In this document: in pieces, positions 1 through 64,000 of the stretch | Position numbering within the stretch: position 1 is the first letter of the stretch | How the letters are laid out: each line of letters begins with the position of its first letter | Assembly (NCBI GenBank): GCA_947494565.1 | Contig: CANLVG010000001.1 | Span: 186,001-250,000, forward strand | Direction: 5' to 3' | DNA from: an uncultured Flavobacteriaceae bacterium | GTDB taxonomy: Bacteria > Bacteroidota > Bacteroidia > Flavobacteriales > Flavobacteriaceae | DNA length: 64,000 nt | Position numbers and translations under genes: made by a program | The notes under the pieces: generated by a model | Databases searched by the model: none | What the model was told of the DNA's origin: nothing | What the model saw: the letters and a program-made list of their open reading frames with translations, nothing else

Positions 1-269
1 GAAAAGGTAGATACACCACTGCCAATAGATGAACTTGGACCTAGTAGCAAAATGTTGATCGCACCATCTTGGTTCATGTCCACATCGGCCGGTTCTTCAA
101 TAGGTGAATCCATCGAATCGGTATCATCGTCGGAAGCGCCTACTTCTTCCGTGTCAACGGTCGATGGTTCATCTTTGCTACAACCCATAACTACAAATAG
201 TACTGCTAGGCAGAATAAGGAGATGTAGTGGGTATTCCTAGTTCGAAAATTATGGGACTTGGTTATCAT
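1..269 (-). CDS. Lipoprotein, N-terminal part (runs off the window)
   Basis: Only the first 89 codons are inside the window. The ATG at 269 opens a hydrophobic signal segment (residues 17-29) ending in a lipobox, V-M-G-C, with the lipidated Cys at residue 30. An acidic, disordered linker rich in Asp, Glu and Ser follows (31-63). It leads into a D-M-N-Q-D-G motif like a calcium-binding loop, then a hydrophobic strand (INILLLG) that probably opens the folded domain. It is therefore likely a lipid-anchored exported protein. The domain itself is outside the window and the function is not recognisable. Confidence 0.7.
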   Translation of the reverse strand, partial: MITKSHNFRTRNTHYISLFCLAVLFVVMGCSKDEPSTVDTEEVGASDDDTDSMDSPIEEPADVDMNQDGAINILLLGPSSSIGSGVSTF

Positions 270-510
270 AGGACGATTTTAAAGGTGGGCGCATACAGAA
301 CGGAGCACTATCCTATAAAGTATGGTTGAATGGCTTATTTAGATGAAATGCACCTTCTGGTCCGAACCAGGAAAAAAATCAACACGATCCTATATGTCAT
401 CCGGAGTTAAGGACCCTTAGTAGCGATTCGGTACTATAGTACAGCTTGTGCTTCTATACCGGTTTGTTCTGGACTCTAATGGATAGTATAGTATTTGGAA
501 AAGATACCGA

Positions 511-1221
511 CTACGGGCGTTCAATTAATTTACTCCCGATAATCGCTTGATATACGTGTTCCCTTAGGGCCCTGCTCATGTTAATTTGATTTCCTGCAAC
601 GTATATTCGATTCCCTTCGAGTTTGTCAATATGCTTATAAGCGACCAAATAATAGCGATGTACCCTTATGAATTTCTCTTTTGGCAACTCCTTTTCAATC
701 TGCTTTAAGGAAACCAGCGTCAGGTAGGTGTCATCCACCGTATGTATTTTTACATAGTCTTTGGCGGTTTCGATGAAGGTGATGGCATCAATGAACACCT
801 TGACGATCATTCCGTCACATTTGATGAAAATATGATTTTCGCGTGCCTCGTTTTGCCTAGACAAATCAGAAATTATCCTGGTCTTCTGAACCCCTCTAAG
901 GAATCTACTATAGGAAAAGGGCTTGAGCAAAAAGTCGACCACGTTCAGTTCGAATCCCTCTAGGGCGAACTCGCGATGTGCAGTTGTGAATAGTACCTGG
1001 GGAGGGTTTGCAAGTGCCTTCATAAATTCAATCCCCGTCATATCAGGCATTTGAATATCTAAAAACAGGATGTCTACCGTATGTTGTTTTAAAAATTCCA
1101 ATGCGCCAATAGCGGATGAAAAAGACCCTGTATGTTCTAAAAAAGGTGTTTGTTCGATAAACTCTTCCAGCCCTTTTCGAGCCAATGGCTCATCGTCAAC
1201 TACTAAACACTTCGTCTTCAT
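511..1221 (-). CDS. LytTR-family response regulator
   Basis: Response regulator of 236 residues. The N-terminal receiver domain (about 1-115) shows the acidic pair D9-D10, the phosphorylated Asp at D55 (LFLDIQMP), the switch Thr in FTTAH and the Lys in LLKPF. The C-terminal LytTR DNA-binding domain (about 130-230) carries the typical FIETAKDYVKIHT and FIRVHRYYLV segments. LytTR proteins bind pairs of direct repeats upstream of target genes. Its ATG lies 26 bases inside the end of the upstream LytS-type kinase gene, so the pair is co-transcribed and presumably partners. The targets are not known. Confidence 0.93.
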   Translation of the reverse strand: MKTKCLVVDDEPLARKGLEEFIEQTPFLEHTGSFSSAIGALEFLKQHTVDILFLDIQMPDMTGIEFMKALANPPQVLFTTAHREFALEGFELNVVDFLLKPFSYSRFLRGVQKTRIISDLSRQNEARENHIFIKCDGMIVKVFIDAITFIETAKDYVKIHTVDDTYLTLVSLKQIEKELPKEKFIRVHRYYLVAYKHIDKLEGNRIYVAGNQINMSRALREHVYQAIIGSKLIERP

Positions 1222-2245
1222 GGAGTTTGATTTTTAGGTCTACCGTGAATTTGTCATCATGACGTTGGATATTGAAGAGGTGGCGGTGTGGATAAATCAA
1301 TTCCAAACGACGCTTTACATTCGAAAGTCCAATACCACCACTGCCTTTTTCATTGGATTTTTTACCGCTCTTTTGTGAAACTGTGTTTTCGACCTCAAAA
1401 TGAAGGAATTGACCGGATTCTATCCCTGCCCGAATCCGTACTTCGTAACCAGCACTACTCTGCCCGTGTTTAAACGCATTTTCAACCAGTGGTAACAATA
1501 ACATGGGGGTTATGGTCAATTTTGATGGAGGAGTTGGAAATGTCTGTTTAACGGTGACCAGGTCTTCATGCCGAATCCGTTCAATGGCAATGTAATTCTT
1601 GAGGTTTTCAAATTCCAGGGCCACGGGAATCGATTTTTTACTGGACTCATACAATTGGTGGCTTAAAATTTCGGAAAACTGCAAGAGCATTTTTTTTCCA
1701 CCTTCTAAATTCTTTCCGATCATAATGTAAATACTATTCAAGGAATTAAAAAGAAAATGTGGATTGATTTGATTCTTCAATAGGTTTAATTCGGTCTGTA
1801 GCTGCTTTTGCTCTATTTCGCGCAACGAACGTTCTTTTCGAAACCATTCGTCCGTTAGAAATAGGGTCATTGATAAGCATAGGGCCAAAATCACTTCGGT
1901 AGTAATTGCAATTTTTCCTTGAACAGTAGCGAAGAACTGTGCGATAGGAAGGTATATATTGATATGTTCAAAGTAAAACTGAAGAAAATATGAGGAAAAG
2001 AATACGGTACCAACGGTACAGACGATCAGTGCGAGTATATAATCAACAATTCTTCTTTTCAACAACAATTTGGGCATTAGAACATAGAGGTTGAAGTATA
2101 CCAAGCCTGCGTAGGGCATGAAGGCGAACAGATTGGTTTCGATATTTTCCCATATGTCCTTATGGTAATTGAGGTCATGAACACTCCATAGCAATAGAAA
2201 CAGCACCCAGAAAATAATATGTTTGTTTACGGTACCAAATCGCAT
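1196..2245 (-). CDS. LytS-type sensor histidine kinase
   Basis: Membrane sensor kinase of 349 residues. About four membrane helices fill residues 8-135 with no large sensory domain. A short coiled linker follows, then the His_kinase (PF06580) H-box NPHFLFNSLN with the likely phosphorylated H163. The ATP-binding N-box is PLVENAFKHG (N256), and a glycine-rich G-box is visible near GSGGIGLSNV. It is expected to phosphorylate the overlapping LytTR regulator. It begins only 34 bases after the amidohydrolase gene, so the three genes may form one transcript. Confidence 0.93.
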   Translation of the reverse strand: MRFGTVNKHIIFWVLFLLLWSVHDLNYHKDIWENIETNLFAFMPYAGLVYFNLYVLMPKLLLKRRIVDYILALIVCTVGTVFFSSYFLQFYFEHINIYLPIAQFFATVQGKIAITTEVILALCLSMTLFLTDEWFRKERSLREIEQKQLQTELNLLKNQINPHFLFNSLNSIYIMIGKNLEGGKKMLLQFSEILSHQLYESSKKSIPVALEFENLKNYIAIERIRHEDLVTVKQTFPTPPSKLTITPMLLLPLVENAFKHGQSSAGYEVRIRAGIESGQFLHFEVENTVSQKSGKKSNEKGSGGIGLSNVKRRLELIYPHRHLFNIQRHDDKFTVDLKIKLHEDEVFSS

Positions 2246-2279
2246 AATCGGTTATTTAATACGAGCTAATGTAAGGTAG

Positions 2280-3551
2280 TTAATTTAGAACTACCCCTTG
2301 TTTGATCCGGAGGGTAATATTTTCAGTGATTGCATCAAGGTTGGCAAGCGGATTGGTCTTCAAGACCAGAAAACTAGCTTCGTACCCTTCCTGTAACCGC
2401 CCCACTTTCCGTCGCGGAAAAGTAGTGGCCGTGGCATTTTCCGTCCACATCTTCAATAACTCCAAATTACTGAAAACGTTTAAGTTCCGTAACATACGGA
2501 ATTCTTCAGTGGAGTTGTCATTGTACATATCAGACCCTAGCGCTAAAGTGACCCCTGAGGCTTTGAGCAGTTTTAAATTAGTAGTTATGTTGTGTAACAG
2601 GTCTTGGTATTCCGGTCGTTTTTGTCTTTTGGTCACCAGAGATACCGTGGTCACCACTACCAGCCCCTTTTTCTGGGCTAAAAGAGCGTCCTCTTTAGCG
2701 ATTGCCCTCCCATTTTTCAGTTCAGGTAAATGTGCGATTTCATCTACCCCAGCTGTCACGGCAACATGGAAATCATGGGCGGTTTCCACGTGCGCACTTA
2801 CCCTTAGACCTTCGGCATGCGCTTTTTCCACGATAGGACGAATCAATTTCGGGTTCAGTCCCTTTTGCCCGAAGTAGGCTGTATCATTTTTTCGTTCCTC
2901 ATAGGTTTCCGAATACAATAGGTTCAATTTGATGAAATCAGGCGCGAACGATAGGATACTATCCCACTTTTTATCTAAATCAGTGGCATTGTCGATACGA
3001 ACATAGCCATGGAATTCGATTTCTTCGATTGACGTGAATAGCCCTTGAAAATAGCCCTTTTCCAAGTATCTTTCGCGAAGAGCGATTGGGTGTCCCCCAC
3101 TAGCGGTCAAGGGCGCATGGGCGAAGCTGACATCAATTCCATCAGGCTTATTGTAGTGTTTCAATAAAGGAGTCACGCGTTTCTTTATGGACGAAAGATG
3201 CTTGACATAAAAGATCCCGTTTTCCAAATAGGAAGCGATTCTTTTATCCAATTCATAACTACTTTCAAGGTTGTGATTGTGTGCCTCGGCAAAGGGTGGA
3301 ATGACGAATTGGTCCGCTAAGTCTAGTATCGTATCCTCCGCTATACCAGGGTTTTTAAAACGAATCAACCCATCGCTAAGCCATACTGTCTTCTGTTCAA
3401 AAGTGGTTCCGTTAAACCAATGACCGTTGATCAATTTCATATGTTGACTGTCGGGATTCGGTCGGGCGTAAGTGGCCTTTTCGTCAAGGTTTTGGGAAAG
3501 TGCGGAACTACTGAAAAAAATGAACAGTACAATTGTATTAAAAGTTTTCAT
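2280..3551 (-). CDS. Exported amidohydrolase-family protein
   Basis: Metal-dependent amidohydrolase of 423 residues with a cleavable signal peptide (about 1-20, ending ALSQ), so probably periplasmic. The urease/dihydroorotase-type metal site is visible. The H-x-H pair is H91/H93 in AEAHNHNLE. Further His ligands lie in VSAHVETAHD and DEIAHLPE, and the late catalytic Asp is in LGSDMYND. A beta-sandwich N-terminal part and a C-terminal return strand (KTNPLANLDAI) match imidazolonepropionase-like members. The substrate cannot be named. It stands upstream of the LytS/LytTR pair at a 34-base gap, which may link it to that signalling system. Confidence 0.85.
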   Translation of the reverse strand: MKTFNTIVLFIFFSSSALSQNLDEKATYARPNPDSQHMKLINGHWFNGTTFEQKTVWLSDGLIRFKNPGIAEDTILDLADQFVIPPFAEAHNHNLESSYELDKRIASYLENGIFYVKHLSSIKKRVTPLLKHYNKPDGIDVSFAHAPLTASGGHPIALRERYLEKGYFQGLFTSIEEIEFHGYVRIDNATDLDKKWDSILSFAPDFIKLNLLYSETYEERKNDTAYFGQKGLNPKLIRPIVEKAHAEGLRVSAHVETAHDFHVAVTAGVDEIAHLPELKNGRAIAKEDALLAQKKGLVVVTTVSLVTKRQKRPEYQDLLHNITTNLKLLKASGVTLALGSDMYNDNSTEEFRMLRNLNVFSNLELLKMWTENATATTFPRRKVGRLQEGYEASFLVLKTNPLANLDAITENITLRIKQGVVLN

Positions 3552-3676
3552 TTGTTGACACTATTTTGCAAGAAGAAAAGAAGTACATCCTCCATTACAA
3601 AATCTAATCGTCGGGTGGAGATCAGTAGTAGATAGAATGCAAGCTATGGTAGATGGGCAAAGTTAGCGCTCAAAAT

Positions 3677-4729
3677 TCAGGAAGCATTCTTTTTAAAAGA
3701 AGAAGGGGTCGTGCCTTCGAATTTTTTAAAGGCGCTATTGAATGACGACAAACTGCTGAAACCACAATCAAAAGCGATTGAAGATATGGTATATTTTTCG
3801 GTGTTTACGTCCAAGAGCTTTTCTTTTGCCTCTTGAATACGGTAGTAATTTATAAAATCGTTGAAATTGCGCTTCGCATATTGATTGATAATCTCTGAGG
3901 TTTTTTGCGTGCTTTTTCCAATGCGGTCGCCTAAGACCGTAAGTGAAATTTCAGAATCAAGATACAGTTTTTCCTGTACGACAAGATGCGCTATTTGTTG
4001 AAACAGAACCGAGTTTGAATTCGATTCGAATACACTGCCATCACCATTCGTAGCCTTTAATTTAAATGCCACAAAACTTAAATAATAAATGACTACGGAA
4101 TAAACGATAGGTCCAACGATATAGGGTACTGTATCCTCTATGATATTCAACACATAGGAAATCCAGATTATACCGAATCCGATAATCAAAATCCGGAGCC
4201 ATTGTAGCACAGCAGCCTGCACTTTTGTCTGTTGATCTTGTGGATGGTTTTTCCTCATTTTCCAAACCAGACTACCCGATCCAATAATATAGAAAGCCAA
4301 ATGGAGGTAGGTGAATATAATGATACTTGCGAAGAGGGCAACGGCCTGACTATTATGTTCATTGAACCAATCATTTGATATGAAAAAGCTACTTAAGAAT
4401 ACCAAAACAAAGGGTGCAAACTCCAATAAGTTCACTTTCCGTGGTTTAAAATTTGGCTTGGTCATGGCCTGAACATACCACCGCAATAAAGGGCCGATGA
4501 CGAGAAGAAAGGAGAGTCCTGCAAAAATAAAAAGAGGTTCCAAGTCTTTTCCGAAATACAGCATTACCGATTTACCGATGCGAAAGGCCATAAAAATCAA
4601 GAGCAGGCCCAACCAAAGGTTGGCGCCTGTTCGTTTCTTGGTAAAAAAGAAGAGGTATAGGGCAACTAATACGCCATGTAAGAGTCCCGAGCCGCTGATG
4701 AGTATAAGAAGTATATCTGAAAAACCCAA
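3677..4729 (-). CDS. AraC-family regulator with N-terminal membrane domain
   Basis: About seven membrane helices (residues 1-220) are fused to a C-terminal AraC/HTH_18 DNA-binding domain (about 255-347) whose second helix-turn-helix is clear (SSIAFDCGFSSLSSFNSAFK). The layout fits the Bacteroidota family of membrane-tethered AraC regulators. No ATG exists near the N-terminus; the best start is TTG at 4729, preceded by AGAGAAAAG, and it puts the first helix at the very start as usual in this family. It begins 35 bases after the DJ-1/PfpI gene and is probably co-transcribed with it. Signal and targets are unknown. Confidence 0.85.
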   Translation of the reverse strand: MGFSDILLILISGSGLLHGVLVALYLFFFTKKRTGANLWLGLLLIFMAFRIGKSVMLYFGKDLEPLFIFAGLSFLLVIGPLLRWYVQAMTKPNFKPRKVNLLEFAPFVLVFLSSFFISNDWFNEHNSQAVALFASIIIFTYLHLAFYIIGSGSLVWKMRKNHPQDQQTKVQAAVLQWLRILIIGFGIIWISYVLNIIEDTVPYIVGPIVYSVVIYYLSFVAFKLKATNGDGSVFESNSNSVLFQQIAHLVVQEKLYLDSEISLTVLGDRIGKSTQKTSEIINQYAKRNFNDFINYYRIQEAKEKLLDVNTEKYTISSIAFDCGFSSLSSFNSAFKKFEGTTPSSFKKNAS

Positions 4730-4764
4730 TCGATTCTTTTCTCTAATGTAACGATATCTGATTA

Positions 4765-5856
4765 CTAAACATCCATTTGCTTTATAAAAGAAACCAAACC
4801 TATAATTTCAACAAAACTACTAACATCGCCTTGCATAGCTGCAATAATACCATGCTTGGCAACGAGCACCCGATTGATTGGAGTTTTCTGCACTTCGAGC
4901 ATATGCACGATCATCTCCTTTGCCTTGGGTACACCAAGCTTATGATACGTGAGTAATACACTGACCGCATTTTCTTCATCCGTGACCTCCCGAAACTTGG
5001 GTCTATACCCTAATTCGGCAACCATGGTTTCGGCTACCGGCCAAACAGACCAAGGGTTTTGTCCGGTAATCAGTTTCTTGTCATGACTGATTTTTTCTAA
5101 ATACATACCCCCTTCATTGAATCGTGCCCCTTGTTCGACTAATTTGTCTTGCAATAGAAATGGGAATATGGAGGCTGCATCAGGAATGAGCAATAATTCC
5201 TCGGCATTCGTAAAACTGCTAATCCGTTTGTTTTCTAGTATTGAACTACCATTTTCCAAGGTAACATTGACCAAAGCTGCGGGCCCATGGCATACTGCAC
5301 CGATAACTTTATCATTTTGGTAATACTCACGAACAAGGTTCTGTATGGATTCGTTTTCCGGAAAATCGAACATGGCCCCTTTGCCGCCTACAAAGAAAAC
5401 CGCCTCGTAATCCTCTTTAATCACTTCATTCAAGGGAATGGTATGCTTTGCTTTGCGTTGTGCGCTAGTGTCGTTCAAAAAAGCGAAATCATAGGCCCCC
5501 ATATCTTCGTCATCAATGATCACCCGCGGGGTACCTCCTAAAGGACTCGCAATATCAACTTCAAAACCATTGGCTTGGAACACATAGTATGCACGGGCCA
5601 ATTCGGTGAGTTCATAACCTGTGCTTTTTCCGCTCTCTCCCATCGTTTGGGCACTGGTGACCACAGTCAAGATCTTGCCGCGCATACTTGGAACGTTTTC
5701 GGTTAGGTATGGTAGATCTTTTAGTTGGGAGTTTACTATAGTATTGTTTTTAGGAGGAATCAACCCCTTAAACCAGAAGCCGAACGAAACAAGGATGACC
5801 ACTAAACCGACAAGGGTGAGTAAGGTCCATTTCAATATTGGAAATTTTTTAAGCAT
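4765..5856 (-). CDS. Membrane-anchored DJ-1/PfpI-family protein
   Basis: Protein of 363 residues with one N-terminal membrane anchor (about 8-29), followed by a DJ-1/PfpI glutamine-amidotransferase-like domain (about 60-270). The nucleophile elbow is AVCHGPAAL with Cys189. Preceding strands KILTVVTS and AVFFVGGKGAM are typical of the ThiJ/PfpI fold. About 90 extra residues at the C-terminus are helical and not recognised. Family members act as glyoxalases, chaperones or deglycases, and the exact reaction here cannot be told. The anchor is unusual for a family that is mostly cytosolic. The AraC-type regulator gene directly downstream suggests regulated expression. Confidence 0.82.
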   Translation of the reverse strand: MLKKFPILKWTLLTLVGLVVILVSFGFWFKGLIPPKNNTIVNSQLKDLPYLTENVPSMRGKILTVVTSAQTMGESGKSTGYELTELARAYYVFQANGFEVDIASPLGGTPRVIIDDEDMGAYDFAFLNDTSAQRKAKHTIPLNEVIKEDYEAVFFVGGKGAMFDFPENESIQNLVREYYQNDKVIGAVCHGPAALVNVTLENGSSILENKRISSFTNAEELLLIPDAASIFPFLLQDKLVEQGARFNEGGMYLEKISHDKKLITGQNPWSVWPVAETMVAELGYRPKFREVTDEENAVSVLLTYHKLGVPKAKEMIVHMLEVQKTPINRVLVAKHGIIAAMQGDVSSFVEIIGLVSFIKQMDV

Positions 5857-6081
5857 GATGTATTTGTTTTTTGATTGGCTCGCAAATACGGGTTTCTAAC
5901 CGGTAAAAGCATTGCAAATGATAATTCCGTCAGAATTTAAACGCATTATAGACACCAATTTTTTAGGTTGAGGAATAGAAGTAGGCCTGATGCTTATTAA
6001 GACTGTGCGAACCGCTTTTACTTAAATGGGAAGGGGAACAGGTATAGAACTTGGCACCGTACTCCCTGTCTTTAGATTCAG

Positions 6082-6939
6082 TTATGGCTTGGTAAAGCCA
6101 GCATAGAGCATGATACCAGAGGTATAGAGTATGACTAAGATCACCACCCATCGCAATACATCCAAAGGCAATGACTTTACCATAAAGGCGGCAATGGCCA
6201 CGGCGATGATTCCAGGCAGGGCCATTGCTACGGCAGCTTTTCTATTATAGGCCTTCTCTCGGATGAAGCGCACTGAGGCAGGAGGCATCAAAAAGGCACA
6301 GGATCCCATCATAATCGGAAAGGCTACTTGAGGAGACATGCCCAATGCAAAGACGAGGGCCATACAGGGGGCATATAAACCGATTCCCGCAGTCATCAAA
6401 GCACCTAATCCGAAATTTGCAATGACAGCAATAACCAATTTACCCTTGCTTAGTCCGATGGCTTCTCCTCCACCCTGAATCCATTCCATACTGCCGGCGA
6501 ACATAAAAAAGGCGGTCACTAAAAGGGCAAACCCCATGACGAGGCGAATCTTTTTCTCAGATAATTTGGCAACCACTCCTGCCCCCAATACAGCCCCTAA
6601 TGCCGCCGATGCGAACATGCAGATCAAGGTAATCGGTTCTACTTCTATGATGGTAATAAAAATCAAGGCCTGAAACAGCACCGGAAGTGTATTGGCGACA
6701 TTGAGGGTACCTGGAATATGCTGGTCCTTTGTTTGCTTGGTAAACTTGAGCAGCGCAGTTTGGGGTGCGAAAGAACCAATGCCCAATACATCAAAAAAAT
6801 TAACAACAAAACCGATAATCCCGGTTTTCAACCAACTGCTATTTTCCAAAGTATTTCTATGTGACCAGAAGTCCCGGGCCAGAACAATGGAGAACCATAG
6901 GGCAAGTAAGGCTAGCGAAATCCATAGGGCGGTAATCAT
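6082..6939 (-). CDS. TSUP (TauE/SafE) family permease
   Basis: Integral membrane protein of 285 residues with about eight helices and the two-fold TauE/SafE pattern. Each half has a conserved segment of the type GSFAPQTALLKFTKQ and GLYAPCMALVFALGMSP, with Gly and Pro near the membrane. TSUP proteins move small anions such as sulfite, sulfoacetate or other organosulfur compounds; the substrate is not evident. The ATG at 6939 lies 75 bases after the stop of the L-serine ammonia-lyase gene, so the two may be co-transcribed. A role in handling serine-derived or sulfur metabolites is only a guess. Confidence 0.82.
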   Translation of the reverse strand: MITALWISLALLALWFSIVLARDFWSHRNTLENSSWLKTGIIGFVVNFFDVLGIGSFAPQTALLKFTKQTKDQHIPGTLNVANTLPVLFQALIFITIIEVEPITLICMFASAALGAVLGAGVVAKLSEKKIRLVMGFALLVTAFFMFAGSMEWIQGGGEAIGLSKGKLVIAVIANFGLGALMTAGIGLYAPCMALVFALGMSPQVAFPIMMGSCAFLMPPASVRFIREKAYNRKAAVAMALPGIIAVAIAAFMVKSLPLDVLRWVVILVILYTSGIMLYAGFTKP

Positions 6940-7014
6940 ACGGGTTGGTTTTTGGTTACGAAATGAGAAAGAGAAAATCGGTCATACCTCATTACTATTT
7001 GGTATGGACGTTTG

Positions 7015-8604
7015 TTAGCACACTTTATAAAAGGTTTTGTTCGTCGTGTGTTCTCCTTTCGCCAGTTGGGCCTCGATCTTCTTTGCGGTTTTAGTGATAG
7101 CAAGTCCGCCTAATCCAGTACAGCAAAGCGTATTGGGCATGGCATCGCCTACCCGTTTCATGGTCTCTATGACCTCGTCTAATGGAATCAAGTGGTTGTA
7201 ATCCGATAGCGCCATGTTGGCACAGGAGATTGCATTGGTCGCAGCCATTACGTTCCGATTCAAACAAGGAGCTTCTACCCGATCGGCAATCATGTCACAG
7301 ACCATCCCTAAGCTTGACTGTAACGCCATGGAAGCCGCGGAAAGCGATTGCTGCAGTGAACCTCCCTTTAAGACGACAATACCTGCGGCTGCCATGCCGG
7401 ATCCAGAGCCACATTCGGCCATACAGCCCCCGACCTCGGCGGCGAAAGTGGCATGAGCGGCAATGAACACTCCAATAAGTCCGGCTGCCAATAAGGCTTT
7501 TACCAATTCATCTTCGGATAGTTCCAATATTTTTCCAATACCGATAATCGCTCCAGGTAAGGCACCACAGGAACCAGCCGTGGGCGCTGCGACAATGACG
7601 CCCATGGAGCTCTTCACTTCCATCATGGCGGAGGTGTACAAAATCACTTGATTCAGTACCGCTCCCTCGACCAATTTTTTCCCATCCATTTTTTCCTGAA
7701 AGGTTAGGGACTGTGGACCTAAGATACGATCAGCATATTGCGTTCCCTTTAAACCCAATGTGATGGCATTTTGCATGATCTTTAAAATGGAACGCATTTT
7801 TTCAAAAACCTCTTCCTCACTGATTGCCCCACGCATGCTTTCATAGGCCAGGGCCAACTCCCATAATTCAAGATTCTTATTACGATTATAGGTTAACATT
7901 TCATTACAGGTGATAAAAGGAACCTTCAAATCCTTTCGGGCCAAAACAGGAAGCACAGGATTCAATTTTTTTATACCAAGTACCGCTTCCATATCCAAAA
8001 GTGAAGTCTCTAGGTCATCTGGAATTTGCTGTCCTGATTTAATTTCAATAAAGGAAGGGTCGCCTTTGCGTAAACTTAGTTCATCGGCACTGAATGATTG
8101 TTCAATGTATGCCATAATGGAAGAAGGTGATGTACTATAGATCAAGGTTTGGTAAAAGTCCCCAGCCATGGAAACAGCCGCTCCATCGATTTCGATTACT
8201 TGGATCATACCGCCCCCAGTCGAAAGCGCGATGACCTTATGTGTCTCCCGACTATTTTTCAAAGTAATTTGATAGGTATTCGGATGTGTAGCGCCTATGG
8301 GATGTATATCTATTTTAATCTGAATACCCGCTTCCTCGATTGCAGATAGGTAGTTTGGCAAACGTTCATCGTCCGCCTCCCAGCCCATAAACCCTCCGAA
8401 CAATCCCATGTCCGACCCTTGTCCTTTATGGGTAGTGGCCAACGATCCATTCGGATCGAACTCGATATATACTTCTTGAATGTCGCCGTCCATTAAATCA
8501 CGACATAGCCTTCCAATACGAAGGGAAGCCGCACAATGTGAACTGGATGGGCCACGCATCACAGGGCCGATTACATCATTGAATATGCTTGGAAAATGTG
8601 CCAT
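7015..8604 (-). CDS. sdaA: L-serine ammonia-lyase (single-chain, iron-sulfur)
   Basis: Deaminates L-serine to pyruvate and ammonia in the cytosol. The single 529-residue chain holds an N-terminal beta/ACT-like half (about 1-190) and a C-terminal catalytic alpha half. The alpha half shows the conserved APTAGSCGALPG segment and EVGGCMAECGSGSG, which supply Cys ligands to the 4Fe-4S cluster. The chain ends exactly in Cys. In characterised type 2 enzymes such as that of Legionella pneumophila, a C-terminal Cys reaches back as a cluster ligand, and this end fits that arrangement. The N-terminal RGPSSSHCAAS motif is also typical. A TSUP permease gene follows. A promoter-like pair lies at 8626-8658. 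Confidence 0.95.
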   Translation of the reverse strand: MAHFPSIFNDVIGPVMRGPSSSHCAASLRIGRLCRDLMDGDIQEVYIEFDPNGSLATTHKGQGSDMGLFGGFMGWEADDERLPNYLSAIEEAGIQIKIDIHPIGATHPNTYQITLKNSRETHKVIALSTGGGMIQVIEIDGAAVSMAGDFYQTLIYSTSPSSIMAYIEQSFSADELSLRKGDPSFIEIKSGQQIPDDLETSLLDMEAVLGIKKLNPVLPVLARKDLKVPFITCNEMLTYNRNKNLELWELALAYESMRGAISEEEVFEKMRSILKIMQNAITLGLKGTQYADRILGPQSLTFQEKMDGKKLVEGAVLNQVILYTSAMMEVKSSMGVIVAAPTAGSCGALPGAIIGIGKILELSEDELVKALLAAGLIGVFIAAHATFAAEVGGCMAECGSGSGMAAAGIVVLKGGSLQQSLSAASMALQSSLGMVCDMIADRVEAPCLNRNVMAATNAISCANMALSDYNHLIPLDEVIETMKRVGDAMPNTLCCTGLGGLAITKTAKKIEAQLAKGEHTTNKTFYKVC

Positions 8605-8625
8605 TTGCTAGATTTCTGTGTATAC

Positions 8626-8658
8626 TAAATGTACGCATTAATCTGCTATAACATCAAA
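8626..8658 (-). promoter_or_regulatory. Predicted promoter of the L-serine ammonia-lyase gene
   Basis: On the minus strand TTTG (8655-8658), 21 bases, then TACATTTA (8626-8633). This is one mismatch from the Bacteroidota -7 box TAnnTTTG, with near-normal spacing from the -33 element. It lies about 22 bases upstream of the ATG at 8604. Confidence 0.4.
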
Positions 8659-8718
8659 GTGATACGACATAAGGGTAAGCAAATACCGGATTTTGAATTC
8701 GGTATTGTTTTTTAGTAA

Positions 8719-9432
8719 TCAGGATTTTCGCCCATTTAAAAAATGCAACACCGTCTCCTTATAACTAGCGCCTATAGGAAGTTCTATTGTATTGATTTCA
8801 ACGTCTACCTTCGTAAAAGCGGTTACTTTTGTTGTATTTACTAAAAATGATCGGTGTATTCTTAAAAAGGTTACGGGTAGTTGTACTTCAAAATTGCTTA
8901 TGGATTCCTTAGTGACCACGCTCTTATCGGATAGGTGGATCTTAATGTAGTCCTTCATACTTTCCACATATAGAATCTCGTCAAATTTAATCTTGATATA
9001 CTTTTTGTTGGCATTGACATAGAGGTGGTCATTTCGTGGAACTTCAGGGGTCATATTTTTCATGGGAACAATCGGTAGTTGTACCATAGTCTTGAATTTA
9101 TTGACCGCTTTGAGCAAGCGGACAAAGGAAATCGGTTTTAAGAGGTAATCGACCACGTCTAATTCATAACTCTCGATAGCATAATTACGATATGCAGTAG
9201 TGAATATGACCTTCGGTAGGTTCGGAACGGTCTTTAAAAAATCGATTCCGGTCAATAAGGGCATTTCAATATCTAGAAAAATGAGGTCTATCTTCTGACT
9301 TTGTAGCAAGCCTAGGGCTGCCACTGGGTTTTCAAAAGTAGCTGACAATTCAAATTCAGGGAGTTGCGCAAGATGTGTCTGAAGCACTTCTATGGCCAAA
9401 GGTTCATCGTCAATTATTACACAGGTGATCAT
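8719..9432 (-). CDS. LytTR-family response regulator
   Basis: Response regulator of 237 residues. The receiver domain (about 1-115) has D8-D9, the phosphorylated Asp D54 (IFLDIEMP), FTTAY and LLKPI. The LytTR DNA-binding domain (about 135-235) has YVESMKDYIKIHL and FLRIHRSFLV. It starts 4 bases downstream of the kinase stop at 9437, so the pair is an operon. Its receiver is closer in pattern to that at 19516-20256 than to the one at 13570-14331. Targets are unknown; the L-serine ammonia-lyase gene lies next downstream but has its own promoter-like site. Confidence 0.93.
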   Translation of the reverse strand: MITCVIIDDEPLAIEVLQTHLAQLPEFELSATFENPVAALGLLQSQKIDLIFLDIEMPLLTGIDFLKTVPNLPKVIFTTAYRNYAIESYELDVVDYLLKPISFVRLLKAVNKFKTMVQLPIVPMKNMTPEVPRNDHLYVNANKKYIKIKFDEILYVESMKDYIKIHLSDKSVVTKESISNFEVQLPVTFLRIHRSFLVNTTKVTAFTKVDVEINTIELPIGASYKETVLHFLNGRKS

Positions 9433-9436
9433 AACG

Positions 9437-10507
9437 TTATGTATTTAAACTTATGGATAATCGAACGGTATAATCCGCCGGGGTTTCTACAATAGCTAGG
9501 TGGTGTGCATCAGGATACGCTAGGTCAAGTTGCCGTTTTAAATTGGCCTTGCCAATACCCTTTCCTTCGCGGATGGTATCCTTAATGATTTTGGGCTTGG
9601 TGTTGAAAATTTCAAAATACAATCGGCCGACTTCCGCCTGTAATGTGATGTTGATCTTGGCTTTTTCGACACTTCCGCTTACCCCGTGCTTAAAGGCATT
9701 TTCAACCAATGGCAAAAGCAAAAGCGGAGGTATTTGTAGCGTTTTATCCGGCGCCTCACAAGTGAAGTTGACGTCTATTTTTCCTCCATAGCGCAAGGTT
9801 TCCAACTCGATGAATCCTTGAATAAGTTCGATTTCCTTTGAAATGGGTATCGCCGATTGATGACTTTGATACAAAATGAAATCTAGTAGCTCCGACAACT
9901 TTAAAACCACCACCGGAGCCAGGTCGGACTTCGAAAGGGTCAAAGCGTATAGATTGTTCAAGGTATTGAATAAAAAATGGGGCTGTATCTGACCTTTTAA
10001 AAATTGAAGTTCGTTGACGATCTTTTCCTTTTGTAGTTGTTCAGTGCGTTGCTTTTCCTCGAATCTCGATTTTACCGCTTTGATCAACATCATGATAAAG
10101 GCATATACATAGGTAGACGTAAAGTATACGGAAAATAGGAAGGCAGTATCTGTTAGTATTTCTGAAATGGATTCTTGAACGAAATCGGTGCGCACAAAAG
10201 GTTCCGCAATATGAACCACGCCTATTCTGCCCATCGCGGAGAAGACATAAATCGACAGTAGTAATGACAGCCCAAAACGAACATACTTCTTTTTATAGAG
10301 CAGGTGTGGCAATTGATAGTAGTTGAGCACATAGGCCGCCAATAATTGAGCCGGTAGAAAGGCAAGATAGGTAATGACATTGGGCCAGAAAGTACCCGAG
10401 TTTAATGCAGCCAGAACGACAAATAGAAAGAAGAGGCCCAACCAAAACAAAAGGTGCGTCAACCATCTTTTTTGTAAAACCCGATCCAAGACCGATTCTT
10501 TTTTCAT
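9437..10507 (-). CDS. LytS-type sensor histidine kinase
   Basis: The best start is the ATG at 10507 (MKKESVLD), giving 356 residues. The frame can be extended to a TTG at 10618, but the extra 37 residues look non-coding. About four membrane helices occupy residues 18-145. After a coiled linker comes the H-box QPHFLFNTLN with H177, then the N-box PLVENAFKHG with N270 and a G-box near GKGIGKANLK. It pairs with the LytTR regulator 4 bases downstream. The 209-base region up to 10716 is shared with the divergent ankyrin gene and should hold both promoters. Confidence 0.92.
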   Translation of the reverse strand: MKKESVLDRVLQKRWLTHLLFWLGLFFLFVVLAALNSGTFWPNVITYLAFLPAQLLAAYVLNYYQLPHLLYKKKYVRFGLSLLLSIYVFSAMGRIGVVHIAEPFVRTDFVQESISEILTDTAFLFSVYFTSTYVYAFIMMLIKAVKSRFEEKQRTEQLQKEKIVNELQFLKGQIQPHFLFNTLNNLYALTLSKSDLAPVVVLKLSELLDFILYQSHQSAIPISKEIELIQGFIELETLRYGGKIDVNFTCEAPDKTLQIPPLLLLPLVENAFKHGVSGSVEKAKINITLQAEVGRLYFEIFNTKPKIIKDTIREGKGIGKANLKRQLDLAYPDAHHLAIVETPADYTVRLSISLNT

Positions 10508-10683
10508 ACCCGGCAAAAGTAGGTATTTCAACAAATTCTTCTTGCTGAAATCTATGAATGCCCATTTCCGACCCACAGCGCACGGGTATCTCATGACGAA
10601 TGTTTTTAGAGGTTGCAATCCTTTATATGATCGAAAGAAAGGTAGCTTGGTCGATTTTAAAAAAAGCCCTTCCCTTCCGACCC

Positions 10684-10691
10684 TACATTTG
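10684..10691 (+). promoter_or_regulatory. Predicted -7 box for the ankyrin/serine hydrolase unit
   Basis: TACATTTG matches the Bacteroidota -7 consensus TAnnTTTG exactly and lies 25 bases upstream of the ankyrin ATG at 10717. No TTG element is seen at the usual -33 spacing, so confidence is limited. Confidence 0.42.
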
Positions 10692-10716
10692 CTTCATCAA
10701 TTAAAAAACGAACAAG

Positions 10717-11679
10717 ATGAAAACGATCCTTTTTCTAATTACGTATTGTACGGTGAGCATTCTGGGAGTGCGGGCACAAGACTGTGAAGATCTATTGATG
10801 GCCGTAAAGAACAACAACAAGGCCTATGTACAACGCCTTTTGAAAACGGTAAATCCCAATTGCAGCCACGACGGGGTACTTCAGCCACGTACCCCGCTCG
10901 GAATGGCGGCTAGTATAGGTAACCTTGACATTGGAACCTTACTTATGGATAAAGGTGCCAAGGCTACCCATTACTTTCACAGGGATGCTACCCCATTAAT
11001 GATCGCAGCGGAAAGGGGCGATTATGATTTTGTCAAATACCTGACGGATAATGGAGCACAGGTGAACCGAAAAGTGTCCGGCGATGGTACACCACTCATG
11101 TCGGCGGTACGTGGGGGAAACGAGGCTATTGTGGCATTGTTACTGGATTTGGGAGCTGATCCGAATGCAACGGTACCTGGGGATGGAAATGCCATAATGA
11201 TGGCGGGTAAATACAATGAACCAGCGCTGTTGAAAATGCTTTTGGCCCATTCAGGCGACATAGATAAGGCCACTATTGGTGATGGCACTGCCCTTATCCA
11301 TGCGGCTTCTCAGGGAAATTTAACGCTGATTCAAGTATTGGTCGACCTTGGGGCGGACGTGAATAAGGCCAGTCCCCAAGATGGCAATCCCCTGATTATG
11401 GCCGCTAAGAATGGTCATTTGCCGATAGTCCGTTTTCTTGTAGAAAACGGAGCCGAGGTAAACGTGCACGTGAAAGGAGATGAAACACCACTTATCCGAG
11501 CCGCATGGAGCGGACATCTTGACGTCGTGAAATACCTAGTACAGCAGGGGGCCGATATCAACAAAACCGTTCGGGACGGTTACGCTATTCTTTCCGAAAG
11601 CAGAAATGCCCTTAAAATGGCCAAGCATGCCAAACATGACCATGTGGTACGCTATCTCGTCAGCCAAGGGGCTAACTAA
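10717..11679 (+). CDS. Exported ankyrin-repeat protein
   Basis: Protein of 320 residues with a signal peptide (about 1-20, ending VRAQ), then tandem ankyrin repeats from about residue 25 to the end. About eight to nine units of ~33 residues carry the usual G-T-P-L...A...G...V...L...GA pattern (for example GDGTPLMSAVRGGNEAIVALLLDLGADPN). The charged GDGT linkers between units are very regular. Ankyrin stacks bind other proteins. Export puts this one in the periplasm or at the surface. The serine hydrolase that starts 25 bases after the stop is a candidate partner. The first gene of a two-gene unit. Confidence 0.9.
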   Translation: MKTILFLITYCTVSILGVRAQDCEDLLMAVKNNNKAYVQRLLKTVNPNCSHDGVLQPRTPLGMAASIGNLDIGTLLMDKGAKATHYFHRDATPLMIAAERGDYDFVKYLTDNGAQVNRKVSGDGTPLMSAVRGGNEAIVALLLDLGADPNATVPGDGNAIMMAGKYNEPALLKMLLAHSGDIDKATIGDGTALIHAASQGNLTLIQVLVDLGADVNKASPQDGNPLIMAAKNGHLPIVRFLVENGAEVNVHVKGDETPLIRAAWSGHLDVVKYLVQQGADINKTVRDGYAILSESRNALKMAKHAKHDHVVRYLVSQGAN

Positions 11680-11704
11680 TATGAAAACCATTAAAAGAGA
11701 GACC

Positions 11705-13108
11705 ATGCGCATCAAAACCATAATTCAATTGATTCTTCTTCTTGCTTACTTCAATAGTGTTCAGTCTCAAGATGCAATTAACGCCGAAACCCAAGACGAA
11801 ATAGAAAACTTGGCCGAGGCTTTTTTGGAAAAGACCAAGGCTCCGGGGCTATCTATTGCCGTTCGTAAAAATGGAAATACCATTTACGCCAAGGGATTTG
11901 GCCAAGCCAACAAAGACGCTAATATTCCGATGGATACGAGAACAAAATTGCGAACAGCATCGGTGGCCAAAGTTATCACGGCTACTGCTTTAGGTGTTTT
12001 GGCATCTGAAGGGAAACTTGATTTTGATGCTCCTATTAAAGACTATGTGCCCTATATTCCAGATGCCTTTTCCCATCTCACCACCCGTCAGCTGGCAGGT
12101 CATACAGCAGGCCTTGCCCATCGACCGAAAGGGGAACAATTTAAAAAGAAACAATATGATGACATACGGGAAACCGTCTTATTAATGAAGGCCCCTCCCT
12201 TGTTTGAAGCGGACACGGATTACAAGTATTCCACTCATGCCTATAATTTACTTGGAGCAGTTATTGAAGGGGCCTCTGGAAAATCGTATGCCGATTATAT
12301 GACCAATTTCATTTTCAAGCCTTTACATATGACCCATACCGGCCCAGAGAATATTGATGCGCTGACCCAAGAAGATGCTGAACTCTATAGTATTGCAAAG
12401 GGTAAGGTACGCAAGGCAAAACGCACTAATGGAAGTTATAAGGTTCCAGGAGCAGGCTTCAGAAGTACCCCCTCCGACTTGGTCAAAATGATGGACGCCT
12501 ACACCAATGGTATGATTTCGGAAAATGTGGTGACCGAAATGTTCAAGAGCCACCAGTTAACCGGTGGTAAAAAAACTTTTGTGGGGATTGGTTGGCGTTC
12601 CGCAATCGACCCTTTTGGCAATCCCGTAATTGAGCATGCCGGTAGTTGGCACGGAGCCCGAACGGTTATTGTCCATTATCCTGAGGAAGACCTGAATATT
12701 AGTCTAATGATCAATGCGGATTGCCCAGTTTTAATAGAGGAAACAGCACATCTTTTTGCACAAGTCATTCGAAATAAAAAACAAACCGTAAAGGATATGG
12801 TCTTGACGAATCAAAAAATCATGCTCACCTTAGAGACCAAAGAGAAACGTGAAGTACATGAAGGGACCCTCACCATGAATACCAAAACAGGAAGGCTAAA
12901 AACCAAGAAAAAAGGGTTTTTGAGCGACTCTCCTATCTTGTACTTGGGAAGTACAAACGACTATGCCATAGCCACTTCTTATGGTCTACTCTATGCACAT
13001 CTTAAGAATGATACAACCCTTGAGGGAAGGATTTTCAACTATTTCAATAGATCGGATAAGAATCCGAAAAGCGAAACACCCTTGGCGACCATACAAACAA
13101 AAGGATAA
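11705..13108 (+). CDS. Exported serine hydrolase (beta-lactamase/PBP-like)
   Basis: Start chosen at ATG 11705 (MRIKTIIQ), which gives a clean signal peptide ending SVQSQ and 467 residues; ATG 11681, two bases after the ankyrin stop, is an alternative. It belongs to the beta-lactamase class C/DD-peptidase family. The catalytic S-x-x-K is S86-V-A-K89. The second motif, usually Y-S-N, reads Y-S-T at 175-177. The third box has HAGSWHG. Family members cut or transfer D-Ala or ester bonds; the replaced Asn leaves the activity open. A helical C-terminal extension (about 360-467) is not recognised. Coding-like sequence follows directly in another frame. Confidence 0.88.
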   Translation: MRIKTIIQLILLLAYFNSVQSQDAINAETQDEIENLAEAFLEKTKAPGLSIAVRKNGNTIYAKGFGQANKDANIPMDTRTKLRTASVAKVITATALGVLASEGKLDFDAPIKDYVPYIPDAFSHLTTRQLAGHTAGLAHRPKGEQFKKKQYDDIRETVLLMKAPPLFEADTDYKYSTHAYNLLGAVIEGASGKSYADYMTNFIFKPLHMTHTGPENIDALTQEDAELYSIAKGKVRKAKRTNGSYKVPGAGFRSTPSDLVKMMDAYTNGMISENVVTEMFKSHQLTGGKKTFVGIGWRSAIDPFGNPVIEHAGSWHGARTVIVHYPEEDLNISLMINADCPVLIEETAHLFAQVIRNKKQTVKDMVLTNQKIMLTLETKEKREVHEGTLTMNTKTGRLKTKKKGFLSDSPILYLGSTNDYAIATSYGLLYAHLKNDTTLEGRIFNYFNRSDKNPKSETPLATIQTKG

Positions 13109-13430
13109 TCGAGCTTTTGGTAGTACCTCGGGACCCGTAGAAAAAGTCGCCGAGATGCCGGAAGTACGTTCTGGTATCCGTGCCGAAGTTGTACACAATA
13201 AGTTATCTATTTTTTGGAAGGACGCACCTTTTGCCGCAGCACCGGTCAAAAACACCATTTACATCTATGATCTGACTACCCGAAAGTTTACTACGGAAGT
13301 AATTCCTACGACTGTGGATGTAACATTTACCGCAAAGGTATCTATATGTAATTGCAGACCAATTCATACCGGAAAAGAAATCCTTCACGCCATGGCGGTA
13401 ATCGCTTATCAAATAGTCATTATCCATTGA
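13107..13430 (+). pseudogene. Coding-like remnant without a start, possible gene tail
   Basis: Immediately after the serine hydrolase stop, the +3 frame reads about 75 residues with normal-looking composition and codon use, including VRSGIRAEVVHNKLSIFWKD and NTIYIYDLTTRKFTTE. The frame has no plausible start: it is open through the end of the hydrolase gene, where it is plainly a shadow. Near 13340 coding character seems to jump to the neighbouring frame (YLYVIADQFIPEKK, then a stop at about 13396), suggesting a frameshift. It may be the tail of a deleted gene or of a longer ancestral hydrolase. The family is not recognised. Positions 13431-13569 hold no gene; a weak inverted repeat with C5/G5 arms (about 13493-13545) could end transcripts from both sides. 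Confidence 0.4.
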
Positions 13431-13569
13431 GGGAAAGAAACGGTTGTTGAAGGAGAACTACAAGAATAGAACGTTCGCGCTGTTGATATTTCAAAACTCC
13501 CCCAAAGCCAAACTATAAACGCTCACTGTTTTCCAATGGGGGTTTTACTTGTATGCTCCTCTTGTGTGG

Positions 13570-14331
13570 TCATCCCATACCCTCGAACCATTGTTTGAAT
13601 TGGGATACTTTTTCGCGACTGACGACGACTTCCCCATCCATTTTCGGGACTAGATTTAGTAAAAGACGCCTATTGGAATACACAATAACATCATCGATAG
13701 CATGAATTCCGATGATAAAACTCCGATTGGTTCTATAGAACAATTTGGGGTCTACAAGTCCTTCCAAGCTCTCAAGGGTATATTCGATCAGGTATTTTTT
13801 ACCATTACTTCTTTTTAAATATACATCACGGCCTTCGGCATAAAAGTAGGCGATGTCGATGGTGGGTACCGAATGAATATGATTGCCAATACGCACCAAA
13901 AAACGGTCTTTATAGGTTCGTTTGCCTAGCTGGGTCGCCAAATCACCGATATTCATAGGTTGTGCCAACTGTGCCCGCATCGACTTCAATTTGGTTAGTG
14001 CTTTTGAAAGATCGGTGAAGGTCACGGGCTTTAGTAAGTAATCAATACTATTGACCTTGAAGGCATCAATGGCGAACTCATCGAAAGCCGTAGTAAAAAT
14101 AACGGGCTTTTTCACATCAATTTGTGCAAATAGTTCAAAACTAAGACCATCGCTAAGCTGCACATCCATAAAGAACAAATCAACCGACTCCTGATGGTCT
14201 CGGATCCAAGGCACTGCAGCCTCCAACGAGGTCAGGGTGGCCAAGACTTCGATATCTTCGTTACACTTCAGTAGGTACCGTTGCAGCTTCTCTGCCGCTA
14301 GGGGCTCATCTTCAATCAGAACTACTTTCAT
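13570..14331 (-). CDS. LytTR-family response regulator
   Basis: Start at the ATG 14331 (MKVVLIEDEP); a TTG one codon upstream is less likely. It has 253 residues. The receiver domain shows the acidic E-D pair, phosphorylated D56 (FFMDVQLSDG), FTTAF and LLKPV. The LytTR domain (about 150-250) contains DIAYFYAEGRDVYLKR and LFYRTNRSFIIG. It is last in a three-gene unit with a normal LytS kinase and a degenerate kinase-like protein, overlapping the latter by 20 bases. Its linker between domains is longer than in the other three regulators of this window. Confidence 0.92.
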   Translation of the reverse strand: MKVVLIEDEPLAAEKLQRYLLKCNEDIEVLATLTSLEAAVPWIRDHQESVDLFFMDVQLSDGLSFELFAQIDVKKPVIFTTAFDEFAIDAFKVNSIDYLLKPVTFTDLSKALTKLKSMRAQLAQPMNIGDLATQLGKRTYKDRFLVRIGNHIHSVPTIDIAYFYAEGRDVYLKRSNGKKYLIEYTLESLEGLVDPKLFYRTNRSFIIGIHAIDDVIVYSNRRLLLNLVPKMDGEVVVSREKVSQFKQWFEGMG

Positions 14332-15346
14332 CAAAGCTCAATTTTGGGATTTCTATTATTTTATAAGGAGGTTCCTCAATAATTCGCACTGAACAATCCG
14401 AGTAGAACCGATAATTTCGCGCGATATCACCCAAGGCCGCATCGGTAAACCGTGCGCGCAATACTTCCTCCGGATGATATTGTAATCGTAAACTTTCCTC
14501 GGTTTCCATGAGGTTTAGGGTAAGTTGCCGCATGGAGGTAGGAATGGTACTTCGCATGATTCGTTCTACAATGGCCAGCAGACTGCCCGGAACCACCCAG
14601 GTCTCCCCTTCCGTGAAAATGTCCAAACCGATTTTCCGATACGGTAAAGAAGATAATAAGGGCAACAACTCGTGAAGGACGTTTATTTCCTCTGACAATC
14701 GAACCAATTCCCGATTCTTTTTCGCCAAAATATATCGATAGACGCTGGAGAAATGATCGGACAGCTCTTCTGCCTTTTCCGGGTTTCTTTTCATCACCAC
14801 CAACAGGCATTCTAAACTTTCGAACAAGAGCTCCGGATTCACACCTCGCTTGAATTCCAGAAAGTCCTCCTCCACCTGCTGCTTTTCCGCAATTTCCTCC
14901 ACAACACGTTCCGTATTTACCTTATATAGAAACTCGTGGCTTACGTACAAGACCATATAGATGAAGGTTATCACTGAAAAAATACTGTTGAATATCACAA
15001 GTTCCTTAGTATTGGGCGTATAGGCCAATACCATTTTGAAATAGGCATACATTGCTCCGGTGACTAAAAAGATTCCTATAGCCAACGTAGATGCGATTTG
15101 CACTGTTAATTTCCAGAAATACGTAATGTCTAGTTTTAGTCGCTCGAAAAGCACTAAGGAGAGGCGGGAATACTCCTGAATCAAATACGCCAGACCGATA
15201 CATACATAGAGCTCCTCCCCCAAAAAAGCTTCCTGCAATTGCCCAATATTGTTATTGACCAATAAAATCAACAAATACACCAAAGTGCCACTGAACAAGG
15301 GGCTCAAGAGGCGAAATATTGGATGATGTACAAACAGTTTTTTCAT
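14312..15346 (-). CDS. Degenerate LytS-like protein (predicted pseudokinase)
   Basis: Protein of 344 residues with about four membrane helices (residues 15-135) and a coiled linker (about 145-168), arranged as in LytS kinases. At the H-box position it reads NPELLFESLE (170-179), so the phosphorylated His is replaced by Glu172. The N-box position reads LLAIVERIM (about 256-264), with Arg262 in place of the ATP-binding Asn. No G-box is visible in the short C-terminus. It is therefore probably unable to bind ATP or phosphorylate, yet it is intact and overlaps both neighbours (4 bases with the kinase, 20 with the regulator). A role as heterodimer partner or modulator of the neighbouring kinase is inferred. 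Confidence 0.8.
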   Translation of the reverse strand: MKKLFVHHPIFRLLSPLFSGTLVYLLILLVNNNIGQLQEAFLGEELYVCIGLAYLIQEYSRLSLVLFERLKLDITYFWKLTVQIASTLAIGIFLVTGAMYAYFKMVLAYTPNTKELVIFNSIFSVITFIYMVLYVSHEFLYKVNTERVVEEIAEKQQVEEDFLEFKRGVNPELLFESLECLLVVMKRNPEKAEELSDHFSSVYRYILAKKNRELVRLSEEINVLHELLPLLSSLPYRKIGLDIFTEGETWVVPGSLLAIVERIMRSTIPTSMRQLTLNLMETEESLRLQYHPEEVLRARFTDAALGDIARNYRFYSDCSVRIIEEPPYKIIEIPKLSFDESSSD

Positions 15347-16380
15347 GTAATAATAGGCAGTTGTACCTTAAAAATATCGGTGTCGGTCACTTCAATGGTT
15401 TTGTCGGTCAGCAATTCATAACGTGAAGCAATATTTCGAAGCCCTATCCGCAATGATTCCATTTTGGGCCGCTTGGCGGTTTTATTGTTCGTTACGGTTA
15501 TTTTTCCCGTATCGGCCCCGATCGTCAAGGTCAAGGGTGATGAGGGTCCCATAACGTTGTGCTTCACGGCATTTTCAACCAGCATTTGCAAGGTCAAAGG
15601 AGGTATTTTACTTTCTAGTACCTGGGCGGGAAGGTTTAGATCTAAGGTGAGGTATTCTCCGAAGCGAGTGCGAATCAAAAAGCAATAGCTATTGACAAAA
15701 GTCAGCTCCTCTCCGACAGTAACCAAAGGGTCATCATACTTGTTCAAGACATACTCATACGAGTTACCCAACGCCCGTATAAACGTTTCGGCCTTTTCGG
15801 TGTCTTTCTGAAACAAAGAGGATAACGTATTCATACTGTTGAACAAAAAATGTGGACTTAATTGCGATTTCAATGCATTGAGTTGTAGTTGGGTCTGTTT
15901 GCGTTTTAATTGAAGTGCCAACAATTGTCCTTTTGAATAATGGTAATACGAATAAATGGCAAAGTAAATGACATTGTAGACCAGAGCGGCGCAGAAAAGC
16001 AGAATTCCGATTTTGATCAGAACATCATTGGTGTCTTCTACAAAGAGCGAGGATTCCGAATACAATCGCTCGTAGCCCCAAAGGGTCCCGTAGACTAATA
16101 CAGCGCTTAAGAGCGTATGGATGAGTATACCGGCGAGTAGACGCAGACCAGGCTGTTGCCGCCACGGAATCATTGTATTTATCGCAGAATTACTGAAATA
16201 GGCTGTATAGGCAATACAGATTCCTAAAATTGCGGTATATAGAAGTTCCCAAGTATTCTGAAAACCATTAAAGTGAATAAACCCATAGCCGAGGTAACCT
16301 AGTAGGAACCCGATTGGAATCAAGAGCAGATGCTTTCTCACGTGTGGCTGGTATAAAAAGTCTTTTGAAATCCACTTCAT
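15343..16380 (-). CDS. LytS-type sensor histidine kinase
   Basis: Kinase of 345 residues with about four membrane helices in residues 17-148. The intact H-box SPHFLFNSMN has H177, and the N-box MLVENAVKHN has N270. A G-box-like stretch (GLRNIASRYELL) closes the domain. Stop and start overlap as ATGA (15343-15346) with the degenerate kinase gene, a sign of translational coupling. Together with the LytTR regulator they form a kinase-pseudokinase-regulator operon. Promoter region lies in the 204 bases to the SDHH-repeat gene; no clear box was found. Confidence 0.92.
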   Translation of the reverse strand: MKWISKDFLYQPHVRKHLLLIPIGFLLGYLGYGFIHFNGFQNTWELLYTAILGICIAYTAYFSNSAINTMIPWRQQPGLRLLAGILIHTLLSAVLVYGTLWGYERLYSESSLFVEDTNDVLIKIGILLFCAALVYNVIYFAIYSYYHYSKGQLLALQLKRKQTQLQLNALKSQLSPHFLFNSMNTLSSLFQKDTEKAETFIRALGNSYEYVLNKYDDPLVTVGEELTFVNSYCFLIRTRFGEYLTLDLNLPAQVLESKIPPLTLQMLVENAVKHNVMGPSSPLTLTIGADTGKITVTNNKTAKRPKMESLRIGLRNIASRYELLTDKTIEVTDTDIFKVQLPIIT

Positions 16381-16466
16381 GCAACCAAAATACTCATTAT
16401 TATGCTTCTATAATACGAGTACCTTGGTGCTTGCAATGAAGGCTCAAGTAAATTAGCTTGGAGCAA

Positions 16467-16562
16467 GCCTGTCTGCCGACAAAGCCAGGCTCATGAGATA
16501 TTATAGGGGAAATAGGTTAACATATCCACTCCCAACTATCAGACGGGCAGGCAAGTGTCGGC
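16467..16562. repeat. Imperfect inverted repeat, REP-like
   Basis: GCCTGTCTGCCGACA (16467-16481) faces CAGACGGGCAGGC (16540-16552) and TGTCGGC (16556-16562). The outer 7-base arms GCCGACA/TGTCGGC are perfect. The sequence is GC-rich against its surroundings and lies between the SDHH-repeat gene and the LytS/LytTR unit. It may be a degraded intergenic repeat or part of a terminator. Confidence 0.3.
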
Positions 16563-16584
16563 CCATGACCATCCGATGATCTGA

Positions 16585-18042
16585 TTATTGTATGGCTCGT
16601 AAGGCCTTGCCGTAATGTAATTCGGATGAAATGCTATTGCAGGCCTCGCGGTAGGCCTCCTTGATGGTACTATCACCGTTTCGTACCGCTGGGGCAAAAG
16701 AAATCAAGGTATTCGATTGGTGGTGATCGGACCCGATACTCCTGGTCGCATCGAGAATTTGGGTCAGTTCCCCATCGGTAAAACGCTCCTTTGACAATTC
16801 ATTGAAGACCGAAGATTGATGAACATCCGATGACATTCCCTTTAAGGCCCGTAGTAGTACCGTCAAACTTTCTCCATCCAAGGCCTGTTTTTGAACCACC
16901 TTTTTCAAGACGGTGGCCTGATGATGGTCTGAACTCATATTATCATGCGCTAGTTCAAGTAATTCCCCTAAGGAGTTACTATCAAGCTTGTTATCCAACA
17001 ATTCAGATAGAACGCTGGCACAATGATGATCTGAACTGATATCACTCATCGACCTTAGAAAAGCACTATACCCGCTTTTCGATAGCTCTGCGGTAGCAAG
17101 TGCGGTTTTTAAGACCTGGGCCTTGTGGTGATCAGAGTTGATATCACGGGAAGCCGAAATCAAAAGTTCAATGTTCTCGTTGCTCAACGAACGGTTTTTC
17201 ATCACTTCCCTGAGTACGCTAGCTTTATGATGGTCTGAGTTGATATTCTTGGTAATCGCAAAGAGGGATTTCATTTGTGCTTCGGAAATATCTCCGTCAC
17301 GAATGGATCTTTTAAGCACATCTGATTGGTGATGATCCGAGTTGATTTTCCCAGTGGCTTCAATATAGGCGGCTGTAGTGGCATCCGAAGTTAAAAAGGC
17401 CTTCGTATTGTGCTTTAGGATCTGTGCTTGATGGTGATCAGAGTTGATATCGGAGCCCACTACCCTTAATATGGATATCAAATCGCTATTTTTGGGGTTC
17501 TTGTCCAGCAGTAATTTGATATAGGCCGATTTGACATAATCACTGTCGATAAGATCCACTTCCCTTAAAACAGCAGTAGTTCCCCCTTGGGTATAAAAGC
17601 GATCAACCCGTTGCTTGGCAGCAAGTGTTGATGAGCGCAATACATCGGGAAGTACTTCCGCAAGCCATGCTTTTCCTTCATTGGCAAAGGGTTCCTCCGA
17701 ACTGCCGATATAGTATTTCTTGATGAGTCGTCCGTTGTTATCCGACTCCATAAAAATGCGCCTACGACTACCGAATGCCGATTTTTTAATTTCCATATAC
17801 CCCCCATTGGATATGGCGATGACGTCCTTATCGTCATCCGAGAGTGTAATTTCCCCCTCGTATTCCAATGAGAAACTATGGCGCTTGCCATTTTTAACCG
17901 AAATGGTCGTCTTGCCATTGCGGCTATTCACATTAACCGATGTATGCTTCGATTGGGCCTGTGAATTTTCCGTCGAGAGTAGCAATGCTACCAACAGCAA
18001 CTTAAGAAGTAATCCCGTAAAAAATTTGGTTACGTTGATCAT
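16585..18042 (-). CDS. Exported protein of ten tandem 34-residue SDHH repeats
   Basis: Start taken at ATG 18042 (MINVTKFF), giving 485 residues with a signal peptide ending NSQAQ. A beta-rich N-terminal domain (about 30-160) is followed by ten tandem units. The first begins at residue 165 (IDSDYVKSA), then 199, 233, 267, 301, 335, 369, 403, 436 and a partial unit at 471. The consensus is I-x-S-D-H-H-x-A-x-V-L then about 23 residues ending in a helix; the period is 34 with single slips to 33 and 35. The units look like helical pairs of a HEAT/TPR-like solenoid. Related Bacteroidota proteins carry SDYEK-type repeats. Function unknown; it stands upstream of the three-gene LytS/LytTR unit. Confidence 0.82.
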   Translation of the reverse strand: MINVTKFFTGLLLKLLLVALLLSTENSQAQSKHTSVNVNSRNGKTTISVKNGKRHSFSLEYEGEITLSDDDKDVIAISNGGYMEIKKSAFGSRRRIFMESDNNGRLIKKYYIGSSEEPFANEGKAWLAEVLPDVLRSSTLAAKQRVDRFYTQGGTTAVLREVDLIDSDYVKSAYIKLLLDKNPKNSDLISILRVVGSDINSDHHQAQILKHNTKAFLTSDATTAAYIEATGKINSDHHQSDVLKRSIRDGDISEAQMKSLFAITKNINSDHHKASVLREVMKNRSLSNENIELLISASRDINSDHHKAQVLKTALATAELSKSGYSAFLRSMSDISSDHHCASVLSELLDNKLDSNSLGELLELAHDNMSSDHHQATVLKKVVQKQALDGESLTVLLRALKGMSSDVHQSSVFNELSKERFTDGELTQILDATRSIGSDHHQSNTLISFAPAVRNGDSTIKEAYREACNSISSELHYGKALRAIQ

Positions 18043-18071
18043 GATTGTTCGTTTTTTGATTGATGATACCA

Positions 18072-18103
18072 CAAAGATGATTGGTTTTTCAATACTGTTC
18101 AAA
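18072..18103 (-). promoter_or_regulatory. Predicted promoter of the SDHH-repeat gene
   Basis: On the minus strand TTTG (18100-18103), 20 bases, then CATCTTTG (18072-18079), one mismatch from TAnnTTTG. It ends 30 bases upstream of ATG 18042, which supports that start over the upstream one at 18102. Confidence 0.45.
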
Positions 18104-18210
18104 CGAAATGTAATGAACTGAACGATCGCTGTAGTGAATTGTACACCCCGTATCCCCTACCTGCATCAGATGGACAGTAACAAGAGGGTGAAAAAGGGAA
18201 ATGGATAACC

Positions 18211-19068
18211 TTAGTAGGTATCGCCAACGGCCACGAAACTATTTTTTACATGGTATCTCGGTGTCAGCGGAGCCGCCATACAGCAGGTAGACCCTAAATA
18301 GAACAAAGCGATCTGCTCCAATTTTTGAACTTTGACGCCCACCTGAAGATGATCTGGAAGGGCTATCGTGCCCACTGCAGGACCACCAACAATGGACAAG
18401 TACCAGGTACGCCCTTTGGTATCTACAATGTCAATGTTATAGCGTTCATTGCGAAGTGCTGGCAATGATGGATTTTGTTTATAAATCCAAGGACGAAGCA
18501 CGATTAAATCACCAGGCACATGTTGAATTCGACTGATTGTACCGGTAATGGGCGCGTGGATACGATGATAGTTTTTATTGTGCAAAAATACATTTGTGAA
18601 GAAATAGTCTTTAGGTATGGTATGATCCCCTACTTGAAAAATAGAAGCGATACTTCGTTTATCGGACTTTACTCTTGAAATGGCGGTAGTTGCCACAGTG
18701 CCCATATCACAAAGTAGACCTTCGCAAGGCCAAATGTAGGGGCTTGTATTCTTCGGAAGTGCTCGAAATTCCCTTGTGAAAAAGTCCTGAAAATTATCAA
18801 AATCTTTCTTGCCATTGGGAGGTTTGAAGTGTTGCAAATAGTTCTTGTCACTATAGTTGATTCTTAAATAGGGTTTGATGATCTTCTTGGAGTAGGGTTT
18901 GGTATAGATAGATGAATACCACGCGGACAGTCTACGTTGTACCATGCTCGGCAAACTACCCCATAGTTGTACAGAAATAAATTGATACATGGCAGCCCGC
19001 CATTGCGGTACTTTAAAAACAGTAAAATGAATGTTCGATTCGGGCGCGGCGTGTGAGATAAACTGCAT
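18211..19068 (-). CDS. psd: Phosphatidylserine decarboxylase-family protein
   Basis: Pyruvoyl-dependent decarboxylase family, expected to turn phosphatidylserine into phosphatidylethanolamine or to act on a related substrate. The self-cleavage site LGST is present with Ser260, which would become the pyruvoyl group. The NYHRIHAPITG segment supplies the usual His residues (H168, H171). The segment that normally reads P-x-D-G is PCEG here, so the Asp of the Asp-His-Ser triad appears to be Glu116. The length of 285 fits the proteobacterial-type proenzyme. No typical membrane anchor is seen. It stands alone between 447 bases without a gene and the SDHH-repeat gene. Confidence 0.88.
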   Translation of the reverse strand: MQFISHAAPESNIHFTVFKVPQWRAAMYQFISVQLWGSLPSMVQRRLSAWYSSIYTKPYSKKIIKPYLRINYSDKNYLQHFKPPNGKKDFDNFQDFFTREFRALPKNTSPYIWPCEGLLCDMGTVATTAISRVKSDKRSIASIFQVGDHTIPKDYFFTNVFLHNKNYHRIHAPITGTISRIQHVPGDLIVLRPWIYKQNPSLPALRNERYNIDIVDTKGRTWYLSIVGGPAVGTIALPDHLQVGVKVQKLEQIALFYLGSTCCMAAPLTPRYHVKNSFVAVGDTY

Positions 19069-19515
19069 AGATTACACTTTTTAATTAAAGGTGCTCTTAG
19101 CTCGCGTCCAACTACCACTAACGCTTAAAAACCTTGAGTAAGAACACCTTATTTTGGGTTGATCACATAGTCCCATGCATGTTTCGTGCTATTGGTGGTA
19201 TGCGGTTGTCGAACGTCTTTTAAAACGTGATGAAGGTTTTAGTATAAAGACTGTCCGTTTTTAATTGATAGGGTAAAGAAAGGATGTTCTGTAGCTTTAG
19301 TCAAGGCAATTTAGCGAATGACCCGCTTTATTGCGGATATGACTTTTAAGGGGCGATTTACGACGAAAACCGTTCAAAATCGGCCGTTCGGCGCTTTAAA
19401 AGTCATTGACCCTTCATTTAAGGAATGCTTAACAGAAAAGAATGTGAAAAAATGGAACGACCCCTCTTTAAGGAAGGATAAACCTATTGAAAAAGTGAAA
19501 AAGGGAGCGACGTGC
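19069..19515. other. 447-base gap with repeated motifs
   Basis: No convincing gene lies here. The right part holds an 11-base perfect inverted repeat, ATGACTTTTAA at 19339-19349 and TTAAAAGTCAT at 19396-19406. Two similar direct motifs, GACCCTTCATTTAAGGAA at 19408-19425 and GACCCCTCTTTAAGGAA at 19459-19475, follow; a third partial copy starts with GACCC at 19320. The stretch lies after the regulator gene ending at 19516 and before the decarboxylase. It could hold a transcript end plus regulatory sites. Confidence 0.5.
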
Positions 19516-20256
19516 TTATTTCCGTAACATGTCCAAGGCTTGAGATCGGTAATTTCGTCCAATAGGAAGTTCACGACCCTTAACCTCGACCATAATGTTG
19601 TTATAGGCCGTAATATGCGTAAGAGAAATGATATAAGACCGATGTATGCGCACAAAATGTGGTTTGGGAAGCTTTTCCGCGAGATAACTGATCCGTTGCG
19701 AAGTGACCACCTCTTTGTCCTCTAAATGAATGATGACCTTATCATTTAGGCTTTCAAGGTATCGAATACAGCCCAAGTCTAATTTTACCACCTTACGGTC
19801 TGACTTGATATAGAGAAATTCGGGTTCAGGTGATGCAGGCGGATTTTTTCCCGAATCCTCCTCTCCCTCGGTAATGTGTTCATTCTGGGGGCCTTGAAGG
19901 TATTTGTTCACTTTAGAGATCGTCTTCAAGAAACGCGTCAAGGAAATCGGCTTTAGGAGATAATCGATTGCATCAAGGTCAAAGGCCTTTATGGCGAATT
20001 CCCTATAAGCCGTGGTGAAAACCACCAACGGTGGGTTCTTAATCGATTCGATAAGCTCCAAGCCCGTTAGCTTGGGCATTTTTATATCCAAAAAAACCAG
20101 TTGAATATGCCCTTGTTGTATGTATTCAAAAGCCTCTAGGGCATTGCCACAACTGGCCACCACCTCCAATTGGTCGATCTGTTGTGCATGGGTCACCAAA
20201 ACATCCCGGGCCAAAGGCTCGTCATCGACAATGATGCACTTTATTTTATTTGACAT
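19516..20256 (-). CDS. LytTR-family response regulator
   Basis: Response regulator of 246 residues. The receiver has D11-D12, phosphorylated D57 (VFLDIKMP), FTTAY and LLKPI. A linker rich in Glu, Gly and Pro (about 125-145) leads to the LytTR domain (about 148-244), with YLESLNDKVIIHL and FVRIHRSYII. It overlaps the end of its kinase gene by 11 bases. A candidate LytTR site lies upstream of the kinase (21423-21452), so the system may control its own operon. Confidence 0.93.
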   Translation of the reverse strand: MSNKIKCIIVDDEPLARDVLVTHAQQIDQLEVVASCGNALEAFEYIQQGHIQLVFLDIKMPKLTGLELIESIKNPPLVVFTTAYREFAIKAFDLDAIDYLLKPISLTRFLKTISKVNKYLQGPQNEHITEGEEDSGKNPPASPEPEFLYIKSDRKVVKLDLGCIRYLESLNDKVIIHLEDKEVVTSQRISYLAEKLPKPHFVRIHRSYIISLTHITAYNNIMVEVKGRELPIGRNYRSQALDMLRK

Positions 20257-21334
20257 TCTCTTTTCGCATTACTTCCGATATAGTACTTAAATCGATGGTC
20301 AACTTTGCCAAAAAGCTATCTGTTTCTTCCAGTATCTTGAGTTCATATTTTTCCGGGAAGAATAGCTCCAGCCGTCTTTTTACATTGGTCAGTCCGATAT
20401 TCTTGTCAGCATCAAGGCTTTCTTCGACCTGAACCGCACTTTTACTATTTTCCACCATGAACACCAAATGGTCTTTTACCAATTTGATATCGATAGTGAT
20501 CCATGAATCATTGATTTCATTGTCCGCGCCATGTTTAAATGCATTCTCCACAAAAGGTAACAATAATAGCGATGGAATCAAGGTCTCCGTATTATCTATC
20601 GATTCCGAAACCTCAATGCTGAGTCCTTCTTCATAACGAATACGTTCAAGGGCAACTAAATTCATCAATTGTTCCCATTCCTTTCCAATGGAAATAAAAC
20701 GTTCATTACATTCATACAGCATATAATCAAGAAATTTTGACAGGCCCAAGACCACCTCAGGGGTCTTTTTGGATTGTGATAACGAAAGGGAATAAATACT
20801 GTTCAGGGTATTGAATAAAAAATGTGGATGGATCTGTGCTTTTAAAAACTTGAGTTCGGTGGCTGCTTTTTCCTTTTCCAGTTCCTTGTTGATCTTGTCT
20901 TTTTGATAGTACGTTAACTGCAACTTGATGGCCATTGCTACAAAAACAGGGGTATATACCGCTACAACGGAGTTAAATACCTTGGGTACGTACAACATGG
21001 GAGTTCTCCAATATTCTTTTTCAGGGCTAAACCAGTGGTAGATATAGGTCCAGACCATATAACGGTCCATCATCCCCATTGCGACCGCCAAAATGATGGA
21101 TAGTATGACGTACTGCACCGTTTTTTTGGGGTATAAAAACTTCGGCATTAAATAATACAGCGTAATATAGGTAGGGATCATCTTCCAAGGCAGAAGAAAC
21201 AACAATTGCTGAAATTGGGCCCAATAATCCTCATCATAGCTACCCCACATCAAGGTGTATAGCGCAACGTAGCACATCCAAAAAAGGATGTGATAATAGA
21301 TTCTGTTTTTACTATGTAAGACCTTATCGATCAT
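20246..21334 (-). CDS. LytS-type sensor histidine kinase
   Basis: Kinase of 362 residues with four or more membrane helices (residues 12-140), a coiled linker, the H-box HPHFLFNTLN (H171), the N-box PFVENAFKHG (N264) and a late G-box (NIGLTNVKRRLEL). It overlaps the LytTR gene by 11 bases and forms an operon with it. The 223-base gap to the serine hydrolase gene upstream carries a pair of LytTR-like direct repeats about 90-118 bases before the ATG. Confidence 0.93.
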   Translation of the reverse strand: MIDKVLHSKNRIYYHILFWMCYVALYTLMWGSYDEDYWAQFQQLLFLLPWKMIPTYITLYYLMPKFLYPKKTVQYVILSIILAVAMGMMDRYMVWTYIYHWFSPEKEYWRTPMLYVPKVFNSVVAVYTPVFVAMAIKLQLTYYQKDKINKELEKEKAATELKFLKAQIHPHFLFNTLNSIYSLSLSQSKKTPEVVLGLSKFLDYMLYECNERFISIGKEWEQLMNLVALERIRYEEGLSIEVSESIDNTETLIPSLLLLPFVENAFKHGADNEINDSWITIDIKLVKDHLVFMVENSKSAVQVEESLDADKNIGLTNVKRRLELFFPEKYELKILEETDSFLAKLTIDLSTISEVMRKENVK

Positions 21335-21422
21335 TCGTAATGATTCACCAGCAATTTCAGGTGAAATTACTAATATCCGATTAGCTTATAAAATAAGGAA
21401 ACCAAACAACCTCCTTTTGACC

Positions 21423-21452
21423 GTTAACGTACATTTTATGCCCGTAAACGTT
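21423..21452 (-). promoter_or_regulatory. Candidate LytTR binding site (two direct repeats)
   Basis: On the minus strand AACGTTTAC (21444-21452) and TACGTTAAC (21423-21431) stand 21 bases apart centre to centre, two helical turns. Both match the published LytTR consensus [TA][AC][CA]GTTN[AG][TG] at eight of nine positions. The pair lies upstream of the LytS/LytTR operon. Confidence 0.45.
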
Positions 21453-21557
21453 TTCTTAAAAGGTCTGATTCGGGAAAACGTCCTATGATCTATAGCCTTT
21501 TCGACCAAGGTAAGATTAAAACGGATAGCTCATTTTGGGGTAGTACCTGAAAATCGA

Positions 21558-22739
21558 TCAATTGACCATTTCCGACACTAAAGTGATGAAATCTTCAAAG
21601 GTATCCGTGTTGTAGTTGAAATCCAATGGGTCGGCGCAGCGAACCGCGACGAGCTCTTTCTCCGGAATTATTATCAGATAGTTGCCGCGATAACCTTGTG
21701 CATAGTAGGCTATAATCTCCTTACTATAGATTCTTTTGCTCGAGGTAACCGATTCGGGCAGTTCATGATTTAATATTTGGTTCCAAGAATCACCGAAAAC
21801 CCTATTCAAGGCGTTATAAAAGTCAATTTTATTTTCATATAAGACCCCTTTCAAGGGTCTAATTTTTTTTAAAAAGTCTTTTGACACTCTTGCATCAAGC
21901 CAAGAGTTCCAAATTTCCTTATCTATGATTCGATATTCATATTTGGGTAAGCGCCACCATAACAAGCCCCAAATTGGAGTGAAGTCTTGCCCTTGTGACA
22001 AAGATTCCCCGATCCAATCTTCACTGACCAACCGTTTGCCATCATAGACCCCCTTTTGCAATACGAGCTGCCCAAATTTTAAAAGATCCGATGGTTTTAT
22101 GATGAAAGCACCATGGGTCGTCGGATTCCCTTGTTCATCTTGTACCCATTTATAATCGGAAATATTCAACACCTTGAAAAAGGTATCTACAAAAAAATGA
22201 TCAAAACGTTTCCCAGAAGCTTTTTCCACCACCCCTGCTAACAAGGCGGTGGCCTTATTGCTATAAAATACGGTACTGCCCGGTGAATTTGTCAATTCTG
22301 CCGCCAAGGCCAAATCGATTACATTGCTTACCTTATAGGTTGGTGGCGGTTCCAGTTCGATACTGGCGTTGGCATAGTCTTGTAAACCGGAAGTGTGGTT
22401 GAGCAGCATTCGAAGCGTAATCATTTTCTTTTGCCCTTGTCGCCATTCCGGAAACAAACTATACACTGGTTGATCGAGCGAATCCAATTGGCCGTTCAAC
22501 AAGAGATTTCCAATGGCAAGACTTACTAAAGACTTTCCTGCCGAAGCGATATACATCGGTTTTTCCGGGGTGCCGAAATGGTCTTTATAGATAGTTTTTC
22601 CCCGTTCCGTGATGATAACGGCATCGGAATGGGTCTCTTTTGCCCTTATCTTTATTTTCTCTAAAACATGCTCCTTTATCTGCTGAGCATTGAGGTTATG
22701 TACAATTGTGGATAGTAAAACATAAATGGCTATTCGCAT
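21558..22739 (-). CDS. Exported serine hydrolase (beta-lactamase/PBP-like)
   Basis: Protein of 393 residues with a signal peptide (about 1-18, ending LNAQ). It belongs to the class C beta-lactamase/DD-peptidase family. S-x-x-K is S66-A-G-K69 and the second motif is intact (FYSNKATALLAG). A third box is not obvious, and the C-terminal part has GNYLIIIPEKELVAVR, typical of the closing strands of this fold. The natural substrate is unknown and antibiotic resistance should not be assumed. It is not similar in detail to the other serine hydrolase at 11705. It is upstream of a LytS/LytTR operon. Confidence 0.87.
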   Translation of the reverse strand: MRIAIYVLLSTIVHNLNAQQIKEHVLEKIKIRAKETHSDAVIITERGKTIYKDHFGTPEKPMYIASAGKSLVSLAIGNLLLNGQLDSLDQPVYSLFPEWRQGQKKMITLRMLLNHTSGLQDYANASIELEPPPTYKVSNVIDLALAAELTNSPGSTVFYSNKATALLAGVVEKASGKRFDHFFVDTFFKVLNISDYKWVQDEQGNPTTHGAFIIKPSDLLKFGQLVLQKGVYDGKRLVSEDWIGESLSQGQDFTPIWGLLWWRLPKYEYRIIDKEIWNSWLDARVSKDFLKKIRPLKGVLYENKIDFYNALNRVFGDSWNQILNHELPESVTSSKRIYSKEIIAYYAQGYRGNYLIIIPEKELVAVRCADPLDFNYNTDTFEDFITLVSEMVN

Positions 22740-22761
22740 GAACGTACGGTTTGATGACGTC

Positions 22762-22769
22762 CAAAACTA
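22762..22769 (-). promoter_or_regulatory. Predicted -7 box for the serine hydrolase gene
   Basis: TAGTTTTG on the minus strand fits TAnnTTTG exactly, 22 bases before the ATG at 22739. No -33 element was recognised. Confidence 0.35.
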
Positions 22770-22824
22770 AGAACACCTCGCCGGAATTTGGTTGCCGTAG
22801 ACATTGCAGGATATCCCCTGTAAT

Positions 22825-23928
22825 CTAATGGTGCTTTTTCAACTGTTTTAAGTATTCGTTCGGAGAGGTCTTTTGTAACCGTTTGAAAATCCTATAAAAT
22901 GACACATAGTTCTTAAAACCACAGGCTCCCACAATATAGTCCAACGAATATTCTTCATGAAGCCCTTGATGCACCTTTTCCAGGACGGTCTTTAGTCGAT
23001 GCTCATTTACAAAGTCGTAAAAATTCTTGTGGAACCCCTTATTGATTACCATCGAAAGTTGAGATCTACTCCATCCGATTTCATCGGCTAACATCTGCAA
23101 TTTCAAGCCAGGATTGAGATAAGGTTTGTTCTCCGTCATAAACTGACCTAATTCAGATGTCAACAGTACGAGTTGGCTTGTTTCGACTTCATTCTTAGGA
23201 GTGTTATCGATTTTTGATTCCATCATATAACCGGTATCTCGCAATGCCAGTACTGAGATAAGGATAAAATGAGGAATGAAAGAGAAAAGAATGTAGAGTA
23301 TTTTATCTACAATCAGCGTATCCGAATCAAAATACTGAATCCCCAATGAAATGGGAATAGCGGTGATAAAAAAACTGGATAAGAACACCTGTTTGTTGGC
23401 AAACAGCTGTAATTCCACCTCGTTGGTCGCATATTCATTGTATAGCTGTACTTTATGCTTTTTATTCAGCATAAATGTTTTTACGGAATAGTATGCCGCA
23501 AATAAGAGATAGCCCAAAACTAGAATCGGGGGATCATTGATTCCCTCTTGGTGGTACATGGCCAACTTATCTGTATTGGGCATGGTAATCGTTGGAAGAA
23601 GCAGTACCAAAATACTAAGCGGAAGGATGAAATGAAGATACCAGTACTTCGAACTACCCGTTAATCGTAACTGAAAACAATACACCAAAGGAAGAAGAAA
23701 GAAAAAGAGCGGACTGGTCACGAATAAAAGCTCGGGATACTCCGCCTCTAAGTTCGAAAACCGGATGATGCGCTCCATTAAGATGAGCGCTACAGCCATC
23801 AGGAATAAAAAAAGCCAGAGGGAAATCCCATGTCCATAAGTTCTTCTTCTCATCACCAATAGTGTAATGGAAATAAAGGCATTAACAATACCTCCGAAGA
23901 TTATGAGTGAAGACCAATCAAAGGACAA
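22825..23928 (-). CDS. AraC-family regulator with N-terminal membrane domain
   Basis: Protein of 367 residues with about seven membrane helices (residues 5-225), a charged linker, then an AraC/HTH_18 domain (about 265-362) with LDYIVGACGFKNYVSFYRIFKR. It has the same architecture as the protein at 3677-4729. The start is again TTG (23928), which places the first helix at the N-terminus; no in-frame ATG lies near. The gene is followed by the serine hydrolase gene on the same strand after 85 bases, which suggests but does not prove that it controls it. Confidence 0.85.
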   Translation of the reverse strand: MSFDWSSLIIFGGIVNAFISITLLVMRRRTYGHGISLWLFLFLMAVALILMERIIRFSNLEAEYPELLFVTSPLFFFLLPLVYCFQLRLTGSSKYWYLHFILPLSILVLLLPTITMPNTDKLAMYHQEGINDPPILVLGYLLFAAYYSVKTFMLNKKHKVQLYNEYATNEVELQLFANKQVFLSSFFITAIPISLGIQYFDSDTLIVDKILYILFSFIPHFILISVLALRDTGYMMESKIDNTPKNEVETSQLVLLTSELGQFMTENKPYLNPGLKLQMLADEIGWSRSQLSMVINKGFHKNFYDFVNEHRLKTVLEKVHQGLHEEYSLDYIVGACGFKNYVSFYRIFKRLQKTSPNEYLKQLKKHH

Positions 23929-24059
23929 AGCGCTCTTACTTAAATGATACTATTCTAAAGTAAGCTTATTTTTAAATAAAAACCATTGGTTTTTGGTCTA
24001 TTCAACAGAACGTAACACAAGAGATCTAAAATTGTTAGGATGTATTTTCCGCACCAAAG

Positions 24060-24278
24060 CTAATCCACCTCACTAAGGAAATGGTCAATTGGCCAATCAA
24101 TAGGTTCTTCCCATTCACCTATGGGTTCATTGGTATCCGGACTATCAGTAAAGGAATACTTAATGAAATTATTCTCCAGAAAAATGGAAATTCTTTGCAA
24201 TTCCTCTATTGTGCCTTTAATTTCTATTTTGGCCATGAGGGCTTCCATCATATCGGCTTGAGCATCCATACGCTTCAT
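24060..24278 (-). CDS. Small acidic protein, unknown
   Basis: ORF of 72 residues with several Met near the start (1, 4, 10, 11, 16); the true start may be MEALMAKIEIKG. The middle reads like a beta-alpha unit (KIEIKGTIEELQRISIFLENN), and the end is acidic with repeated Trp-Pro. No signal peptide or membrane segment. No family recognised. It stands alone between an AraC-type regulator and the MORN unit. Coding potential is moderate. Confidence 0.5.
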   Translation of the reverse strand: MKRMDAQADMMEALMAKIEIKGTIEELQRISIFLENNFIKYSFTDSPDTNEPIGEWEEPIDWPIDHFLSEVD

Positions 24279-24645
24279 TTTTTTACGGGTTAGTATTAAA
24301 ATGTAACGGGACGTTCATTAACAAAGGCAATTGAACACCTTCATGTGACCGGCTTAAAAGGTTCATAAGGAGGTATTGTAGTGACTCCCCCCTTCTTTTT
24401 GAAAGCTATCTCTTCTATAATGTCATTTGAATGAAAATATTGTAAGTCTCCAATACTATTTGTTGTAATGCGAGATTTGCCTTTCATTATAGCATATTAA
24501 AGACCTACAACTGTAATAATCGTTGGGTTTTGGCAGTAAATAAGCTTTGAAAACAAGAAGGAGACACTAGTCGTGTCTCCTTATCTATAATTTAATTCCA
24601 TTAATTTGTGTCCCTTCAAGTAGTGAAGCCCAATGACATCGTATA
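24279..24645. other. 367-base gap holding a terminator
   Basis: No gene was found. The only clear structure is the terminator hairpin at 24558-24582, which closes the minus-strand MORN unit. The rest is AT-rich and probably holds the promoter of the small gene at 24278. Confidence 0.5.
24558..24582 (-). terminator. Rho-independent terminator of the MORN unit
   Basis: A perfect 10-base stem (AAGGAGACAC/GTGTCTCCTT) with a 5-base loop. On the minus strand it is followed by CTTGTTTTC. It lies 64 bases past the stop at 24646. Confidence 0.7.
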
Positions 24646-25491
24646 TTACCGCTTATTGACTTCTACCAGTTTATCATCATTCCATTCCCCACCTGCGATG
24701 ATATCCCCATCGGTTCCAAAGAATTGCCCAGAACCACTACGCTTGTCCTCTTTCCATTCCCCGGCATACTTCTCACCGTTCGGCCAATAATACGTGCCAA
24801 AACCGCTTCGTTTGTCGTTTTCATAGTCTCCTACATAGTACTCACCATCAGGCCAATAAAAAGTACCTTCACCTTGACGTTGATTGTCCTGCCATTGACC
24901 TTCGTATCGACTTCCCGTATCCAATAGCGCGATACCATACCCGTTGGCCTTACCATTTTTAACTTGGCCTATGTAGTGCAATTGATTTCCCTTCTTACTT
25001 TTGAATTTCAAGTATTCACCAAACGACTTCGTGTTCATTTGACGCTTTAGTCGCGCTAGTTGCACCTTTGTTTTTTCCAAAGTGAAATTGAGTGAGTCGT
25101 ATTTTCTAACTTCCTCGGGAGTAGCCGATTTTTGCTGTGATAAACTATCCATCCGAGATTCTAAATGGGATTTACTGGATACCGCTCCCATTTGGTCATG
25201 CAGTAATTTCTCCGCCAAGGCGATACGCAATGGTATTCCCATTTTGTTTTCTTCGCGCGTTTGCATGGAAGCTGTATAGCTTCGGATAGCCGTATCATAG
25301 TCACCGCTTAGCAACATGGAGTCGATTTCGGTGAGTTGTTCATATTCACTGACCTTCTCTGTCAATTCCGTCTGCTTTACTTCCGATTCCGTAAGCTGCT
25401 GCTGTAATCTAGTCGATTTTGTTAGAAAAAATAGTGCCCCGGCCGCGGTAATGGCCAAAGCGAAATAGAGTAGTGTATTTTTCGTTTTCAT
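24646..25491 (-). CDS. MORN-repeat protein with membrane anchor and coiled coil
   Basis: Protein of 281 residues. An N-terminal hydrophobic helix (about 7-24) acts as anchor or uncleaved signal. A long helical, Gln/Glu-rich region follows (25-160). Then come four MORN repeats (about 170-270) of the form YxGxWxxxxxxGxGxxxxxxG, such as YEGQWQDNQRQGEGTFYWPDG. MORN units form an elongated sheet used for membrane or protein contact. It is the last gene of a three-gene minus-strand unit with a DUF2490 barrel and a MORN_2-like protein. Function unknown. Confidence 0.85.
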   Translation of the reverse strand: MKTKNTLLYFALAITAAGALFFLTKSTRLQQQLTESEVKQTELTEKVSEYEQLTEIDSMLLSGDYDTAIRSYTASMQTREENKMGIPLRIALAEKLLHDQMGAVSSKSHLESRMDSLSQQKSATPEEVRKYDSLNFTLEKTKVQLARLKRQMNTKSFGEYLKFKSKKGNQLHYIGQVKNGKANGYGIALLDTGSRYEGQWQDNQRQGEGTFYWPDGEYYVGDYENDKRSGFGTYYWPNGEKYAGEWKEDKRSGSGQFFGTDGDIIAGGEWNDDKLVEVNKR

Positions 25492-25524
25492 ATGTAAGCT
25501 CGATAATTCGTTGATAGATACGAA

Positions 25525-26355
25525 TTAATCGGTCAAATGGATTTCGGGAAGCTTATTTTTTACCCTTCTAAAGTCTGGAGAGAAGTACATGTGGAAGCGC
25601 ATGGTCCAACCTTGCTTGTAAATACCGCCATTACTTAGGTCCTGACCCTGTGAATACATGAGTCCGGCAGCAAAGGTGAGGCGTGGGGTCGCAATATACC
25701 CCAAGGTAGTCGTTAGACGCAAATCTTCCATCGGACTGGCAACAACAGCCTTGCCGCTCTGCATGATCAATTCCGCTTCAGGGGAGACATAGAGTGTTTT
25801 TGGTCTCAATTTGTGATCATTCAATGGAATTTTGGCACGAAACATATACCGCCACCGATTTCTGAAGATGTACTCACTATTTTCGGCGAAACCTTGCGTC
25901 CAGCGATGTTCAATGCGAATACGATGATAGATCATGGCCGTATAAAGTGGCATCGCAAATTGATATTGGTGCCAAATACGCCATTCGGGAACTACGTTCC
26001 GGTCGACAGAATCCTCATCGGTATTGAAATTGATCCGCACTACCCCACCGAGACTGAAATTGGTCTTTTTCGAATAGATATAGCCAATGGCATGACGGTT
26101 GTATATCTGTGCAACTTGCCCAATGAAAGGAGTATCCTCCGTTTCTTGAAAGCGAAAATGGGTTTGGGCGTCCCAGAAAAATCGTTTACCGATCCGAATG
26201 TTTCCATAGGTGTTGAACCAAACTTTAGTGGAAGGATCTTTGTATTTTGACAGTAGGGGAAGTACTTCCTTATCTTCCTCCTGTCCGTAGGCCCCTCCAC
26301 AAGAAATCCATAGGAAAGCCATAAGCCAAATAAAAATCGAAGTCGTGTGTCTCAT
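25525..26355 (-). CDS. DUF2490-family outer-membrane barrel
   Basis: Protein of 276 residues with a signal peptide (about 1-24). It is followed by repeated amphipathic strands with alternating aromatic residues (VWFNTYGNIRIGKRFFWDAQTHFRF, seen in segments) typical of DUF2490. It is probably a small outer-membrane beta-barrel. The gene starts two bases before the stop of the large upstream gene ends (26358 against 26355), so expression is coupled. A role in holding or exporting the two MORN-type partners is conceivable but not shown. Confidence 0.8.
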   Translation of the reverse strand: MRHTTSIFIWLMAFLWISCGGAYGQEEDKEVLPLLSKYKDPSTKVWFNTYGNIRIGKRFFWDAQTHFRFQETEDTPFIGQVAQIYNRHAIGYIYSKKTNFSLGGVVRINFNTDEDSVDRNVVPEWRIWHQYQFAMPLYTAMIYHRIRIEHRWTQGFAENSEYIFRNRWRYMFRAKIPLNDHKLRPKTLYVSPEAELIMQSGKAVVASPMEDLRLTTTLGYIATPRLTFAAGLMYSQGQDLSNGGIYKQGWTMRFHMYFSPDFRRVKNKLPEIHLTD

Positions 26356-26357
26356 TT

Positions 26358-28307
26358 CTATTTTTCTTTGACCGTGGTTTGTCGATGAAGTAATTCCAAA
26401 ATCGCCCCAGCATCTTTTTCGCGACGTAGCTTGCGTTCCAATTTTCGGGTATCTTCCTCACGTAGAATAAGCATTCGCTGGTTGGTATGGATGATCTGAT
26501 TGTTCAATCTTTCAACCGTATCACAAGTGAGCTCGGTTTTTACTTGACTCAGGAAGTACGGTACTAGAACATTGAAATAGGCCGCAGTGATTCGCCTTTT
26601 TACTTCTTCGTCCATCACTGTCGCCATAAACGGATTCCATATGGAATCTTGATACAATACTTCGATTTCTTCCTTTTGCTGCGGGAGCGCTATAAGCGTC
26701 TGGGTCAATTGCGTCAATTGCTCAAGGCAAGTTTTCAAGGAAGTGCCATAGCTCAATTTTTCATCGGCATTTTTCATAGTGGCGTACTGACTTAAAGAAG
26801 CATCGGCCAATCTTTTGATTTCTTGAATCGGGACTTTATAGTCTTTTGGAAGCGTTGTCAAAGCTGAATCGATTTGCCGCACCAAGGATTCATTCAAGGC
26901 TATGAGGTCTTCTTCCAACCCGTTCAACTGTTGTTGCCGCTCCTCATTGGTCAATTGATCTGAAAGTGTCTCCTTGATCTGTTCAAGACCACGTCGTGCA
27001 TAAGCACTTAGTCTACCGATACTTGTAAGATCATTTGCTTCAAAATCATCTGCCTTAAAGTCGGCCAAGGCGAATGTTCGTGTCGTACCGGAACTATCGG
27101 CAACGATTTGAAGTTCAGGGCTTGGTTTGCCATTGGGCCACAGGGTTTCTATGAATTTAGACCGGTCCACATATTGCAGGATATCCTGCTCGGCATAGGA
27201 GACGAATTTTTCAAGAGGTTTTAAAAATCGTTCGTCGATAAGTGCAACAGCATTGTAATTATACAGCGCTTCGTTATCGGAACGTTTTACAATATTGAGA
27301 TGGCTGTTCTTGAGCAAAGCACTGCCAATGGCCTTTGCAGCTAGAAAGTCGGCCGATATGGTCTTTACTTGGGCCAATTGTGCCGTGTCCATAGGGAAAT
27401 AGGGCACCTTGACCATAAAATTAGGTCGTAGATTCGAAGGCCCCAATTGCAAAAGCACCGTATCCATTTTGCGGTAATAGGATTCGTTTTCCGCCAGTAA
27501 ATCCGGTATACCCGTCTGTAACGCCATCGAGGTACCGTTCGCCCTTAACGTAGTGCGCACAACCTCCAGATACCCATTGGATAATGGAATCACCTTCTGT
27601 TCATCGGATGCCGTGGTAAAGACTTCTACCTCTTGGCTTTTCCCATCCTTTACTACTACCATTCGTCGCAAAACCCCTTCCTCAAAAAACCAACTTTCTA
27701 CATCTTCTAAGGCATTTATAGTATAAGAGGTCCACTCATCATGTGCGAGCCCGTTTCTTAGGAAACGGCCGACCAAGGTCGCTTCCTGATTTTCAATTCG
27801 AAAGTTTTGTTGTGGAATACCCGTCGCGAAGGTAAGGGCGCTAGCGAACAGCGTATTTTGGATCTTAGAGTCCTTGATTTGGTTTACGGTGTACGTCCAT
27901 GGTCCATCGGGGCGTCCATCAGTCAGTGTACCGGTACCTTCTTCCTGTATTCCACTGATCAAGACCCGGTATTCATAATCGATAACTTCACTACGGCTAT
28001 CCGTTTGAAATTCTCCAAACTGAAATCCCCAAGAACCGGTTGGTGCGCCCTTGTCAAAACTTCCTTTGAACAAGAAAGAAGCGTCCTCTTTTTCCAGAAG
28101 GGCCTCTAGGCTAGAGCGCTGCACTTGAAATGCCCCGTCAAACAAGGTATCTTGGGCAGAGATAATATATTGGTATTGCGCCTTACCCAGATAAGGACCA
28201 ACTTGCATAGGACCTTCATACGATTGTCGTTCTTGCCCGAAATTCGTCAAACAAGAAAACAAGATGAATCCCAATAGCCCAAGTCGTTTTCTATGAAATG
28301 GTATCAT
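26358..28307 (-). CDS. Large exported MORN_2-like protein with coiled-coil C-terminus
   Basis: Start taken at ATG 28307 (MIPFHRKR); a frame extension to 28334 adds nine unlikely residues. It has 649 residues. A signal peptide ends near NFGQ. The N-terminal half (about 30-230) has MORN_2/YwqK-like units with G-x-W spacing, such as KGSFDKGAPTGSWGFQ and TDGRPDGPWTYT. The C-terminal half is strongly helical with heptad-like stretches (about 430-640). It is the first gene of the MORN/DUF2490 unit. No enzyme motif is seen. Function unknown. Confidence 0.75.
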   Translation of the reverse strand: MIPFHRKRLGLLGFILFSCLTNFGQERQSYEGPMQVGPYLGKAQYQYIISAQDTLFDGAFQVQRSSLEALLEKEDASFLFKGSFDKGAPTGSWGFQFGEFQTDSRSEVIDYEYRVLISGIQEEGTGTLTDGRPDGPWTYTVNQIKDSKIQNTLFASALTFATGIPQQNFRIENQEATLVGRFLRNGLAHDEWTSYTINALEDVESWFFEEGVLRRMVVVKDGKSQEVEVFTTASDEQKVIPLSNGYLEVVRTTLRANGTSMALQTGIPDLLAENESYYRKMDTVLLQLGPSNLRPNFMVKVPYFPMDTAQLAQVKTISADFLAAKAIGSALLKNSHLNIVKRSDNEALYNYNAVALIDERFLKPLEKFVSYAEQDILQYVDRSKFIETLWPNGKPSPELQIVADSSGTTRTFALADFKADDFEANDLTSIGRLSAYARRGLEQIKETLSDQLTNEERQQQLNGLEEDLIALNESLVRQIDSALTTLPKDYKVPIQEIKRLADASLSQYATMKNADEKLSYGTSLKTCLEQLTQLTQTLIALPQQKEEIEVLYQDSIWNPFMATVMDEEVKRRITAAYFNVLVPYFLSQVKTELTCDTVERLNNQIIHTNQRMLILREEDTRKLERKLRREKDAGAILELLHRQTTVKEK

Positions 28308-28352
28308 TCGGCAAAAAAAGTAAATTTTAATCATATTTCGAGGTATAATACG

Positions 28353-28391
28353 AAAAAGTGGGGCGTTCGGATTTTAGAAGCCCCGCTTTTT
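28353..28391 (-). terminator. Bidirectional hairpin terminator
   Basis: AAAAAGTGGGGC (28353-28364) pairs with GCCCCGCTTTTT (28380-28391) through one G-T pair, with a 15-base loop and T-runs on both strands. It ends the six-gene unit that stops at 28433 and separates it from the next unit, which starts at 28307. Confidence 0.8.
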
Positions 28392-28432
28392 ATTGAATAC
28401 GCTATTTCAACAGGAAAATATTAAGGAATTCT

Positions 28433-29158
28433 CTATTCTTTAACGAAGATGAGGCAATGCTGCCATGGAAGGTTTCCGATATTCCGCTGAAGTTTGAAAC
28501 CTGCGCTACCCATTTCGCGCACCGCCTGTTCTTCGGTCATTTTGTGTACCCTTTTAATGGGCACGGCGTCGTCTTCGCCACGATATTCGATGAGGAAGAT
28601 CCGGCCCTCTGGACGTAAGGCTTTTTTCATGGAAGCGATTATCTCAGCTGGATAGTCGAATTCGTGATATACATCGACCATCAGTATTTTATCGATGGAA
28701 TTTTCGGGTAAATTGATATTTTCCGCACTTCCTTTTACCGTAGTAACGTTTTGCAGCCCGATTTTTTTCTTCTTTTGTTGGATGGCCTCCAACATTTCAT
28801 CTTGAATATCCACAGCATAAATATGACCTTTGCGGGCTAAAGTCGCCATTTTAAAGACATGATAGCCAGAACCGGCGCCGATATCGGCAATCGTATCCTC
28901 CTCCGAAATACCCATATTCTGTAGTAAGGTAGCGGTGTTTTCCTCGGCCTCTCTTTCGGGGCGTTCCAACCAACCGATACCTTGAAAACCCATGACATGT
29001 GCGATCTCACGACCCATATACCATTTTCCTATACCATTGGGGTCGCCCTTCTTATACGTATATATCTCTTTTGGTTTTTGTTCACTTGTCTGGCCAATAC
29101 ACTGCAGACCCAACGATAGAAAACCCAATGCGAACACAACCCCCAATCGCTTTATCAT
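28433..29158 (-). CDS. Class I methyltransferase with a signal peptide
   Basis: Protein of 241 residues. Residues 1-23 form a clear signal peptide ending CIGQ. The rest is a Rossmann-type SAM methyltransferase: motif I DIGAGSGYHVFKMA, the acidic residue after strand 2 (IYAVDIQDEML), then VKGSAENINLPENSIDKILMVDVYHE. SAM is not known to be available outside the cytoplasm, so the signal peptide is odd. The protein may keep the segment as an anchor, or use another small molecule. It starts 5 bases after the CocE-type hydrolase gene and ends the unit. Substrate unknown. Confidence 0.83.
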   Translation of the reverse strand: MIKRLGVVFALGFLSLGLQCIGQTSEQKPKEIYTYKKGDPNGIGKWYMGREIAHVMGFQGIGWLERPEREAEENTATLLQNMGISEEDTIADIGAGSGYHVFKMATLARKGHIYAVDIQDEMLEAIQQKKKKIGLQNVTTVKGSAENINLPENSIDKILMVDVYHEFDYPAEIIASMKKALRPEGRIFLIEYRGEDDAVPIKRVHKMTEEQAVREMGSAGFKLQRNIGNLPWQHCLIFVKE

Positions 29159-29163
29159 ATTAC

Positions 29164-31041
29164 TTATTTACGAATCGGCAGTTTGATATGTGAGGGATAT
29201 TCCTTCGAGTGATGGATCGTATTTCGGGCCACGACACTTTCGCTCTCGTCATAATTGTTACCTCCAGTGTTTAGATTTCGGGCAAACCTCGGAAAATTAC
29301 TACTGGAAACCTCAATCCGTATTTTATGTCCTTTTTTGAAGAAGTTACTGGTTGCCATGGGGGTCAGGTCTACTTTGTACACCTTTCCTTCTTCCATGAA
29401 CACTTCTTTATCGTAGCCTTCTCGGTACCGTATTCGCTGTATGGTTTCGTCAAGATTATAGGCTTCTCCATTGGGATGCACATCGATAAGCTTTATCGTC
29501 AGATCAGTGTCTTTCACATCGGAAGAAAGATACAAGGTCGATTCAATAAAACCGCTTACTTCAACTCCTTCTTCCAAGGCCTCGGTCGTGTAGACTAGTA
29601 TATCGGTTCTGCCTTCGCGAATGCGTTGGTCAAAAGCACCTCCTTTTACAGCATTACCCGTACAGCACACATTACCACCCAAAGATGATACGGGATTCAT
29701 CGGGTCATAGGTAAACGTATCAGGCATGTCTTTTGAAGGTCGCTTTCGGGTAAGTTTACCGCTACCCACCAAAGTATTGGCATCCCCATTACTATCAAGG
29801 TAAAAGGTTTTCATTTTTGCGTTTTTCGGAGGCCATTGTTCAGAGGACTGCCATTGGTTACTGCCCATGGTATAAAACTGTACACGCGGGGTTTTTTCCT
29901 TGAAGTCATTGGATTCCTCTTTTAACCAAAGATCCCACCAAGAATAGATTTGCTCTTGGTAGTTGAGTCGGGCATCCCCAACACTCAATTCCCCAACGAT
30001 GGTATTCTCCGTGGCACGGGTGTACGCGCAGTGTAAGGTCGGTGCGATCACGAGATACTGGTTATCCCGAATACGAGCATCTTTTGAATTGTTATGCACA
30101 TGATTGAATAAGGTCAAGTTGGGGGTAATCGAAACATCGTACCAAGAAGCGAACCAAAAACTGGGTATTCCTATTTCCATCGTATCATGATAGAGTCCAC
30201 CTTCGTACCATTGGGGATCATTAGGCTTTCGTACGACCATCTTGTCAAAAATCTCCTTTTTTCCATGAATGTTCTTTAATATATCCTGAATAGGCAAATG
30301 ACTTAAAGCCTCGGCCATGTCTATAGGAGGGTTTTCAGGTGCTAAATCATAAAATCTAGAAATACGGATTAAATCTTCTTGAGTAGCACCAGCGGGAATG
30401 CGAGGTTTGAACTTGTCGTGTTCTACCCCGTACAACCATGAAAAGAAAAGCAATTGTTCTGCTCCTCCTCTATACCAATTGCCTTGCTCAACGATATCCC
30501 CAACGCTTCCTACACCCGCTCCAAAGCCTTGTGGGACCATAGCTGCATGTGCCGGATGATCCAAAGCGGCCACTGCCATTTGCCATTCCGCTGTGGACGA
30601 ACAACCGTATGTGCCGATTTTTCCGTTCGACCATGACTGCTCTTTCATCCAAGTAAAGGCATCATAACCATCGGTCAAGGGTACGCCGAGAATATCCCAC
30701 TCCCCTTCGGAAAAGTACCGTCCGCGTTCATTTTGAACGACATAGGCATACCCCCGACTTACCGCTTCATATGCCCGTTCCGCAGTTCGGGTGCGTCGCT
30801 CACCATCGCCCCACGAGTTAAAATTATAAGGGGTTCTAGAAAAGATTATGGGTACTTTTTCATCGGTTTTCGGGCGATAGATATCCGTAGCCAGACGCAC
30901 TCCGTCACGCATGGGCATCATCACTTTTTGATCGATAGTCGCAATCGTTTCCAATTTTGACAAAATATCCTCCTCTTGGGATAACCCCGTCTGAAGACCA
31001 AGAAGTACGAAAAAAAGGAATATGGATTTCTGTGTGCTCAT
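29164..31041 (-). CDS. Exported CocE/NonD (S15) family hydrolase
   Basis: Protein of 625 residues with a signal peptide (1-21, ending GLSQ). The N-terminal alpha/beta-hydrolase domain belongs to peptidase family S15; the nucleophile region reads G146-C-S148-S-T-A-E-W-Q, followed by the expected conserved Gln. The C-terminal jelly-roll domain (about 400-620), seen from [19 protein letters not shown] and the closing [14 protein letters not shown], matches X-Pro dipeptidyl-peptidase C-terminal domains. It hydrolyses ester or amide bonds of an unknown extracellular substrate, possibly peptides with the gamma-glutamyltransferase of the same unit. The gap to the upstream gene is 26 bases. Confidence 0.88.
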
Positions 31042-31067
31042 AAGCTATAGATTTTAGTAGTACCGCC

Positions 31068-34000
31068 TTATGCTCCTACTTGTTTTTTTAATTCTTCGAA
31101 TTCCGTGGCCAATTGTTCATAACGCTGGCTGCCATCCGCTCCAATGATTTGGTCTGCTCCGTTAATCATGTAGTATAGATATGCTATTTGGGCCACCAAC
31201 ATTTGTTGAGGATACGCTCCTTTATCGTTCTTTAGTTTTTTTACAGCTGCTTCGATAGCCGCCAATCGGGCTTCTTGACCGCCGTTCTCTTTTAAGGATT
31301 TGGCCTCTTTTTCTAGGTCGGCTTGAAGTTTTCTGGCCTGGGAAAGTAAATCGATCACCTGCCGCTGCATATCAAGTTGTCTGGCAATAGCCGCCTCATC
31401 CAACCCCTCTTCCTTTACCCTGGGATCGATAAGGATATCGAATTTTTGCATTAACGCTTTACCATTCACCGTCAATTTTGCCGTATAAGTTCCGGGAGGC
31501 GCCATAGGCCCGTTCTTAAAACGTTTCTTGGCGTCCTTGTTCCAAGCCCCTTTTTGCTGTAAATCCCAAGCAAAACGATGCATTCCCTTTTGATGCCCTA
31601 ACTTTTCGTTGACGTAACGGAAGGTGGCGCTTAGGTTCATATCCTCCACTTCGGTTACGGAAGAATTCAATTCGGTACTATCGCTTAGGATGGTCACCAA
31701 GGTTTCCTCCTTTGCGCTTAGGATTTCCAATTTCAAAGCATCGACCGATTGTGGGAGATAATAATCGACATATACGCTGGTTCTAGGATACTCGGGAAAA
31801 GCATCATCCGACCGTACCTTAGGGTATCGGAATCGAACCGTAGCATCAGGTTTGAATAAATGCGCGGTATCGTCTAGGGCGGTAATCTTCATATCCCGTA
31901 AGGCCGTGATATCATCCAAAATCCAGAATCCCCTGCCCATAGTGCTAAGTACGAGATCACCACGGAATATCTTGAGGTCGGTTATCGGTGTCACGGGAAG
32001 GTTTTGTTGGAAGCTTTTCCAGGTTTGCCCATCATCGAAGGAAACGAACATGCCGTATTCGGTTCCGGCATACAGCAAGCCTTTACGAACAGGGTCTTCG
32101 CGAAGTACACGGGTCGTATGATCTGCTGGAATACCATTGGTCTCGGTACTGATCAATTCCCAGTGGGCACCATAATCATTGGTTTTATATAGATAAGAGC
32201 GTTCATCTCCTAAAAGATGTCGGTCTACTGCGATATATGCTGTGGCCACATCGTGATTTGAGGGGGCGATGGACTCTACACGCCCTCCTTTGGGCAATTT
32301 CTTTGGGGTGACATTCGTCCAGTTTTGACCGCCATCCTTCGTTAGGGAAATCACCCCGTCGTTAGAACCTGTCCAGATCAGGCCCTTCTTGATTGTTGAT
32401 TCCCGAATGGAATATAGGGTACTGTAGTACTCCTCTCCCGTGATATCACGGGTAATCGGACTTCCGGAAATCACTTGTTTATCGGGTTCGAAAGCCGTAA
32501 GGTCCGGAGAAATGGTGTTCCAGATCTGTCCGCCATTTATGGTTTTGTGAAGGTATTGTGAACCATGATATACCGTGTTGGGATCATGTGGGGAAACATG
32601 TACTGGAGCCACGCGCTGAAAGCGATATTTCAAGTCTTTAGGATTATGGCCATAGATGTTCGAAGCGCCCACATAATAGCTTTTTTCGACCCCTGTTTGT
32701 TTGTTGAAAACACCAAACCTCCCCTTGCAGTTGGCATAGACCGTTGTATGATCTCCGGGTTTTGGTACCGCAGGGCCCGTTTCGCATCCTCCGGCATTAA
32801 TAATCCAACCTGTTCCTGGATTTTGAATTGCGCTCGGCGGGAAACTTGGAACGGCGATGGTAGAATAATTATCCTGCTGTCCTGCGTATAACCAGTACGG
32901 ATATTGGTCATCTACTTCTACCTGATATAGTTCAGCAGTCGGTTGGTTGAATTGTGTAGACCAGCTTTTTCCACCATTAAAACTGACATTCGCTCCTCCA
33001 TCGTTCGCCTGAATCAACAGATCCGGGTTATTGGGATTGATCCAAATATCATGGTTATCCCCGTGGGGCACGCTCATACGTTTCCAAGTCTTTCCCCCAT
33101 CGATGGACTTCAACAAAGGATTCGCGTTGGAATACACAATATCAGGATTGGTAGGGTCGAGCTCAACATTGGTGTAATAGAACGGACGATTGACCAGACC
33201 AATGTTGTCAGAAAGGTGCTCAAAGGATTTGCCTTGATTCATGGATTTGTAAAACCCTCTTTCCTTCTCCGGAGCTTCTATGACGGCACAAATAATACTG
33301 GAATTGGTCGGGGACACCGCCAAATCAATTTTACCAATGGTACCTAAAGGAAGTCCTTCTTCCAATTTTATCCAGTCTACCCCTCCATTTACGGATTTGT
33401 AAATACCGCCCTCTTCCTTTGATCCTCCTGAGATAATGGTCCATGGTTTTCGTTGTGCTTTCCATGCGGCGGCATAAATGACATTGGGGTTTCCTGGCAA
33501 TAATTCTAAATCGGAAAAACCGACTTCATCCGAAAGGAACAGCATTTTTTGCCAGTGTTGTCCTCCATCGGTGGTTTTATATATTCCCCGTTCGGCATTC
33601 GGCCGAAAGGCATTACCAATAGCCGCTACCCATACAATGTTGCTATTGGTAGGATCGATTTCCACTGCTCCGATTTGGCCTACGTTCTTTAGACCGATAT
33701 GCTCCCAGGTTTGTCCTCCGTCAATGGATTTATACATACCCTTTCCAGAAATGACATTACTCCGAAGTCCATCCGAACCAGTGCCCACATAGACAATGTT
33801 GGGGTCGTTGGCAGCCACTTCTATAGCTCCAATCGAAGGTGTGGAGAAATAGCCGTCCGATACATTGTTCCAAGTGGTGCCATAATCCTCGGATTTCCAT
33901 ACACCCCCGCCTGATGCCCCTAGATAAAAGGTACCTGGCAGCAAATGGGTTCCGGTGGCCGTAGTGACTCGACCCCCTCTTTCAGGACCAACGGTTCTGT

Positions 34001-34079
34001 ATTGGAAGGCCGAAAAATCTTGCGCGCCCAACCATGGCATACTTATTAAAAAGGATAGACAAAAGAATTTGATGCTCAT
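31068..34079 (-). CDS. Exported Asp-box/VPS10-like protein, copy 1
   Basis: Protein of 1003 residues with a signal peptide (about 1-19). Two beta-propeller-type halves carry eleven Asp-box motifs (SIDGGQTW and similar). The N-terminus opens with RTVGPERGGRV, shared in form with the two paralogues upstream. The propeller region ends near TDLKIFRGDLVLSTMGRGFWILDD. A beta domain and a helical, charged tail (about 880-1003) follow. The family is called sortilin/VPS10-like or WD40/YVTN/BNR-like in annotations. Its ligand is unknown and no glycosidase residues are obvious. No type IX secretion tail was recognised. A hairpin lies between this gene and the GGT gene upstream. Confidence 0.87.
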   Translation of the reverse strand: MSIKFFCLSFLISMPWLGAQDFSAFQYRTVGPERGGRVTTATGTHLLPGTFYLGASGGGVWKSEDYGTTWNNVSDGYFSTPSIGAIEVAANDPNIVYVGTGSDGLRSNVISGKGMYKSIDGGQTWEHIGLKNVGQIGAVEIDPTNSNIVWVAAIGNAFRPNAERGIYKTTDGGQHWQKMLFLSDEVGFSDLELLPGNPNVIYAAAWKAQRKPWTIISGGSKEEGGIYKSVNGGVDWIKLEEGLPLGTIGKIDLAVSPTNSSIICAVIEAPEKERGFYKSMNQGKSFEHLSDNIGLVNRPFYYTNVELDPTNPDIVYSNANPLLKSIDGGKTWKRMSVPHGDNHDIWINPNNPDLLIQANDGGANVSFNGGKSWSTQFNQPTAELYQVEVDDQYPYWLYAGQQDNYSTIAVPSFPPSAIQNPGTGWIINAGGCETGPAVPKPGDHTTVYANCKGRFGVFNKQTGVEKSYYVGASNIYGHNPKDLKYRFQRVAPVHVSPHDPNTVYHGSQYLHKTINGGQIWNTISPDLTAFEPDKQVISGSPITRDITGEEYYSTLYSIRESTIKKGLIWTGSNDGVISLTKDGGQNWTNVTPKKLPKGGRVESIAPSNHDVATAYIAVDRHLLGDERSYLYKTNDYGAHWELISTETNGIPADHTTRVLREDPVRKGLLYAGTEYGMFVSFDDGQTWKSFQQNLPVTPITDLKIFRGDLVLSTMGRGFWILDDITALRDMKITALDDTAHLFKPDATVRFRYPKVRSDDAFPEYPRTSVYVDYYLPQSVDALKLEILSAKEETLVTILSDSTELNSSVTEVEDMNLSATFRYVNEKLGHQKGMHRFAWDLQQKGAWNKDAKKRFKNGPMAPPGTYTAKLTVNGKALMQKFDILIDPRVKEEGLDEAAIARQLDMQRQVIDLLSQARKLQADLEKEAKSLKENGGQEARLAAIEAAVKKLKNDKGAYPQQMLVAQIAYLYYMINGADQIIGADGSQRYEQLATEFEELKKQVGA

Positions 34080-34121
34080 AAAAAAATCAGTTTATAGTTC
34101 ACTTGTATTTGTTTGAAAGTC

Positions 34122-34153
34122 TAGCTTTATAGGTTATTGCAACCATAAAGCTA
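34122..34153 (-). repeat. Hairpin between two genes of one unit
   Basis: TAGCTTTATAGGTT (34122-34135) pairs with AACCATAAAGCTA (34141-34153) with one bulged base and a 5-base loop. No T-run follows on the minus strand. It may be a partial terminator, a processing site or a stabiliser of the upstream RNA. Confidence 0.5.
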
Positions 34154-34168
34154 TGAGGCACCATCACC

Positions 34169-35881
34169 TTAGTACCCTGCGGCCTGTCCGTCTTTCCTCG
34201 ATTCAGAGGCCCCAGCATATACTTTTTGAGTCCAATCGACCCCAATGGCTTGATACCCTCCATACATACCAACTCCAAAACCGATACGATGGCCTTTTTT
34301 TCTTAATTCTCTCAAAGTTTCTGGGTGAAAACCAGTCTCGAGATTCAGTGTGCCCCCATTGGTCATTGTTGAACCTGTGGGTTGCGAACTTCCTCGGTGT
34401 CGCATCCGCGGGGCATCACCCGCTTCTTGCAGGTTCATACCGAAGTCCACTAAATTCACCACAATCTGTGCATGACCTTGGGGTTGCACCGCACCACCCA
34501 TGAGTCCGAAGCTCACCCAGGGCATTCCATCTTTGGTAATAAAAGCAGGAATGATGGTATGAAACGGCCGCTTGCCCGGTTCAAGGGCATTGGCATGCGA
34601 TTTGTCTTGCACATTGAACATTTGCCCCCTATTTTGAAGCACAAAACCTAGGCCATCAGGTACCATGCCGGAAGCAAATTCCGAATAGATACTTTGAATG
34701 AGGGAAACCATATTGCCCTCTTTGTCCGCCACGGTCAAATATGTGGTATTCCCTGTTTCTATTTCTATGTCTCCTGCCGGGTAAGTATCTGCAGCCGCGT
34801 CCATTTGAATCAACGCTTTCCGTTCCGATGTGTATGCTTCAGAGAGTAAGGCTTCAATAGGGATTGTATTAAACTCAGGGTCGGCATAAAACTTAGCCCG
34901 GTCTTCGTAGGCCAATTTTTTGGCTTCCGTGAGTACGTGAAGGTACTCTGGACTACCGAAACCCATGGAAGCGATATCAAAGCCCTCCAATAGGTTCAAC
35001 ATTTGCAGGGCCGCCGTTCCTTGACCGTTCGGTGGTAGTTCCCAGACTTCAACCCCTCTATAATTGACCGAAACGGGCTCTACCCAATTCGATTGGTGCT
35101 TCACCAAATCGTCATAAGACAGAAACCCTCCGTGTTTTTTCATGTAGTTGTCTATCGTCTTCGCGATAGCTCCCTTATAAAAGGCGTCACGTCCTTTTTT
35201 TGCGATTTTTTCATAGGTCGCGGCCAAATCGGGATTTCGAAAAACCTCCCCTTTTTGGGGTGGTCTTCCTTTGGGCATATAGGTTTCGGCAAAACCAGGT
35301 TGATCCTTTAGGTCTTCATAGTTGGAGCCCATTTCATAGGCAATGACCTCCGAGACAGGAAATCCTTCCCGGCCGTAATCGATAGCGGGGGCCAGCAAGG
35401 TCTCCATGGGTAGTTTGCCAAACTTTTGGTGCAATTGAAACCAGCCATCTACACAACCCGGAACCGAGACGGGTAAGGGACCATAGAACGGAACATAGTT
35501 CATCTCCTTCTCGATAAAATAATCAATAGATAAGGACTGAGGAGAACGACCACTACCATTAAATCCGTACAGTTTTTGATCTTCGGCACTCCAGACAATC
35601 GCAAAAATATCACCACCAATCCCACAGCTCGCAGGTTCAACAAGTCCGAGCATAGCGTTTGCCGCTATAGCAGCATCCATGGCGCTACCTCCTTTTTTCA
35701 AGATGTCCACCGCAACTTGGGTCGCTAAGGGCTGACTCGTAGCGGCCATGCCATTTCTGGCCAGAATTTCAGAGCGTGTAGTGAAGGTCTCCCCGGTCAG
35801 GCGATCTTGACCTTGAACTATTGGTAAAACCAACAATAGTAATAGGGTGGCATATAGATGTTTCATAGTGTTTTGTTTCAT
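34169..35881 (-). CDS. ggt: Gamma-glutamyltransferase
   Basis: Proenzyme of 570 residues with a signal peptide (ending about residue 25, VQGQ), so periplasmic. ATG 35866 is an equally possible start, five codons shorter. It cleaves itself before the catalytic Thr, here T379 in GNTTYLTVAD; this Thr then attacks gamma-glutamyl bonds, as in glutathione. Other family marks are CGIGGDIFAIV, SGRSP and PDGLGFVLQNRG. It stands between two Asp-box protein genes and with the CocE-type hydrolase may form a peptide-degrading set. Confidence 0.95.
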   Translation of the reverse strand: MKQNTMKHLYATLLLLLVLPIVQGQDRLTGETFTTRSEILARNGMAATSQPLATQVAVDILKKGGSAMDAAIAANAMLGLVEPASCGIGGDIFAIVWSAEDQKLYGFNGSGRSPQSLSIDYFIEKEMNYVPFYGPLPVSVPGCVDGWFQLHQKFGKLPMETLLAPAIDYGREGFPVSEVIAYEMGSNYEDLKDQPGFAETYMPKGRPPQKGEVFRNPDLAATYEKIAKKGRDAFYKGAIAKTIDNYMKKHGGFLSYDDLVKHQSNWVEPVSVNYRGVEVWELPPNGQGTAALQMLNLLEGFDIASMGFGSPEYLHVLTEAKKLAYEDRAKFYADPEFNTIPIEALLSEAYTSERKALIQMDAAADTYPAGDIEIETGNTTYLTVADKEGNMVSLIQSIYSEFASGMVPDGLGFVLQNRGQMFNVQDKSHANALEPGKRPFHTIIPAFITKDGMPWVSFGLMGGAVQPQGHAQIVVNLVDFGMNLQEAGDAPRMRHRGSSQPTGSTMTNGGTLNLETGFHPETLRELRKKGHRIGFGVGMYGGYQAIGVDWTQKVYAGASESRKDGQAAGY

Positions 35882-35903
35882 TTTTTCGGGGTCATATTCT
35901 TCA

Positions 35904-38900
35904 TTATTTCGGCCAATACAATCCGGGTAGACCGCCTTCTTCTAACAAAGTATTGTATTGGATGACATCATTGTTTTTAAGGTTCTGTAAACTCGATTTC
36001 AAGCCGTCCCATTGCCCAAGATAGTCCTTGGCGACATCGCGAGTACCTTGGGTGACCGGAAGATTTCCTTTTCCGGTGCGGTTTAAGAAATCCTTGAACT
36101 TGATCAAAAGACGCGCTTCGAACATATAGTTACTTTGGTAGGTTCGCATTTCTTTCTGTAAAATATTCGCAATCCAATCATCGATTTTTTCATTGAGTGC
36201 TGCTCCCTGCTCTTTTAACTTGGCATCATCGGTTTCGCCGAGTACAAAATTCAATTGTAGTTTGATTTTTCGTAAATCCCGGACTCCTTTCGCCATTTCT
36301 GTTGCTCCTCCATAGATGGCTTCGGAAATACCATTGCGTTCTATGTAGGCTTCCGCGGCATTGGGAATACTATTTTCGATACGTGGATCGATTTTGATTT
36401 CGAAGTCTTGGGTTTGATTGAATTCCCCCACGGTCAATCGTACAGAGTAGTTGCCCGGAGGCGCATTATAGGCTGTCAAATCGCGATTGGTGGTATACAG
36501 TTCGGTCAAGCAATCAAAGCGTCCGACTTTCATATTCCAAGAATATCGATGAGCACCTTTCTTTCGCTTCAATTGAGGTTTGACCAACGTATCACATCCT
36601 ATTCTAGGTTTATCGGAGTATTCGGAATGAACGATGGCCCCTGCACTGTTCCTAATTTCGAGGGACATGGGCACATTCATTGCTACTTCCTTGTTCAGCA
36701 CATAATGAATTTGCGCCCCGGCTGGGGGATTCTCCCCAAGACCTCCATCAATACTATAGGCCACCGAAAGCTCGGCATTGAAATCATTGGGTTTATAGAG
36801 GTAGTAATCCGACTTGGCCATTTCATCGGAAATCTGATGCAAGGGTGTCAAATCGTCTAAAATCCATAGCGCCCTACCTTGTGTGGCCACCACTAGGTCT
36901 TTTCGCTTGACCCGTAAATCGGTAATCGGTACCTCCGGCAAATTATTCTGTAAGGGCAACCACCTCGATCCATCATCAAAGGATACGAAAACACCTGTTT
37001 CCGTGCCGGCATACAGCAGTCCTTTACGGTCGGGATCCTCACGAATGCTGCGAGCAAAAGTATCCCCCGGAATACCATTGACGATTTTCGTCCAAGTCGC
37101 ACCGTAATCATTGGTTTTAAAGATATACGGACTGAAATCGTTCAATTTATAGCCAGTAACGGCAATATAGGCCGTGGCCGGGTCATGGGGAGAAGGTTCG
37201 ACTACGTTAATGATACTTTCCTTGAGTCCCGCAGGGGTGACGTTAGTCCATGTTTTACCTCCATCTTGAGTTAGGTGGACCAGGCCATCATCAGACCCTA
37301 CCCAGATAACACCTTCCTTCAATGGTGACTCTTCGATATTGAAAAGGTTGTTGTAACTCTCGGCGGTAATCTGTTCGTTGCTTATCGGTTCGCCTCCTTT
37401 GCCCTGATGGGCTTTGTCATTTCTAGTGAGGTCTTCGCTCAACACCTCCCACGTGACCCCTCTGTCAGCTGATTTCATTACATATTGCGAGCCATAATAA
37501 ATGACATTCGGATTGTGCGGAGAGACGATGACCGGCCCATTCCAATTTGCACGGTACTTCAAGTTTTTAGGCTGTTCGCCCGTCACCCGCGTTGGATAGG
37601 GCATCACCATACGGGTATTATCGATGTCACGGTCCCACTCCACAAAATTGCTGGCAAAATAAGTAGAGTACACATATCTAGGATTGTTCGGGTCAACTGC
37701 TACGGTTGACGATTCCCCCGCCCGCATGACGTCCCAATGCATTTCACCTATACCATCGTCTACAACACGATTGTCGATTGCAATGGTGCTGTTATCTTGC
37801 TGTCCTGAGTAGATGCGATAGGGATACCCGTTATCCGTAAGCAGCCGATAAAATTGCCCTGTAGGCTGATTGTACATAGTCGACCAGGTCTCCCCCCCAT
37901 TAAAGGTAACCGATCCTCCCCCATCATTGGCATTGACCATGATGTCATTATTATCGGGGTTGATCCATAGATCGTGGTGATCGACATGACTACCTTTGAT
38001 GCCCTTAAAAGCCTTACCCCCATCGATCGACTTCATGGCAAAACTGTTCATGACCCATACCTCATCCTCATCAATCGGATCCGCAATAATGTGCATATAG
38101 TACCAAGAACGTGCATAAGTGGTCGCATCATTGGTCATTTGCGTAAAGCTTTCACCAGCATCCTCAGAACGATAGACACCTGCTTTATCTCCTAAGGCAT
38201 CAATAGCGATGTAAACAATATCAGGGTTTGCCGGTGAAATGTCTACACCCATTTTTCCTTTGAGCTCTGGAAGTCCTTTCGTGATTTCCTTCCAATTTTT
38301 ACCGCCGTCCGTGGTCTTATAAATGCGACTGCCGGGACCCCCGCTATGTACAATCCAGGGTTTTCGCCAAAATTCCCAAGAAGCTACCATCATAAAATCC
38401 GGATTATCGGGGTCGACCGTCATATCTACTATGCCGGAATTCTCATCTACATAAAGGATTTTCTCCCAAGTCACCCCTCCGTCTTCAGAAAAGTAGACAC
38501 CGCGTTCCTCGTTGGGTCCCCAAGGGTTGCCTTGAGCGGCCACATATACCTTATCGGGATTCTCGGGATGCACATACACATCGCTGATATGCCGCGTTTG
38601 CTCTAGACCAAGATGCACCCAGGTTTTTCCGGCATCGGTAGACTTGTACAAGCCGTCTCCGTGTGAGGTCTTTACCCCACGCACTGGCGATTCGCCGGTA
38701 CCCACATAGATAATATTCGGATTGGATGGTGCTGGAGTGATATCGCCGATACCGGTCGTATTGAAATACCCATCGGAAATGTTCTTCCAAGTGTTTCCGC
38801 CATCCGTGGTTTTCCAAACACCTCCGCCAGTCGCTCCCATGTAATAGGTGAAAATATCATTTGGGACGCCGGAGACTGTCGTAGAACGTCCTCCTCGAAA

Positions 38901-39038
38901 CGGGCCGATATTGCGATAGGCCATGGATTCATACAACGACTCCGATAGTATTGGAGCCACAGTTTTCTTCTTGCGCTGTGCAAAGAGCCCTGTAGTCAAT
39001 AGGGCCAGCACAACAACTGCGTAATTTTTGAATTTCAT
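35904..39038 (-). CDS. Exported Asp-box/VPS10-like protein, copy 2
   Basis: Protein of 1044 residues with a signal peptide (about 1-20, ending LFAQ) followed by a basic stretch (RKKK). It opens with RNIGPFRGGRS and has eleven Asp-box motifs, such as TTDGGNTWKN and SFDDGSRW. The propeller region again ends with RVKRKDLVVATQGRALWILDD. A beta-domain with KGAHRYSWNMK and a helical tail of about 130 residues follow. Clearly a paralogue of its two neighbours by architecture, but sequence is well diverged, so the duplications look old. Role unknown. Confidence 0.87.
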   Translation of the reverse strand: MKFKNYAVVVLALLTTGLFAQRKKKTVAPILSESLYESMAYRNIGPFRGGRSTTVSGVPNDIFTYYMGATGGGVWKTTDGGNTWKNISDGYFNTTGIGDITPAPSNPNIIYVGTGESPVRGVKTSHGDGLYKSTDAGKTWVHLGLEQTRHISDVYVHPENPDKVYVAAQGNPWGPNEERGVYFSEDGGVTWEKILYVDENSGIVDMTVDPDNPDFMMVASWEFWRKPWIVHSGGPGSRIYKTTDGGKNWKEITKGLPELKGKMGVDISPANPDIVYIAIDALGDKAGVYRSEDAGESFTQMTNDATTYARSWYYMHIIADPIDEDEVWVMNSFAMKSIDGGKAFKGIKGSHVDHHDLWINPDNNDIMVNANDGGGSVTFNGGETWSTMYNQPTGQFYRLLTDNGYPYRIYSGQQDNSTIAIDNRVVDDGIGEMHWDVMRAGESSTVAVDPNNPRYVYSTYFASNFVEWDRDIDNTRMVMPYPTRVTGEQPKNLKYRANWNGPVIVSPHNPNVIYYGSQYVMKSADRGVTWEVLSEDLTRNDKAHQGKGGEPISNEQITAESYNNLFNIEESPLKEGVIWVGSDDGLVHLTQDGGKTWTNVTPAGLKESIINVVEPSPHDPATAYIAVTGYKLNDFSPYIFKTNDYGATWTKIVNGIPGDTFARSIREDPDRKGLLYAGTETGVFVSFDDGSRWLPLQNNLPEVPITDLRVKRKDLVVATQGRALWILDDLTPLHQISDEMAKSDYYLYKPNDFNAELSVAYSIDGGLGENPPAGAQIHYVLNKEVAMNVPMSLEIRNSAGAIVHSEYSDKPRIGCDTLVKPQLKRKKGAHRYSWNMKVGRFDCLTELYTTNRDLTAYNAPPGNYSVRLTVGEFNQTQDFEIKIDPRIENSIPNAAEAYIERNGISEAIYGGATEMAKGVRDLRKIKLQLNFVLGETDDAKLKEQGAALNEKIDDWIANILQKEMRTYQSNYMFEARLLIKFKDFLNRTGKGNLPVTQGTRDVAKDYLGQWDGLKSSLQNLKNNDVIQYNTLLEEGGLPGLYWPK

Positions 39039-39064
39039 ATGTTCTCATTTAGTAGTCTCATGAA

Positions 39065-42000
39065 TCATTGGTTGGAAAGGGTCTTCCAGCGCACCGTCAT
39101 TGCCGCAGTGCGTTTTTCAAGTTTGGTAACGGCATTTTGGAGAGCTTCGGTTGGTCTAGCGTCGGCATTCTGCAACACCACCAACAAATAGAGCAGCTTT
39201 TCCTGAAGTCCAACAACGGTTTCCTTTTCTAGAGGGGACACTCGAATACTTCCGTACAAAGGGTCTCCATTAGTGGGTAGTCCTTCTCCCCTAAACGCCT
39301 TTAATGAAGTACTCTTCTTAGGCCTTGTGCGTCCGCTGGCCAATTTCGCGTCGATAGCCTCCCGAATATCATAGAGCTCACTATAGGTTTTATAGACCGA
39401 TAGGGAAAGTGTGGTCTGCATATTCAAATCATCTACTGTAAGCTTGGAACGCGGATCTAAACGTACCCGCATCTTTTGCTCGCTTACCGCTCCATCCACT
39501 GTCAACCGAATGGTATAGGTGCCCGGGGCTACAAAAGGGCCGACCGGCCCATCTGGTGTACTATATTGCACGGCAGCAATGGCATAGCTGCGTTTCGCTC
39601 CTGGCGGATCCTCATATCTTAAGTTCCAAATATAACGTTGGTGCCCTTTTTGCGAGGAAGGCTTTACTAAGGGCTTCATCCAGTAGGTCGGGTGCGGTAA
39701 TTGCGTAGTATCCGGCTGCTTCAAGATGGCATCACTGCGAAAGGTGTTCACCAACTCTTTTTGCGCGTTAAAAACCTCTAGAACTACCTCTTGGGCGTCC
39801 TTTGGCAAATAATAATCGATAATCGCCCCGTCGGGGGGATTTTGTCCTGTGGGTTCTTCCGGCGGTAATGGGGTGTCGGCGAACATATTATCACGTACTC
39901 GTGTTGCCAAACTGGGCTGAAATAAATAAGGTTTGTCCTCAGAAACCTTTGCAAGTTCACGCAGCGCACTGAAATCATCCAGTATCCAAATGGATCGTCC
40001 GTGGGTACCGACTACCAGATCATTGTCGTGAATAACCAAGTCTCGTATCGAAGAAGCGGGCATATTCATTCGCAACGACTGCCAATGGTGACCATCGTCG
40101 ACAGAAAAATAGACCTCCCGTTCGGTGCCCGCAAACAACAGCCCTTTTACAGAATGATCCTCACGAACTGTATTCACCGGACCCATAGGATTCATTCCCT
40201 CAGAAATCAGTTTCCAGTTCTCTCCAAAATCGTGGGTGCGGTAGATCAAAGGTCTCATATCGTCTTTACGGATAGCGTTTACCGCGATATAGGCCGTTCC
40301 TTCGTCAAAGTGACCGGCATCGATTTGTGAGATTTTGTCCCATGCACCAATTTCCGGAGGAGTAACATCAGTCCAATTTGCCCCCCCATCACGGGTGAAG
40401 TGCACTAAACCGTCATCGGTACCTGCCCAAATAATATGCTTATTCAAGGGGGAAGGTCCCAAGGCATAGACAATGGCCCGTTGAGGCATGTTCTCCATGG
40501 CCTTGGTTTTATAATGCCCGACACTCAAGGGCACTTCCGGTTGTTTTCGGGTCAAATCGGGACTGATTTCCTGCCAATGGTTTCCGCCATCCATGGTTTT
40601 GAAAACGATATTGGTGCCGAACAGGAGCATTTGATCATCCGCTGGATGGAATAGTAAGGGCATGGTACGTAGAAAACGAACCTTGCCCGAACGCAATACT
40701 TCCGGCGCGACTACCTGTGATTGCCCTGTTCTTTTATCATATTTAATGACCCGTCCACCATAAATGATATTGGGATCTTTGGGGTCTGGGGCGACATAGG
40801 CATATTCATCGGCTCCGACTCCCATAAATTCCCGAAATGAAATCTGCCCTCCATTGCTCCTACTCGCTACAGCAATAGCGCCACTTTCCTGCTGCCCGCC
40901 ATAAACCCAATACGGAAACTGGTTGTCGGTACTGACATGGTATAATTGGGCTGTAGGTTGATTGTACCATGAACTCCATGTGTTTCCACTGTTGACCGTT
41001 ACGACGGCCCCTTGATCGGCAGCGAACAACATAATTTCGGGCTGTAGCGGATTGATCCAAATACGATGGTAATCATCTCCGCCAGGAGCTCCCTTGAGAG
41101 AGGTCCAGTTCTTACCGCCATCCATAGACTTATATGAAGCAATATTGCCTACGTACAGCACGTCCTCATTTTTTGGGTGTACTTTGATCTCGGCAAAATC
41201 ACTACCTCTTCCCCAAAGGCGATAGTCCGCATTGATCAGTGACCATTGTTCACCACCATCTTCACTCTTATAAATACCACCATTTTCTTTGGCGTCAACG
41301 GTCGCATATATTTTTTTGGAATTACTGGGAGCAATAGCGACTCCGATTCGACCTAGTCCGTCTTTGGCCGTAGGTAATCCTTGAGTGATTTTCTTCCATG
41401 TGCTTCCGCCATCGATAGATTTGTACAAGCCGCTATTTGGTCCGGAAAATTTTGCATTCTCCCAAGGTCCTTCTTGGTGTTCCCATAGATCCGCAAAGAG
41501 AATTTGAGGATCATTGGGGTCGAACTCGACCTGTACTGCACCGGTATTTTGGTTGATATACAGCGTCTTTTCCCAATGAGCCCCCCCATCGGTAGAACGA
41601 AAGATGCCACGCATTTCATTAGGACCATACGGATGGCCAAGGCCAGCCACGAACACAGTATTAGGATCGGTAGGATGAACGATTACCCGGCTTACCTGCT
41701 GTATATCGTCCAAACCGATATGCTTCCAAGAGGTGCCACCATCCTCCGATTTGAAAAGGCCATCCCCTACAGCAAGATCAGGACGGTGCAAGCCTTCTCC
41801 CGTTCCGACATATATGATATCAGGGTGACTTGCCGATACGGCCAAATCACCTACGGAACCTGTTGGGGCGTCGTCGAAAATGGGGTTCCACGTACGTCCA
41901 TAATCATCCGTTTTCCAAACTCCACCATTGTTATGCCCAAAGAAAAAGACATTCGGTTGCGTGGGTATTCCTATGGCCCCTACTGTACGCCCTCCGCGAA

Positions 42001-42106
42001 AGGGGCCGATCATACGATATTCTAAACTTTGAAACTGGAATTCTTCAACTTGTGCCCAAAGACTGCACGATAGCATCATGCATAGGACAATTGTAGCGGT
42101 TCTCAT
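39065..42106 (-). CDS. Exported Asp-box/VPS10-like protein, copy 3
   Basis: Start taken at ATG 42106 (MRTATIVLCMM), which gives a proper signal peptide ending SLWAQ and 1013 residues; the frame extends to 42196 but those residues are charged and unlikely. It opens with RMIGPFRGGRT and has eleven Asp-box motifs (SEDGGTSWKH and others). The propeller ends with LVIHDNDLVVGTHGRSIWILDD. It is the first gene of the six-gene unit that runs down to 28433. Its N-terminus is closer to copy 2 than to copy 1. Confidence 0.87.
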   Translation of the reverse strand: MRTATIVLCMMLSCSLWAQVEEFQFQSLEYRMIGPFRGGRTVGAIGIPTQPNVFFFGHNNGGVWKTDDYGRTWNPIFDDAPTGSVGDLAVSASHPDIIYVGTGEGLHRPDLAVGDGLFKSEDGGTSWKHIGLDDIQQVSRVIVHPTDPNTVFVAGLGHPYGPNEMRGIFRSTDGGAHWEKTLYINQNTGAVQVEFDPNDPQILFADLWEHQEGPWENAKFSGPNSGLYKSIDGGSTWKKITQGLPTAKDGLGRIGVAIAPSNSKKIYATVDAKENGGIYKSEDGGEQWSLINADYRLWGRGSDFAEIKVHPKNEDVLYVGNIASYKSMDGGKNWTSLKGAPGGDDYHRIWINPLQPEIMLFAADQGAVVTVNSGNTWSSWYNQPTAQLYHVSTDNQFPYWVYGGQQESGAIAVASRSNGGQISFREFMGVGADEYAYVAPDPKDPNIIYGGRVIKYDKRTGQSQVVAPEVLRSGKVRFLRTMPLLFHPADDQMLLFGTNIVFKTMDGGNHWQEISPDLTRKQPEVPLSVGHYKTKAMENMPQRAIVYALGPSPLNKHIIWAGTDDGLVHFTRDGGANWTDVTPPEIGAWDKISQIDAGHFDEGTAYIAVNAIRKDDMRPLIYRTHDFGENWKLISEGMNPMGPVNTVREDHSVKGLLFAGTEREVYFSVDDGHHWQSLRMNMPASSIRDLVIHDNDLVVGTHGRSIWILDDFSALRELAKVSEDKPYLFQPSLATRVRDNMFADTPLPPEEPTGQNPPDGAIIDYYLPKDAQEVVLEVFNAQKELVNTFRSDAILKQPDTTQLPHPTYWMKPLVKPSSQKGHQRYIWNLRYEDPPGAKRSYAIAAVQYSTPDGPVGPFVAPGTYTIRLTVDGAVSEQKMRVRLDPRSKLTVDDLNMQTTLSLSVYKTYSELYDIREAIDAKLASGRTRPKKSTSLKAFRGEGLPTNGDPLYGSIRVSPLEKETVVGLQEKLLYLLVVLQNADARPTEALQNAVTKLEKRTAAMTVRWKTLSNQ

Positions 42107-42191
42107 CTTGGGTTGGTTTTCTGTTCTTGAGACGAATCCCTCTAAAGTAGTGTTTTTATCGATTTTTTTTATCAATTCCTTCCTTCCATTT

Positions 42192-42221
42192 TTCACAAAA
42201 AAGAGGACTTCTTTTTGTGAA
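42192..42221. repeat. AT-rich inverted repeat upstream of the VPS10-like unit
   Basis: TTCACAAAAA (42192-42201) and TTTTTGTGAA (42212-42221) are perfect 10-base arms around a 10-base centre. It lies 86 bases before ATG 42106 and 74 bases past the sugar dehydrogenase stop. It could end that upstream transcript or act as an operator. Confidence 0.45.
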
Positions 42222-42294
42222 TATCGACTTGAACCGTTCCTGGAGAAGAAGTATCGGTAATCTAAATTTTCTCTAAAATACCACGGGTGGCGTG

Positions 42295-43488
42295 CTACGA
42301 ATTTTCCGCGGTATAGGTAACACGGTAAATGGCGTCTCCAAAATCGTCAGAAATCAACATTGATCCGTCATCCAAAAACAACAAATCTACCGGACGACCA
42401 AAGCGTTCTTGTTCCGCCTCATCAAGCCAGCCTTCCAAAAAAGTTTCATAGCCGACCGCCTTATTATCGGCTAACTGTACCAAAGTGATTTTATAACCCA
42501 CTTTTTTAGAACGGTTCCATGATCCGTGTTCCGCAATAAAGGCGTATTGTCTGTACTTTTCGGGAAACATATCCCCCGTATAGAATTTAACGCCCAAAGG
42601 CGCTACATGAGCTCCCAATGCTTGAACCGGAGGAACAAAATCGGAACATGGTCGTTGATCACCGAATTCCGGATCCTTAACCGTACCACCATGACAAAAC
42701 GGGTAGCCGAAGTGTTGTCCCGCCTCGGTCACGCGATTTAACTCACAGGGAGGAATGTCGTCTCCTAACATATCACGCCCATTGTCAGTAAAGTACATTT
42801 CCTTAGTTTCGGGATGCCATGTGAAACCAACTGAATTACGCACCCCATGGGCGTAGATTTCACGGTTTCCACCATCAGCATCCATGCGGGTGATTGTGGC
42901 AAATCGTTTATCGCTCACTGTAGAATCACAAATATTACAAGGGGCTCCCACCGGAACATATAATTTATCATCCGGGCCAAAGGCAATATACTTCCAGCCG
43001 TGATGGAATTCCGTTGGGTAATCATCATACACGACTTTTGGCTTCGGAGGATTTTCGAGCCGGGTCTCAATACTATCATAACGTACCAAACGACCGACCT
43101 CGGCTACATATAACGATCCGTCTTTAAACGCAATTCCGTTGGGGACTTCCAGCGTAGTGTCGAGAACCATGACCTTGTCGGCCCTAAAATCCTTATCACG
43201 GTCTTGAATAGCATAGACTTTATTCTCGTTGCGCGTACCGACAAAAAGGGTACCATCATCGCCCATAGCCATGGAACGTGCACCGTCAATACTATCGGCA
43301 TAAACTTCTATCGAAAAGCCCTTAGGAAGTTTTAGTCTGTCAATGGGAAGAGCGGATGCCGGTTCATCATATTGCACCAGCGGTTCTTCTTCCGTAATTT
43401 CGTCTTGCTTTTCTTGTTTACAGGCCTGTACTACCAGCAGTACGGCAATCAAAAAAGTCAATTTAGGGACGATGGATATCATTTTCAT
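42295..43488 (-). CDS. PQQ-type sugar dehydrogenase-like lipoprotein
   Basis: Protein of 397 residues with a lipoprotein signal (lipobox V-Q-A-C at about residues 20-23). It has a six-bladed propeller fold of the sorbosone/glucose dehydrogenase family: repeated strands such as LKLPKGFSIEVYADSIDGAR, TLFVGTRNENKVYAI, RNSVGFTWHPETKEMYFTDNGRD and the closing DFGDAIYRVTY. It also has Cys pairs in APCNICD and PPCELN with PFCHGG, which could form disulfides. Family members oxidise sugars with pyrroloquinoline quinone. Cofactor and substrate are not proven here. It is separated from the VPS10-like unit by 188 bases. Confidence 0.85.
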   Translation of the reverse strand: MKMISIVPKLTFLIAVLLVVQACKQEKQDEITEEEPLVQYDEPASALPIDRLKLPKGFSIEVYADSIDGARSMAMGDDGTLFVGTRNENKVYAIQDRDKDFRADKVMVLDTTLEVPNGIAFKDGSLYVAEVGRLVRYDSIETRLENPPKPKVVYDDYPTEFHHGWKYIAFGPDDKLYVPVGAPCNICDSTVSDKRFATITRMDADGGNREIYAHGVRNSVGFTWHPETKEMYFTDNGRDMLGDDIPPCELNRVTEAGQHFGYPFCHGGTVKDPEFGDQRPCSDFVPPVQALGAHVAPLGVKFYTGDMFPEKYRQYAFIAEHGSWNRSKKVGYKITLVQLADNKAVGYETFLEGWLDEAEQERFGRPVDLLFLDDGSMLISDDFGDAIYRVTYTAENS

Positions 43489-43549
43489 AATTCGTATTTT
43501 TAATCTAAGTGGCCTAAAAATACGACCTAAAAATGGTATCCCCTAATTC

Positions 43550-44701
43550 TTAGAAGTCATCCAATTTATTTCGGAGAAACTCTTCACTACTGTCGGACTT
43601 TATCTCTACCCAAACCGGAAGGTGGTCGCTCATTTGGTCGCGTTTCCAATAACGATTGAAATAATAACTAAAGGCATCATCGTTGATAAGGTTACTGGGA
43701 TCGTCTTTATGAGCCAACATCAATTGATGGTATTTTTGGATCTCAGCAGGATCGTTACGGTATACATAGTCGAAAAGATTGAAAACGCCACCGCTTTGCA
43801 TACCATTGGCATCTTGAACCAATTTAAAATAGTCATCGACATTAAAGAATATCCGATCATAGATTTGACTTAGACTGGTGTTCGTGAACTTTCCCTTAAG
43901 CCCATCGCTTTCAACAAAACCTTCATCGGTAATTAATTTTACGATATCCTCATCTTCTTTATGAAGATTGGTATCCCCTAATATGATCATGTTTCGGTCT
44001 TCATAGGCCGAGGTTTCCATTTTTTCCTTGAGTACCTCTATAAGGAGTCGAACTTCCTCTTTTCGGATTTCCTGGTCGGTAGGACCGCTATCATTTGCAT
44101 CATTTCCGGGATGTAGATGTACACTTACAATCGAAAACTTCTTCCACTCACTCTCAAAACCAGTGAAAGTCGGCGTACGTTTCAATTGACTTATAATCGG
44201 ATTGTCGTCGATAAGATCTGGGGGTATCACCAATTCTCCCGATAGTCCGGAGTGGGTCACACGATCGGAATTATACATAAACCCAAAACGCTCGTCATTG
44301 CCCCATGTTCCCTCGGTCACATCACTCAAGGTATGTTTCCAGTTACTGCCCAAGAGCCGAAGTACTTTTTTAAATTGGGTAATATTACTATTGACTTCTT
44401 GAACGGAAACAATATCAAAGGCATTGATAATCTCTGCAATATAATACAACGATTCCGCCGTTCTATCCTTGATCGTTCCAAAATTTTTGATGTTCCAAGA
44501 CGCCAATAACAAGTTGGCACCAACCCTTTTATGGGGTACATGTTCCGCCAACCCTTCCTTTAAACGCAGGAGGTTCTCAATGGTCCGTTTTTTATCGGTG
44601 TTGGAAAGTAATCGTTTGTAATTGTCTTCTGGGTCGAGCATTGCCAATGCATACCTGTCATTGCTCAATTCACTATCAGGCCTTAGGTCATTGTACCACA
44701 T
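43550..44701 (-). CDS. Endonuclease/exonuclease/phosphatase-family protein
   Basis: Protein of 383 residues with no signal peptide. The EEP fold is clear: SWNIKNFG (Asn), VSVQEVN (metal-binding Glu), SVHLHPG, ILGDTNLH (Asp and Asn) and SDHLPVW (final Asp-His). Family members cut DNA, RNA, phosphoinositides or sphingomyelin. Absence of a signal makes a cytosolic nucleic-acid role more likely, but this is open. The N-terminal 60 residues are outside the usual domain. It is surrounded by genes for exported proteins, which makes it an odd neighbour. Confidence 0.85.
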   Translation of the reverse strand: MWYNDLRPDSELSNDRYALAMLDPEDNYKRLLSNTDKKRTIENLLRLKEGLAEHVPHKRVGANLLLASWNIKNFGTIKDRTAESLYYIAEIINAFDIVSVQEVNSNITQFKKVLRLLGSNWKHTLSDVTEGTWGNDERFGFMYNSDRVTHSGLSGELVIPPDLIDDNPIISQLKRTPTFTGFESEWKKFSIVSVHLHPGNDANDSGPTDQEIRKEEVRLLIEVLKEKMETSAYEDRNMIILGDTNLHKEDEDIVKLITDEGFVESDGLKGKFTNTSLSQIYDRIFFNVDDYFKLVQDANGMQSGGVFNLFDYVYRNDPAEIQKYHQLMLAHKDDPSNLINDDAFSYYFNRYWKRDQMSDHLPVWVEIKSDSSEEFLRNKLDDF

Positions 44702-44898
44702 AATTTTGTTTTTATTAGTTAACTAAAAAAGAATTATGGGGGAAGAATGCACCCTAATCTAGAACACTGAATGATTAAATATACTACATAAACACAAGAA
44801 ACCATGTACGATGTATTCAAATCGATTCTTTGAGCTGGGATTTAATGAAGAGGAGGCCCCGGCCCCGGCGGAACTTATATCCTACTATTTCCTGTTAA

Positions 44899-46107
44899 TT
44901 ACAAACTTTTCGTCAAAACGGAAACTGTTTTTACCTGGGTCATTGTTTCGGATACCTCGGTCCATGCAAAGAGTACGGATTTGCCGAAGTGCTCCATTTG
45001 AGGAAATCCGGATTGACGAGATGAATTTATTTCCGTAATTGTTTCAGGAGGCGATAGTCTTCCTTCGGCAGTTGCCTTGACGACCTTGAGATACGCTTTT
45101 TCCCCTTCTCGCTCTACATAGCTCACCAGAACGGTTTGTGCATCCAACAAAACGGCATCCACGCGACCGATAACACTAGAAGTACCCATTGAAATCGGTT
45201 CTTGAAACGTGTTTCCGCCGTTATCGGAAAAGGCCAGTTTTACTGTTGGCCGTTTGCCAGCCTCGGTAAACCAAGCTACGGCCAAGGTATTTCCTAATGC
45301 AACCGCCTTTGGGCCGTTTACGGGGCAGCCATTTATTTTCCAGTTATCATGGTGAACGGACTTGGGCGCTGTCCACTTTCCATTCAGCTTGCGAACGATA
45401 CTGATATCCCTGACTTCATCCTCAGATCGATCGCGGTAAACAACTATCGGTCCATTGGCCGTAATGGCGGCCCCGGTTTGACAACAGTCACATGTTCGTG
45501 GATCTAGAAGGTTCTCATTGGTTATAGTCCCATCTGAAGCTACGACGGCTGCTCGAATGGACATTGGTCCGCGCTGCCCCTCCTTTTCGACAGTATTTCT
45601 GCCATCTAGCCATGTGACGAAAAACGAGGCATTATGATACGGCAAGGCAGTCACAAAGCCGTGTTCCGTAGGCGTCCCATCGTCATGTAGTGGAAGTCCG
45701 ATTTGCCAATCCATCCCCTTTGGTTTCAAATTCATTTTGATATCATAGGAATAGGTGTCTTCGGCCGATTTCTTTAAAATATGGGAAAAGAAATTACCTT
45801 CATTCTCTACAAAAGCGGGAAAATCGGCCCAATTCACGAACCAATCCGTTCCGTTTGCGATGTCATATGGTTTTTGCCAGGTACCTTCTTGAAATTCGGC
45901 ATAGCGAAAAAATGTCCGTCCATCTTTCTGTTCTTCTACCCATGACAAGAAGGTTTTTCCTGAATTGGAAAACAAATAAGGTAAAGAGCTATGTTCTCCA
46001 CAGGGGGATTCAATAGGTATTACTTCCAGTTTGTTCTCATGGATTTCTTCCGCACATGACAGATTCAAGACCATAACCATTACCGAACACCAACTTTTCA
46101 ATCCCAC
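44899..46107 (-). CDS. Asp-box/BNR-type exported lipoprotein
   Basis: Best start is GTG at 46107, whose G is the last base of the upstream tlpA-like stop (TAGTG). This gives 402 residues and a lipoprotein signal with Cys19 (VLNLSCAEE). A frame extension to an ATG at 46152 would run 45 bases into that gene. The body is a beta-propeller of sialidase type, with AFSDNGGNTFQEP as one Asp box and strands such as YLFSNSGKTFLSWVEE. A conserved-looking RTCDCCQTGAAI segment has three Cys close together and may bind metal or form disulfides. It is coupled to the thioredoxin-like gene. Substrate or partner unknown. Confidence 0.75.
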   Translation of the reverse strand: MGLKSWCSVMVMVLNLSCAEEIHENKLEVIPIESPCGEHSSLPYLFSNSGKTFLSWVEEQKDGRTFFRYAEFQEGTWQKPYDIANGTDWFVNWADFPAFVENEGNFFSHILKKSAEDTYSYDIKMNLKPKGMDWQIGLPLHDDGTPTEHGFVTALPYHNASFFVTWLDGRNTVEKEGQRGPMSIRAAVVASDGTITNENLLDPRTCDCCQTGAAITANGPIVVYRDRSEDEVRDISIVRKLNGKWTAPKSVHHDNWKINGCPVNGPKAVALGNTLAVAWFTEAGKRPTVKLAFSDNGGNTFQEPISMGTSSVIGRVDAVLLDAQTVLVSYVEREGEKAYLKVVKATAEGRLSPPETITEINSSRQSGFPQMEHFGKSVLFAWTEVSETMTQVKTVSVLTKSL

Positions 46108-46613
46108 TATTTTATGACCTTTAAGTGATCTAACACCTCTGGAGAATCCCACTCCGTAGCGCCATCGATACGATCACTGATCGTGCCCGATTCGTTATAG
46201 ATGAATGTGGCAGGCAATGCATTTACCTTCATCTCTGCCAAAGAACCGTTGAATTTCAGAAACCTAAAATCGAACTTCTTTTTTTCCTTGAATGCTTTGA
46301 TCTTTTCCATAGATTGATCGGAGGCCAACAGGAATACATAATTCTCGGCAGCTAATTTCTCTTGGGCACGCAATAGCGCAGGCATTTCTTCGATACAGGG
46401 TCTACACCAGGTCGCCCAAAAGTTCAGAAGCACTTTTTTTCCTTTAAAATCTTCCAGCTCAACGGCATTACCGTTGATGTCCTCAAACGTACTGCTCACT
46501 TTAATCGAGGTCGTTTTCTTTTCCTTCACCTCCACAACATTCTTCTCCGGTTTTTCCTTGCAACCCAAAAACAACACCATGAAAACGGCCAAAAACGCGC
46601 GCATTTTTTTCAT
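46107..46613 (-). CDS. TlpA/ResA-like thiol-disulfide protein (lipoprotein)
   Basis: Protein of 168 residues with a lipobox F-L-G-C (Cys18). The thioredoxin fold of the AhpC-TSA/Redoxin type holds the active site W-C70-R-P-C73 in LLNFWATWCRPCIEEMP, and a cis-Pro segment VNALPATFIYN. It should reduce or isomerise disulfides, or feed haem or copper sites, outside the cytoplasm. The neighbour gene starts on its stop codon, and that protein has a CDCC cluster, a likely client. A promoter pair lies just upstream. Confidence 0.9.
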   Translation of the reverse strand: MKKMRAFLAVFMVLFLGCKEKPEKNVVEVKEKKTTSIKVSSTFEDINGNAVELEDFKGKKVLLNFWATWCRPCIEEMPALLRAQEKLAAENYVFLLASDQSMEKIKAFKEKKKFDFRFLKFNGSLAEMKVNALPATFIYNESGTISDRIDGATEWDSPEVLDHLKVIK

Positions 46614-46643
46614 ATGATAGCAATCATGAAATGGTTTGAACCT

Positions 46644-46675
46644 GAAAATTACTCCCTTTGGATCAATTAATCAAA
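46644..46675 (-). promoter_or_regulatory. Predicted promoter of the TlpA/Asp-box pair
   Basis: On the minus strand TTTG (46672-46675), 20 bases, then TAATTTTC (46644-46651), one mismatch from TAnnTTTG. It ends 31 bases before ATG 46613. Confidence 0.4.
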
Positions 46676-46736
46676 TAATAAAAAATACTTTACCAAATCA
46701 TTACTTGTGCCGGCCGATTTAGACCATTAAAAGCGT

Positions 46737-46744
46737 TATTTTTG
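46737..46744 (+). promoter_or_regulatory. Predicted -7 box at the transporter gene start
   Basis: TATTTTTG matches TAnnTTTG and ends 4 bases before the ATG at 46749. If used, the transcript would begin at or next to the start codon. No -33 element was found at usual spacing. Confidence 0.3.
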
Positions 46745-46748
46745 CGGG

Positions 46749-47963
46749 ATGCTAAAAAGGAGACTTCCCCAGATGGAATTCGTTTTATTGATGGCATCAT
46801 TGATGTCGGTGGTGGCATTGGCCATAGATGCGCTTTTGCCCGCCATGGATATCATTGGATTATCGCTAGGAGTTACCGACCCCGTGGAAAATCAATCGCT
46901 CATCATCATGATTTTCTTGGGCTTGGGAGCGGGTCCGCTTCTTTTTGGTCCCATTTCGGATAGTTGGGGTCGGAAACCGGTCGTTTACATCGGTTTTGCC
47001 CTTTTCATTATAGCGAGTTTCATTTGCATCTATGCCCAGACTATGGAAGTTATGATAGCCGGTCGCATCTTACAAGGCGTCGCGCTATCGGCACCAAGGA
47101 CGATAAGTATCGCTATGGTGCGTGACATCTACAGTGGTGATTTCATGGCCCGGATCATGTCTTTCATTACGGTGGTATTCTTATTGATTCCGACCATTGC
47201 GCCTGCCATGGGCAAATGGATATTAGACAGCTACAATTGGCAAGCCATTTTCTATGTGCAGTTGGTTTTCGCCGTACTCATTTCGTTGTGGTTCTGGCGT
47301 CGGCAGCCGGAAACCCTGGCAGTCGCCCAGCGCATTCCTTTTACAAAGACGATTTTTTACGACGGACTGAAAGAACTCCTGAAATATCAAAGAACGATGG
47401 GTTTTACTTTGATTTCAGGCTTTATCGTAGGATCGTTTTTGGTGTATCTGAGTACGGCGCAACAGATATTTCAAGAACAATATGACTTGAAGGAAGAGTT
47501 TCCCTTTATTTTTGCCGGCTTGGCTATCGCTATCGGTACATCTACTTTTTTGAACGGAACCTTGGTTTTGCGATTTGGAATGGAAAAAATGGTTACGACC
47601 TTTTTGCTTGGCTATTTCGTGATTTCGGTCTTGTATGTACTACTCTATTTTAAGGGGGCAAATCCTTCGGTTGAAGTGTTACTCTTGTTTTTCGGACTTC
47701 AATTCTTTGCGATCGGCTTCCTTTTTGGAAACCTTAGGGCGTTGGCGATGGAACCCATAGGGCATATTGCGGGAATCGGTGCGGCAATCACTGGTTTTAT
47801 TTCTACACTGATGTCCGTTCCCATAAGCACATTTATCGGTAGGTTTGTGACCACCACGGCCCTGCCCTTGTTTATCGGATTCTCTATTTGTTCACTACTT
47901 TCAATTGGTATTCTATATTACTTAAAGCTAAAAGCGAACAGTGAGGTGGTACAGCATACCTAG
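46749..47963 (+). CDS. Bcr/CflA-type multidrug efflux transporter (MFS)
   Basis: Integral membrane protein of 404 residues with 12 helices of the major facilitator superfamily. The start region EFVLLMASLMSVVALAIDALLPAM, read in parts, and the loop GPISDSWGRKPVVYIG (MFS motif A) mark the Bcr/CflA drug-resistance group. It exports drugs or metabolites against a proton gradient. It is the first plus-strand gene after a long minus-strand run. It converges on the EamA gene with only one base between the stops. Confidence 0.9.
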   Translation: MLKRRLPQMEFVLLMASLMSVVALAIDALLPAMDIIGLSLGVTDPVENQSLIIMIFLGLGAGPLLFGPISDSWGRKPVVYIGFALFIIASFICIYAQTMEVMIAGRILQGVALSAPRTISIAMVRDIYSGDFMARIMSFITVVFLLIPTIAPAMGKWILDSYNWQAIFYVQLVFAVLISLWFWRRQPETLAVAQRIPFTKTIFYDGLKELLKYQRTMGFTLISGFIVGSFLVYLSTAQQIFQEQYDLKEEFPFIFAGLAIAIGTSTFLNGTLVLRFGMEKMVTTFLLGYFVISVLYVLLYFKGANPSVEVLLLFFGLQFFAIGFLFGNLRALAMEPIGHIAGIGAAITGFISTLMSVPISTFIGRFVTTTALPLFIGFSICSLLSIGILYYLKLKANSEVVQHT

Positions 47964-47964
47964 T

Positions 47965-48810
47965 TCAACTAGCGTACTTGCCTTTGTACCATAGATTCAG
48001 TAACAGACCTGATATGATCAGCGCAATTCCAACAAAGCTCCAAACGGAATAGGTTTCTCCCAAAAAACCAACCCCTACGATGATAGCGAAGACAACTTCT
48101 ACATACTTAATAGGCGCAATTACGTTGGTCTCCCCCATTTGAAAGGCCTTGGTCATGAAAATTTGTCCGTAATAACCAAAGATACCGAGGCTAAAGAGCA
48201 GGACGAAATCGGTCGCTTTGGGCGTGACCCAAGTGAAAATGGCTCCTATACCACCAACAATGGTCGCGATACACATGAAATAATTGACAATGACGACCGG
48301 ATGTTCGCTCAATCCTATTTTTCGGATGACGATGTAGACCAGACCACTAAGAACCGAGGCTGACAATACTAAAATCAATCCAATAGGGGAAATGGCATCA
48401 TCGAAACCCTTAAGGACCAAAACGCCCACAAAGGCGACTACGAAAAAGATCCATTGAATGGGCCTTACTTTTTCCCTTAAGAACAAAATGGCAAAAACGG
48501 CAGCGAAAATTGGGGCAATATAGCGTAGGGCCACGGCAGAACCAATGGGCATATAGTGAACGGCAATAAAAAATAGAAGCATTGAAGTAGAACCAAGTAC
48601 ACCTCTGAGTAGCAGTAATTTTCGATTTGTACCTAAAATGGGAATCCCCTTGGAAATCAAGAAACCGAAAGTAAAAAAAAGAGAGCCGAGCGAACGGAAG
48701 AAAACAAGTTGGTAGCCACTATACTGTGTGAGGTACTTCAATAGCCCATTCATACCGGTAAAGGCTATAGTACTAAGAACCATAAACAGTATGGCCCTTT
48801 TCAAGTGCAT
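47965..48810 (-). CDS. EamA/DMT-family transporter
   Basis: Start taken at ATG 48810 (MHLKRAIL); an in-frame TTG at 48837 adds nine residues. It has 281 residues, ten membrane helices and two EamA repeats, the first around FRSLGSLFFTFGFL...ALRYIAPIFAAVFAILFLREK and the second around APIKYVEVVFAIIVGVGFLGE. Members export metabolites such as amino acids or nucleosides. The substrate is not predictable. Convergent with the Bcr/CflA gene. Confidence 0.88.
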   Translation of the reverse strand: MHLKRAILFMVLSTIAFTGMNGLLKYLTQYSGYQLVFFRSLGSLFFTFGFLISKGIPILGTNRKLLLLRGVLGSTSMLLFFIAVHYMPIGSAVALRYIAPIFAAVFAILFLREKVRPIQWIFFVVAFVGVLVLKGFDDAISPIGLILVLSASVLSGLVYIVIRKIGLSEHPVVIVNYFMCIATIVGGIGAIFTWVTPKATDFVLLFSLGIFGYYGQIFMTKAFQMGETNVIAPIKYVEVVFAIIVGVGFLGETYSVWSFVGIALIISGLLLNLWYKGKYAS

Positions 48811-48882
48811 GCCCGGAAACAGTTTAACATCGGGCAAATATACGGAAGGATTATACTACTCCAGGTAGATTTATATTCAGTC

Positions 48883-49203
48883 TTAGTGGTTTCTTGCCCC
48901 TACGATGTACTCTTCGACTCCCTTTTGAATCAAACTGAACTCTTGAAACTGTTGTTTGGCCCGATCCATATAATTGCTAAGACTGATTTTATGCCCCTTA
49001 AGCGATTGTAGAATCTCTTCGTGGGCATTGCTCAATCTTTCAAGTTTATATTTCAGCGTCTCGCAGCGTTCGAAAAGACTTGGAGTACGCGGCTCGCATG
49101 TGTAGGAGCTTAATGCTGATTTCATTTTGAGAAGATCCGTTTGGTTGCGCTCTAAACGCATCACCAAAGAGCTTTGATTAAGTTCTTTTAAATCTGATTT
49201 CAT
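48883..49203 (-). CDS. Small helical protein, unknown
   Basis: Protein of 106 residues, almost wholly helical with heptad spacing (LKELNQSSLVMRLERNQTD and KLERLSNAHEEIL), so a likely coiled coil. It has two Cys near the middle. No signal peptide or membrane segment. No family recognised. The ATG at 49203 is divergent from the hibernation-factor gene, with 193 bases between. Composition supports a real gene. Confidence 0.6.
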   Translation of the reverse strand: MKSDLKELNQSSLVMRLERNQTDLLKMKSALSSYTCEPRTPSLFERCETLKYKLERLSNAHEEILQSLKGHKISLSNYMDRAKQQFQEFSLIQKGVEEYIVGARNH

Positions 49204-49346
49204 GGAATTGGGCTTTTAGGTTGTACATTTCGCGACAAATAGGTACCTTAAGTTACGAAAAAAAAGAACATCAAGATTATTGTAATACTCAGAAAATCAG
49301 ACTTTAACAATATATTATTTATTTTTTAACCATTTAGATACTCCGA

Positions 49347-49378
49347 TTTGCGTTTGAGTAATATGCTCCTTAACTTAA
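49347..49378 (+). promoter_or_regulatory. Possible promoter of the hibernation-factor gene
   Basis: TTTG (49347-49350), 20 bases, then TAACTTAA (49371-49378), two mismatches from TAnnTTTG. The spacing is right and it ends 18 bases before the ATG. Confidence 0.3.
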
Positions 49379-49396
49379 AATCTAACATACCCCTGT

Positions 49397-49699
49397 ATGA
49401 ATATCAACTTTGAATATCACGGTGTAAAAGCCAGTAATCGTCTTGAAATTTTGGCTGCTGAGAAGCTGGACAAGCTATTGAATAAATACCATTTTGTCAT
49501 TCGTGCGGATGTCTTCTTCAAAAAAGAAAACACTAGCGAACCGGACACTGGAATGATTTGTAATATGCGCTTAAGTACGCCGGGGCCTCGACTTTTTGCA
49601 GAAGCAAGTAATGCCTCATTCGAAGCGTCTATTGCTGAGGCCGTATCTGACCTTGAACGTCAACTGGTTAAAAGAAAGGCCAAAATGAAAGCCTATTGA
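49397..49699 (+). CDS. hpf: Ribosome hibernation-promoting factor, short form
   Basis: Protein of 100 residues of the HPF/RaiA (sigma-54 modulation) family. It binds in the decoding region of the 30S subunit and silences ribosomes in poor growth. The beta-alpha-beta-beta-beta-alpha pattern is seen from MNINFEYHGVKAS, LDKLLNKYHFVIRADVFFKKE and FEASIAEAVSDLERQLVKRKAK, ending in the basic helix that touches rRNA. It has no C-terminal dimerisation domain, so it is the short form. It converges on a small gene 6 bases away. Confidence 0.93.
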   Translation: MNINFEYHGVKASNRLEILAAEKLDKLLNKYHFVIRADVFFKKENTSEPDTGMICNMRLSTPGPRLFAEASNASFEASIAEAVSDLERQLVKRKAKMKAY

Positions 49700-49705
49700 G
49701 GTGAA

Positions 49706-50080
49706 TTAATTTTCTTCTTGATCGGCCATATCAGAATCCTCGAATTTGGTATCGACGATGAATTTGTTCAAACGAACGGAAAGGGGATTGTATTTCAAAT
49801 CGTGAAGTAATTGTTTCCTTTTTCTATTCGAAATCTCAATGGTATCTAGTACGCCTAACGTGTACTCCGCATTCTTGATGCGTTTGTTTTTCATTTCGGC
49901 CCGTTCGGTTGCAGAAACTACATACCCGGGTTCAAAACGTTCCATTATTGTATGCTTCTGAATTTCGAAGTCTTTTTTCAACACGATCGACTTGGTTTTT
50001 TCTTGGGCCGAAAGCTGGGTCAATGCGAAAAATACAATGCAAAAACCAACCCTGTTTTTGAGTGTTTTCATGATTTTCAT
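49706..50080 (-). CDS. Small exported protein, unknown
   Basis: Protein of 124 residues with a signal peptide (about 1-25, ending QLSAQ). The mature part is helical and basic, then acidic at the end (EDSDMADQEEN). A segment TIEISNRKRKQLLHDLKYNPL is seen. Similar small proteins are frequent in Flavobacteriaceae without assigned function. No motif that points to an activity was found. A second ATG nine bases downstream (50071) could be the true start. Confidence 0.65.
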   Translation of the reverse strand: MKIMKTLKNRVGFCIVFFALTQLSAQEKTKSIVLKKDFEIQKHTIMERFEPGYVVSATERAEMKNKRIKNAEYTLGVLDTIEISNRKRKQLLHDLKYNPLSVRLNKFIVDTKFEDSDMADQEEN

Positions 50081-50391
50081 CTATTGTTCTCCTAACAAGG
50101 TATGAAAAAAAAACGCGTTAAGGTATTTTCAATGAATTCAAGGCATTTCGTCAATATTTACGATACTTTTATCGGCAAAAAGGATAACGATCTCCTAGTT
50201 GTATAGGTCCATCTTAAGAGGTACTGCGGTTTTAATGATCGATTATATCCGTATTATTTTTGGCATTCATTTTGAAGCCTATCTAGTACTCAAGGTAGTT
50301 TCTTGGGTCAAAAGGATAAAGGAAAGGCCTCAGTTGATACATTTCCTTCTTTAAAATTATAAATTGCGACTTTATTTTGAAAATCACTGTT
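50081..50391. other. 311-base gap between divergent genes
   Basis: No gene was found. The stretch must hold promoters for the small exported protein (minus) and for the YceI gene (plus). A perfect TATTTTTG box at 50255-50262 is about 130 bases from the YceI ATG. A nearer TTTATTTTG at 50372 is only a partial match. Confidence 0.4.
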
Positions 50392-50904
50392 ATGAAAAAA
50401 TTGATACTCATTCTATTCCTATGCTACTCTTGGTCCGTTGCATTCGGACAGAACCAAGGCGTCTTAACCGGTGCGAAAATTTCTTTTACGTTTGTTTCGA
50501 AAAAAGTCGACGGAAGTTTGGATGGGTTCAACTCCACTTCTCGAATAGACACGAGTGACATTACGAATTCGAAGTTCGAGGGCTCCGTAAAAACCGAAAC
50601 CTTGGATTCAGGAAATTTTCTTCGGAATTGGTCGCTCAAAGGTGGAAAATATTTTGATGTCGACACCTACCCTACTATGAGGTTTAAAAGTAGCTCCGTA
50701 ACTGGAACCCTTGATAAATTTCAGGTTGAGGGACAATTGACCATTAAGGAAATCGAAAAAACCATTACTATTCTTTTTACTAAGGAGGGGGATCGAATTA
50801 TTGGAACCACAACTATTTTTTCTTCAGATTTTGGTATCACTGTGATCAAGAAAGGTCGTGAAGCCAATAAGGTCGTCATAAAAATGTCTTTCCAACTCAA
50901 ATAG
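50392..50904 (+). CDS. YceI-family lipid-binding protein
   Basis: Start at ATG 50392 (MKKLILILF), which gives 170 residues and a signal peptide ending AFGQ; a TTG five codons upstream is not needed. The mature protein is a YceI-type lipocalin-like barrel that binds isoprenoid or other long lipids. Typical marks are GAKISFTFVSKKVDGSLDG, ITNSKFEGSVKTETLDSGN, YPTMRFKSSSVTG and the closing GITVIKKG. It acts outside the cytoplasm. It stands before the TerC gene after 72 bases, with a separate promoter-like box between. Confidence 0.92.
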   Translation: MKKLILILFLCYSWSVAFGQNQGVLTGAKISFTFVSKKVDGSLDGFNSTSRIDTSDITNSKFEGSVKTETLDSGNFLRNWSLKGGKYFDVDTYPTMRFKSSSVTGTLDKFQVEGQLTIKEIEKTITILFTKEGDRIIGTTTIFSSDFGITVIKKGREANKVVIKMSFQLK

Positions 50905-50976
50905 GCCCCAAAAAAGCCAGTTGTGAAGATTTCTTTAGGGAAATGATACGTAACTTCGCGCCAAATTTTTTGCGAT

Positions 50977-51927
50977 ATGTGGGTTTGGATTATTTTCATC
51001 GCTTTCATTTTGGTGTTCTTGGCATTAGACCTTGGTGTTTTCAACAAGGAGAATCATGTCATCAAAACAAAGGAGGCGAGCATCTGGACCGCTATTTGGG
51101 TGACGGTGGCCTTAAGCTTTAGCGGGGTCATTTATTGGCTCTTTTCTTCAGGACTAGTCGATAATCCCACTGGCCTTAGTCCTAGTAATGCAGTTCTAAA
51201 ATATGTCACCGGATATTTAATCGAGCTTTCGCTTAGCGTAGATAACATTTTTGTGATCGCTGTTATCTTTTCCTCCTTTAAAATTCCTCCAATCTATCAA
51301 CATCGTGTGTTGTTCTGGGGTATCTTGGGTGCTATTGTCTTTAGGGCTTTGATGATTCTATTCGGAGTGGCCTTGATTACCCGATTCGAATGGATCATCT
51401 ATGTCTTTGGAGTGTTCCTCCTGTACACTGCTTTCAAAATGTTAAAAGGTGAAGATGAGGAATTTGACCCTAAAAAATCGTTTGTTTTCAGACAACTAAA
51501 GAAAATCTATCCGATTACAGGAACCATTCAAGGCGATGAATTTTTCGTGAAACGCATGGGAATTAAGGCGGCAACACCCCTATTCGTTGCGCTTATTGTA
51601 ATTGAGCTTACCGATATTCTCTTTGCCTTAGATAGTATTCCCGCTATCTTGGCCATTACAGCCGACCCATTTTTGGTGTTCAGTTCAAATATTCTGGCGA
51701 TTATGGGGCTCCGGTCCATGTACTTCCTGATTTCAAGAATGTTGGAGAAGTTTCGTTTTATCAACTATAGCCTTGTGGTCATTTTGGCTTTCGTGGGTTT
51801 GAAAATGTTGCTTTCCCATCAACTACATCTGCCTGAATGGGTATCATTGACGGTCATAACCGTAGCACTTGTCGGTGGTATCATTGCTTCTCTGGTAATT
51901 CCGGAGACCTCAAAAACGGATGCCTAG
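50977..51927 (+). CDS. TerC-family membrane protein
   Basis: Integral membrane protein of 316 residues with about eight or nine helices. The TerC marks are clear: LALDLGVFNK at the start, LSVDNIFVIAVIFSSFKIP with the conserved Asp-Asn, ELTDILFALDSIPAILAIT and IMGLRSMYFLI. The family is linked to tellurium resistance and to metal (manganese) export during membrane-protein assembly. Near the 5' end TAACTTCG (50951-50958) resembles a -7 box. Its stop TAG is shared as a CTAG palindrome with the convergent gene. Confidence 0.92.
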   Translation: MWVWIIFIAFILVFLALDLGVFNKENHVIKTKEASIWTAIWVTVALSFSGVIYWLFSSGLVDNPTGLSPSNAVLKYVTGYLIELSLSVDNIFVIAVIFSSFKIPPIYQHRVLFWGILGAIVFRALMILFGVALITRFEWIIYVFGVFLLYTAFKMLKGEDEEFDPKKSFVFRQLKKIYPITGTIQGDEFFVKRMGIKAATPLFVALIVIELTDILFALDSIPAILAITADPFLVFSSNILAIMGLRSMYFLISRMLEKFRFINYSLVVILAFVGLKMLLSHQLHLPEWVSLTVITVALVGGIIASLVIPETSKTDA

Positions 51928-52352
51928 TTTTTTGAAAAAACCGCGCTGTAAATTTTTTGGACACCCCAGTTGCCCAATGGAAAATAAAGTGCAAAGAATA
52001 GCGCCATAGACAGCGCGAAGTTACGTTCACCGAACAACCGATCCAACAAATTATCGGGATAGGCATATGATGTTTGCAGTGCATATCCACCAAATTCCAA
52101 TAGGCACATTGCGATAAGTCCGTATGCATATTGCACATGAAAAGGTAGGTTACGCAACAGGAGTGATATAGGTACCATATACAAGATATAACAGGTAATC
52201 ACTTGCCACCAATAGGTGAAACGGGCGATTTCAAACTCGGCTCCTATCCAGTTCATGGTTAATCCCCATGAAAAATACACCAGACAATACGTTAAAAGTA
52301 GCTTTTGGTCAATTTTCAGTTTTACTTTAGCCCACTGGAAGAATTCAGACAT
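51924..52352 (-). CDS. Small four-helix membrane protein, unknown
   Basis: Start chosen at ATG 52352 (MSEFFQWAK), giving 142 residues; ATG 52379 adds nine. Four membrane helices are visible (LLLTYCLVYFSWGL, WWQVITCYILYMVPISLLL, YAYGLIAMCLLEFGGYAL and ALSMALFFALYFPLG). No family recognised. The protein is likely in the inner membrane. Its stop overlaps that of TerC by four bases, so the two transcripts converge with no room for a terminator. Confidence 0.65.
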   Translation of the reverse strand: MSEFFQWAKVKLKIDQKLLLTYCLVYFSWGLTMNWIGAEFEIARFTYWWQVITCYILYMVPISLLLRNLPFHVQYAYGLIAMCLLEFGGYALQTSYAYPDNLLDRLFGERNFALSMALFFALYFPLGNWGVQKIYSAVFSKN

Positions 52353-52475
52353 GATTCTTTTTTGTTTTATACAATTCATAATCGATAAGGCCTGCGCTTC
52401 ATATAACCGCAGCTGACATTCTTTTTAAACACCATTTGCGCTTGGCCCTTCGTCTATCTCTAATGATTTACGGTT

Positions 52476-52742
52476 CTAAGCTTTATCGGAAATTTTAGTC
52501 TCAATAATCTGAAGTGCATCCGAAACGGTCTGCATTTGGTCCATATCCTCGTTTTCCAAGATGATGTCAAAGGCATCTTCCACGTCGAGCACAATGTCCA
52601 CCAAATTGGCAGAATTAATATTTAGCTCATTGATAAAATGACTTTCCGAAGAAATCGCATCTACGGATACATCTTCGGGAAGGTAGATTTTGATAATCTC
52701 CCTGAGTTTTTCATAGCGCGATTCATCCATTAGCAGTTCCAT
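52476..52742 (-). CDS. Acyl carrier protein of the type III PKS operon
   Basis: Protein of 88 residues with the four-helix acyl carrier pattern. The phosphopantetheine site is expected at S44 in INSANLVDIVLDVEDAF. Ordinary carriers read D-S-L here; this one reads N-S-A, a notable change next to the attachment Ser. Helix II keeps the acidic face (DIVLDVEDAFDI) that docks synthases. The last gene of the seven-gene operon, 23 bases after the ketosynthase gene. It is probably a dedicated carrier rather than the housekeeping one. Confidence 0.87.
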   Translation of the reverse strand: MELLMDESRYEKLREIIKIYLPEDVSVDAISSESHFINELNINSANLVDIVLDVEDAFDIILENEDMDQMQTVSDALQIIETKISDKA

Positions 52743-52765
52743 TTTTCATTTACTTAATTCAACTA

Positions 52766-54049
52766 TCAGTCGTTAAAGGCACTAAAAATAACACAAGCAT
52801 TAACATCCCCAAAACCAAAACTTGCCTTTGCGATGATCTTTGGACGATATCTTTCCGTTTTTCTGGGTATTCTAGATGATGAAACATGTGCTTCTATCTC
52901 TGGATTGAGGTCTTCACAATTCACGTTGCCAAAAATCACGTTCTCCTTGAATTGTAGCACCGCACCAACGCATTCGATGCTTCCTGCCGCAGCCAAGCAA
53001 TGCCCAACAAGCCCTTTGAACGAATTGACATACGGAAAATCAGTTCCAGAGCGTTCCAGGGCCCTACTCCAATTCTTAAGCTCTAGGGTGTCTTTTGACG
53101 TGGCCGTCAAATGCCCATTGATCAGGTCGATTTCCGTTTTTTCGATTCCGGAATTCCGTACGGCCTCTTCGATGCAGCGTGTGACGGCCTCACTATTGGG
53201 TGCGGTCATTGAACCTTCTCCACGTTGCCCACCACTGTTTACCGAACCTCCTAAAACCTCTGCGTAAATCGTTGCATTGCGCTGTTGGGCACTCTCCAAG
53301 GATTCCAATACCAAGGCCCCTGCTCCACTACCCGGAACAAAACCGGCTGCCGTTGCACTCATGGGTCTACTACCCTTTGTAGGACGTTCATTGTATTGTC
53401 GTGGAAGTATGCGCATGGCATCGAATCCACCCCAGACATAGGGCCCACTATCGCTGCAACTCCCCACAAGCATGCGTTTTGCCTTGCCTGATTGAATACG
53501 ATCGTAAGCCATTAGAATCCCTTCCGTACCTGTTGTACAAGCGGAAGAATTGGTAGTAACCTGATTTCCGCATCCTAAAATACCACCCAAATAGGCACTG
53601 ATACCACTGGCCATGGTCTGCAGCACGGTAGTACTTCCCAAACGCCTGACCTTATGGTCGTCTACCAAATGAATGGACTCACGAAATTTATCCACTCCAA
53701 GAATACCCGTTCCAAAAATGATACCGGTATCCCAATCAGGACCTGTCGATCGGTCCATTTTGAGTCCCGCATCCTTCCACGCATCCGTACCTGCAATGAC
53801 TCCATAAACAATACCACTTGCATTTAACCCCCTTAGCTGTAATGGAGTAAAATAGTTGTTCGCCAGATTATCGGGAACAAGAGGCTCCGCAGCGATCTGA
53901 CAGCCGAAACCAAGGTCTTGTAATTGCGGTTGAAAGCGGATGCCACTTTTACCGTCTTTAAGGGCTTCGGTGAAATCATGGAGTCCAATTCCGTTCGGGG
54001 CACATACCCCTAAGCCAGTGATGACCACGCGTCTAGGCATTTCCTTCAT
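52766..54049 (-). CDS. Beta-ketoacyl-ACP synthase (KAS II type)
   Basis: Ketosynthase of 427 residues of the FabF/KAS II fold. It condenses an acyl chain with malonyl-ACP. The Cys-His-His triad is present: C171 in TNSSACTTGTEG, H313 in NGHLTATSKDTLE, and H350 in KGLVGHCLAAAG. The usual HGT motif around the first His is changed to GHLTAT, which may alter substrate choice. ATG 54040 (MPRRVVITG) is a likely alternative start; either start overlaps the dehydratase gene. Part of the type III PKS operon. Confidence 0.92.
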   Translation of the reverse strand: MKEMPRRVVITGLGVCAPNGIGLHDFTEALKDGKSGIRFQPQLQDLGFGCQIAAEPLVPDNLANNYFTPLQLRGLNASGIVYGVIAGTDAWKDAGLKMDRSTGPDWDTGIIFGTGILGVDKFRESIHLVDDHKVRRLGSTTVLQTMASGISAYLGGILGCGNQVTTNSSACTTGTEGILMAYDRIQSGKAKRMLVGSCSDSGPYVWGGFDAMRILPRQYNERPTKGSRPMSATAAGFVPGSGAGALVLESLESAQQRNATIYAEVLGGSVNSGGQRGEGSMTAPNSEAVTRCIEEAVRNSGIEKTEIDLINGHLTATSKDTLELKNWSRALERSGTDFPYVNSFKGLVGHCLAAAGSIECVGAVLQFKENVIFGNVNCEDLNPEIEAHVSSSRIPRKTERYRPKIIAKASFGFGDVNACVIFSAFND

Positions 54050-54476
54050 TTTTAAACATTCCTGAAATCACCCCCTTACAGACCAATTCACCTTCTGAAT
54101 TATGCATCTTCACTTTACACTTTAGTTTATGAAAACGAAAGTACTCCTTTTCGGATGTGACGGTTACCTGTTCGTTCGGAACTACCGGAAGGTAGTATTC
54201 CATTGCCGTACTCGTCAAGGCGATTTTCGTCTGTGCAGAGGCCTTGCCGTCCAACAAAAAAATTCCCAAACATACCAGTCCGATCTGTGCACAACATTCG
54301 GTCAATAGTACTCCTGGCGTGACGGCATAATCTTTAAAATGTCCTCGAAAAAAGTCCAAATCCTCTCGAAACGTATACTTTCCTTTGGTGCCATCGGCAT
54401 TCACTTCCAACAGATCATCGACAAACAGAAAAGGTTTGGCATAAGGCAATGCTGCAATGATTTCATTGGTTGTCAT
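54033..54476 (-). CDS. 3-hydroxyacyl-ACP dehydratase, FabZ-like hotdog
   Basis: Hotdog-fold protein of 147 residues. The FabZ/FabA pattern is clear: PYAKPFLFVDDLLEV, the catalytic His in RGHFKDYAVTPGVLLTE (H46) and Glu60 as the second catalytic residue. It dehydrates 3-hydroxyacyl-ACP to enoyl-ACP in a fatty-acid-like cycle. It lies between the SDR and ketosynthase genes of the operon, overlapping the latter by 8 or 17 bases depending on its start. Confidence 0.9.
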   Translation of the reverse strand: MTTNEIIAALPYAKPFLFVDDLLEVNADGTKGKYTFREDLDFFRGHFKDYAVTPGVLLTECCAQIGLVCLGIFLLDGKASAQTKIALTSTAMEYYLPVVPNEQVTVTSEKEYFRFHKLKCKVKMHNSEGELVCKGVISGMFKNEGNA

Positions 54477-54515
54477 GAGGTCTTCTTTTGTTTTTATTCA
54501 ATCTTCGATCTGTAA

Positions 54516-55298
54516 TTAGCGTAAACTTTCACCTCCATCCACAGTGATGATCGTTCCGGTAATCCATTTTGCTTCATCAGTTGTTAGTAGGTATACTACA
54601 TTGGCCACATCTTCAGGGGTGGTTAGGCGTCCGTTCGGATTGCGTACCAAAGCACTTTTCCGTAATTCCTCATGTCCGGGAATCATAGTGAAGGCATTCG
54701 TCACGGTCGTTCCGGCCTGTATGCAGTTGGCTTTGATTCCATAAGGTGCAAATTCCAAGGCGATATTTCGCGACAATGCCTCAAGCGTCACCTTGGCTGC
54801 GGAAACGGCGGCATAACCAGGCCAGGCCTTGGTATTGCCTTCGCTGGTAAAGGATATGATTCTGGTATCGGGAGCGAATAAATTCATAGTATGCAGCTGT
54901 TTTACCCAATCATATAGGCTCAAGGCCATGGCGTTCAGGGTGATTTGAAAGTCTTGGTGATTCAATGTGGCTTCCGATTCTGATTGCATGGGTTTTAAAC
55001 TTCCCTTGGCAATACTATGTACCAGAACCTTGATTTTGTTTTGATCCATTAACCCTTGAATCTCTTCTAAAAAAAGCGTTCTTTTTTCTGCATTACCGGC
55101 ATCAATATTGAAGCATTTTAGGATAGCCCCTTTCGAGGTGATTTCCTCAAATTCCGCATTTATCACTGGCATATCGGAACGTCGGTCTCGATGGACGACG
55201 ATAATTTGATACCCATGAGAGGCCAGTTTCTTAGCTGTTGCCAAACCCAACCCACTACTTCCTCCAAGAATTAAGGCCCATTCTTTTTTTTCAGTCAT
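54516..55298 (-). CDS. SDR oxidoreductase, enoyl-ACP-reductase-like
   Basis: Short-chain dehydrogenase of 260 residues with the cofactor motif GGSSGLG (12-18). The catalytic pair is Y162 and K169, spaced Y-x6-K as in FabI/FabL enoyl reductases, not the usual Y-x3-K of ketoreductases. The C-terminal ITGTIITVDGG is standard. It should reduce enoyl-ACP, although a ketoreductase role cannot be ruled out; no other ketoreductase is in the operon. It follows the type III PKS gene after 29 bases. Confidence 0.88.
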   Translation of the reverse strand: MTEKKEWALILGGSSGLGLATAKKLASHGYQIIVVHRDRRSDMPVINAEFEEITSKGAILKCFNIDAGNAEKRTLFLEEIQGLMDQNKIKVLVHSIAKGSLKPMQSESEATLNHQDFQITLNAMALSLYDWVKQLHTMNLFAPDTRIISFTSEGNTKAWPGYAAVSAAKVTLEALSRNIALEFAPYGIKANCIQAGTTVTNAFTMIPGHEELRKSALVRNPNGRLTTPEDVANVVYLLTTDEAKWITGTIITVDGGESLR

Positions 55299-55327
55299 TC
55301 CTTAAATTTATTCTTCCCCGTTCGTAG

Positions 55328-56383
55328 TTACCATTCTAATAAAACGCGTTGCGCCGAAAACCCAGGACCAAAGCTTAAAAGCAGGCCCTGCTCCCCTTCT
55401 GGAATACCTTTTTTCATGAAACGCTCTAAAACATATAATACGGTAGCACTGCTCATATTGCCATACGCTCGCAATACCTCACGGGTATCATCTATATTTT
55501 TTCCTAATTTACCGAACAATTCTTCAACTGTCTGAACAATTTTACGCCCGCCAGGATGAAATATAAGATGATCTACTGCTTCAATTGAACTGCCGTTGTC
55601 TCTTAAAAAAGGGTGAATGATCCCGGGGAAATGAAAAGCAATCGTTTCGGGTACCGAGGGGTCTAGTATCATGCGCAGTCCATGATTGGTCAAATCGAAT
55701 CCCATGAGATGGGTAGCATCTTTGAAATGGTACATCTCCTCACCCACTATTCGAGGTCCTTTTGCATTTGCTTCCGACGAAAGTAAGACGCAAGCTGCTC
55801 CGTCACCAAAGATGGCCGCGCTAATCATATTGGCCATAGAATAGTCTTCCAATTGAAATGTGGCCGTTGGACTCTCGACTGCTACTAAAGCTATTCGTTT
55901 ATCGGGGTTCGATTTTAAAAAATTATGGGCGTATATCAACCCTGAAACCCCAGCGGCACACCCCATCTCAGTTACAGGAAGCCGCACCACATCCTTACGC
56001 AAATCCAAGGCATTGATCAAATAGGCATCTAGCGAAGGAATCATTATACCGGTACAGCTAACCGTAATAATATAATCTAGGGAACTCGCCTCCCATTCGC
56101 TTTGTTGTAGCGCTTTCCGCAATACGGCTTCGCCTAATTTTTTGACTTCACGAACATAGATGGCATTCTTATCCTCGAAAGAAGTATGTGTGAAGACCTC
56201 TTCAATACTCATAATACCATATCGTTTGTCTACGGCCGCACCTTCAAAAATCTTGACTACTTTTCGTCTAAAACGGTCATCTTCATTGGCTAACCAAAGG
56301 TCAACAAATGGAATAATCTCTTCCGTGCTGCGACAGTATTCAGGGAGTTCCTGCGCCACGGTAACTATTCGGGTCTCATTCAT
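55328..56383 (-). CDS. Type III polyketide synthase (chalcone/stilbene synthase family)
   Basis: Start taken at ATG 56383 (MNETRIVTV), which overlaps the methyltransferase stop by 8 bases and gives 351 residues; the frame is open to 56449 but the extra residues look non-coding. The triad is C142 in TEMGCAAGVSGL, H276 in FHPGGRKIV and N309 in AYGNMSSATVLY; the final loop reads SFGPGFSAQ. It extends a starter acyl group with malonyl units and cyclises it to an aromatic or pyrone. Neighbouring ACP, ketosynthase, dehydratase and reductase suggest that the starter is made in the same operon. Confidence 0.93.
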   Translation of the reverse strand: MNETRIVTVAQELPEYCRSTEEIIPFVDLWLANEDDRFRRKVVKIFEGAAVDKRYGIMSIEEVFTHTSFEDKNAIYVREVKKLGEAVLRKALQQSEWEASSLDYIITVSCTGIMIPSLDAYLINALDLRKDVVRLPVTEMGCAAGVSGLIYAHNFLKSNPDKRIALVAVESPTATFQLEDYSMANMISAAIFGDGAACVLLSSEANAKGPRIVGEEMYHFKDATHLMGFDLTNHGLRMILDPSVPETIAFHFPGIIHPFLRDNGSSIEAVDHLIFHPGGRKIVQTVEELFGKLGKNIDDTREVLRAYGNMSSATVLYVLERFMKKGIPEGEQGLLLSFGPGFSAQRVLLEW

Positions 56384-57110
56384 ATACTTTTCCAATTCGA
56401 TTTGGCTGCATGACCCATACATAGCGAAACGCCCATTTCCAGGACACATGGTGTCTTACTAAGGGAAGACTTTTCGCATAAGACAGCAGATCAGATTTGA
56501 CGAATCCTTTACTAATGGAAATCAAACCATCAATTTTAGCAACTTTTGTTTTTATAAAAATACTACTAAAGAGTTGAAAGAGATAGTAGGCCAAACGACT
56601 GCGATGCAAATCGTTTATTACAATACCTATTTTTCCTAATTCAACGAACTTATTCAAAAATATGGGGAGTTGTGCCTCTGTAAAATGATGCATACAGAGG
56701 GTGTTGATCAAAATGTCACAATGAAATCGTTCCGTTTCAAGTTTCAGGATATCCTCATGTCGATACTCGATTTGAGGATAGTGTACAGAAGCTTCTTCTG
56801 CCAATTGTAGCGCCTCATGGTTCAAGTCTATACCGATCAAACGCACACGGATCTTTTTTTTATCGCAGAGTTTGGCAATTTCCCGAAGCATCGTCCCATC
56901 GCCACAGCCCATGTCAACAACAGTGTATTCTTTTTTTGGATTTGCTTCCATTAGCTTCGCCACGGCGGCGGTCGTAATTTTATTGCCCCCTAAAACCCGA
57001 TTGACGCGATTAATATCGGCGAATACGACCCGCAGTCGATCTACACCTTCCTGAAAATCATCCATGAGTTCGGGTTCCGTACTGCGTTCGCTAAGATCCT
57101 TTAGTTTCAT
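56376..57110 (-). CDS. Class I SAM methyltransferase of the PKS operon
   Basis: Protein of 244 residues with a Rossmann methyltransferase core: motif I VVDMGCGDGTML (about 64-75), IGIDLNHEALQLA, HEDILKLE and CDILINTLCMHHF. An N-terminal helical lid (1-60) and a C-terminal part with an amphipathic helix (KFVELGKIGIVINDLHRSRLAY in part) follow. It probably methylates the ring or oxygen of the polyketide product. It overlaps both neighbours, by 4 bases with the flavoprotein gene and 8 with the PKS gene. Confidence 0.9.
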   Translation of the reverse strand: MKLKDLSERSTEPELMDDFQEGVDRLRVVFADINRVNRVLGGNKITTAAVAKLMEANPKKEYTVVDMGCGDGTMLREIAKLCDKKKIRVRLIGIDLNHEALQLAEEASVHYPQIEYRHEDILKLETERFHCDILINTLCMHHFTEAQLPIFLNKFVELGKIGIVINDLHRSRLAYYLFQLFSSIFIKTKVAKIDGLISISKGFVKSDLLSYAKSLPLVRHHVSWKWAFRYVWVMQPNRIGKVYE

Positions 57111-58231
57111 ATAGGTTTACCATGTGTAAGCGTTATGATTCGGTTCAATACATTTGGAAAACGAACTGCAAGCCCTACGCCCAAACTAGCCGCTTTTTGA
57201 TTTAGTAATAGTGCTTGTAATTTTCTGCCTGTACGCATTCTTTTCTGAAATGTTCGATTCCATAGTTTGCGATATTCATTCTCTAATCGAGCCCTATTTC
57301 GGTTCTGACTTTTCAAATAGTCGCAGATTAGTTCGGAAGCTATCTTTGCAGAGTGAATCGCCATTGCCATGCCATTACCACAAAGGGGATGAATGAGTCC
57401 TGCCGTATCTCCACACATCAATATATGTCGCTCTACGGGCGATTTCGAGTGGAATGATATCTGGGCTATAGTCAACGGTTGCCCAAAAAGTGGTTGTGCC
57501 TTGTTTAAAAATTCCTTTAAGAAGGGATTCTCGGAAATGATATTTGTATTGAAATCGGCAATGTTCTTTTCTTTTTTAAAACTTTTGTACGATGCCAAAT
57601 AACAGAAGTTGACCACTCCGGTCTCCGTTTTGGACAACCCGCCATACCCGCCTTTAAAATTATGGAGCGCTACCAGATTATCTGGAAATTCATCATAACG
57701 ATAATGTGCCTTTACACCCAACCAAGAAGATTTTTGATGTATAAAAGTCCTGTTCAAGTTCTTATCGAGTGTATTTCGTTTTCCATAGGCTCCAATGACC
57801 AGCTCACTGTTGAATTCCTCGCCAGTTGCGGTACGAACCTTAAAACGGTCCTCATTGTATTCGACCGCCGTGACTTCACCAAGGAAAAAATCGACGCCTG
57901 AATCCATGGCTTTTTTATAAAGTAGGTCGTCAAATGCAAAGCGACTGATACCTATTCCACCCAAGGGAAGTTCGGTATGCACCGATTTGCCTTCTGGAGA
58001 ACTCAGTAACAATGTGTCTATGACTTTTGGTCGCAGACCTTCAAAGGAAACTCCTAAGGATTGCAAATAGGGTATTACTTCGTTGGAAACATATTCACCG
58101 CAGACTTTGTGATGGGGGTAGGTTTTTTTTTCGACCAGCAATACCGAATGGCCTTGTTGGCGTAAATGTAAAGAAGCGGTAAGCCCGGCAAGTCCGCCTC
58201 CAACAATGATGACCTGGTAATTCTTCTTCAC
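57107..58231 (-). CDS. FAD-dependent monooxygenase/reductase of the PKS operon
   Basis: Flavoprotein of 374 residues with a GTG start at 58231; no upstream ATG fits. The N-terminal dinucleotide motif is VIIVGGGLAGLTASLHL with the acidic residue after strand 2 (LLVEKK). The second FAD motif is CGDTAGLIHPLCGNGMAMAI. This GD-x-A-G-x-x-P pattern marks the UbiH/geranylgeranyl-reductase group. It may hydroxylate the aromatic ring, on the way to a quinone, or reduce an isoprenoid or acyl chain. The first gene of the seven-gene operon; the terminator at 58253-58278 separates it from the OmpA pair. Confidence 0.9.
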   Translation of the reverse strand: MKKNYQVIIVGGGLAGLTASLHLRQQGHSVLLVEKKTYPHHKVCGEYVSNEVIPYLQSLGVSFEGLRPKVIDTLLLSSPEGKSVHTELPLGGIGISRFAFDDLLYKKAMDSGVDFFLGEVTAVEYNEDRFKVRTATGEEFNSELVIGAYGKRNTLDKNLNRTFIHQKSSWLGVKAHYRYDEFPDNLVALHNFKGGYGGLSKTETGVVNFCYLASYKSFKKEKNIADFNTNIISENPFLKEFLNKAQPLFGQPLTIAQISFHSKSPVERHILMCGDTAGLIHPLCGNGMAMAIHSAKIASELICDYLKSQNRNRARLENEYRKLWNRTFQKRMRTGRKLQALLLNQKAASLGVGLAVRFPNVLNRIITLTHGKPI

Positions 58232-58252
58232 GAAGGAAAGATAAGAATTAAA

Positions 58253-58278
58253 AAATCCCGACGCTTCCGCCGGGATTT
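58253..58278 (-). terminator. Rho-independent terminator of the OmpA/lipocalin pair
   Basis: AAATCCCG (58253-58260) pairs perfectly with CGGGATTT (58271-58278) around a 10-base loop. On the minus strand it ends in CGGGATTTTTTAA, a good T-run, 25 bases past the OmpA stop. Confidence 0.8.
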
Positions 58279-58303
58279 AAAATTATATTCTTGTTCGTTG
58301 ACG

Positions 58304-58999
58304 CTATTGCCCTGCCTTTCTTTTGGCCTCGTCCTTTAATTCCTCGTTTGCCACAATAGCCAGTTCAACCCGTCTGTTCTTACTTTTTCCTTCCGCTGTC
58401 GAATTATCGGCCTTAGGTTGCAGTTCACCATACCATTTTGTGGTAAAGCGTCCATTACTGATGCCTTGTGCAATGAGATAATTAGTCACAGATTCTGCTC
58501 TTTGTTGAGATAACTTCATGTTGTAATCTTCAGGTCCGGCACTATCGGTATGGCCTTCTACCAAGATATACGACTTGGGGTATTCCTTGAAGATTCCCGC
58601 CAATTTGTTCAATGTTTGGGCTGAAGTGCCTTTCACATTTGATTTACTCGTATCAAAATACACTCCCGCTTCTTCATTGAAGGTCACATTGATCCCTTCA
58701 CCCACACGGGTCACTTCCGCACCGGGAATTTCTTCTTCGATACGTTCGGCCTGTCGGTCCATTCGGTCACCGATAAAGCCTCCTGCAACTCCTCCCACTA
58801 CGGCGCCAATAATCGCACCCAAAGCCGTATTGTTGCCTTTGCCCACATTATTACCCAGAACACCACCGATTACGGCACCGCTGGTAGCGCCCACTACGGC
58901 TCCCTTTTGTTTATGATTGGCATTCTTGACGGTGCTGCAACTAAATAATACAGCAAAGGATAAGACAGTGAGTATACTTTTTTTAAGATTATTCTTCAT
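58304..58999 (-). CDS. OmpA-family lipoprotein with glycine zipper
   Basis: Start at ATG 58999 (MKNNLKKSIL), giving 231 residues and avoiding overlap with the upstream gene. The lipobox ends at Cys in VLFSCSTVK. Residues about 35-85 form a YMGG/glycine-zipper stretch (GAVIGGVLGNNVGKGNNTALG, read in parts) that can pass a membrane. The OmpA C-terminal domain (about 115-225) shows VEGHTDSAGPEDYN, LSQQRAESVTNYL and KSKNRRVEL, the peptidoglycan-binding pattern. It ties the outer membrane to the wall. It follows the lipocalin-like gene after 10 bases. Confidence 0.92.
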   Translation of the reverse strand: MKNNLKKSILTVLSFAVLFSCSTVKNANHKQKGAVVGATSGAVIGGVLGNNVGKGNNTALGAIIGAVVGGVAGGFIGDRMDRQAERIEEEIPGAEVTRVGEGINVTFNEEAGVYFDTSKSNVKGTSAQTLNKLAGIFKEYPKSYILVEGHTDSAGPEDYNMKLSQQRAESVTNYLIAQGISNGRFTTKWYGELQPKADNSTAEGKSKNRRVELAIVANEELKDEAKRKAGQ

Positions 59000-59009
59000 G
59001 GGGGTTGTT

Positions 59010-59492
59010 TTAAGATTTTTTATTGAATTTATAAACGATATTGATGACTTTTCCATCTACAGTGGCATTCGATTTCAACACCATAGTCTCGGCGGTCAGT
59101 GTAGTGATGTTCAATCGATACCCAAGCCCGGTTACATCTTTGTTCTTTTCATCGATTCGCTTGAACTGTAATTGACTGGAATAATTTTCTGGACTGTCAA
59201 CCACCGACCAGCGAATAAATCGATCGCCACCGGTACAAAGTGATGAAGACGCAATTGTGTAGCGCCCTGTGCTATTGTTGTCCCTGAAAAACCAGTCACT
59301 ACCTTCAAAACAAATGTCGTCGGCATCATTAAAAATGACGGATTTGAAGTTTCCCGTCCCATTTTCGTACGAAACATCTTCAAGGGTCCAAGTACCACTT
59401 AGTAAGTTCCGTTTTTCCTGAACGGCCTTTGAAATGGAACAAGAGGAAACGAGCATTAAGAGTGCAATCAGAAGGAAAAAATATTTATTCAT
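59010..59492 (-). CDS. Lipocalin-like lipoprotein
   Basis: Protein of 160 residues with a lipobox L-V-S-S-C (Cys18). The mature part has the lipocalin-family pattern of Flavobacteriaceae (LSGTWTLEDVSYENGTGNF, DWFFRDNNSTGRYTI, LNITTLTAETMVLKS). It is probably a small beta-barrel anchored in a membrane and paired with the OmpA-like protein, as often seen in this family. Ligand unknown. A weak LytTR-like pair (59534-59560) lies about 45 bases upstream. Confidence 0.85.
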   Translation of the reverse strand: MNKYFFLLIALLMLVSSCSISKAVQEKRNLLSGTWTLEDVSYENGTGNFKSVIFNDADDICFEGSDWFFRDNNSTGRYTIASSSLCTGGDRFIRWSVVDSPENYSSQLQFKRIDEKNKDVTGLGYRLNITTLTAETMVLKSNATVDGKVINIVYKFNKKS

Positions 59493-59629
59493 TAAATCAG
59501 AATTTAGGGGTTTCAGCTATATACGACAGAATTGAACGTCTGGTCTTCCGAAAGAACGTTCATTACCAAAAAATATGACAGAGGAAGCATGAAAATCGAC
59601 AAAATACATAAGGTATATCAGGGTAACCT

Positions 59630-61606
59630 TCAATAGGCGACCAGTTGTAGCAATGCCTCTTCAAAACGCTCTTTTGGCAGGTATTGCTCTTCCAGGTTCT
59701 TGGCAAAGGGAATAGGCGTCTCAAGGCTGGCTATCCTTCTTACAGGGCCATCAAGATATTCGAATCGATTTTCCATAACCAAGGCCGAAATATCACTGGC
59801 AATTCCACCAAAAAGGCTATCTTCCTGTAAAATGATGAGTTTACCTGTTTTTTCCACGGAGGCATAAACGGTTTCGATATCTAGGGGTTGCAAGGTACGC
59901 AAGTCAATCAGATCAGCGGAAATATCTGGATGCCTTCCCAGGGTTGCCAAGGCCCAGTGTACACCGGCTCCGTAGGTCACCACGGTAATGGTATCCCCTT
60001 CTTTAAGCAGGCTTGCCTTGCCGAAGGGTAAGGTATAGTAATTCGTTGGCACATCTTGATAAATGCTTCGATACAAGGCCTTATGCTCAAAAAAGAGTAC
60101 GGGATTGGGATCATCGATAGCCGTGGCCAATAGGCCCTTCGCATCGTAGGGAAAGGCCGGATAGACCACTTTCAGGCCCGGAGTCTTTGTAAACCAGGCC
60201 TCATTCGTCTGTGAGTGGAAAGGTCCGGCAGCTACTCCGCCTCCACATGGCATGCGAATCACAACATCAGCCTTCTCGTTCCATCGATAGTGCATCTTTG
60301 CCAAATAATTCACTATCGGATTAAAACCAGTACTCGCAAAGTCGGCGAATTGCATTTCCATCACGGCCTTCATACCATTAATTGACAATCCGGCTGCCGC
60401 TGAAACGATTACAGACTCGCAAATAGGCGTATTTCGAACCCTTTCCTTGCCAAAAGAGTCTACAAAACCTTCTGTAATCTTAAATACGCCACCATAATCG
60501 GCGATATCTTGTCCCATGAGCACCAGATTGTCATGTAGCTCCATGGATTGGCGTAGTCCTTCCGATATCGCATCGACCAATCGAATACTTTTAAGGTCCG
60601 AACCGGGTTCGACCGCTTTGGGGGTATACTGTTGGTATACATCCTCAAGTTCGCATTGCTTGACCACTGGAACGGTTTCTTCTTCAAACGCTATCTTTAG
60701 ATGTTCGTCTATTTCAGTACTTATTTTCGCTTTTCGATCGGCTATGATGTCATCGGTGAGTATACCTTCTTTCAAGAGATAGGATTCATAATTCGCAATA
60801 GGGTCTTTGGCAGCCCATTCCTCCATCAAATCATTCGGTACATATTTGGTGCCGCTTGCCTCCTCATGACCCCGCATACGGAATGTCTTGAACTCTAACA
60901 GTACCGGTGCAGGGTTTTCACGCATTCGCTCGCAAAGGGTATTGACTTTTGAGAAGACCTCAAGTATATTGTTTCCATCTATGACATGGGCTTCTATACC
61001 ATACCCCTTTCCCTTGTCGGCCAGATGTTCACACCGATATTGCTCGCGGGTGGGTGTGGAAAGTCCATATCCATTATTTTCAATACAGAACAAAACAGGC
61101 AAGTCCCATACAGCCGCTACATTCAGTGCTTCGTGAAAATCACCTTCACTAGTACCACCTTCACCCGTAAAAACAGCGGTCACCAACTTTCGTTTCTTAA
61201 GTACATTGGCTAAAGCTATTCCATCAGCTACCCCGAGTTGTGGTCCGAGGTGTGATATCATGCCTATGATGTTGTAGTCTTGTGTTCCGAAATGAAAACT
61301 ACGATCCCTTCCTTTGGTAAACCCCGATGCCTTTCCTTGCCATTGAGCAAATAGGCGATGTAATGGAATGTTCCTGGTGGTGAACACCCCTAAATTTCGA
61401 TGCATGGGCAGTACATACTCCTCATTCCGCATGGTGCTGGCGACACCCACCGAAATGGCCTCTTGACCAATTCCACTGAACCACTTTGATATCTTCCCCT
61501 GCCGAAGCAGTATCAACATCTTCTCTTCGATCATCCGAGGTTTTAGCATTCGCTCATAGAGTTTGAGCTGTACTTCTTGGGGTATTCCTTTCGTATCGTA
61601 TTGCAT
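59630..61606 (-). CDS. 2-oxoacid dehydrogenase E1, fused alpha and beta subunits
   Basis: Thiamine-diphosphate enzyme of 658 residues. The alpha part (about 1-320) holds the cofactor site GEGGTSEGDFHEALN (148-162) ending in IENN, and the phosphorylation-loop-like RDRSFHFG. The beta part (about 335-658) shows SVIVSAAAGLSINGMKAVMEMQFADF and RMPCGGGVAAGPFHSQTNEAWF, with the transketolase C-terminal domain near LIDLRTLQPLD. It is expected to feed acyl groups to a lipoyl E2, most likely from branched-chain 2-oxoacids or pyruvate. Its E2 and E3 are not in the window. A single-gene unit. Confidence 0.93.
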   Translation of the reverse strand: MQYDTKGIPQEVQLKLYERMLKPRMIEEKMLILLRQGKISKWFSGIGQEAISVGVASTMRNEEYVLPMHRNLGVFTTRNIPLHRLFAQWQGKASGFTKGRDRSFHFGTQDYNIIGMISHLGPQLGVADGIALANVLKKRKLVTAVFTGEGGTSEGDFHEALNVAAVWDLPVLFCIENNGYGLSTPTREQYRCEHLADKGKGYGIEAHVIDGNNILEVFSKVNTLCERMRENPAPVLLEFKTFRMRGHEEASGTKYVPNDLMEEWAAKDPIANYESYLLKEGILTDDIIADRKAKISTEIDEHLKIAFEEETVPVVKQCELEDVYQQYTPKAVEPGSDLKSIRLVDAISEGLRQSMELHDNLVLMGQDIADYGGVFKITEGFVDSFGKERVRNTPICESVIVSAAAGLSINGMKAVMEMQFADFASTGFNPIVNYLAKMHYRWNEKADVVIRMPCGGGVAAGPFHSQTNEAWFTKTPGLKVVYPAFPYDAKGLLATAIDDPNPVLFFEHKALYRSIYQDVPTNYYTLPFGKASLLKEGDTITVVTYGAGVHWALATLGRHPDISADLIDLRTLQPLDIETVYASVEKTGKLIILQEDSLFGGIASDISALVMENRFEYLDGPVRRIASLETPIPFAKNLEEQYLPKERFEEALLQLVAY

Positions 61607-61702
61607 GTTATATTTTAAAGGTCATAGTGCAAAAATCGGGATAAATGTAACAAAAAAGACCACAAAAGTGAGTTGATATCAGCTCGCCCATACAATATTT
61701 AT

Positions 61703-61710
61703 TAACTTTG
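61703..61710 (+). promoter_or_regulatory. Predicted -7 box for the dioxygenase gene
   Basis: TAACTTTG matches TAnnTTTG exactly, 23 bases before the ATG at 61734. The only TTG upstream (61673-61675) is further than usual. Confidence 0.45.
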
Positions 61711-61733
61711 GATCCAACTTCAAAAGTAGTACT

Positions 61734-62687
61734 ATGAGCGCAGTACCCAGTGTAGATTTACGGGATTTTACTTCAGAAGAGCCTGCTAGAAAACAAAAGT
61801 TCATTCGAGAAATAGGCAAAGCTTTCGAGGAAATTGGTTTCGTCGCCTTGAGTGGACACTTTTTGTCCCAGGAATTGGTGGATACCCTTTATGGTGAGAT
61901 CAAGAAATTTTTCGAGCTCGACCAGGAGATTAAAGACAGGTATGAAATTCCTGGTATTGGAGGTCAACGAGGATACACTTCATTTGGAAAAGAACATGCC
62001 AAAGGACGCAAAGAAGGTGATTTGAAGGAGTTTTGGCATTTTGGGCAATATGTAGAGGACAATCCGAAATTAGAAGCTGAATACCCTGCCAATGTAACGG
62101 TTAGCGAGCTTTCCGATTTCAATAGTGTTGGTGAGGAAACCTATAAAATGTTGGAGAAAACGGCAAAATACGTGCTTCGGGCCTTGGCGCTGCATTTAGA
62201 TTTAGAAGAATATTATTTTGACCCATATATCAAAAACGGCAACTCTATTTTGAGACCTATTCATTATCCTCCCATCAAGGAAGAGCCTAAAAATGCAGTC
62301 CGTGCGGCCGCACATGGCGATATCAACCTTATCACCCTACTTATGGGAGCCCATGGCAAAGGCCTACAAGTGATGAACCATGAGGGCGAGTGGGTCGACG
62401 CCATCGCAAGACCAGATCAGTTGATGATCAATGTGGGTGATATGTTATCGCGATTGACCAATAACAAGTTGAAATCGACCATACACCAGGTCGTCAATCC
62501 GCCCAAGGAGCTTTGGGGTACTTCCCGTTATTCCATCCCCTTCTTTATGCATCCTATTAGCGAAATGCCCTTAAACTGTTTGGAAGATTGTATTGATGAC
62601 GCCAACCCTAAAGGTTTCGAAGATATTACGGCCGGTGCATTCTTGAATGAACGGTTGATCGAACTGGGATTGGTAAAGCCCAAGTAG
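61734..62687 (+). CDS. Isopenicillin-N-synthase-like 2-oxoglutarate/Fe(II) dioxygenase
   Basis: Protein of 317 residues of the IPNS/DIOX family. The iron ligands are H194-x-D196 in AAHGDINL and H251 in STIHQVVNPP. The R-x-S motif that holds the co-substrate carboxylate is R265-Y-S267. The N-terminal DIOX_N region (about 5-120) has VPSVDLRDF and FEEIGFVALSGH. Such proteins are common in bacteria, and the substrate is not predictable. No signal peptide. It stands alone on the plus strand and is divergent from the E1 gene. Confidence 0.92.
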   Translation: MSAVPSVDLRDFTSEEPARKQKFIREIGKAFEEIGFVALSGHFLSQELVDTLYGEIKKFFELDQEIKDRYEIPGIGGQRGYTSFGKEHAKGRKEGDLKEFWHFGQYVEDNPKLEAEYPANVTVSELSDFNSVGEETYKMLEKTAKYVLRALALHLDLEEYYFDPYIKNGNSILRPIHYPPIKEEPKNAVRAAAHGDINLITLLMGAHGKGLQVMNHEGEWVDAIARPDQLMINVGDMLSRLTNNKLKSTIHQVVNPPKELWGTSRYSIPFFMHPISEMPLNCLEDCIDDANPKGFEDITAGAFLNERLIELGLVKPK

Positions 62688-62732
62688 GGTTTTTCCGATT
62701 TTTTACATCAGAATTAAATGAAACAATTCCCC

Positions 62733-62740
62733 TATTTTTG
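62733..62740 (+). promoter_or_regulatory. Predicted -7 box for the last gene
   Basis: TATTTTTG matches TAnnTTTG, 31 bases before the ATG at 62772. No clear -33 element. Confidence 0.42.
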
Positions 62741-62771
62741 CGTTTGAACCTAGAACCTGACTTATCAATTC

Positions 62772-63986
62772 ATGACCAAACCTCTATTGGCACTGCTCTT
62801 CTGTTGTTTGTGCCTTACCAGCAATGCTCAGATAGCCTATGAAAATGCCTATTTCATCACCAATTCCGGGGAACGAATAGACTGCCTAATCAAAAATGTC
62901 GATTGGAAGAACAATCCAGATTCATTTGAGTACAAAATTTCAGAAAATGGGCCTCTCGAAAAGGGTTTGCCCCTGAATGTCAAAGAATTCGGGTTCTCTG
63001 ATGGAACCAAGTTCATTGGCACCAAGGTGAAAATCGATAGGTCCTCGGACTTGACAGAAAAACTCAGTTACGAGAAACAACCTGATTTTAACGATGAAGC
63101 CTTGTTTTTGAAAGTATTGGTTGAGGGCAGTGCCAAGCTTCACGGGTACACCCAAGAAGGGTTACGACGTTTTTATCTTCAAATGGGCAATGGTGCAATT
63201 GAACCTTTGGTCTACAAAAAGTATAGTACAGATGATGCTATTATCCGTGAAAATGTGGCTTTCAGGCAAAAACTGTTGAACACGCTTGAATGCAATTCGG
63301 TTTCAAACCAAGAAATCGCGAATATAAAGTATACGACCAAGACTTTGGTGAAGTTATTTCAGCGGTACAACAAGTGTATGGATAGTGGTTACGAAATTGA
63401 AAGGCCTGAACAAAAAAAGACGAAATTAAATCTTTGGCTGAACCCGAGTGTGACATCCAATAATTTTAAGGTTTCCAATGGATTGGAAACTCAATATACT
63501 TTCGATTTCCCCAGTACTATTGGGCTAAGACTGGGAACTGCGTTAGAGTTGGTTTTGCCCTATAATAAGAATAAATGGTCGGTGTTCGTCGAACCCACAT
63601 ATCAAAAGTATACTTCTGACCGTCAAGTTGAGAGATCATTTAATTTTTCTGAAGGCGACATCTTCGATGCGAGCATAACTTATAGTTCAATTGAACTTCC
63701 TGTAGGAGTACGACATTACATGTTTCTGAATGATCTTTCAAAACTTTCGATTGAAGTCGCATTTGTACACGATTTCACTATGAACTCCAACATCAATATT
63801 GATCAAACCGATGATTTGACCATAGACTCCAATGAAAATTTTGCTTTCGGAATCGGGTATGTCTTTAAAAATACGTTTCAATTCCAAATTCGGTATCAGT
63901 TACCCCGGAACATTTTGGATAATTACGTCTTTTGGTCATCCGAGTTTACAACCCTGAATTTTACTCTTGGCTATCGTCTTCTTTGA
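62772..63986 (+). CDS. Outer-membrane beta-barrel protein, PorT-like C-terminus
   Basis: Protein of 404 residues with a signal peptide (about 1-20, ending SNAQ). An N-terminal region (about 22-195) looks like a small mixed domain (ISENGPLEKGLPLNVKEFGF). The C-terminal part (about 215-404) consists of alternating amphipathic strands with loops (KWSVFVEPTYQKY, LPVGVRHYMFLN, FQFQIRYQLP) and ends in the aromatic strand LNFTLGYRLL, typical for outer-membrane insertion. Family is PorT/OMP beta-barrel-like; function unknown. The stop lies 14 bases before the end of the window. Confidence 0.82.
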   Translation: MTKPLLALLFCCLCLTSNAQIAYENAYFITNSGERIDCLIKNVDWKNNPDSFEYKISENGPLEKGLPLNVKEFGFSDGTKFIGTKVKIDRSSDLTEKLSYEKQPDFNDEALFLKVLVEGSAKLHGYTQEGLRRFYLQMGNGAIEPLVYKKYSTDDAIIRENVAFRQKLLNTLECNSVSNQEIANIKYTTKTLVKLFQRYNKCMDSGYEIERPEQKKTKLNLWLNPSVTSNNFKVSNGLETQYTFDFPSTIGLRLGTALELVLPYNKNKWSVFVEPTYQKYTSDRQVERSFNFSEGDIFDASITYSSIELPVGVRHYMFLNDLSKLSIEVAFVHDFTMNSNINIDQTDDLTIDSNENFAFGIGYVFKNTFQFQIRYQLPRNILDNYVFWSSEFTTLNFTLGYRLL

Positions 63987-64000
63987 ATGACAATGTAATT

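Follow-up and report, generated by a model that had tools for sequence, protein, structure and literature searches.

A conserved operon of Flavobacteriaceae sets a type III polyketide synthase beside its own type II fatty-acid genes

Described systems and the operon compared

Type III polyketide synthases (type III PKSs) mostly use CoA starters, and in the Azotobacter ars system the fatty acid synthase ArsA feeds ArsB and ArsC with a chain passed from its acyl carrier protein (ACP) domain (both from an excerpt of PMC6274091); the title of one reference calls ArsA a "type I fatty acid synthase". Carrier-bound machinery upstream likewise feeds CylI, the type III PKS of cylindrocyclophane synthesis (PMC8086630, excerpt), and Dictyostelium Steely is a fusion of fatty acid synthase and chalcone synthase (PMC9489281, excerpt). 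In a further group of loci, a type III PKS stands in a trio with a methyltransferase and an FAD-dependent protein, and the products reported are an alkylresorcinol, hierridin or a quinone (PMC10896814, PMC8086630 and PMC9927152, excerpts).

Here, we describe seven co-directional genes at positions 52476-58231, on the minus strand, of a 64,000-nucleotide stretch of Flavobacteriaceae DNA (the window). By gene content alone, this operon shares with hierridin hidABC, the planctomycete operons and pkqABC/srsABC a methyltransferase and a flavoprotein gene beside a type III PKS, but it differs from the trio operons in having a synthase from the other half of the family and an additional four-gene type II fatty-acid (FAS-II) cassette. 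Dedicated fatty-acid genes are linked to a type III PKS in Azotobacter ars as well; that system uses a type I enzyme, whereas the operon encodes separate type II proteins (88, 427, 147 and 260 aa), includes methyltransferase and flavoprotein genes, and would rely on a predicted transfer from ACP to synthase. CylI and Steely depend on type I PKSs or a fused fatty acid synthase, in contrast to the discrete FabF-, FabZ-, FabL- and ACP-type proteins encoded here. Among the literature matches listed, with subscription papers and patents outside the search, we found no paper on the seven-gene layout and no report on the activity of any ortholog of its type III PKS.

Gene content and active sites

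All seven minus-strand genes proposed by the first-pass annotation were found in place with intact catalytic residues and no internal stops, and the largest gap between them is 39 bp. The most upstream gene (57107..58231, GTG start) encodes a 374-aa FAD-dependent oxidoreductase resembling geranylgeranyl reductases and flavin monooxygenases: PF01494 scores 47 bits, above its cut-off of 22, the best NCBIfam match, TIGR02032 of the geranylgeranyl-reductase superfamily, reaches 119.8 bits (under its cut-off of 158.8), QhpG comes second at 92.3 bits, and a search for solved relatives returned none at E 1e-10. It overlaps by 4 bp the gene for a 244-aa SAM methyltransferase (56376..57110), which passes the Methyltransf_25 cut-off of 27 with 49.2 bits, falls below that of NF004851 (126.9 bits against 243) and has one solved relative at E 1e-4 (25.9 bits).

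The 351-aa type III PKS (55328..56383) has both the N and C domains and the fold of chalcone/stilbene synthases, and its triad, Cys142, His276 and Asn309, is invariant in 65 of 65 aligned rows. Its start is probably 56383 (Met23 of the listed open reading frame) rather than the listed 56449, because most aligned orthologs begin there; with this conserved start, it overlaps the methyltransferase gene by 8 bp. Pks11 is the nearest fold, with CylI also among the nearest, and since Pks11 makes a pyrone and CylI a resorcinol, the fold does not fix the ring type. We dropped a reading of ring type from the ArsB Trp281/ArsC Gly284 switch: Trp at the position three before the catalytic His is common to Pks18, Pks11, CylI and the Ectocarpus enzyme, hence this column cannot separate pyrone from resorcinol makers. 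Candidate columns for the cyclisation residue, whose correspondence to ArsB Trp281 is not fixed, hold Phe229 (65/65) and Leu273 (63/65). Basic residues at the synthase entrance (positions 34-55) average 6.7 in group A, the seven-gene kind, versus 4.6 in group B, a contrast not counted as evidence because several references are cut in that region.

The remaining four genes form the cassette. After a gap of 29 bp comes a 260-aa short-chain dehydrogenase/reductase (SDR; 54516..55298), followed, 39 bp on, by a 147-aa FabZ-like hotdog-fold dehydratase (54033..54476), which overlaps by 17 bp a 427-aa FabF-like beta-ketoacyl-ACP synthase (52766..54049); an 88-aa ACP (52476..52742) with its phosphopantetheine Ser44 in the motif NINSANL closes the operon after 23 bp. 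Ketosynthase residues Cys171, His313, His350 and Lys345 (62 rows), dehydratase His46 and Glu60 (61 rows) and ACP Ser44 (62 rows) are all invariant. The SDR carries Tyr162-x6-Lys169 throughout 56 rows, one gapped there (locus L134 was excluded from this alignment), and Val or Ile at the Tyr site of a Y-x3-K ketoreductase (55 rows, one gap). Judged by this Y-x6-K spacing, it is most likely a FabL-like enoyl-ACP reductase; solved relatives number none at E 1e-27 and 35 at E 1e-15. A Pfam/NCBIfam survey of the operon genes found no ketoreductase, and the operon contains neither a chain-release nor an acyltransferase gene. The suggestion that the locus has its own acyl-chain machinery held up: the remaining ketosynthase matches in the same genome are at most 31% identical to the operon's, and the four genes are a distinct cassette.

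Conservation across Flavobacteriaceae

Across 199 Flavobacteriaceae genomes representing 198 genera, the operon's type III PKS clade was detected in 63 and its ketosynthase in 62, all within those 63 (Fisher p 2.5e-51, in a test that ignores phylogeny). Loss of one operon as a whole would yield much the same table. All seven genes occur in order in 50 of the 61 relatives, in 57 of the 77 loci (six family codes) and in 66 of the 80 named records, the last including Zobellia, Maribacter, Salegentibacter and Aquimarina, and the order flavoprotein, methyltransferase, type III PKS is kept in every one of the 61 family relatives. These 61 leave out G066, a short-contig case whose operon spans two contigs, and L093 (genome G072), whose different type III PKS is 34% identical and which has no match to the other six genes. 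The scattering among close relatives that, by the first-pass annotation, would have refuted its reading is thus not seen, and this conservation rules out chance or an annotation artefact and confirms the operon as a real, conserved unit. Zobellia orthologs of the type III PKS, within seven-gene operons, share 79-81% identity.

Of the cassette genes, the ketosynthase is present at 74, the dehydratase at 73, the ACP at 69 and the SDR at 67 of the 77 loci. Two split genomes, not among the 50 complete ones, have dehydratase, ketosynthase and ACP relocated as a block. Points that count against a fatty-acid-fed synthase include the following: 5 of 13 distant loci yielded no ACP, and the SDR is absent from 7 of the 61 loci, with no ortholog elsewhere in those seven genomes at E 1e-30, a threshold at which the same query does match its own genome. 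Among the 80 named loci, the SDR is absent from 10, seven of them Arenibacter loci that keep the other six genes. The enoyl reductase is therefore either dispensable or acts at a step that varies.

Possible origin of the synthase

Comparison with 37 other Bacteroidota type III PKS loci (from 40 chosen among 144 matching genomes, some cut by contig ends) found the operon ketosynthase in none of them. Related methyltransferase and FAD genes lie on the strand of the synthase in 19 of the 37, and the methyltransferase alone in 7; similar pairs also stand beside type III PKSs in Paludisphaera and Paracoccus plasmids. All 19 synthases with both neighbours belong to a different half of the type III PKS family from the operon's, and since none of the 37 loci has the ketosynthase, the operon amounts to trio-like tailoring genes joined by another synthase and a FAS-II cassette. 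The parallel with srsABC drawn by the first-pass annotation consequently extends at most to the tailoring pair, on gene content alone, and not to the type III PKS, which lies outside the clade of the methyltransferase/FAD trios (19 Bacteroidota loci and two plasmids).

In the type III PKS tree, whose rows exclude SrsA, PkqA and HidC, the operon type stands opposite the trio synthases of Bacteroidota, Paludisphaera and Paracoccus with support of 100/99, and a single clade of operon and class-level trio synthases is rejected (AU p 0.0019). The trees took 16 or 9 of 64 seven-gene (A) loci, and for both sample sizes the software flagged a risk that long branches had been drawn together. The best FAD tree groups A with the class-level trio at weak support (49/86), and the AU test fails to reject a tree that joins A to the outgroup rows (p 0.351). 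The best methyltransferase tree lacks a group of A and the class-level trio; the tests reject neither that group (p 0.277) nor one of A and the outgroup rows (p 0.292). Mean identities within A, between A and the class-level trio, and between class- and phylum-level trios are, respectively, 70.7%, 27.8% and 34.2% for the type III PKS, 49.3%, 40.5% and 28.5% for the FAD protein, and 41.6%, 32.2% and 34.8% for the methyltransferase, where the contrast is weak. We tentatively suggest, as a possibility short of an even chance, that a separate class of type II FAS/type III PKS hybrids arose in Bacteroidia. A trio-kind operon would have had its synthase exchanged for a type III PKS of the opposite family half, along with the gain of a private FAS-II set, so that the ring would be built on a dedicated acyl-ACP. 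The product, a methylated alkyl quinone or phenolic lipid not yet described, would serve many marine flavobacteria as a membrane or redox lipid.

On the operon's side of the tree (100/99), at 31-35% identity, are type III PKSs from Rhizobium, Nitrobacter and Stenotrophomonas plasmid loci that also carry an isoprenylcysteine-type methyltransferase. This is another methyltransferase family, and neither a flavoprotein nor a FAS cassette adjoins the synthase among the annotated neighbours there. We take these loci to be BpsAB-like.

Proposed pathway and alternatives

What the sequences show directly is the set of genes and their order, the intact catalytic residues, the conservation of the operon, the link between ketosynthase and type III PKS and the distinct synthase clade. 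The reading that we favour, with moderate confidence, is a hybrid line of type II fatty-acid cassette and type III PKS, which would end in an alkyl quinone or a methylated phenolic lipid. In this line, the operon's own ACP would carry an acyl chain that is made or lengthened by ketosynthase, dehydratase and enoyl reductase, and primary metabolism would lend the ketoreductase. The type III PKS would then take the ACP-bound chain as its presumed starter, add malonyl units and cyclise the chain to a ring, perhaps a resorcinol or pyrone, which the methyltransferase would methylate and the flavoprotein may oxidise, possibly as far as a quinone. The flavoprotein's role in the planctomycete trios, left unsettled in the excerpt of the paper describing them, counts against this scheme.

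Other divisions of labour are conceivable. The type III PKS might form its core from malonyl-CoA or an ordinary acyl-CoA alone, as in phloroglucinol synthesis, and the acyl group made by the cassette would be added afterwards or go to some other use. The type III PKS of Zobellia galactanivorans is reportedly a phloroglucinol synthase according to a patent, and 64 of the 65 aligned rows, with one gap, share a second active-site Cys (Cys110, in the THNS Cys106 column). The Ectocarpus enzyme and PhlD do convert malonyl-CoA to phloroglucinol, but phloroglucinol-making enzymes also take long acyl-CoAs in vitro (PMC6274091, excerpt), so that an acyl starter would be compatible with such activity; Cys110, being common to 32 of the 37 other Bacteroidota synthases, is uninformative, and the operon lacks an acyltransferase gene. 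We consider this malonyl-only route rather unlikely. A direct hand-over of beta-ketoacyl-ACP from ketosynthase to type III PKS, with fewer malonyl additions needed, as in CylI, would suit a cassette without a ketoreductase, and CylI, whose structure entries name a beta-ketoacyl substrate and a resorcinol product in their titles, follows Pks11 among the nearest folds. However, dehydratase and enoyl reductase would then need the additional action of a ketoreductase to have anything to work on, and as the dehydratase is kept at 73 of 77 loci, reduction is probably used; we regard this hand-over as quite improbable.

Aryl polyene gene sets resemble the ketosynthase, dehydratase, SDR and ACP genes of the cassette, which could by the same logic, shared with flexirubin, produce a conjugated polyene chain and hence a pigment with an unsaturated tail. 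The label T3pks-arylpolyene was given to an Aequorivita genome whose type III PKS shares 69% identity with the Zobellia galactanivorans enzyme (PMC6139392, excerpt), and the loss of the SDR at 7 of 61 loci fits the same view. This is set against the enoyl-reductase spacing Y-x6-K of the SDR, which weakens the aryl-polyene reading, the absence of the ketoreductase motif Y-x3-K and a score against the FlxB model of only 92 bits, with a cut-off of 340, leaving a polyene very unlikely.

Many marine Bacteroidota carry this operon, which resembles a private fatty-acid line joined to a plant-type polyketide synthase and probably makes a methylated, oxidised phenolic lipid; discrete fatty-acid enzymes of its own would put the choice of chain under the cell's control. 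In a survey of 66 bacteria, type III PKS clusters ranked second in number in Flavobacteriaceae, at 9% of clusters, and the excerpt of that survey names no product for them (PMC7440613). A product would assign a conserved orphan operon of common marine bacteria, and two synthase types beside similar tailoring genes offer a naturally occurring comparison in which carrier recognition and ring specificity can be tested.

Flanking sequences

One Bacteroidetes-type promoter pattern was tried and not found in the window. A terminator-like hairpin (58253..58278, minus strand) of 11 pairs with a T tail separates the operon from the OmpA gene upstream of it; the hairpin has the longest stem of the 11 such sites in 51800-59700, where shuffles give a mean of 8.0. 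A possible eighth gene (51924..52379, minus strand, 151 aa, no Pfam family) lies 96 bp downstream of the ACP gene. It follows the ACP on the same strand in 19 of 77 loci: 14 have it no more than 54 bp from the ACP match, 4 have it 206-571 bp away and 1 has it 2.8 kb away. Its predicted protein shows a single, weakly hydrophobic peak.

A seven-gene operon conserved in many Flavobacteriaceae

The seven minus-strand genes that the first-pass annotation had described at 52476-58231 are indeed present, and encode an FAD oxidoreductase (FAD), a methyltransferase (MT), a type III PKS (T3PKS), and a FAS-II cassette composed of a FabL-like SDR, likely an enoyl reductase, a dehydratase (DH), a ketosynthase (KS), and an ACP. 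Junctions measure, in gene order, -4, -8, +29, +39, -17, and +23 bp, the -8 value taking the T3PKS to begin at 56383, where the start is conserved, and not at 56449 as in the ORF list. A terminator-like hairpin (58278-58253) separates the operon from the OmpA gene upstream of it.

Across 199 Flavobacteriaceae genomes from 198 genera, a T3PKS of the window clade (identity of at least 58%) was found in 63, including one locus (L092, G150:C1:841108-842162) where the match is split over two reading frames. The other 136 yielded weak matches only (132 genomes, best E 1.3e-13 or weaker), no match (3), or a T3PKS of another sort (G072, 34% identity). Loci were retrieved for 61 of the 62 relatives carrying this T3PKS, and the proposal that the seven genes are kept together held well: FAD-MT-T3PKS occurred in order in 61/61 and all seven genes in order in 50/61. 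SDR was missing at 7 loci, DH at 1, and DH-KS-ACP at 3, and no SDR ortholog was found elsewhere in the 7 SDR-less genomes at E 1e-30. A KS ortholog (E 1e-90) was detected in 62/199 genomes, all within the 63 T3PKS-encoding ones; KS and T3PKS are coupled at the genome level, in counts uncorrected for kinship.

At two loci (L281 in G190, L282 in G144) the operon is split, with FAD-MT-T3PKS-SDR remaining together and DH-KS-ACP moved elsewhere as a single block. In G138, a partial DH match sits at the edge of a contig and the search for a KS ortholog gave none; in G066, outside the 61 relatives, the operon spreads over two contigs. Among the best 80 titled loci listed, some of which may duplicate family-sample genomes, 66 held all seven genes in order, 4 lay on contigs shorter than 9 kb, and 10 lacked SDR. 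Seven of these 10 represent every Arenibacter locus among the best 80 (L193, L196, L198, L206, L226, L236, L240), so the enoyl reductase may have been lost throughout this genus.

Beyond the family, the T3PKS was matched at E 1e-60 in 26/395 class genomes, the window's own included. Thirteen additional loci (49-71% identity) represent five family codes other than that of the window (f3, f10, f51, f54, f75). FAD, DH, and KS were matched in the same order at 13/13, MT at 12, SDR at 12, and ACP at 8. When combined with the 61 relatives and 3 loci from a Bacteroidota survey, these form a set of 77 loci including FAD in 77, MT in 76, KS in 74, DH in 73, ACP in 69, and SDR in 67; the complete order was observed in 57, and no order violation was found across the 77.

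Relationship to other type III PKS operons

A chalcone-synthase-domain search matched 144/296 phylum genomes, from which 40 T3PKS loci were picked. Three were of the seven-gene kind (two without SDR), and the remaining 37 encode divergent T3PKSs (26-36% identity). None of the 37 had a KS match; 19 had both an MT and an FAD match on the same strand as the T3PKS, and 7 MT alone. This trio of T3PKS, MT, and FAD also occurs as annotated neighbours on Paludisphaera and Paracoccus plasmids. T3PKS column 229 (window numbering) is a clean marker separating the two kinds, being Phe in 65/65 seven-gene-kind and Trp in 37/37 other Bacteroidota sequences read.

In a first T3PKS tree, the window clade sided with THNS, Pks11, CylI, and 6 further T3PKSs with neither MT nor FAD, and the other 32, including all 19 with MT and FAD, with Pks18, Steely1, and the Ectocarpus enzyme. 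A second tree placed the trio T3PKSs and those of the Paludisphaera and Paracoccus plasmids on one side (100/99), opposite the window clade, which grouped with Rhizobium, Nitrobacter, and Stenotrophomonas T3PKSs, themselves linked to isoprenylcysteine-type methyltransferases. A single clade of window-kind T3PKSs and trio T3PKSs from class genomes was rejected on a different sequence set (AU test, p 0.0019). Mean T3PKS identity was 27.8% between the seven-gene kind and class-level trios vs 70.7% inside the seven-gene kind, whereas for FAD the corresponding values were 40.5% and 49.3%; MT provided a weak contrast only (32.2% vs 41.6%). Given these opposed T3PKS sides and FAD identities near the within-kind level, we read the pattern as a putative synthase exchange, in either direction, within an operon of shared tailoring genes. 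Rooted FAD and MT trees were compatible with both directions.

Predicted pathway and novelty

On the favoured reading, an acyl chain would be built on the operon ACP and, by analogy with known systems, may be accepted from it by the T3PKS, the resulting ring then probably being methylated and oxidised. The T3PKS sequence did not point to a cyclisation residue. Precedents are chain transfer from ArsA to ArsB/ArsC (PMC6274091) and CylI (PMC8086630). A planctomycete trio is reported to yield alkylresorcinols bearing one additional methyl group, probably C-bound (PMC10896814), and polyketide quinones are presented as electron carriers (PMC9927152). Excerpts of three reports mention Flavobacteriaceae T3PKS clusters and give, within these excerpts, neither a product nor the seven-gene layout (PMC7440613, PMC7477175, PMC6139392), and a literature search returned no description of this layout among the matches listed. 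The individual parts of the operon are of known kinds; what is new is that a discrete FAS-II cassette and a synthase of another clade occur together with trio-like tailoring genes.

Neighbouring genes

A phosphopantetheinyl-transferase-like gene directly follows the ACP gene at 16 of the 61 ACP-bearing loci scanned, abutting or overlapping it at L053, L056, L064, L066, L073, L076, L079, L081, L082, L085, L086, L089, L090, L129, L134, and L141. These genes bear what we take to be the GNDxVD ... SMKEA motifs. No such gene follows ACP in the window, and its genome includes two PF01648 matches.

Downstream of ACP, a candidate eighth gene without a Pfam family (51924-52379, minus strand) has same-strand counterparts at 19/77 loci, some without the window's genomic context. 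Neighbour genes in both window flanks (58304-62687 and 50977-51927) are conserved at loci of the 61 relatives, namely, upstream, a 2-oxo acid dehydrogenase E1-like gene (44), a presumed oxygenase-like gene (43), a lipocalin-like gene (41), and OmpA (40), and, downstream, a gene we assume to be TerC-like (24). Finally, three more KS matches and one SDR match cluster at ~82-97 kb on C2 of the window's genome, perhaps as an aryl-polyene or flexirubin-like cluster.
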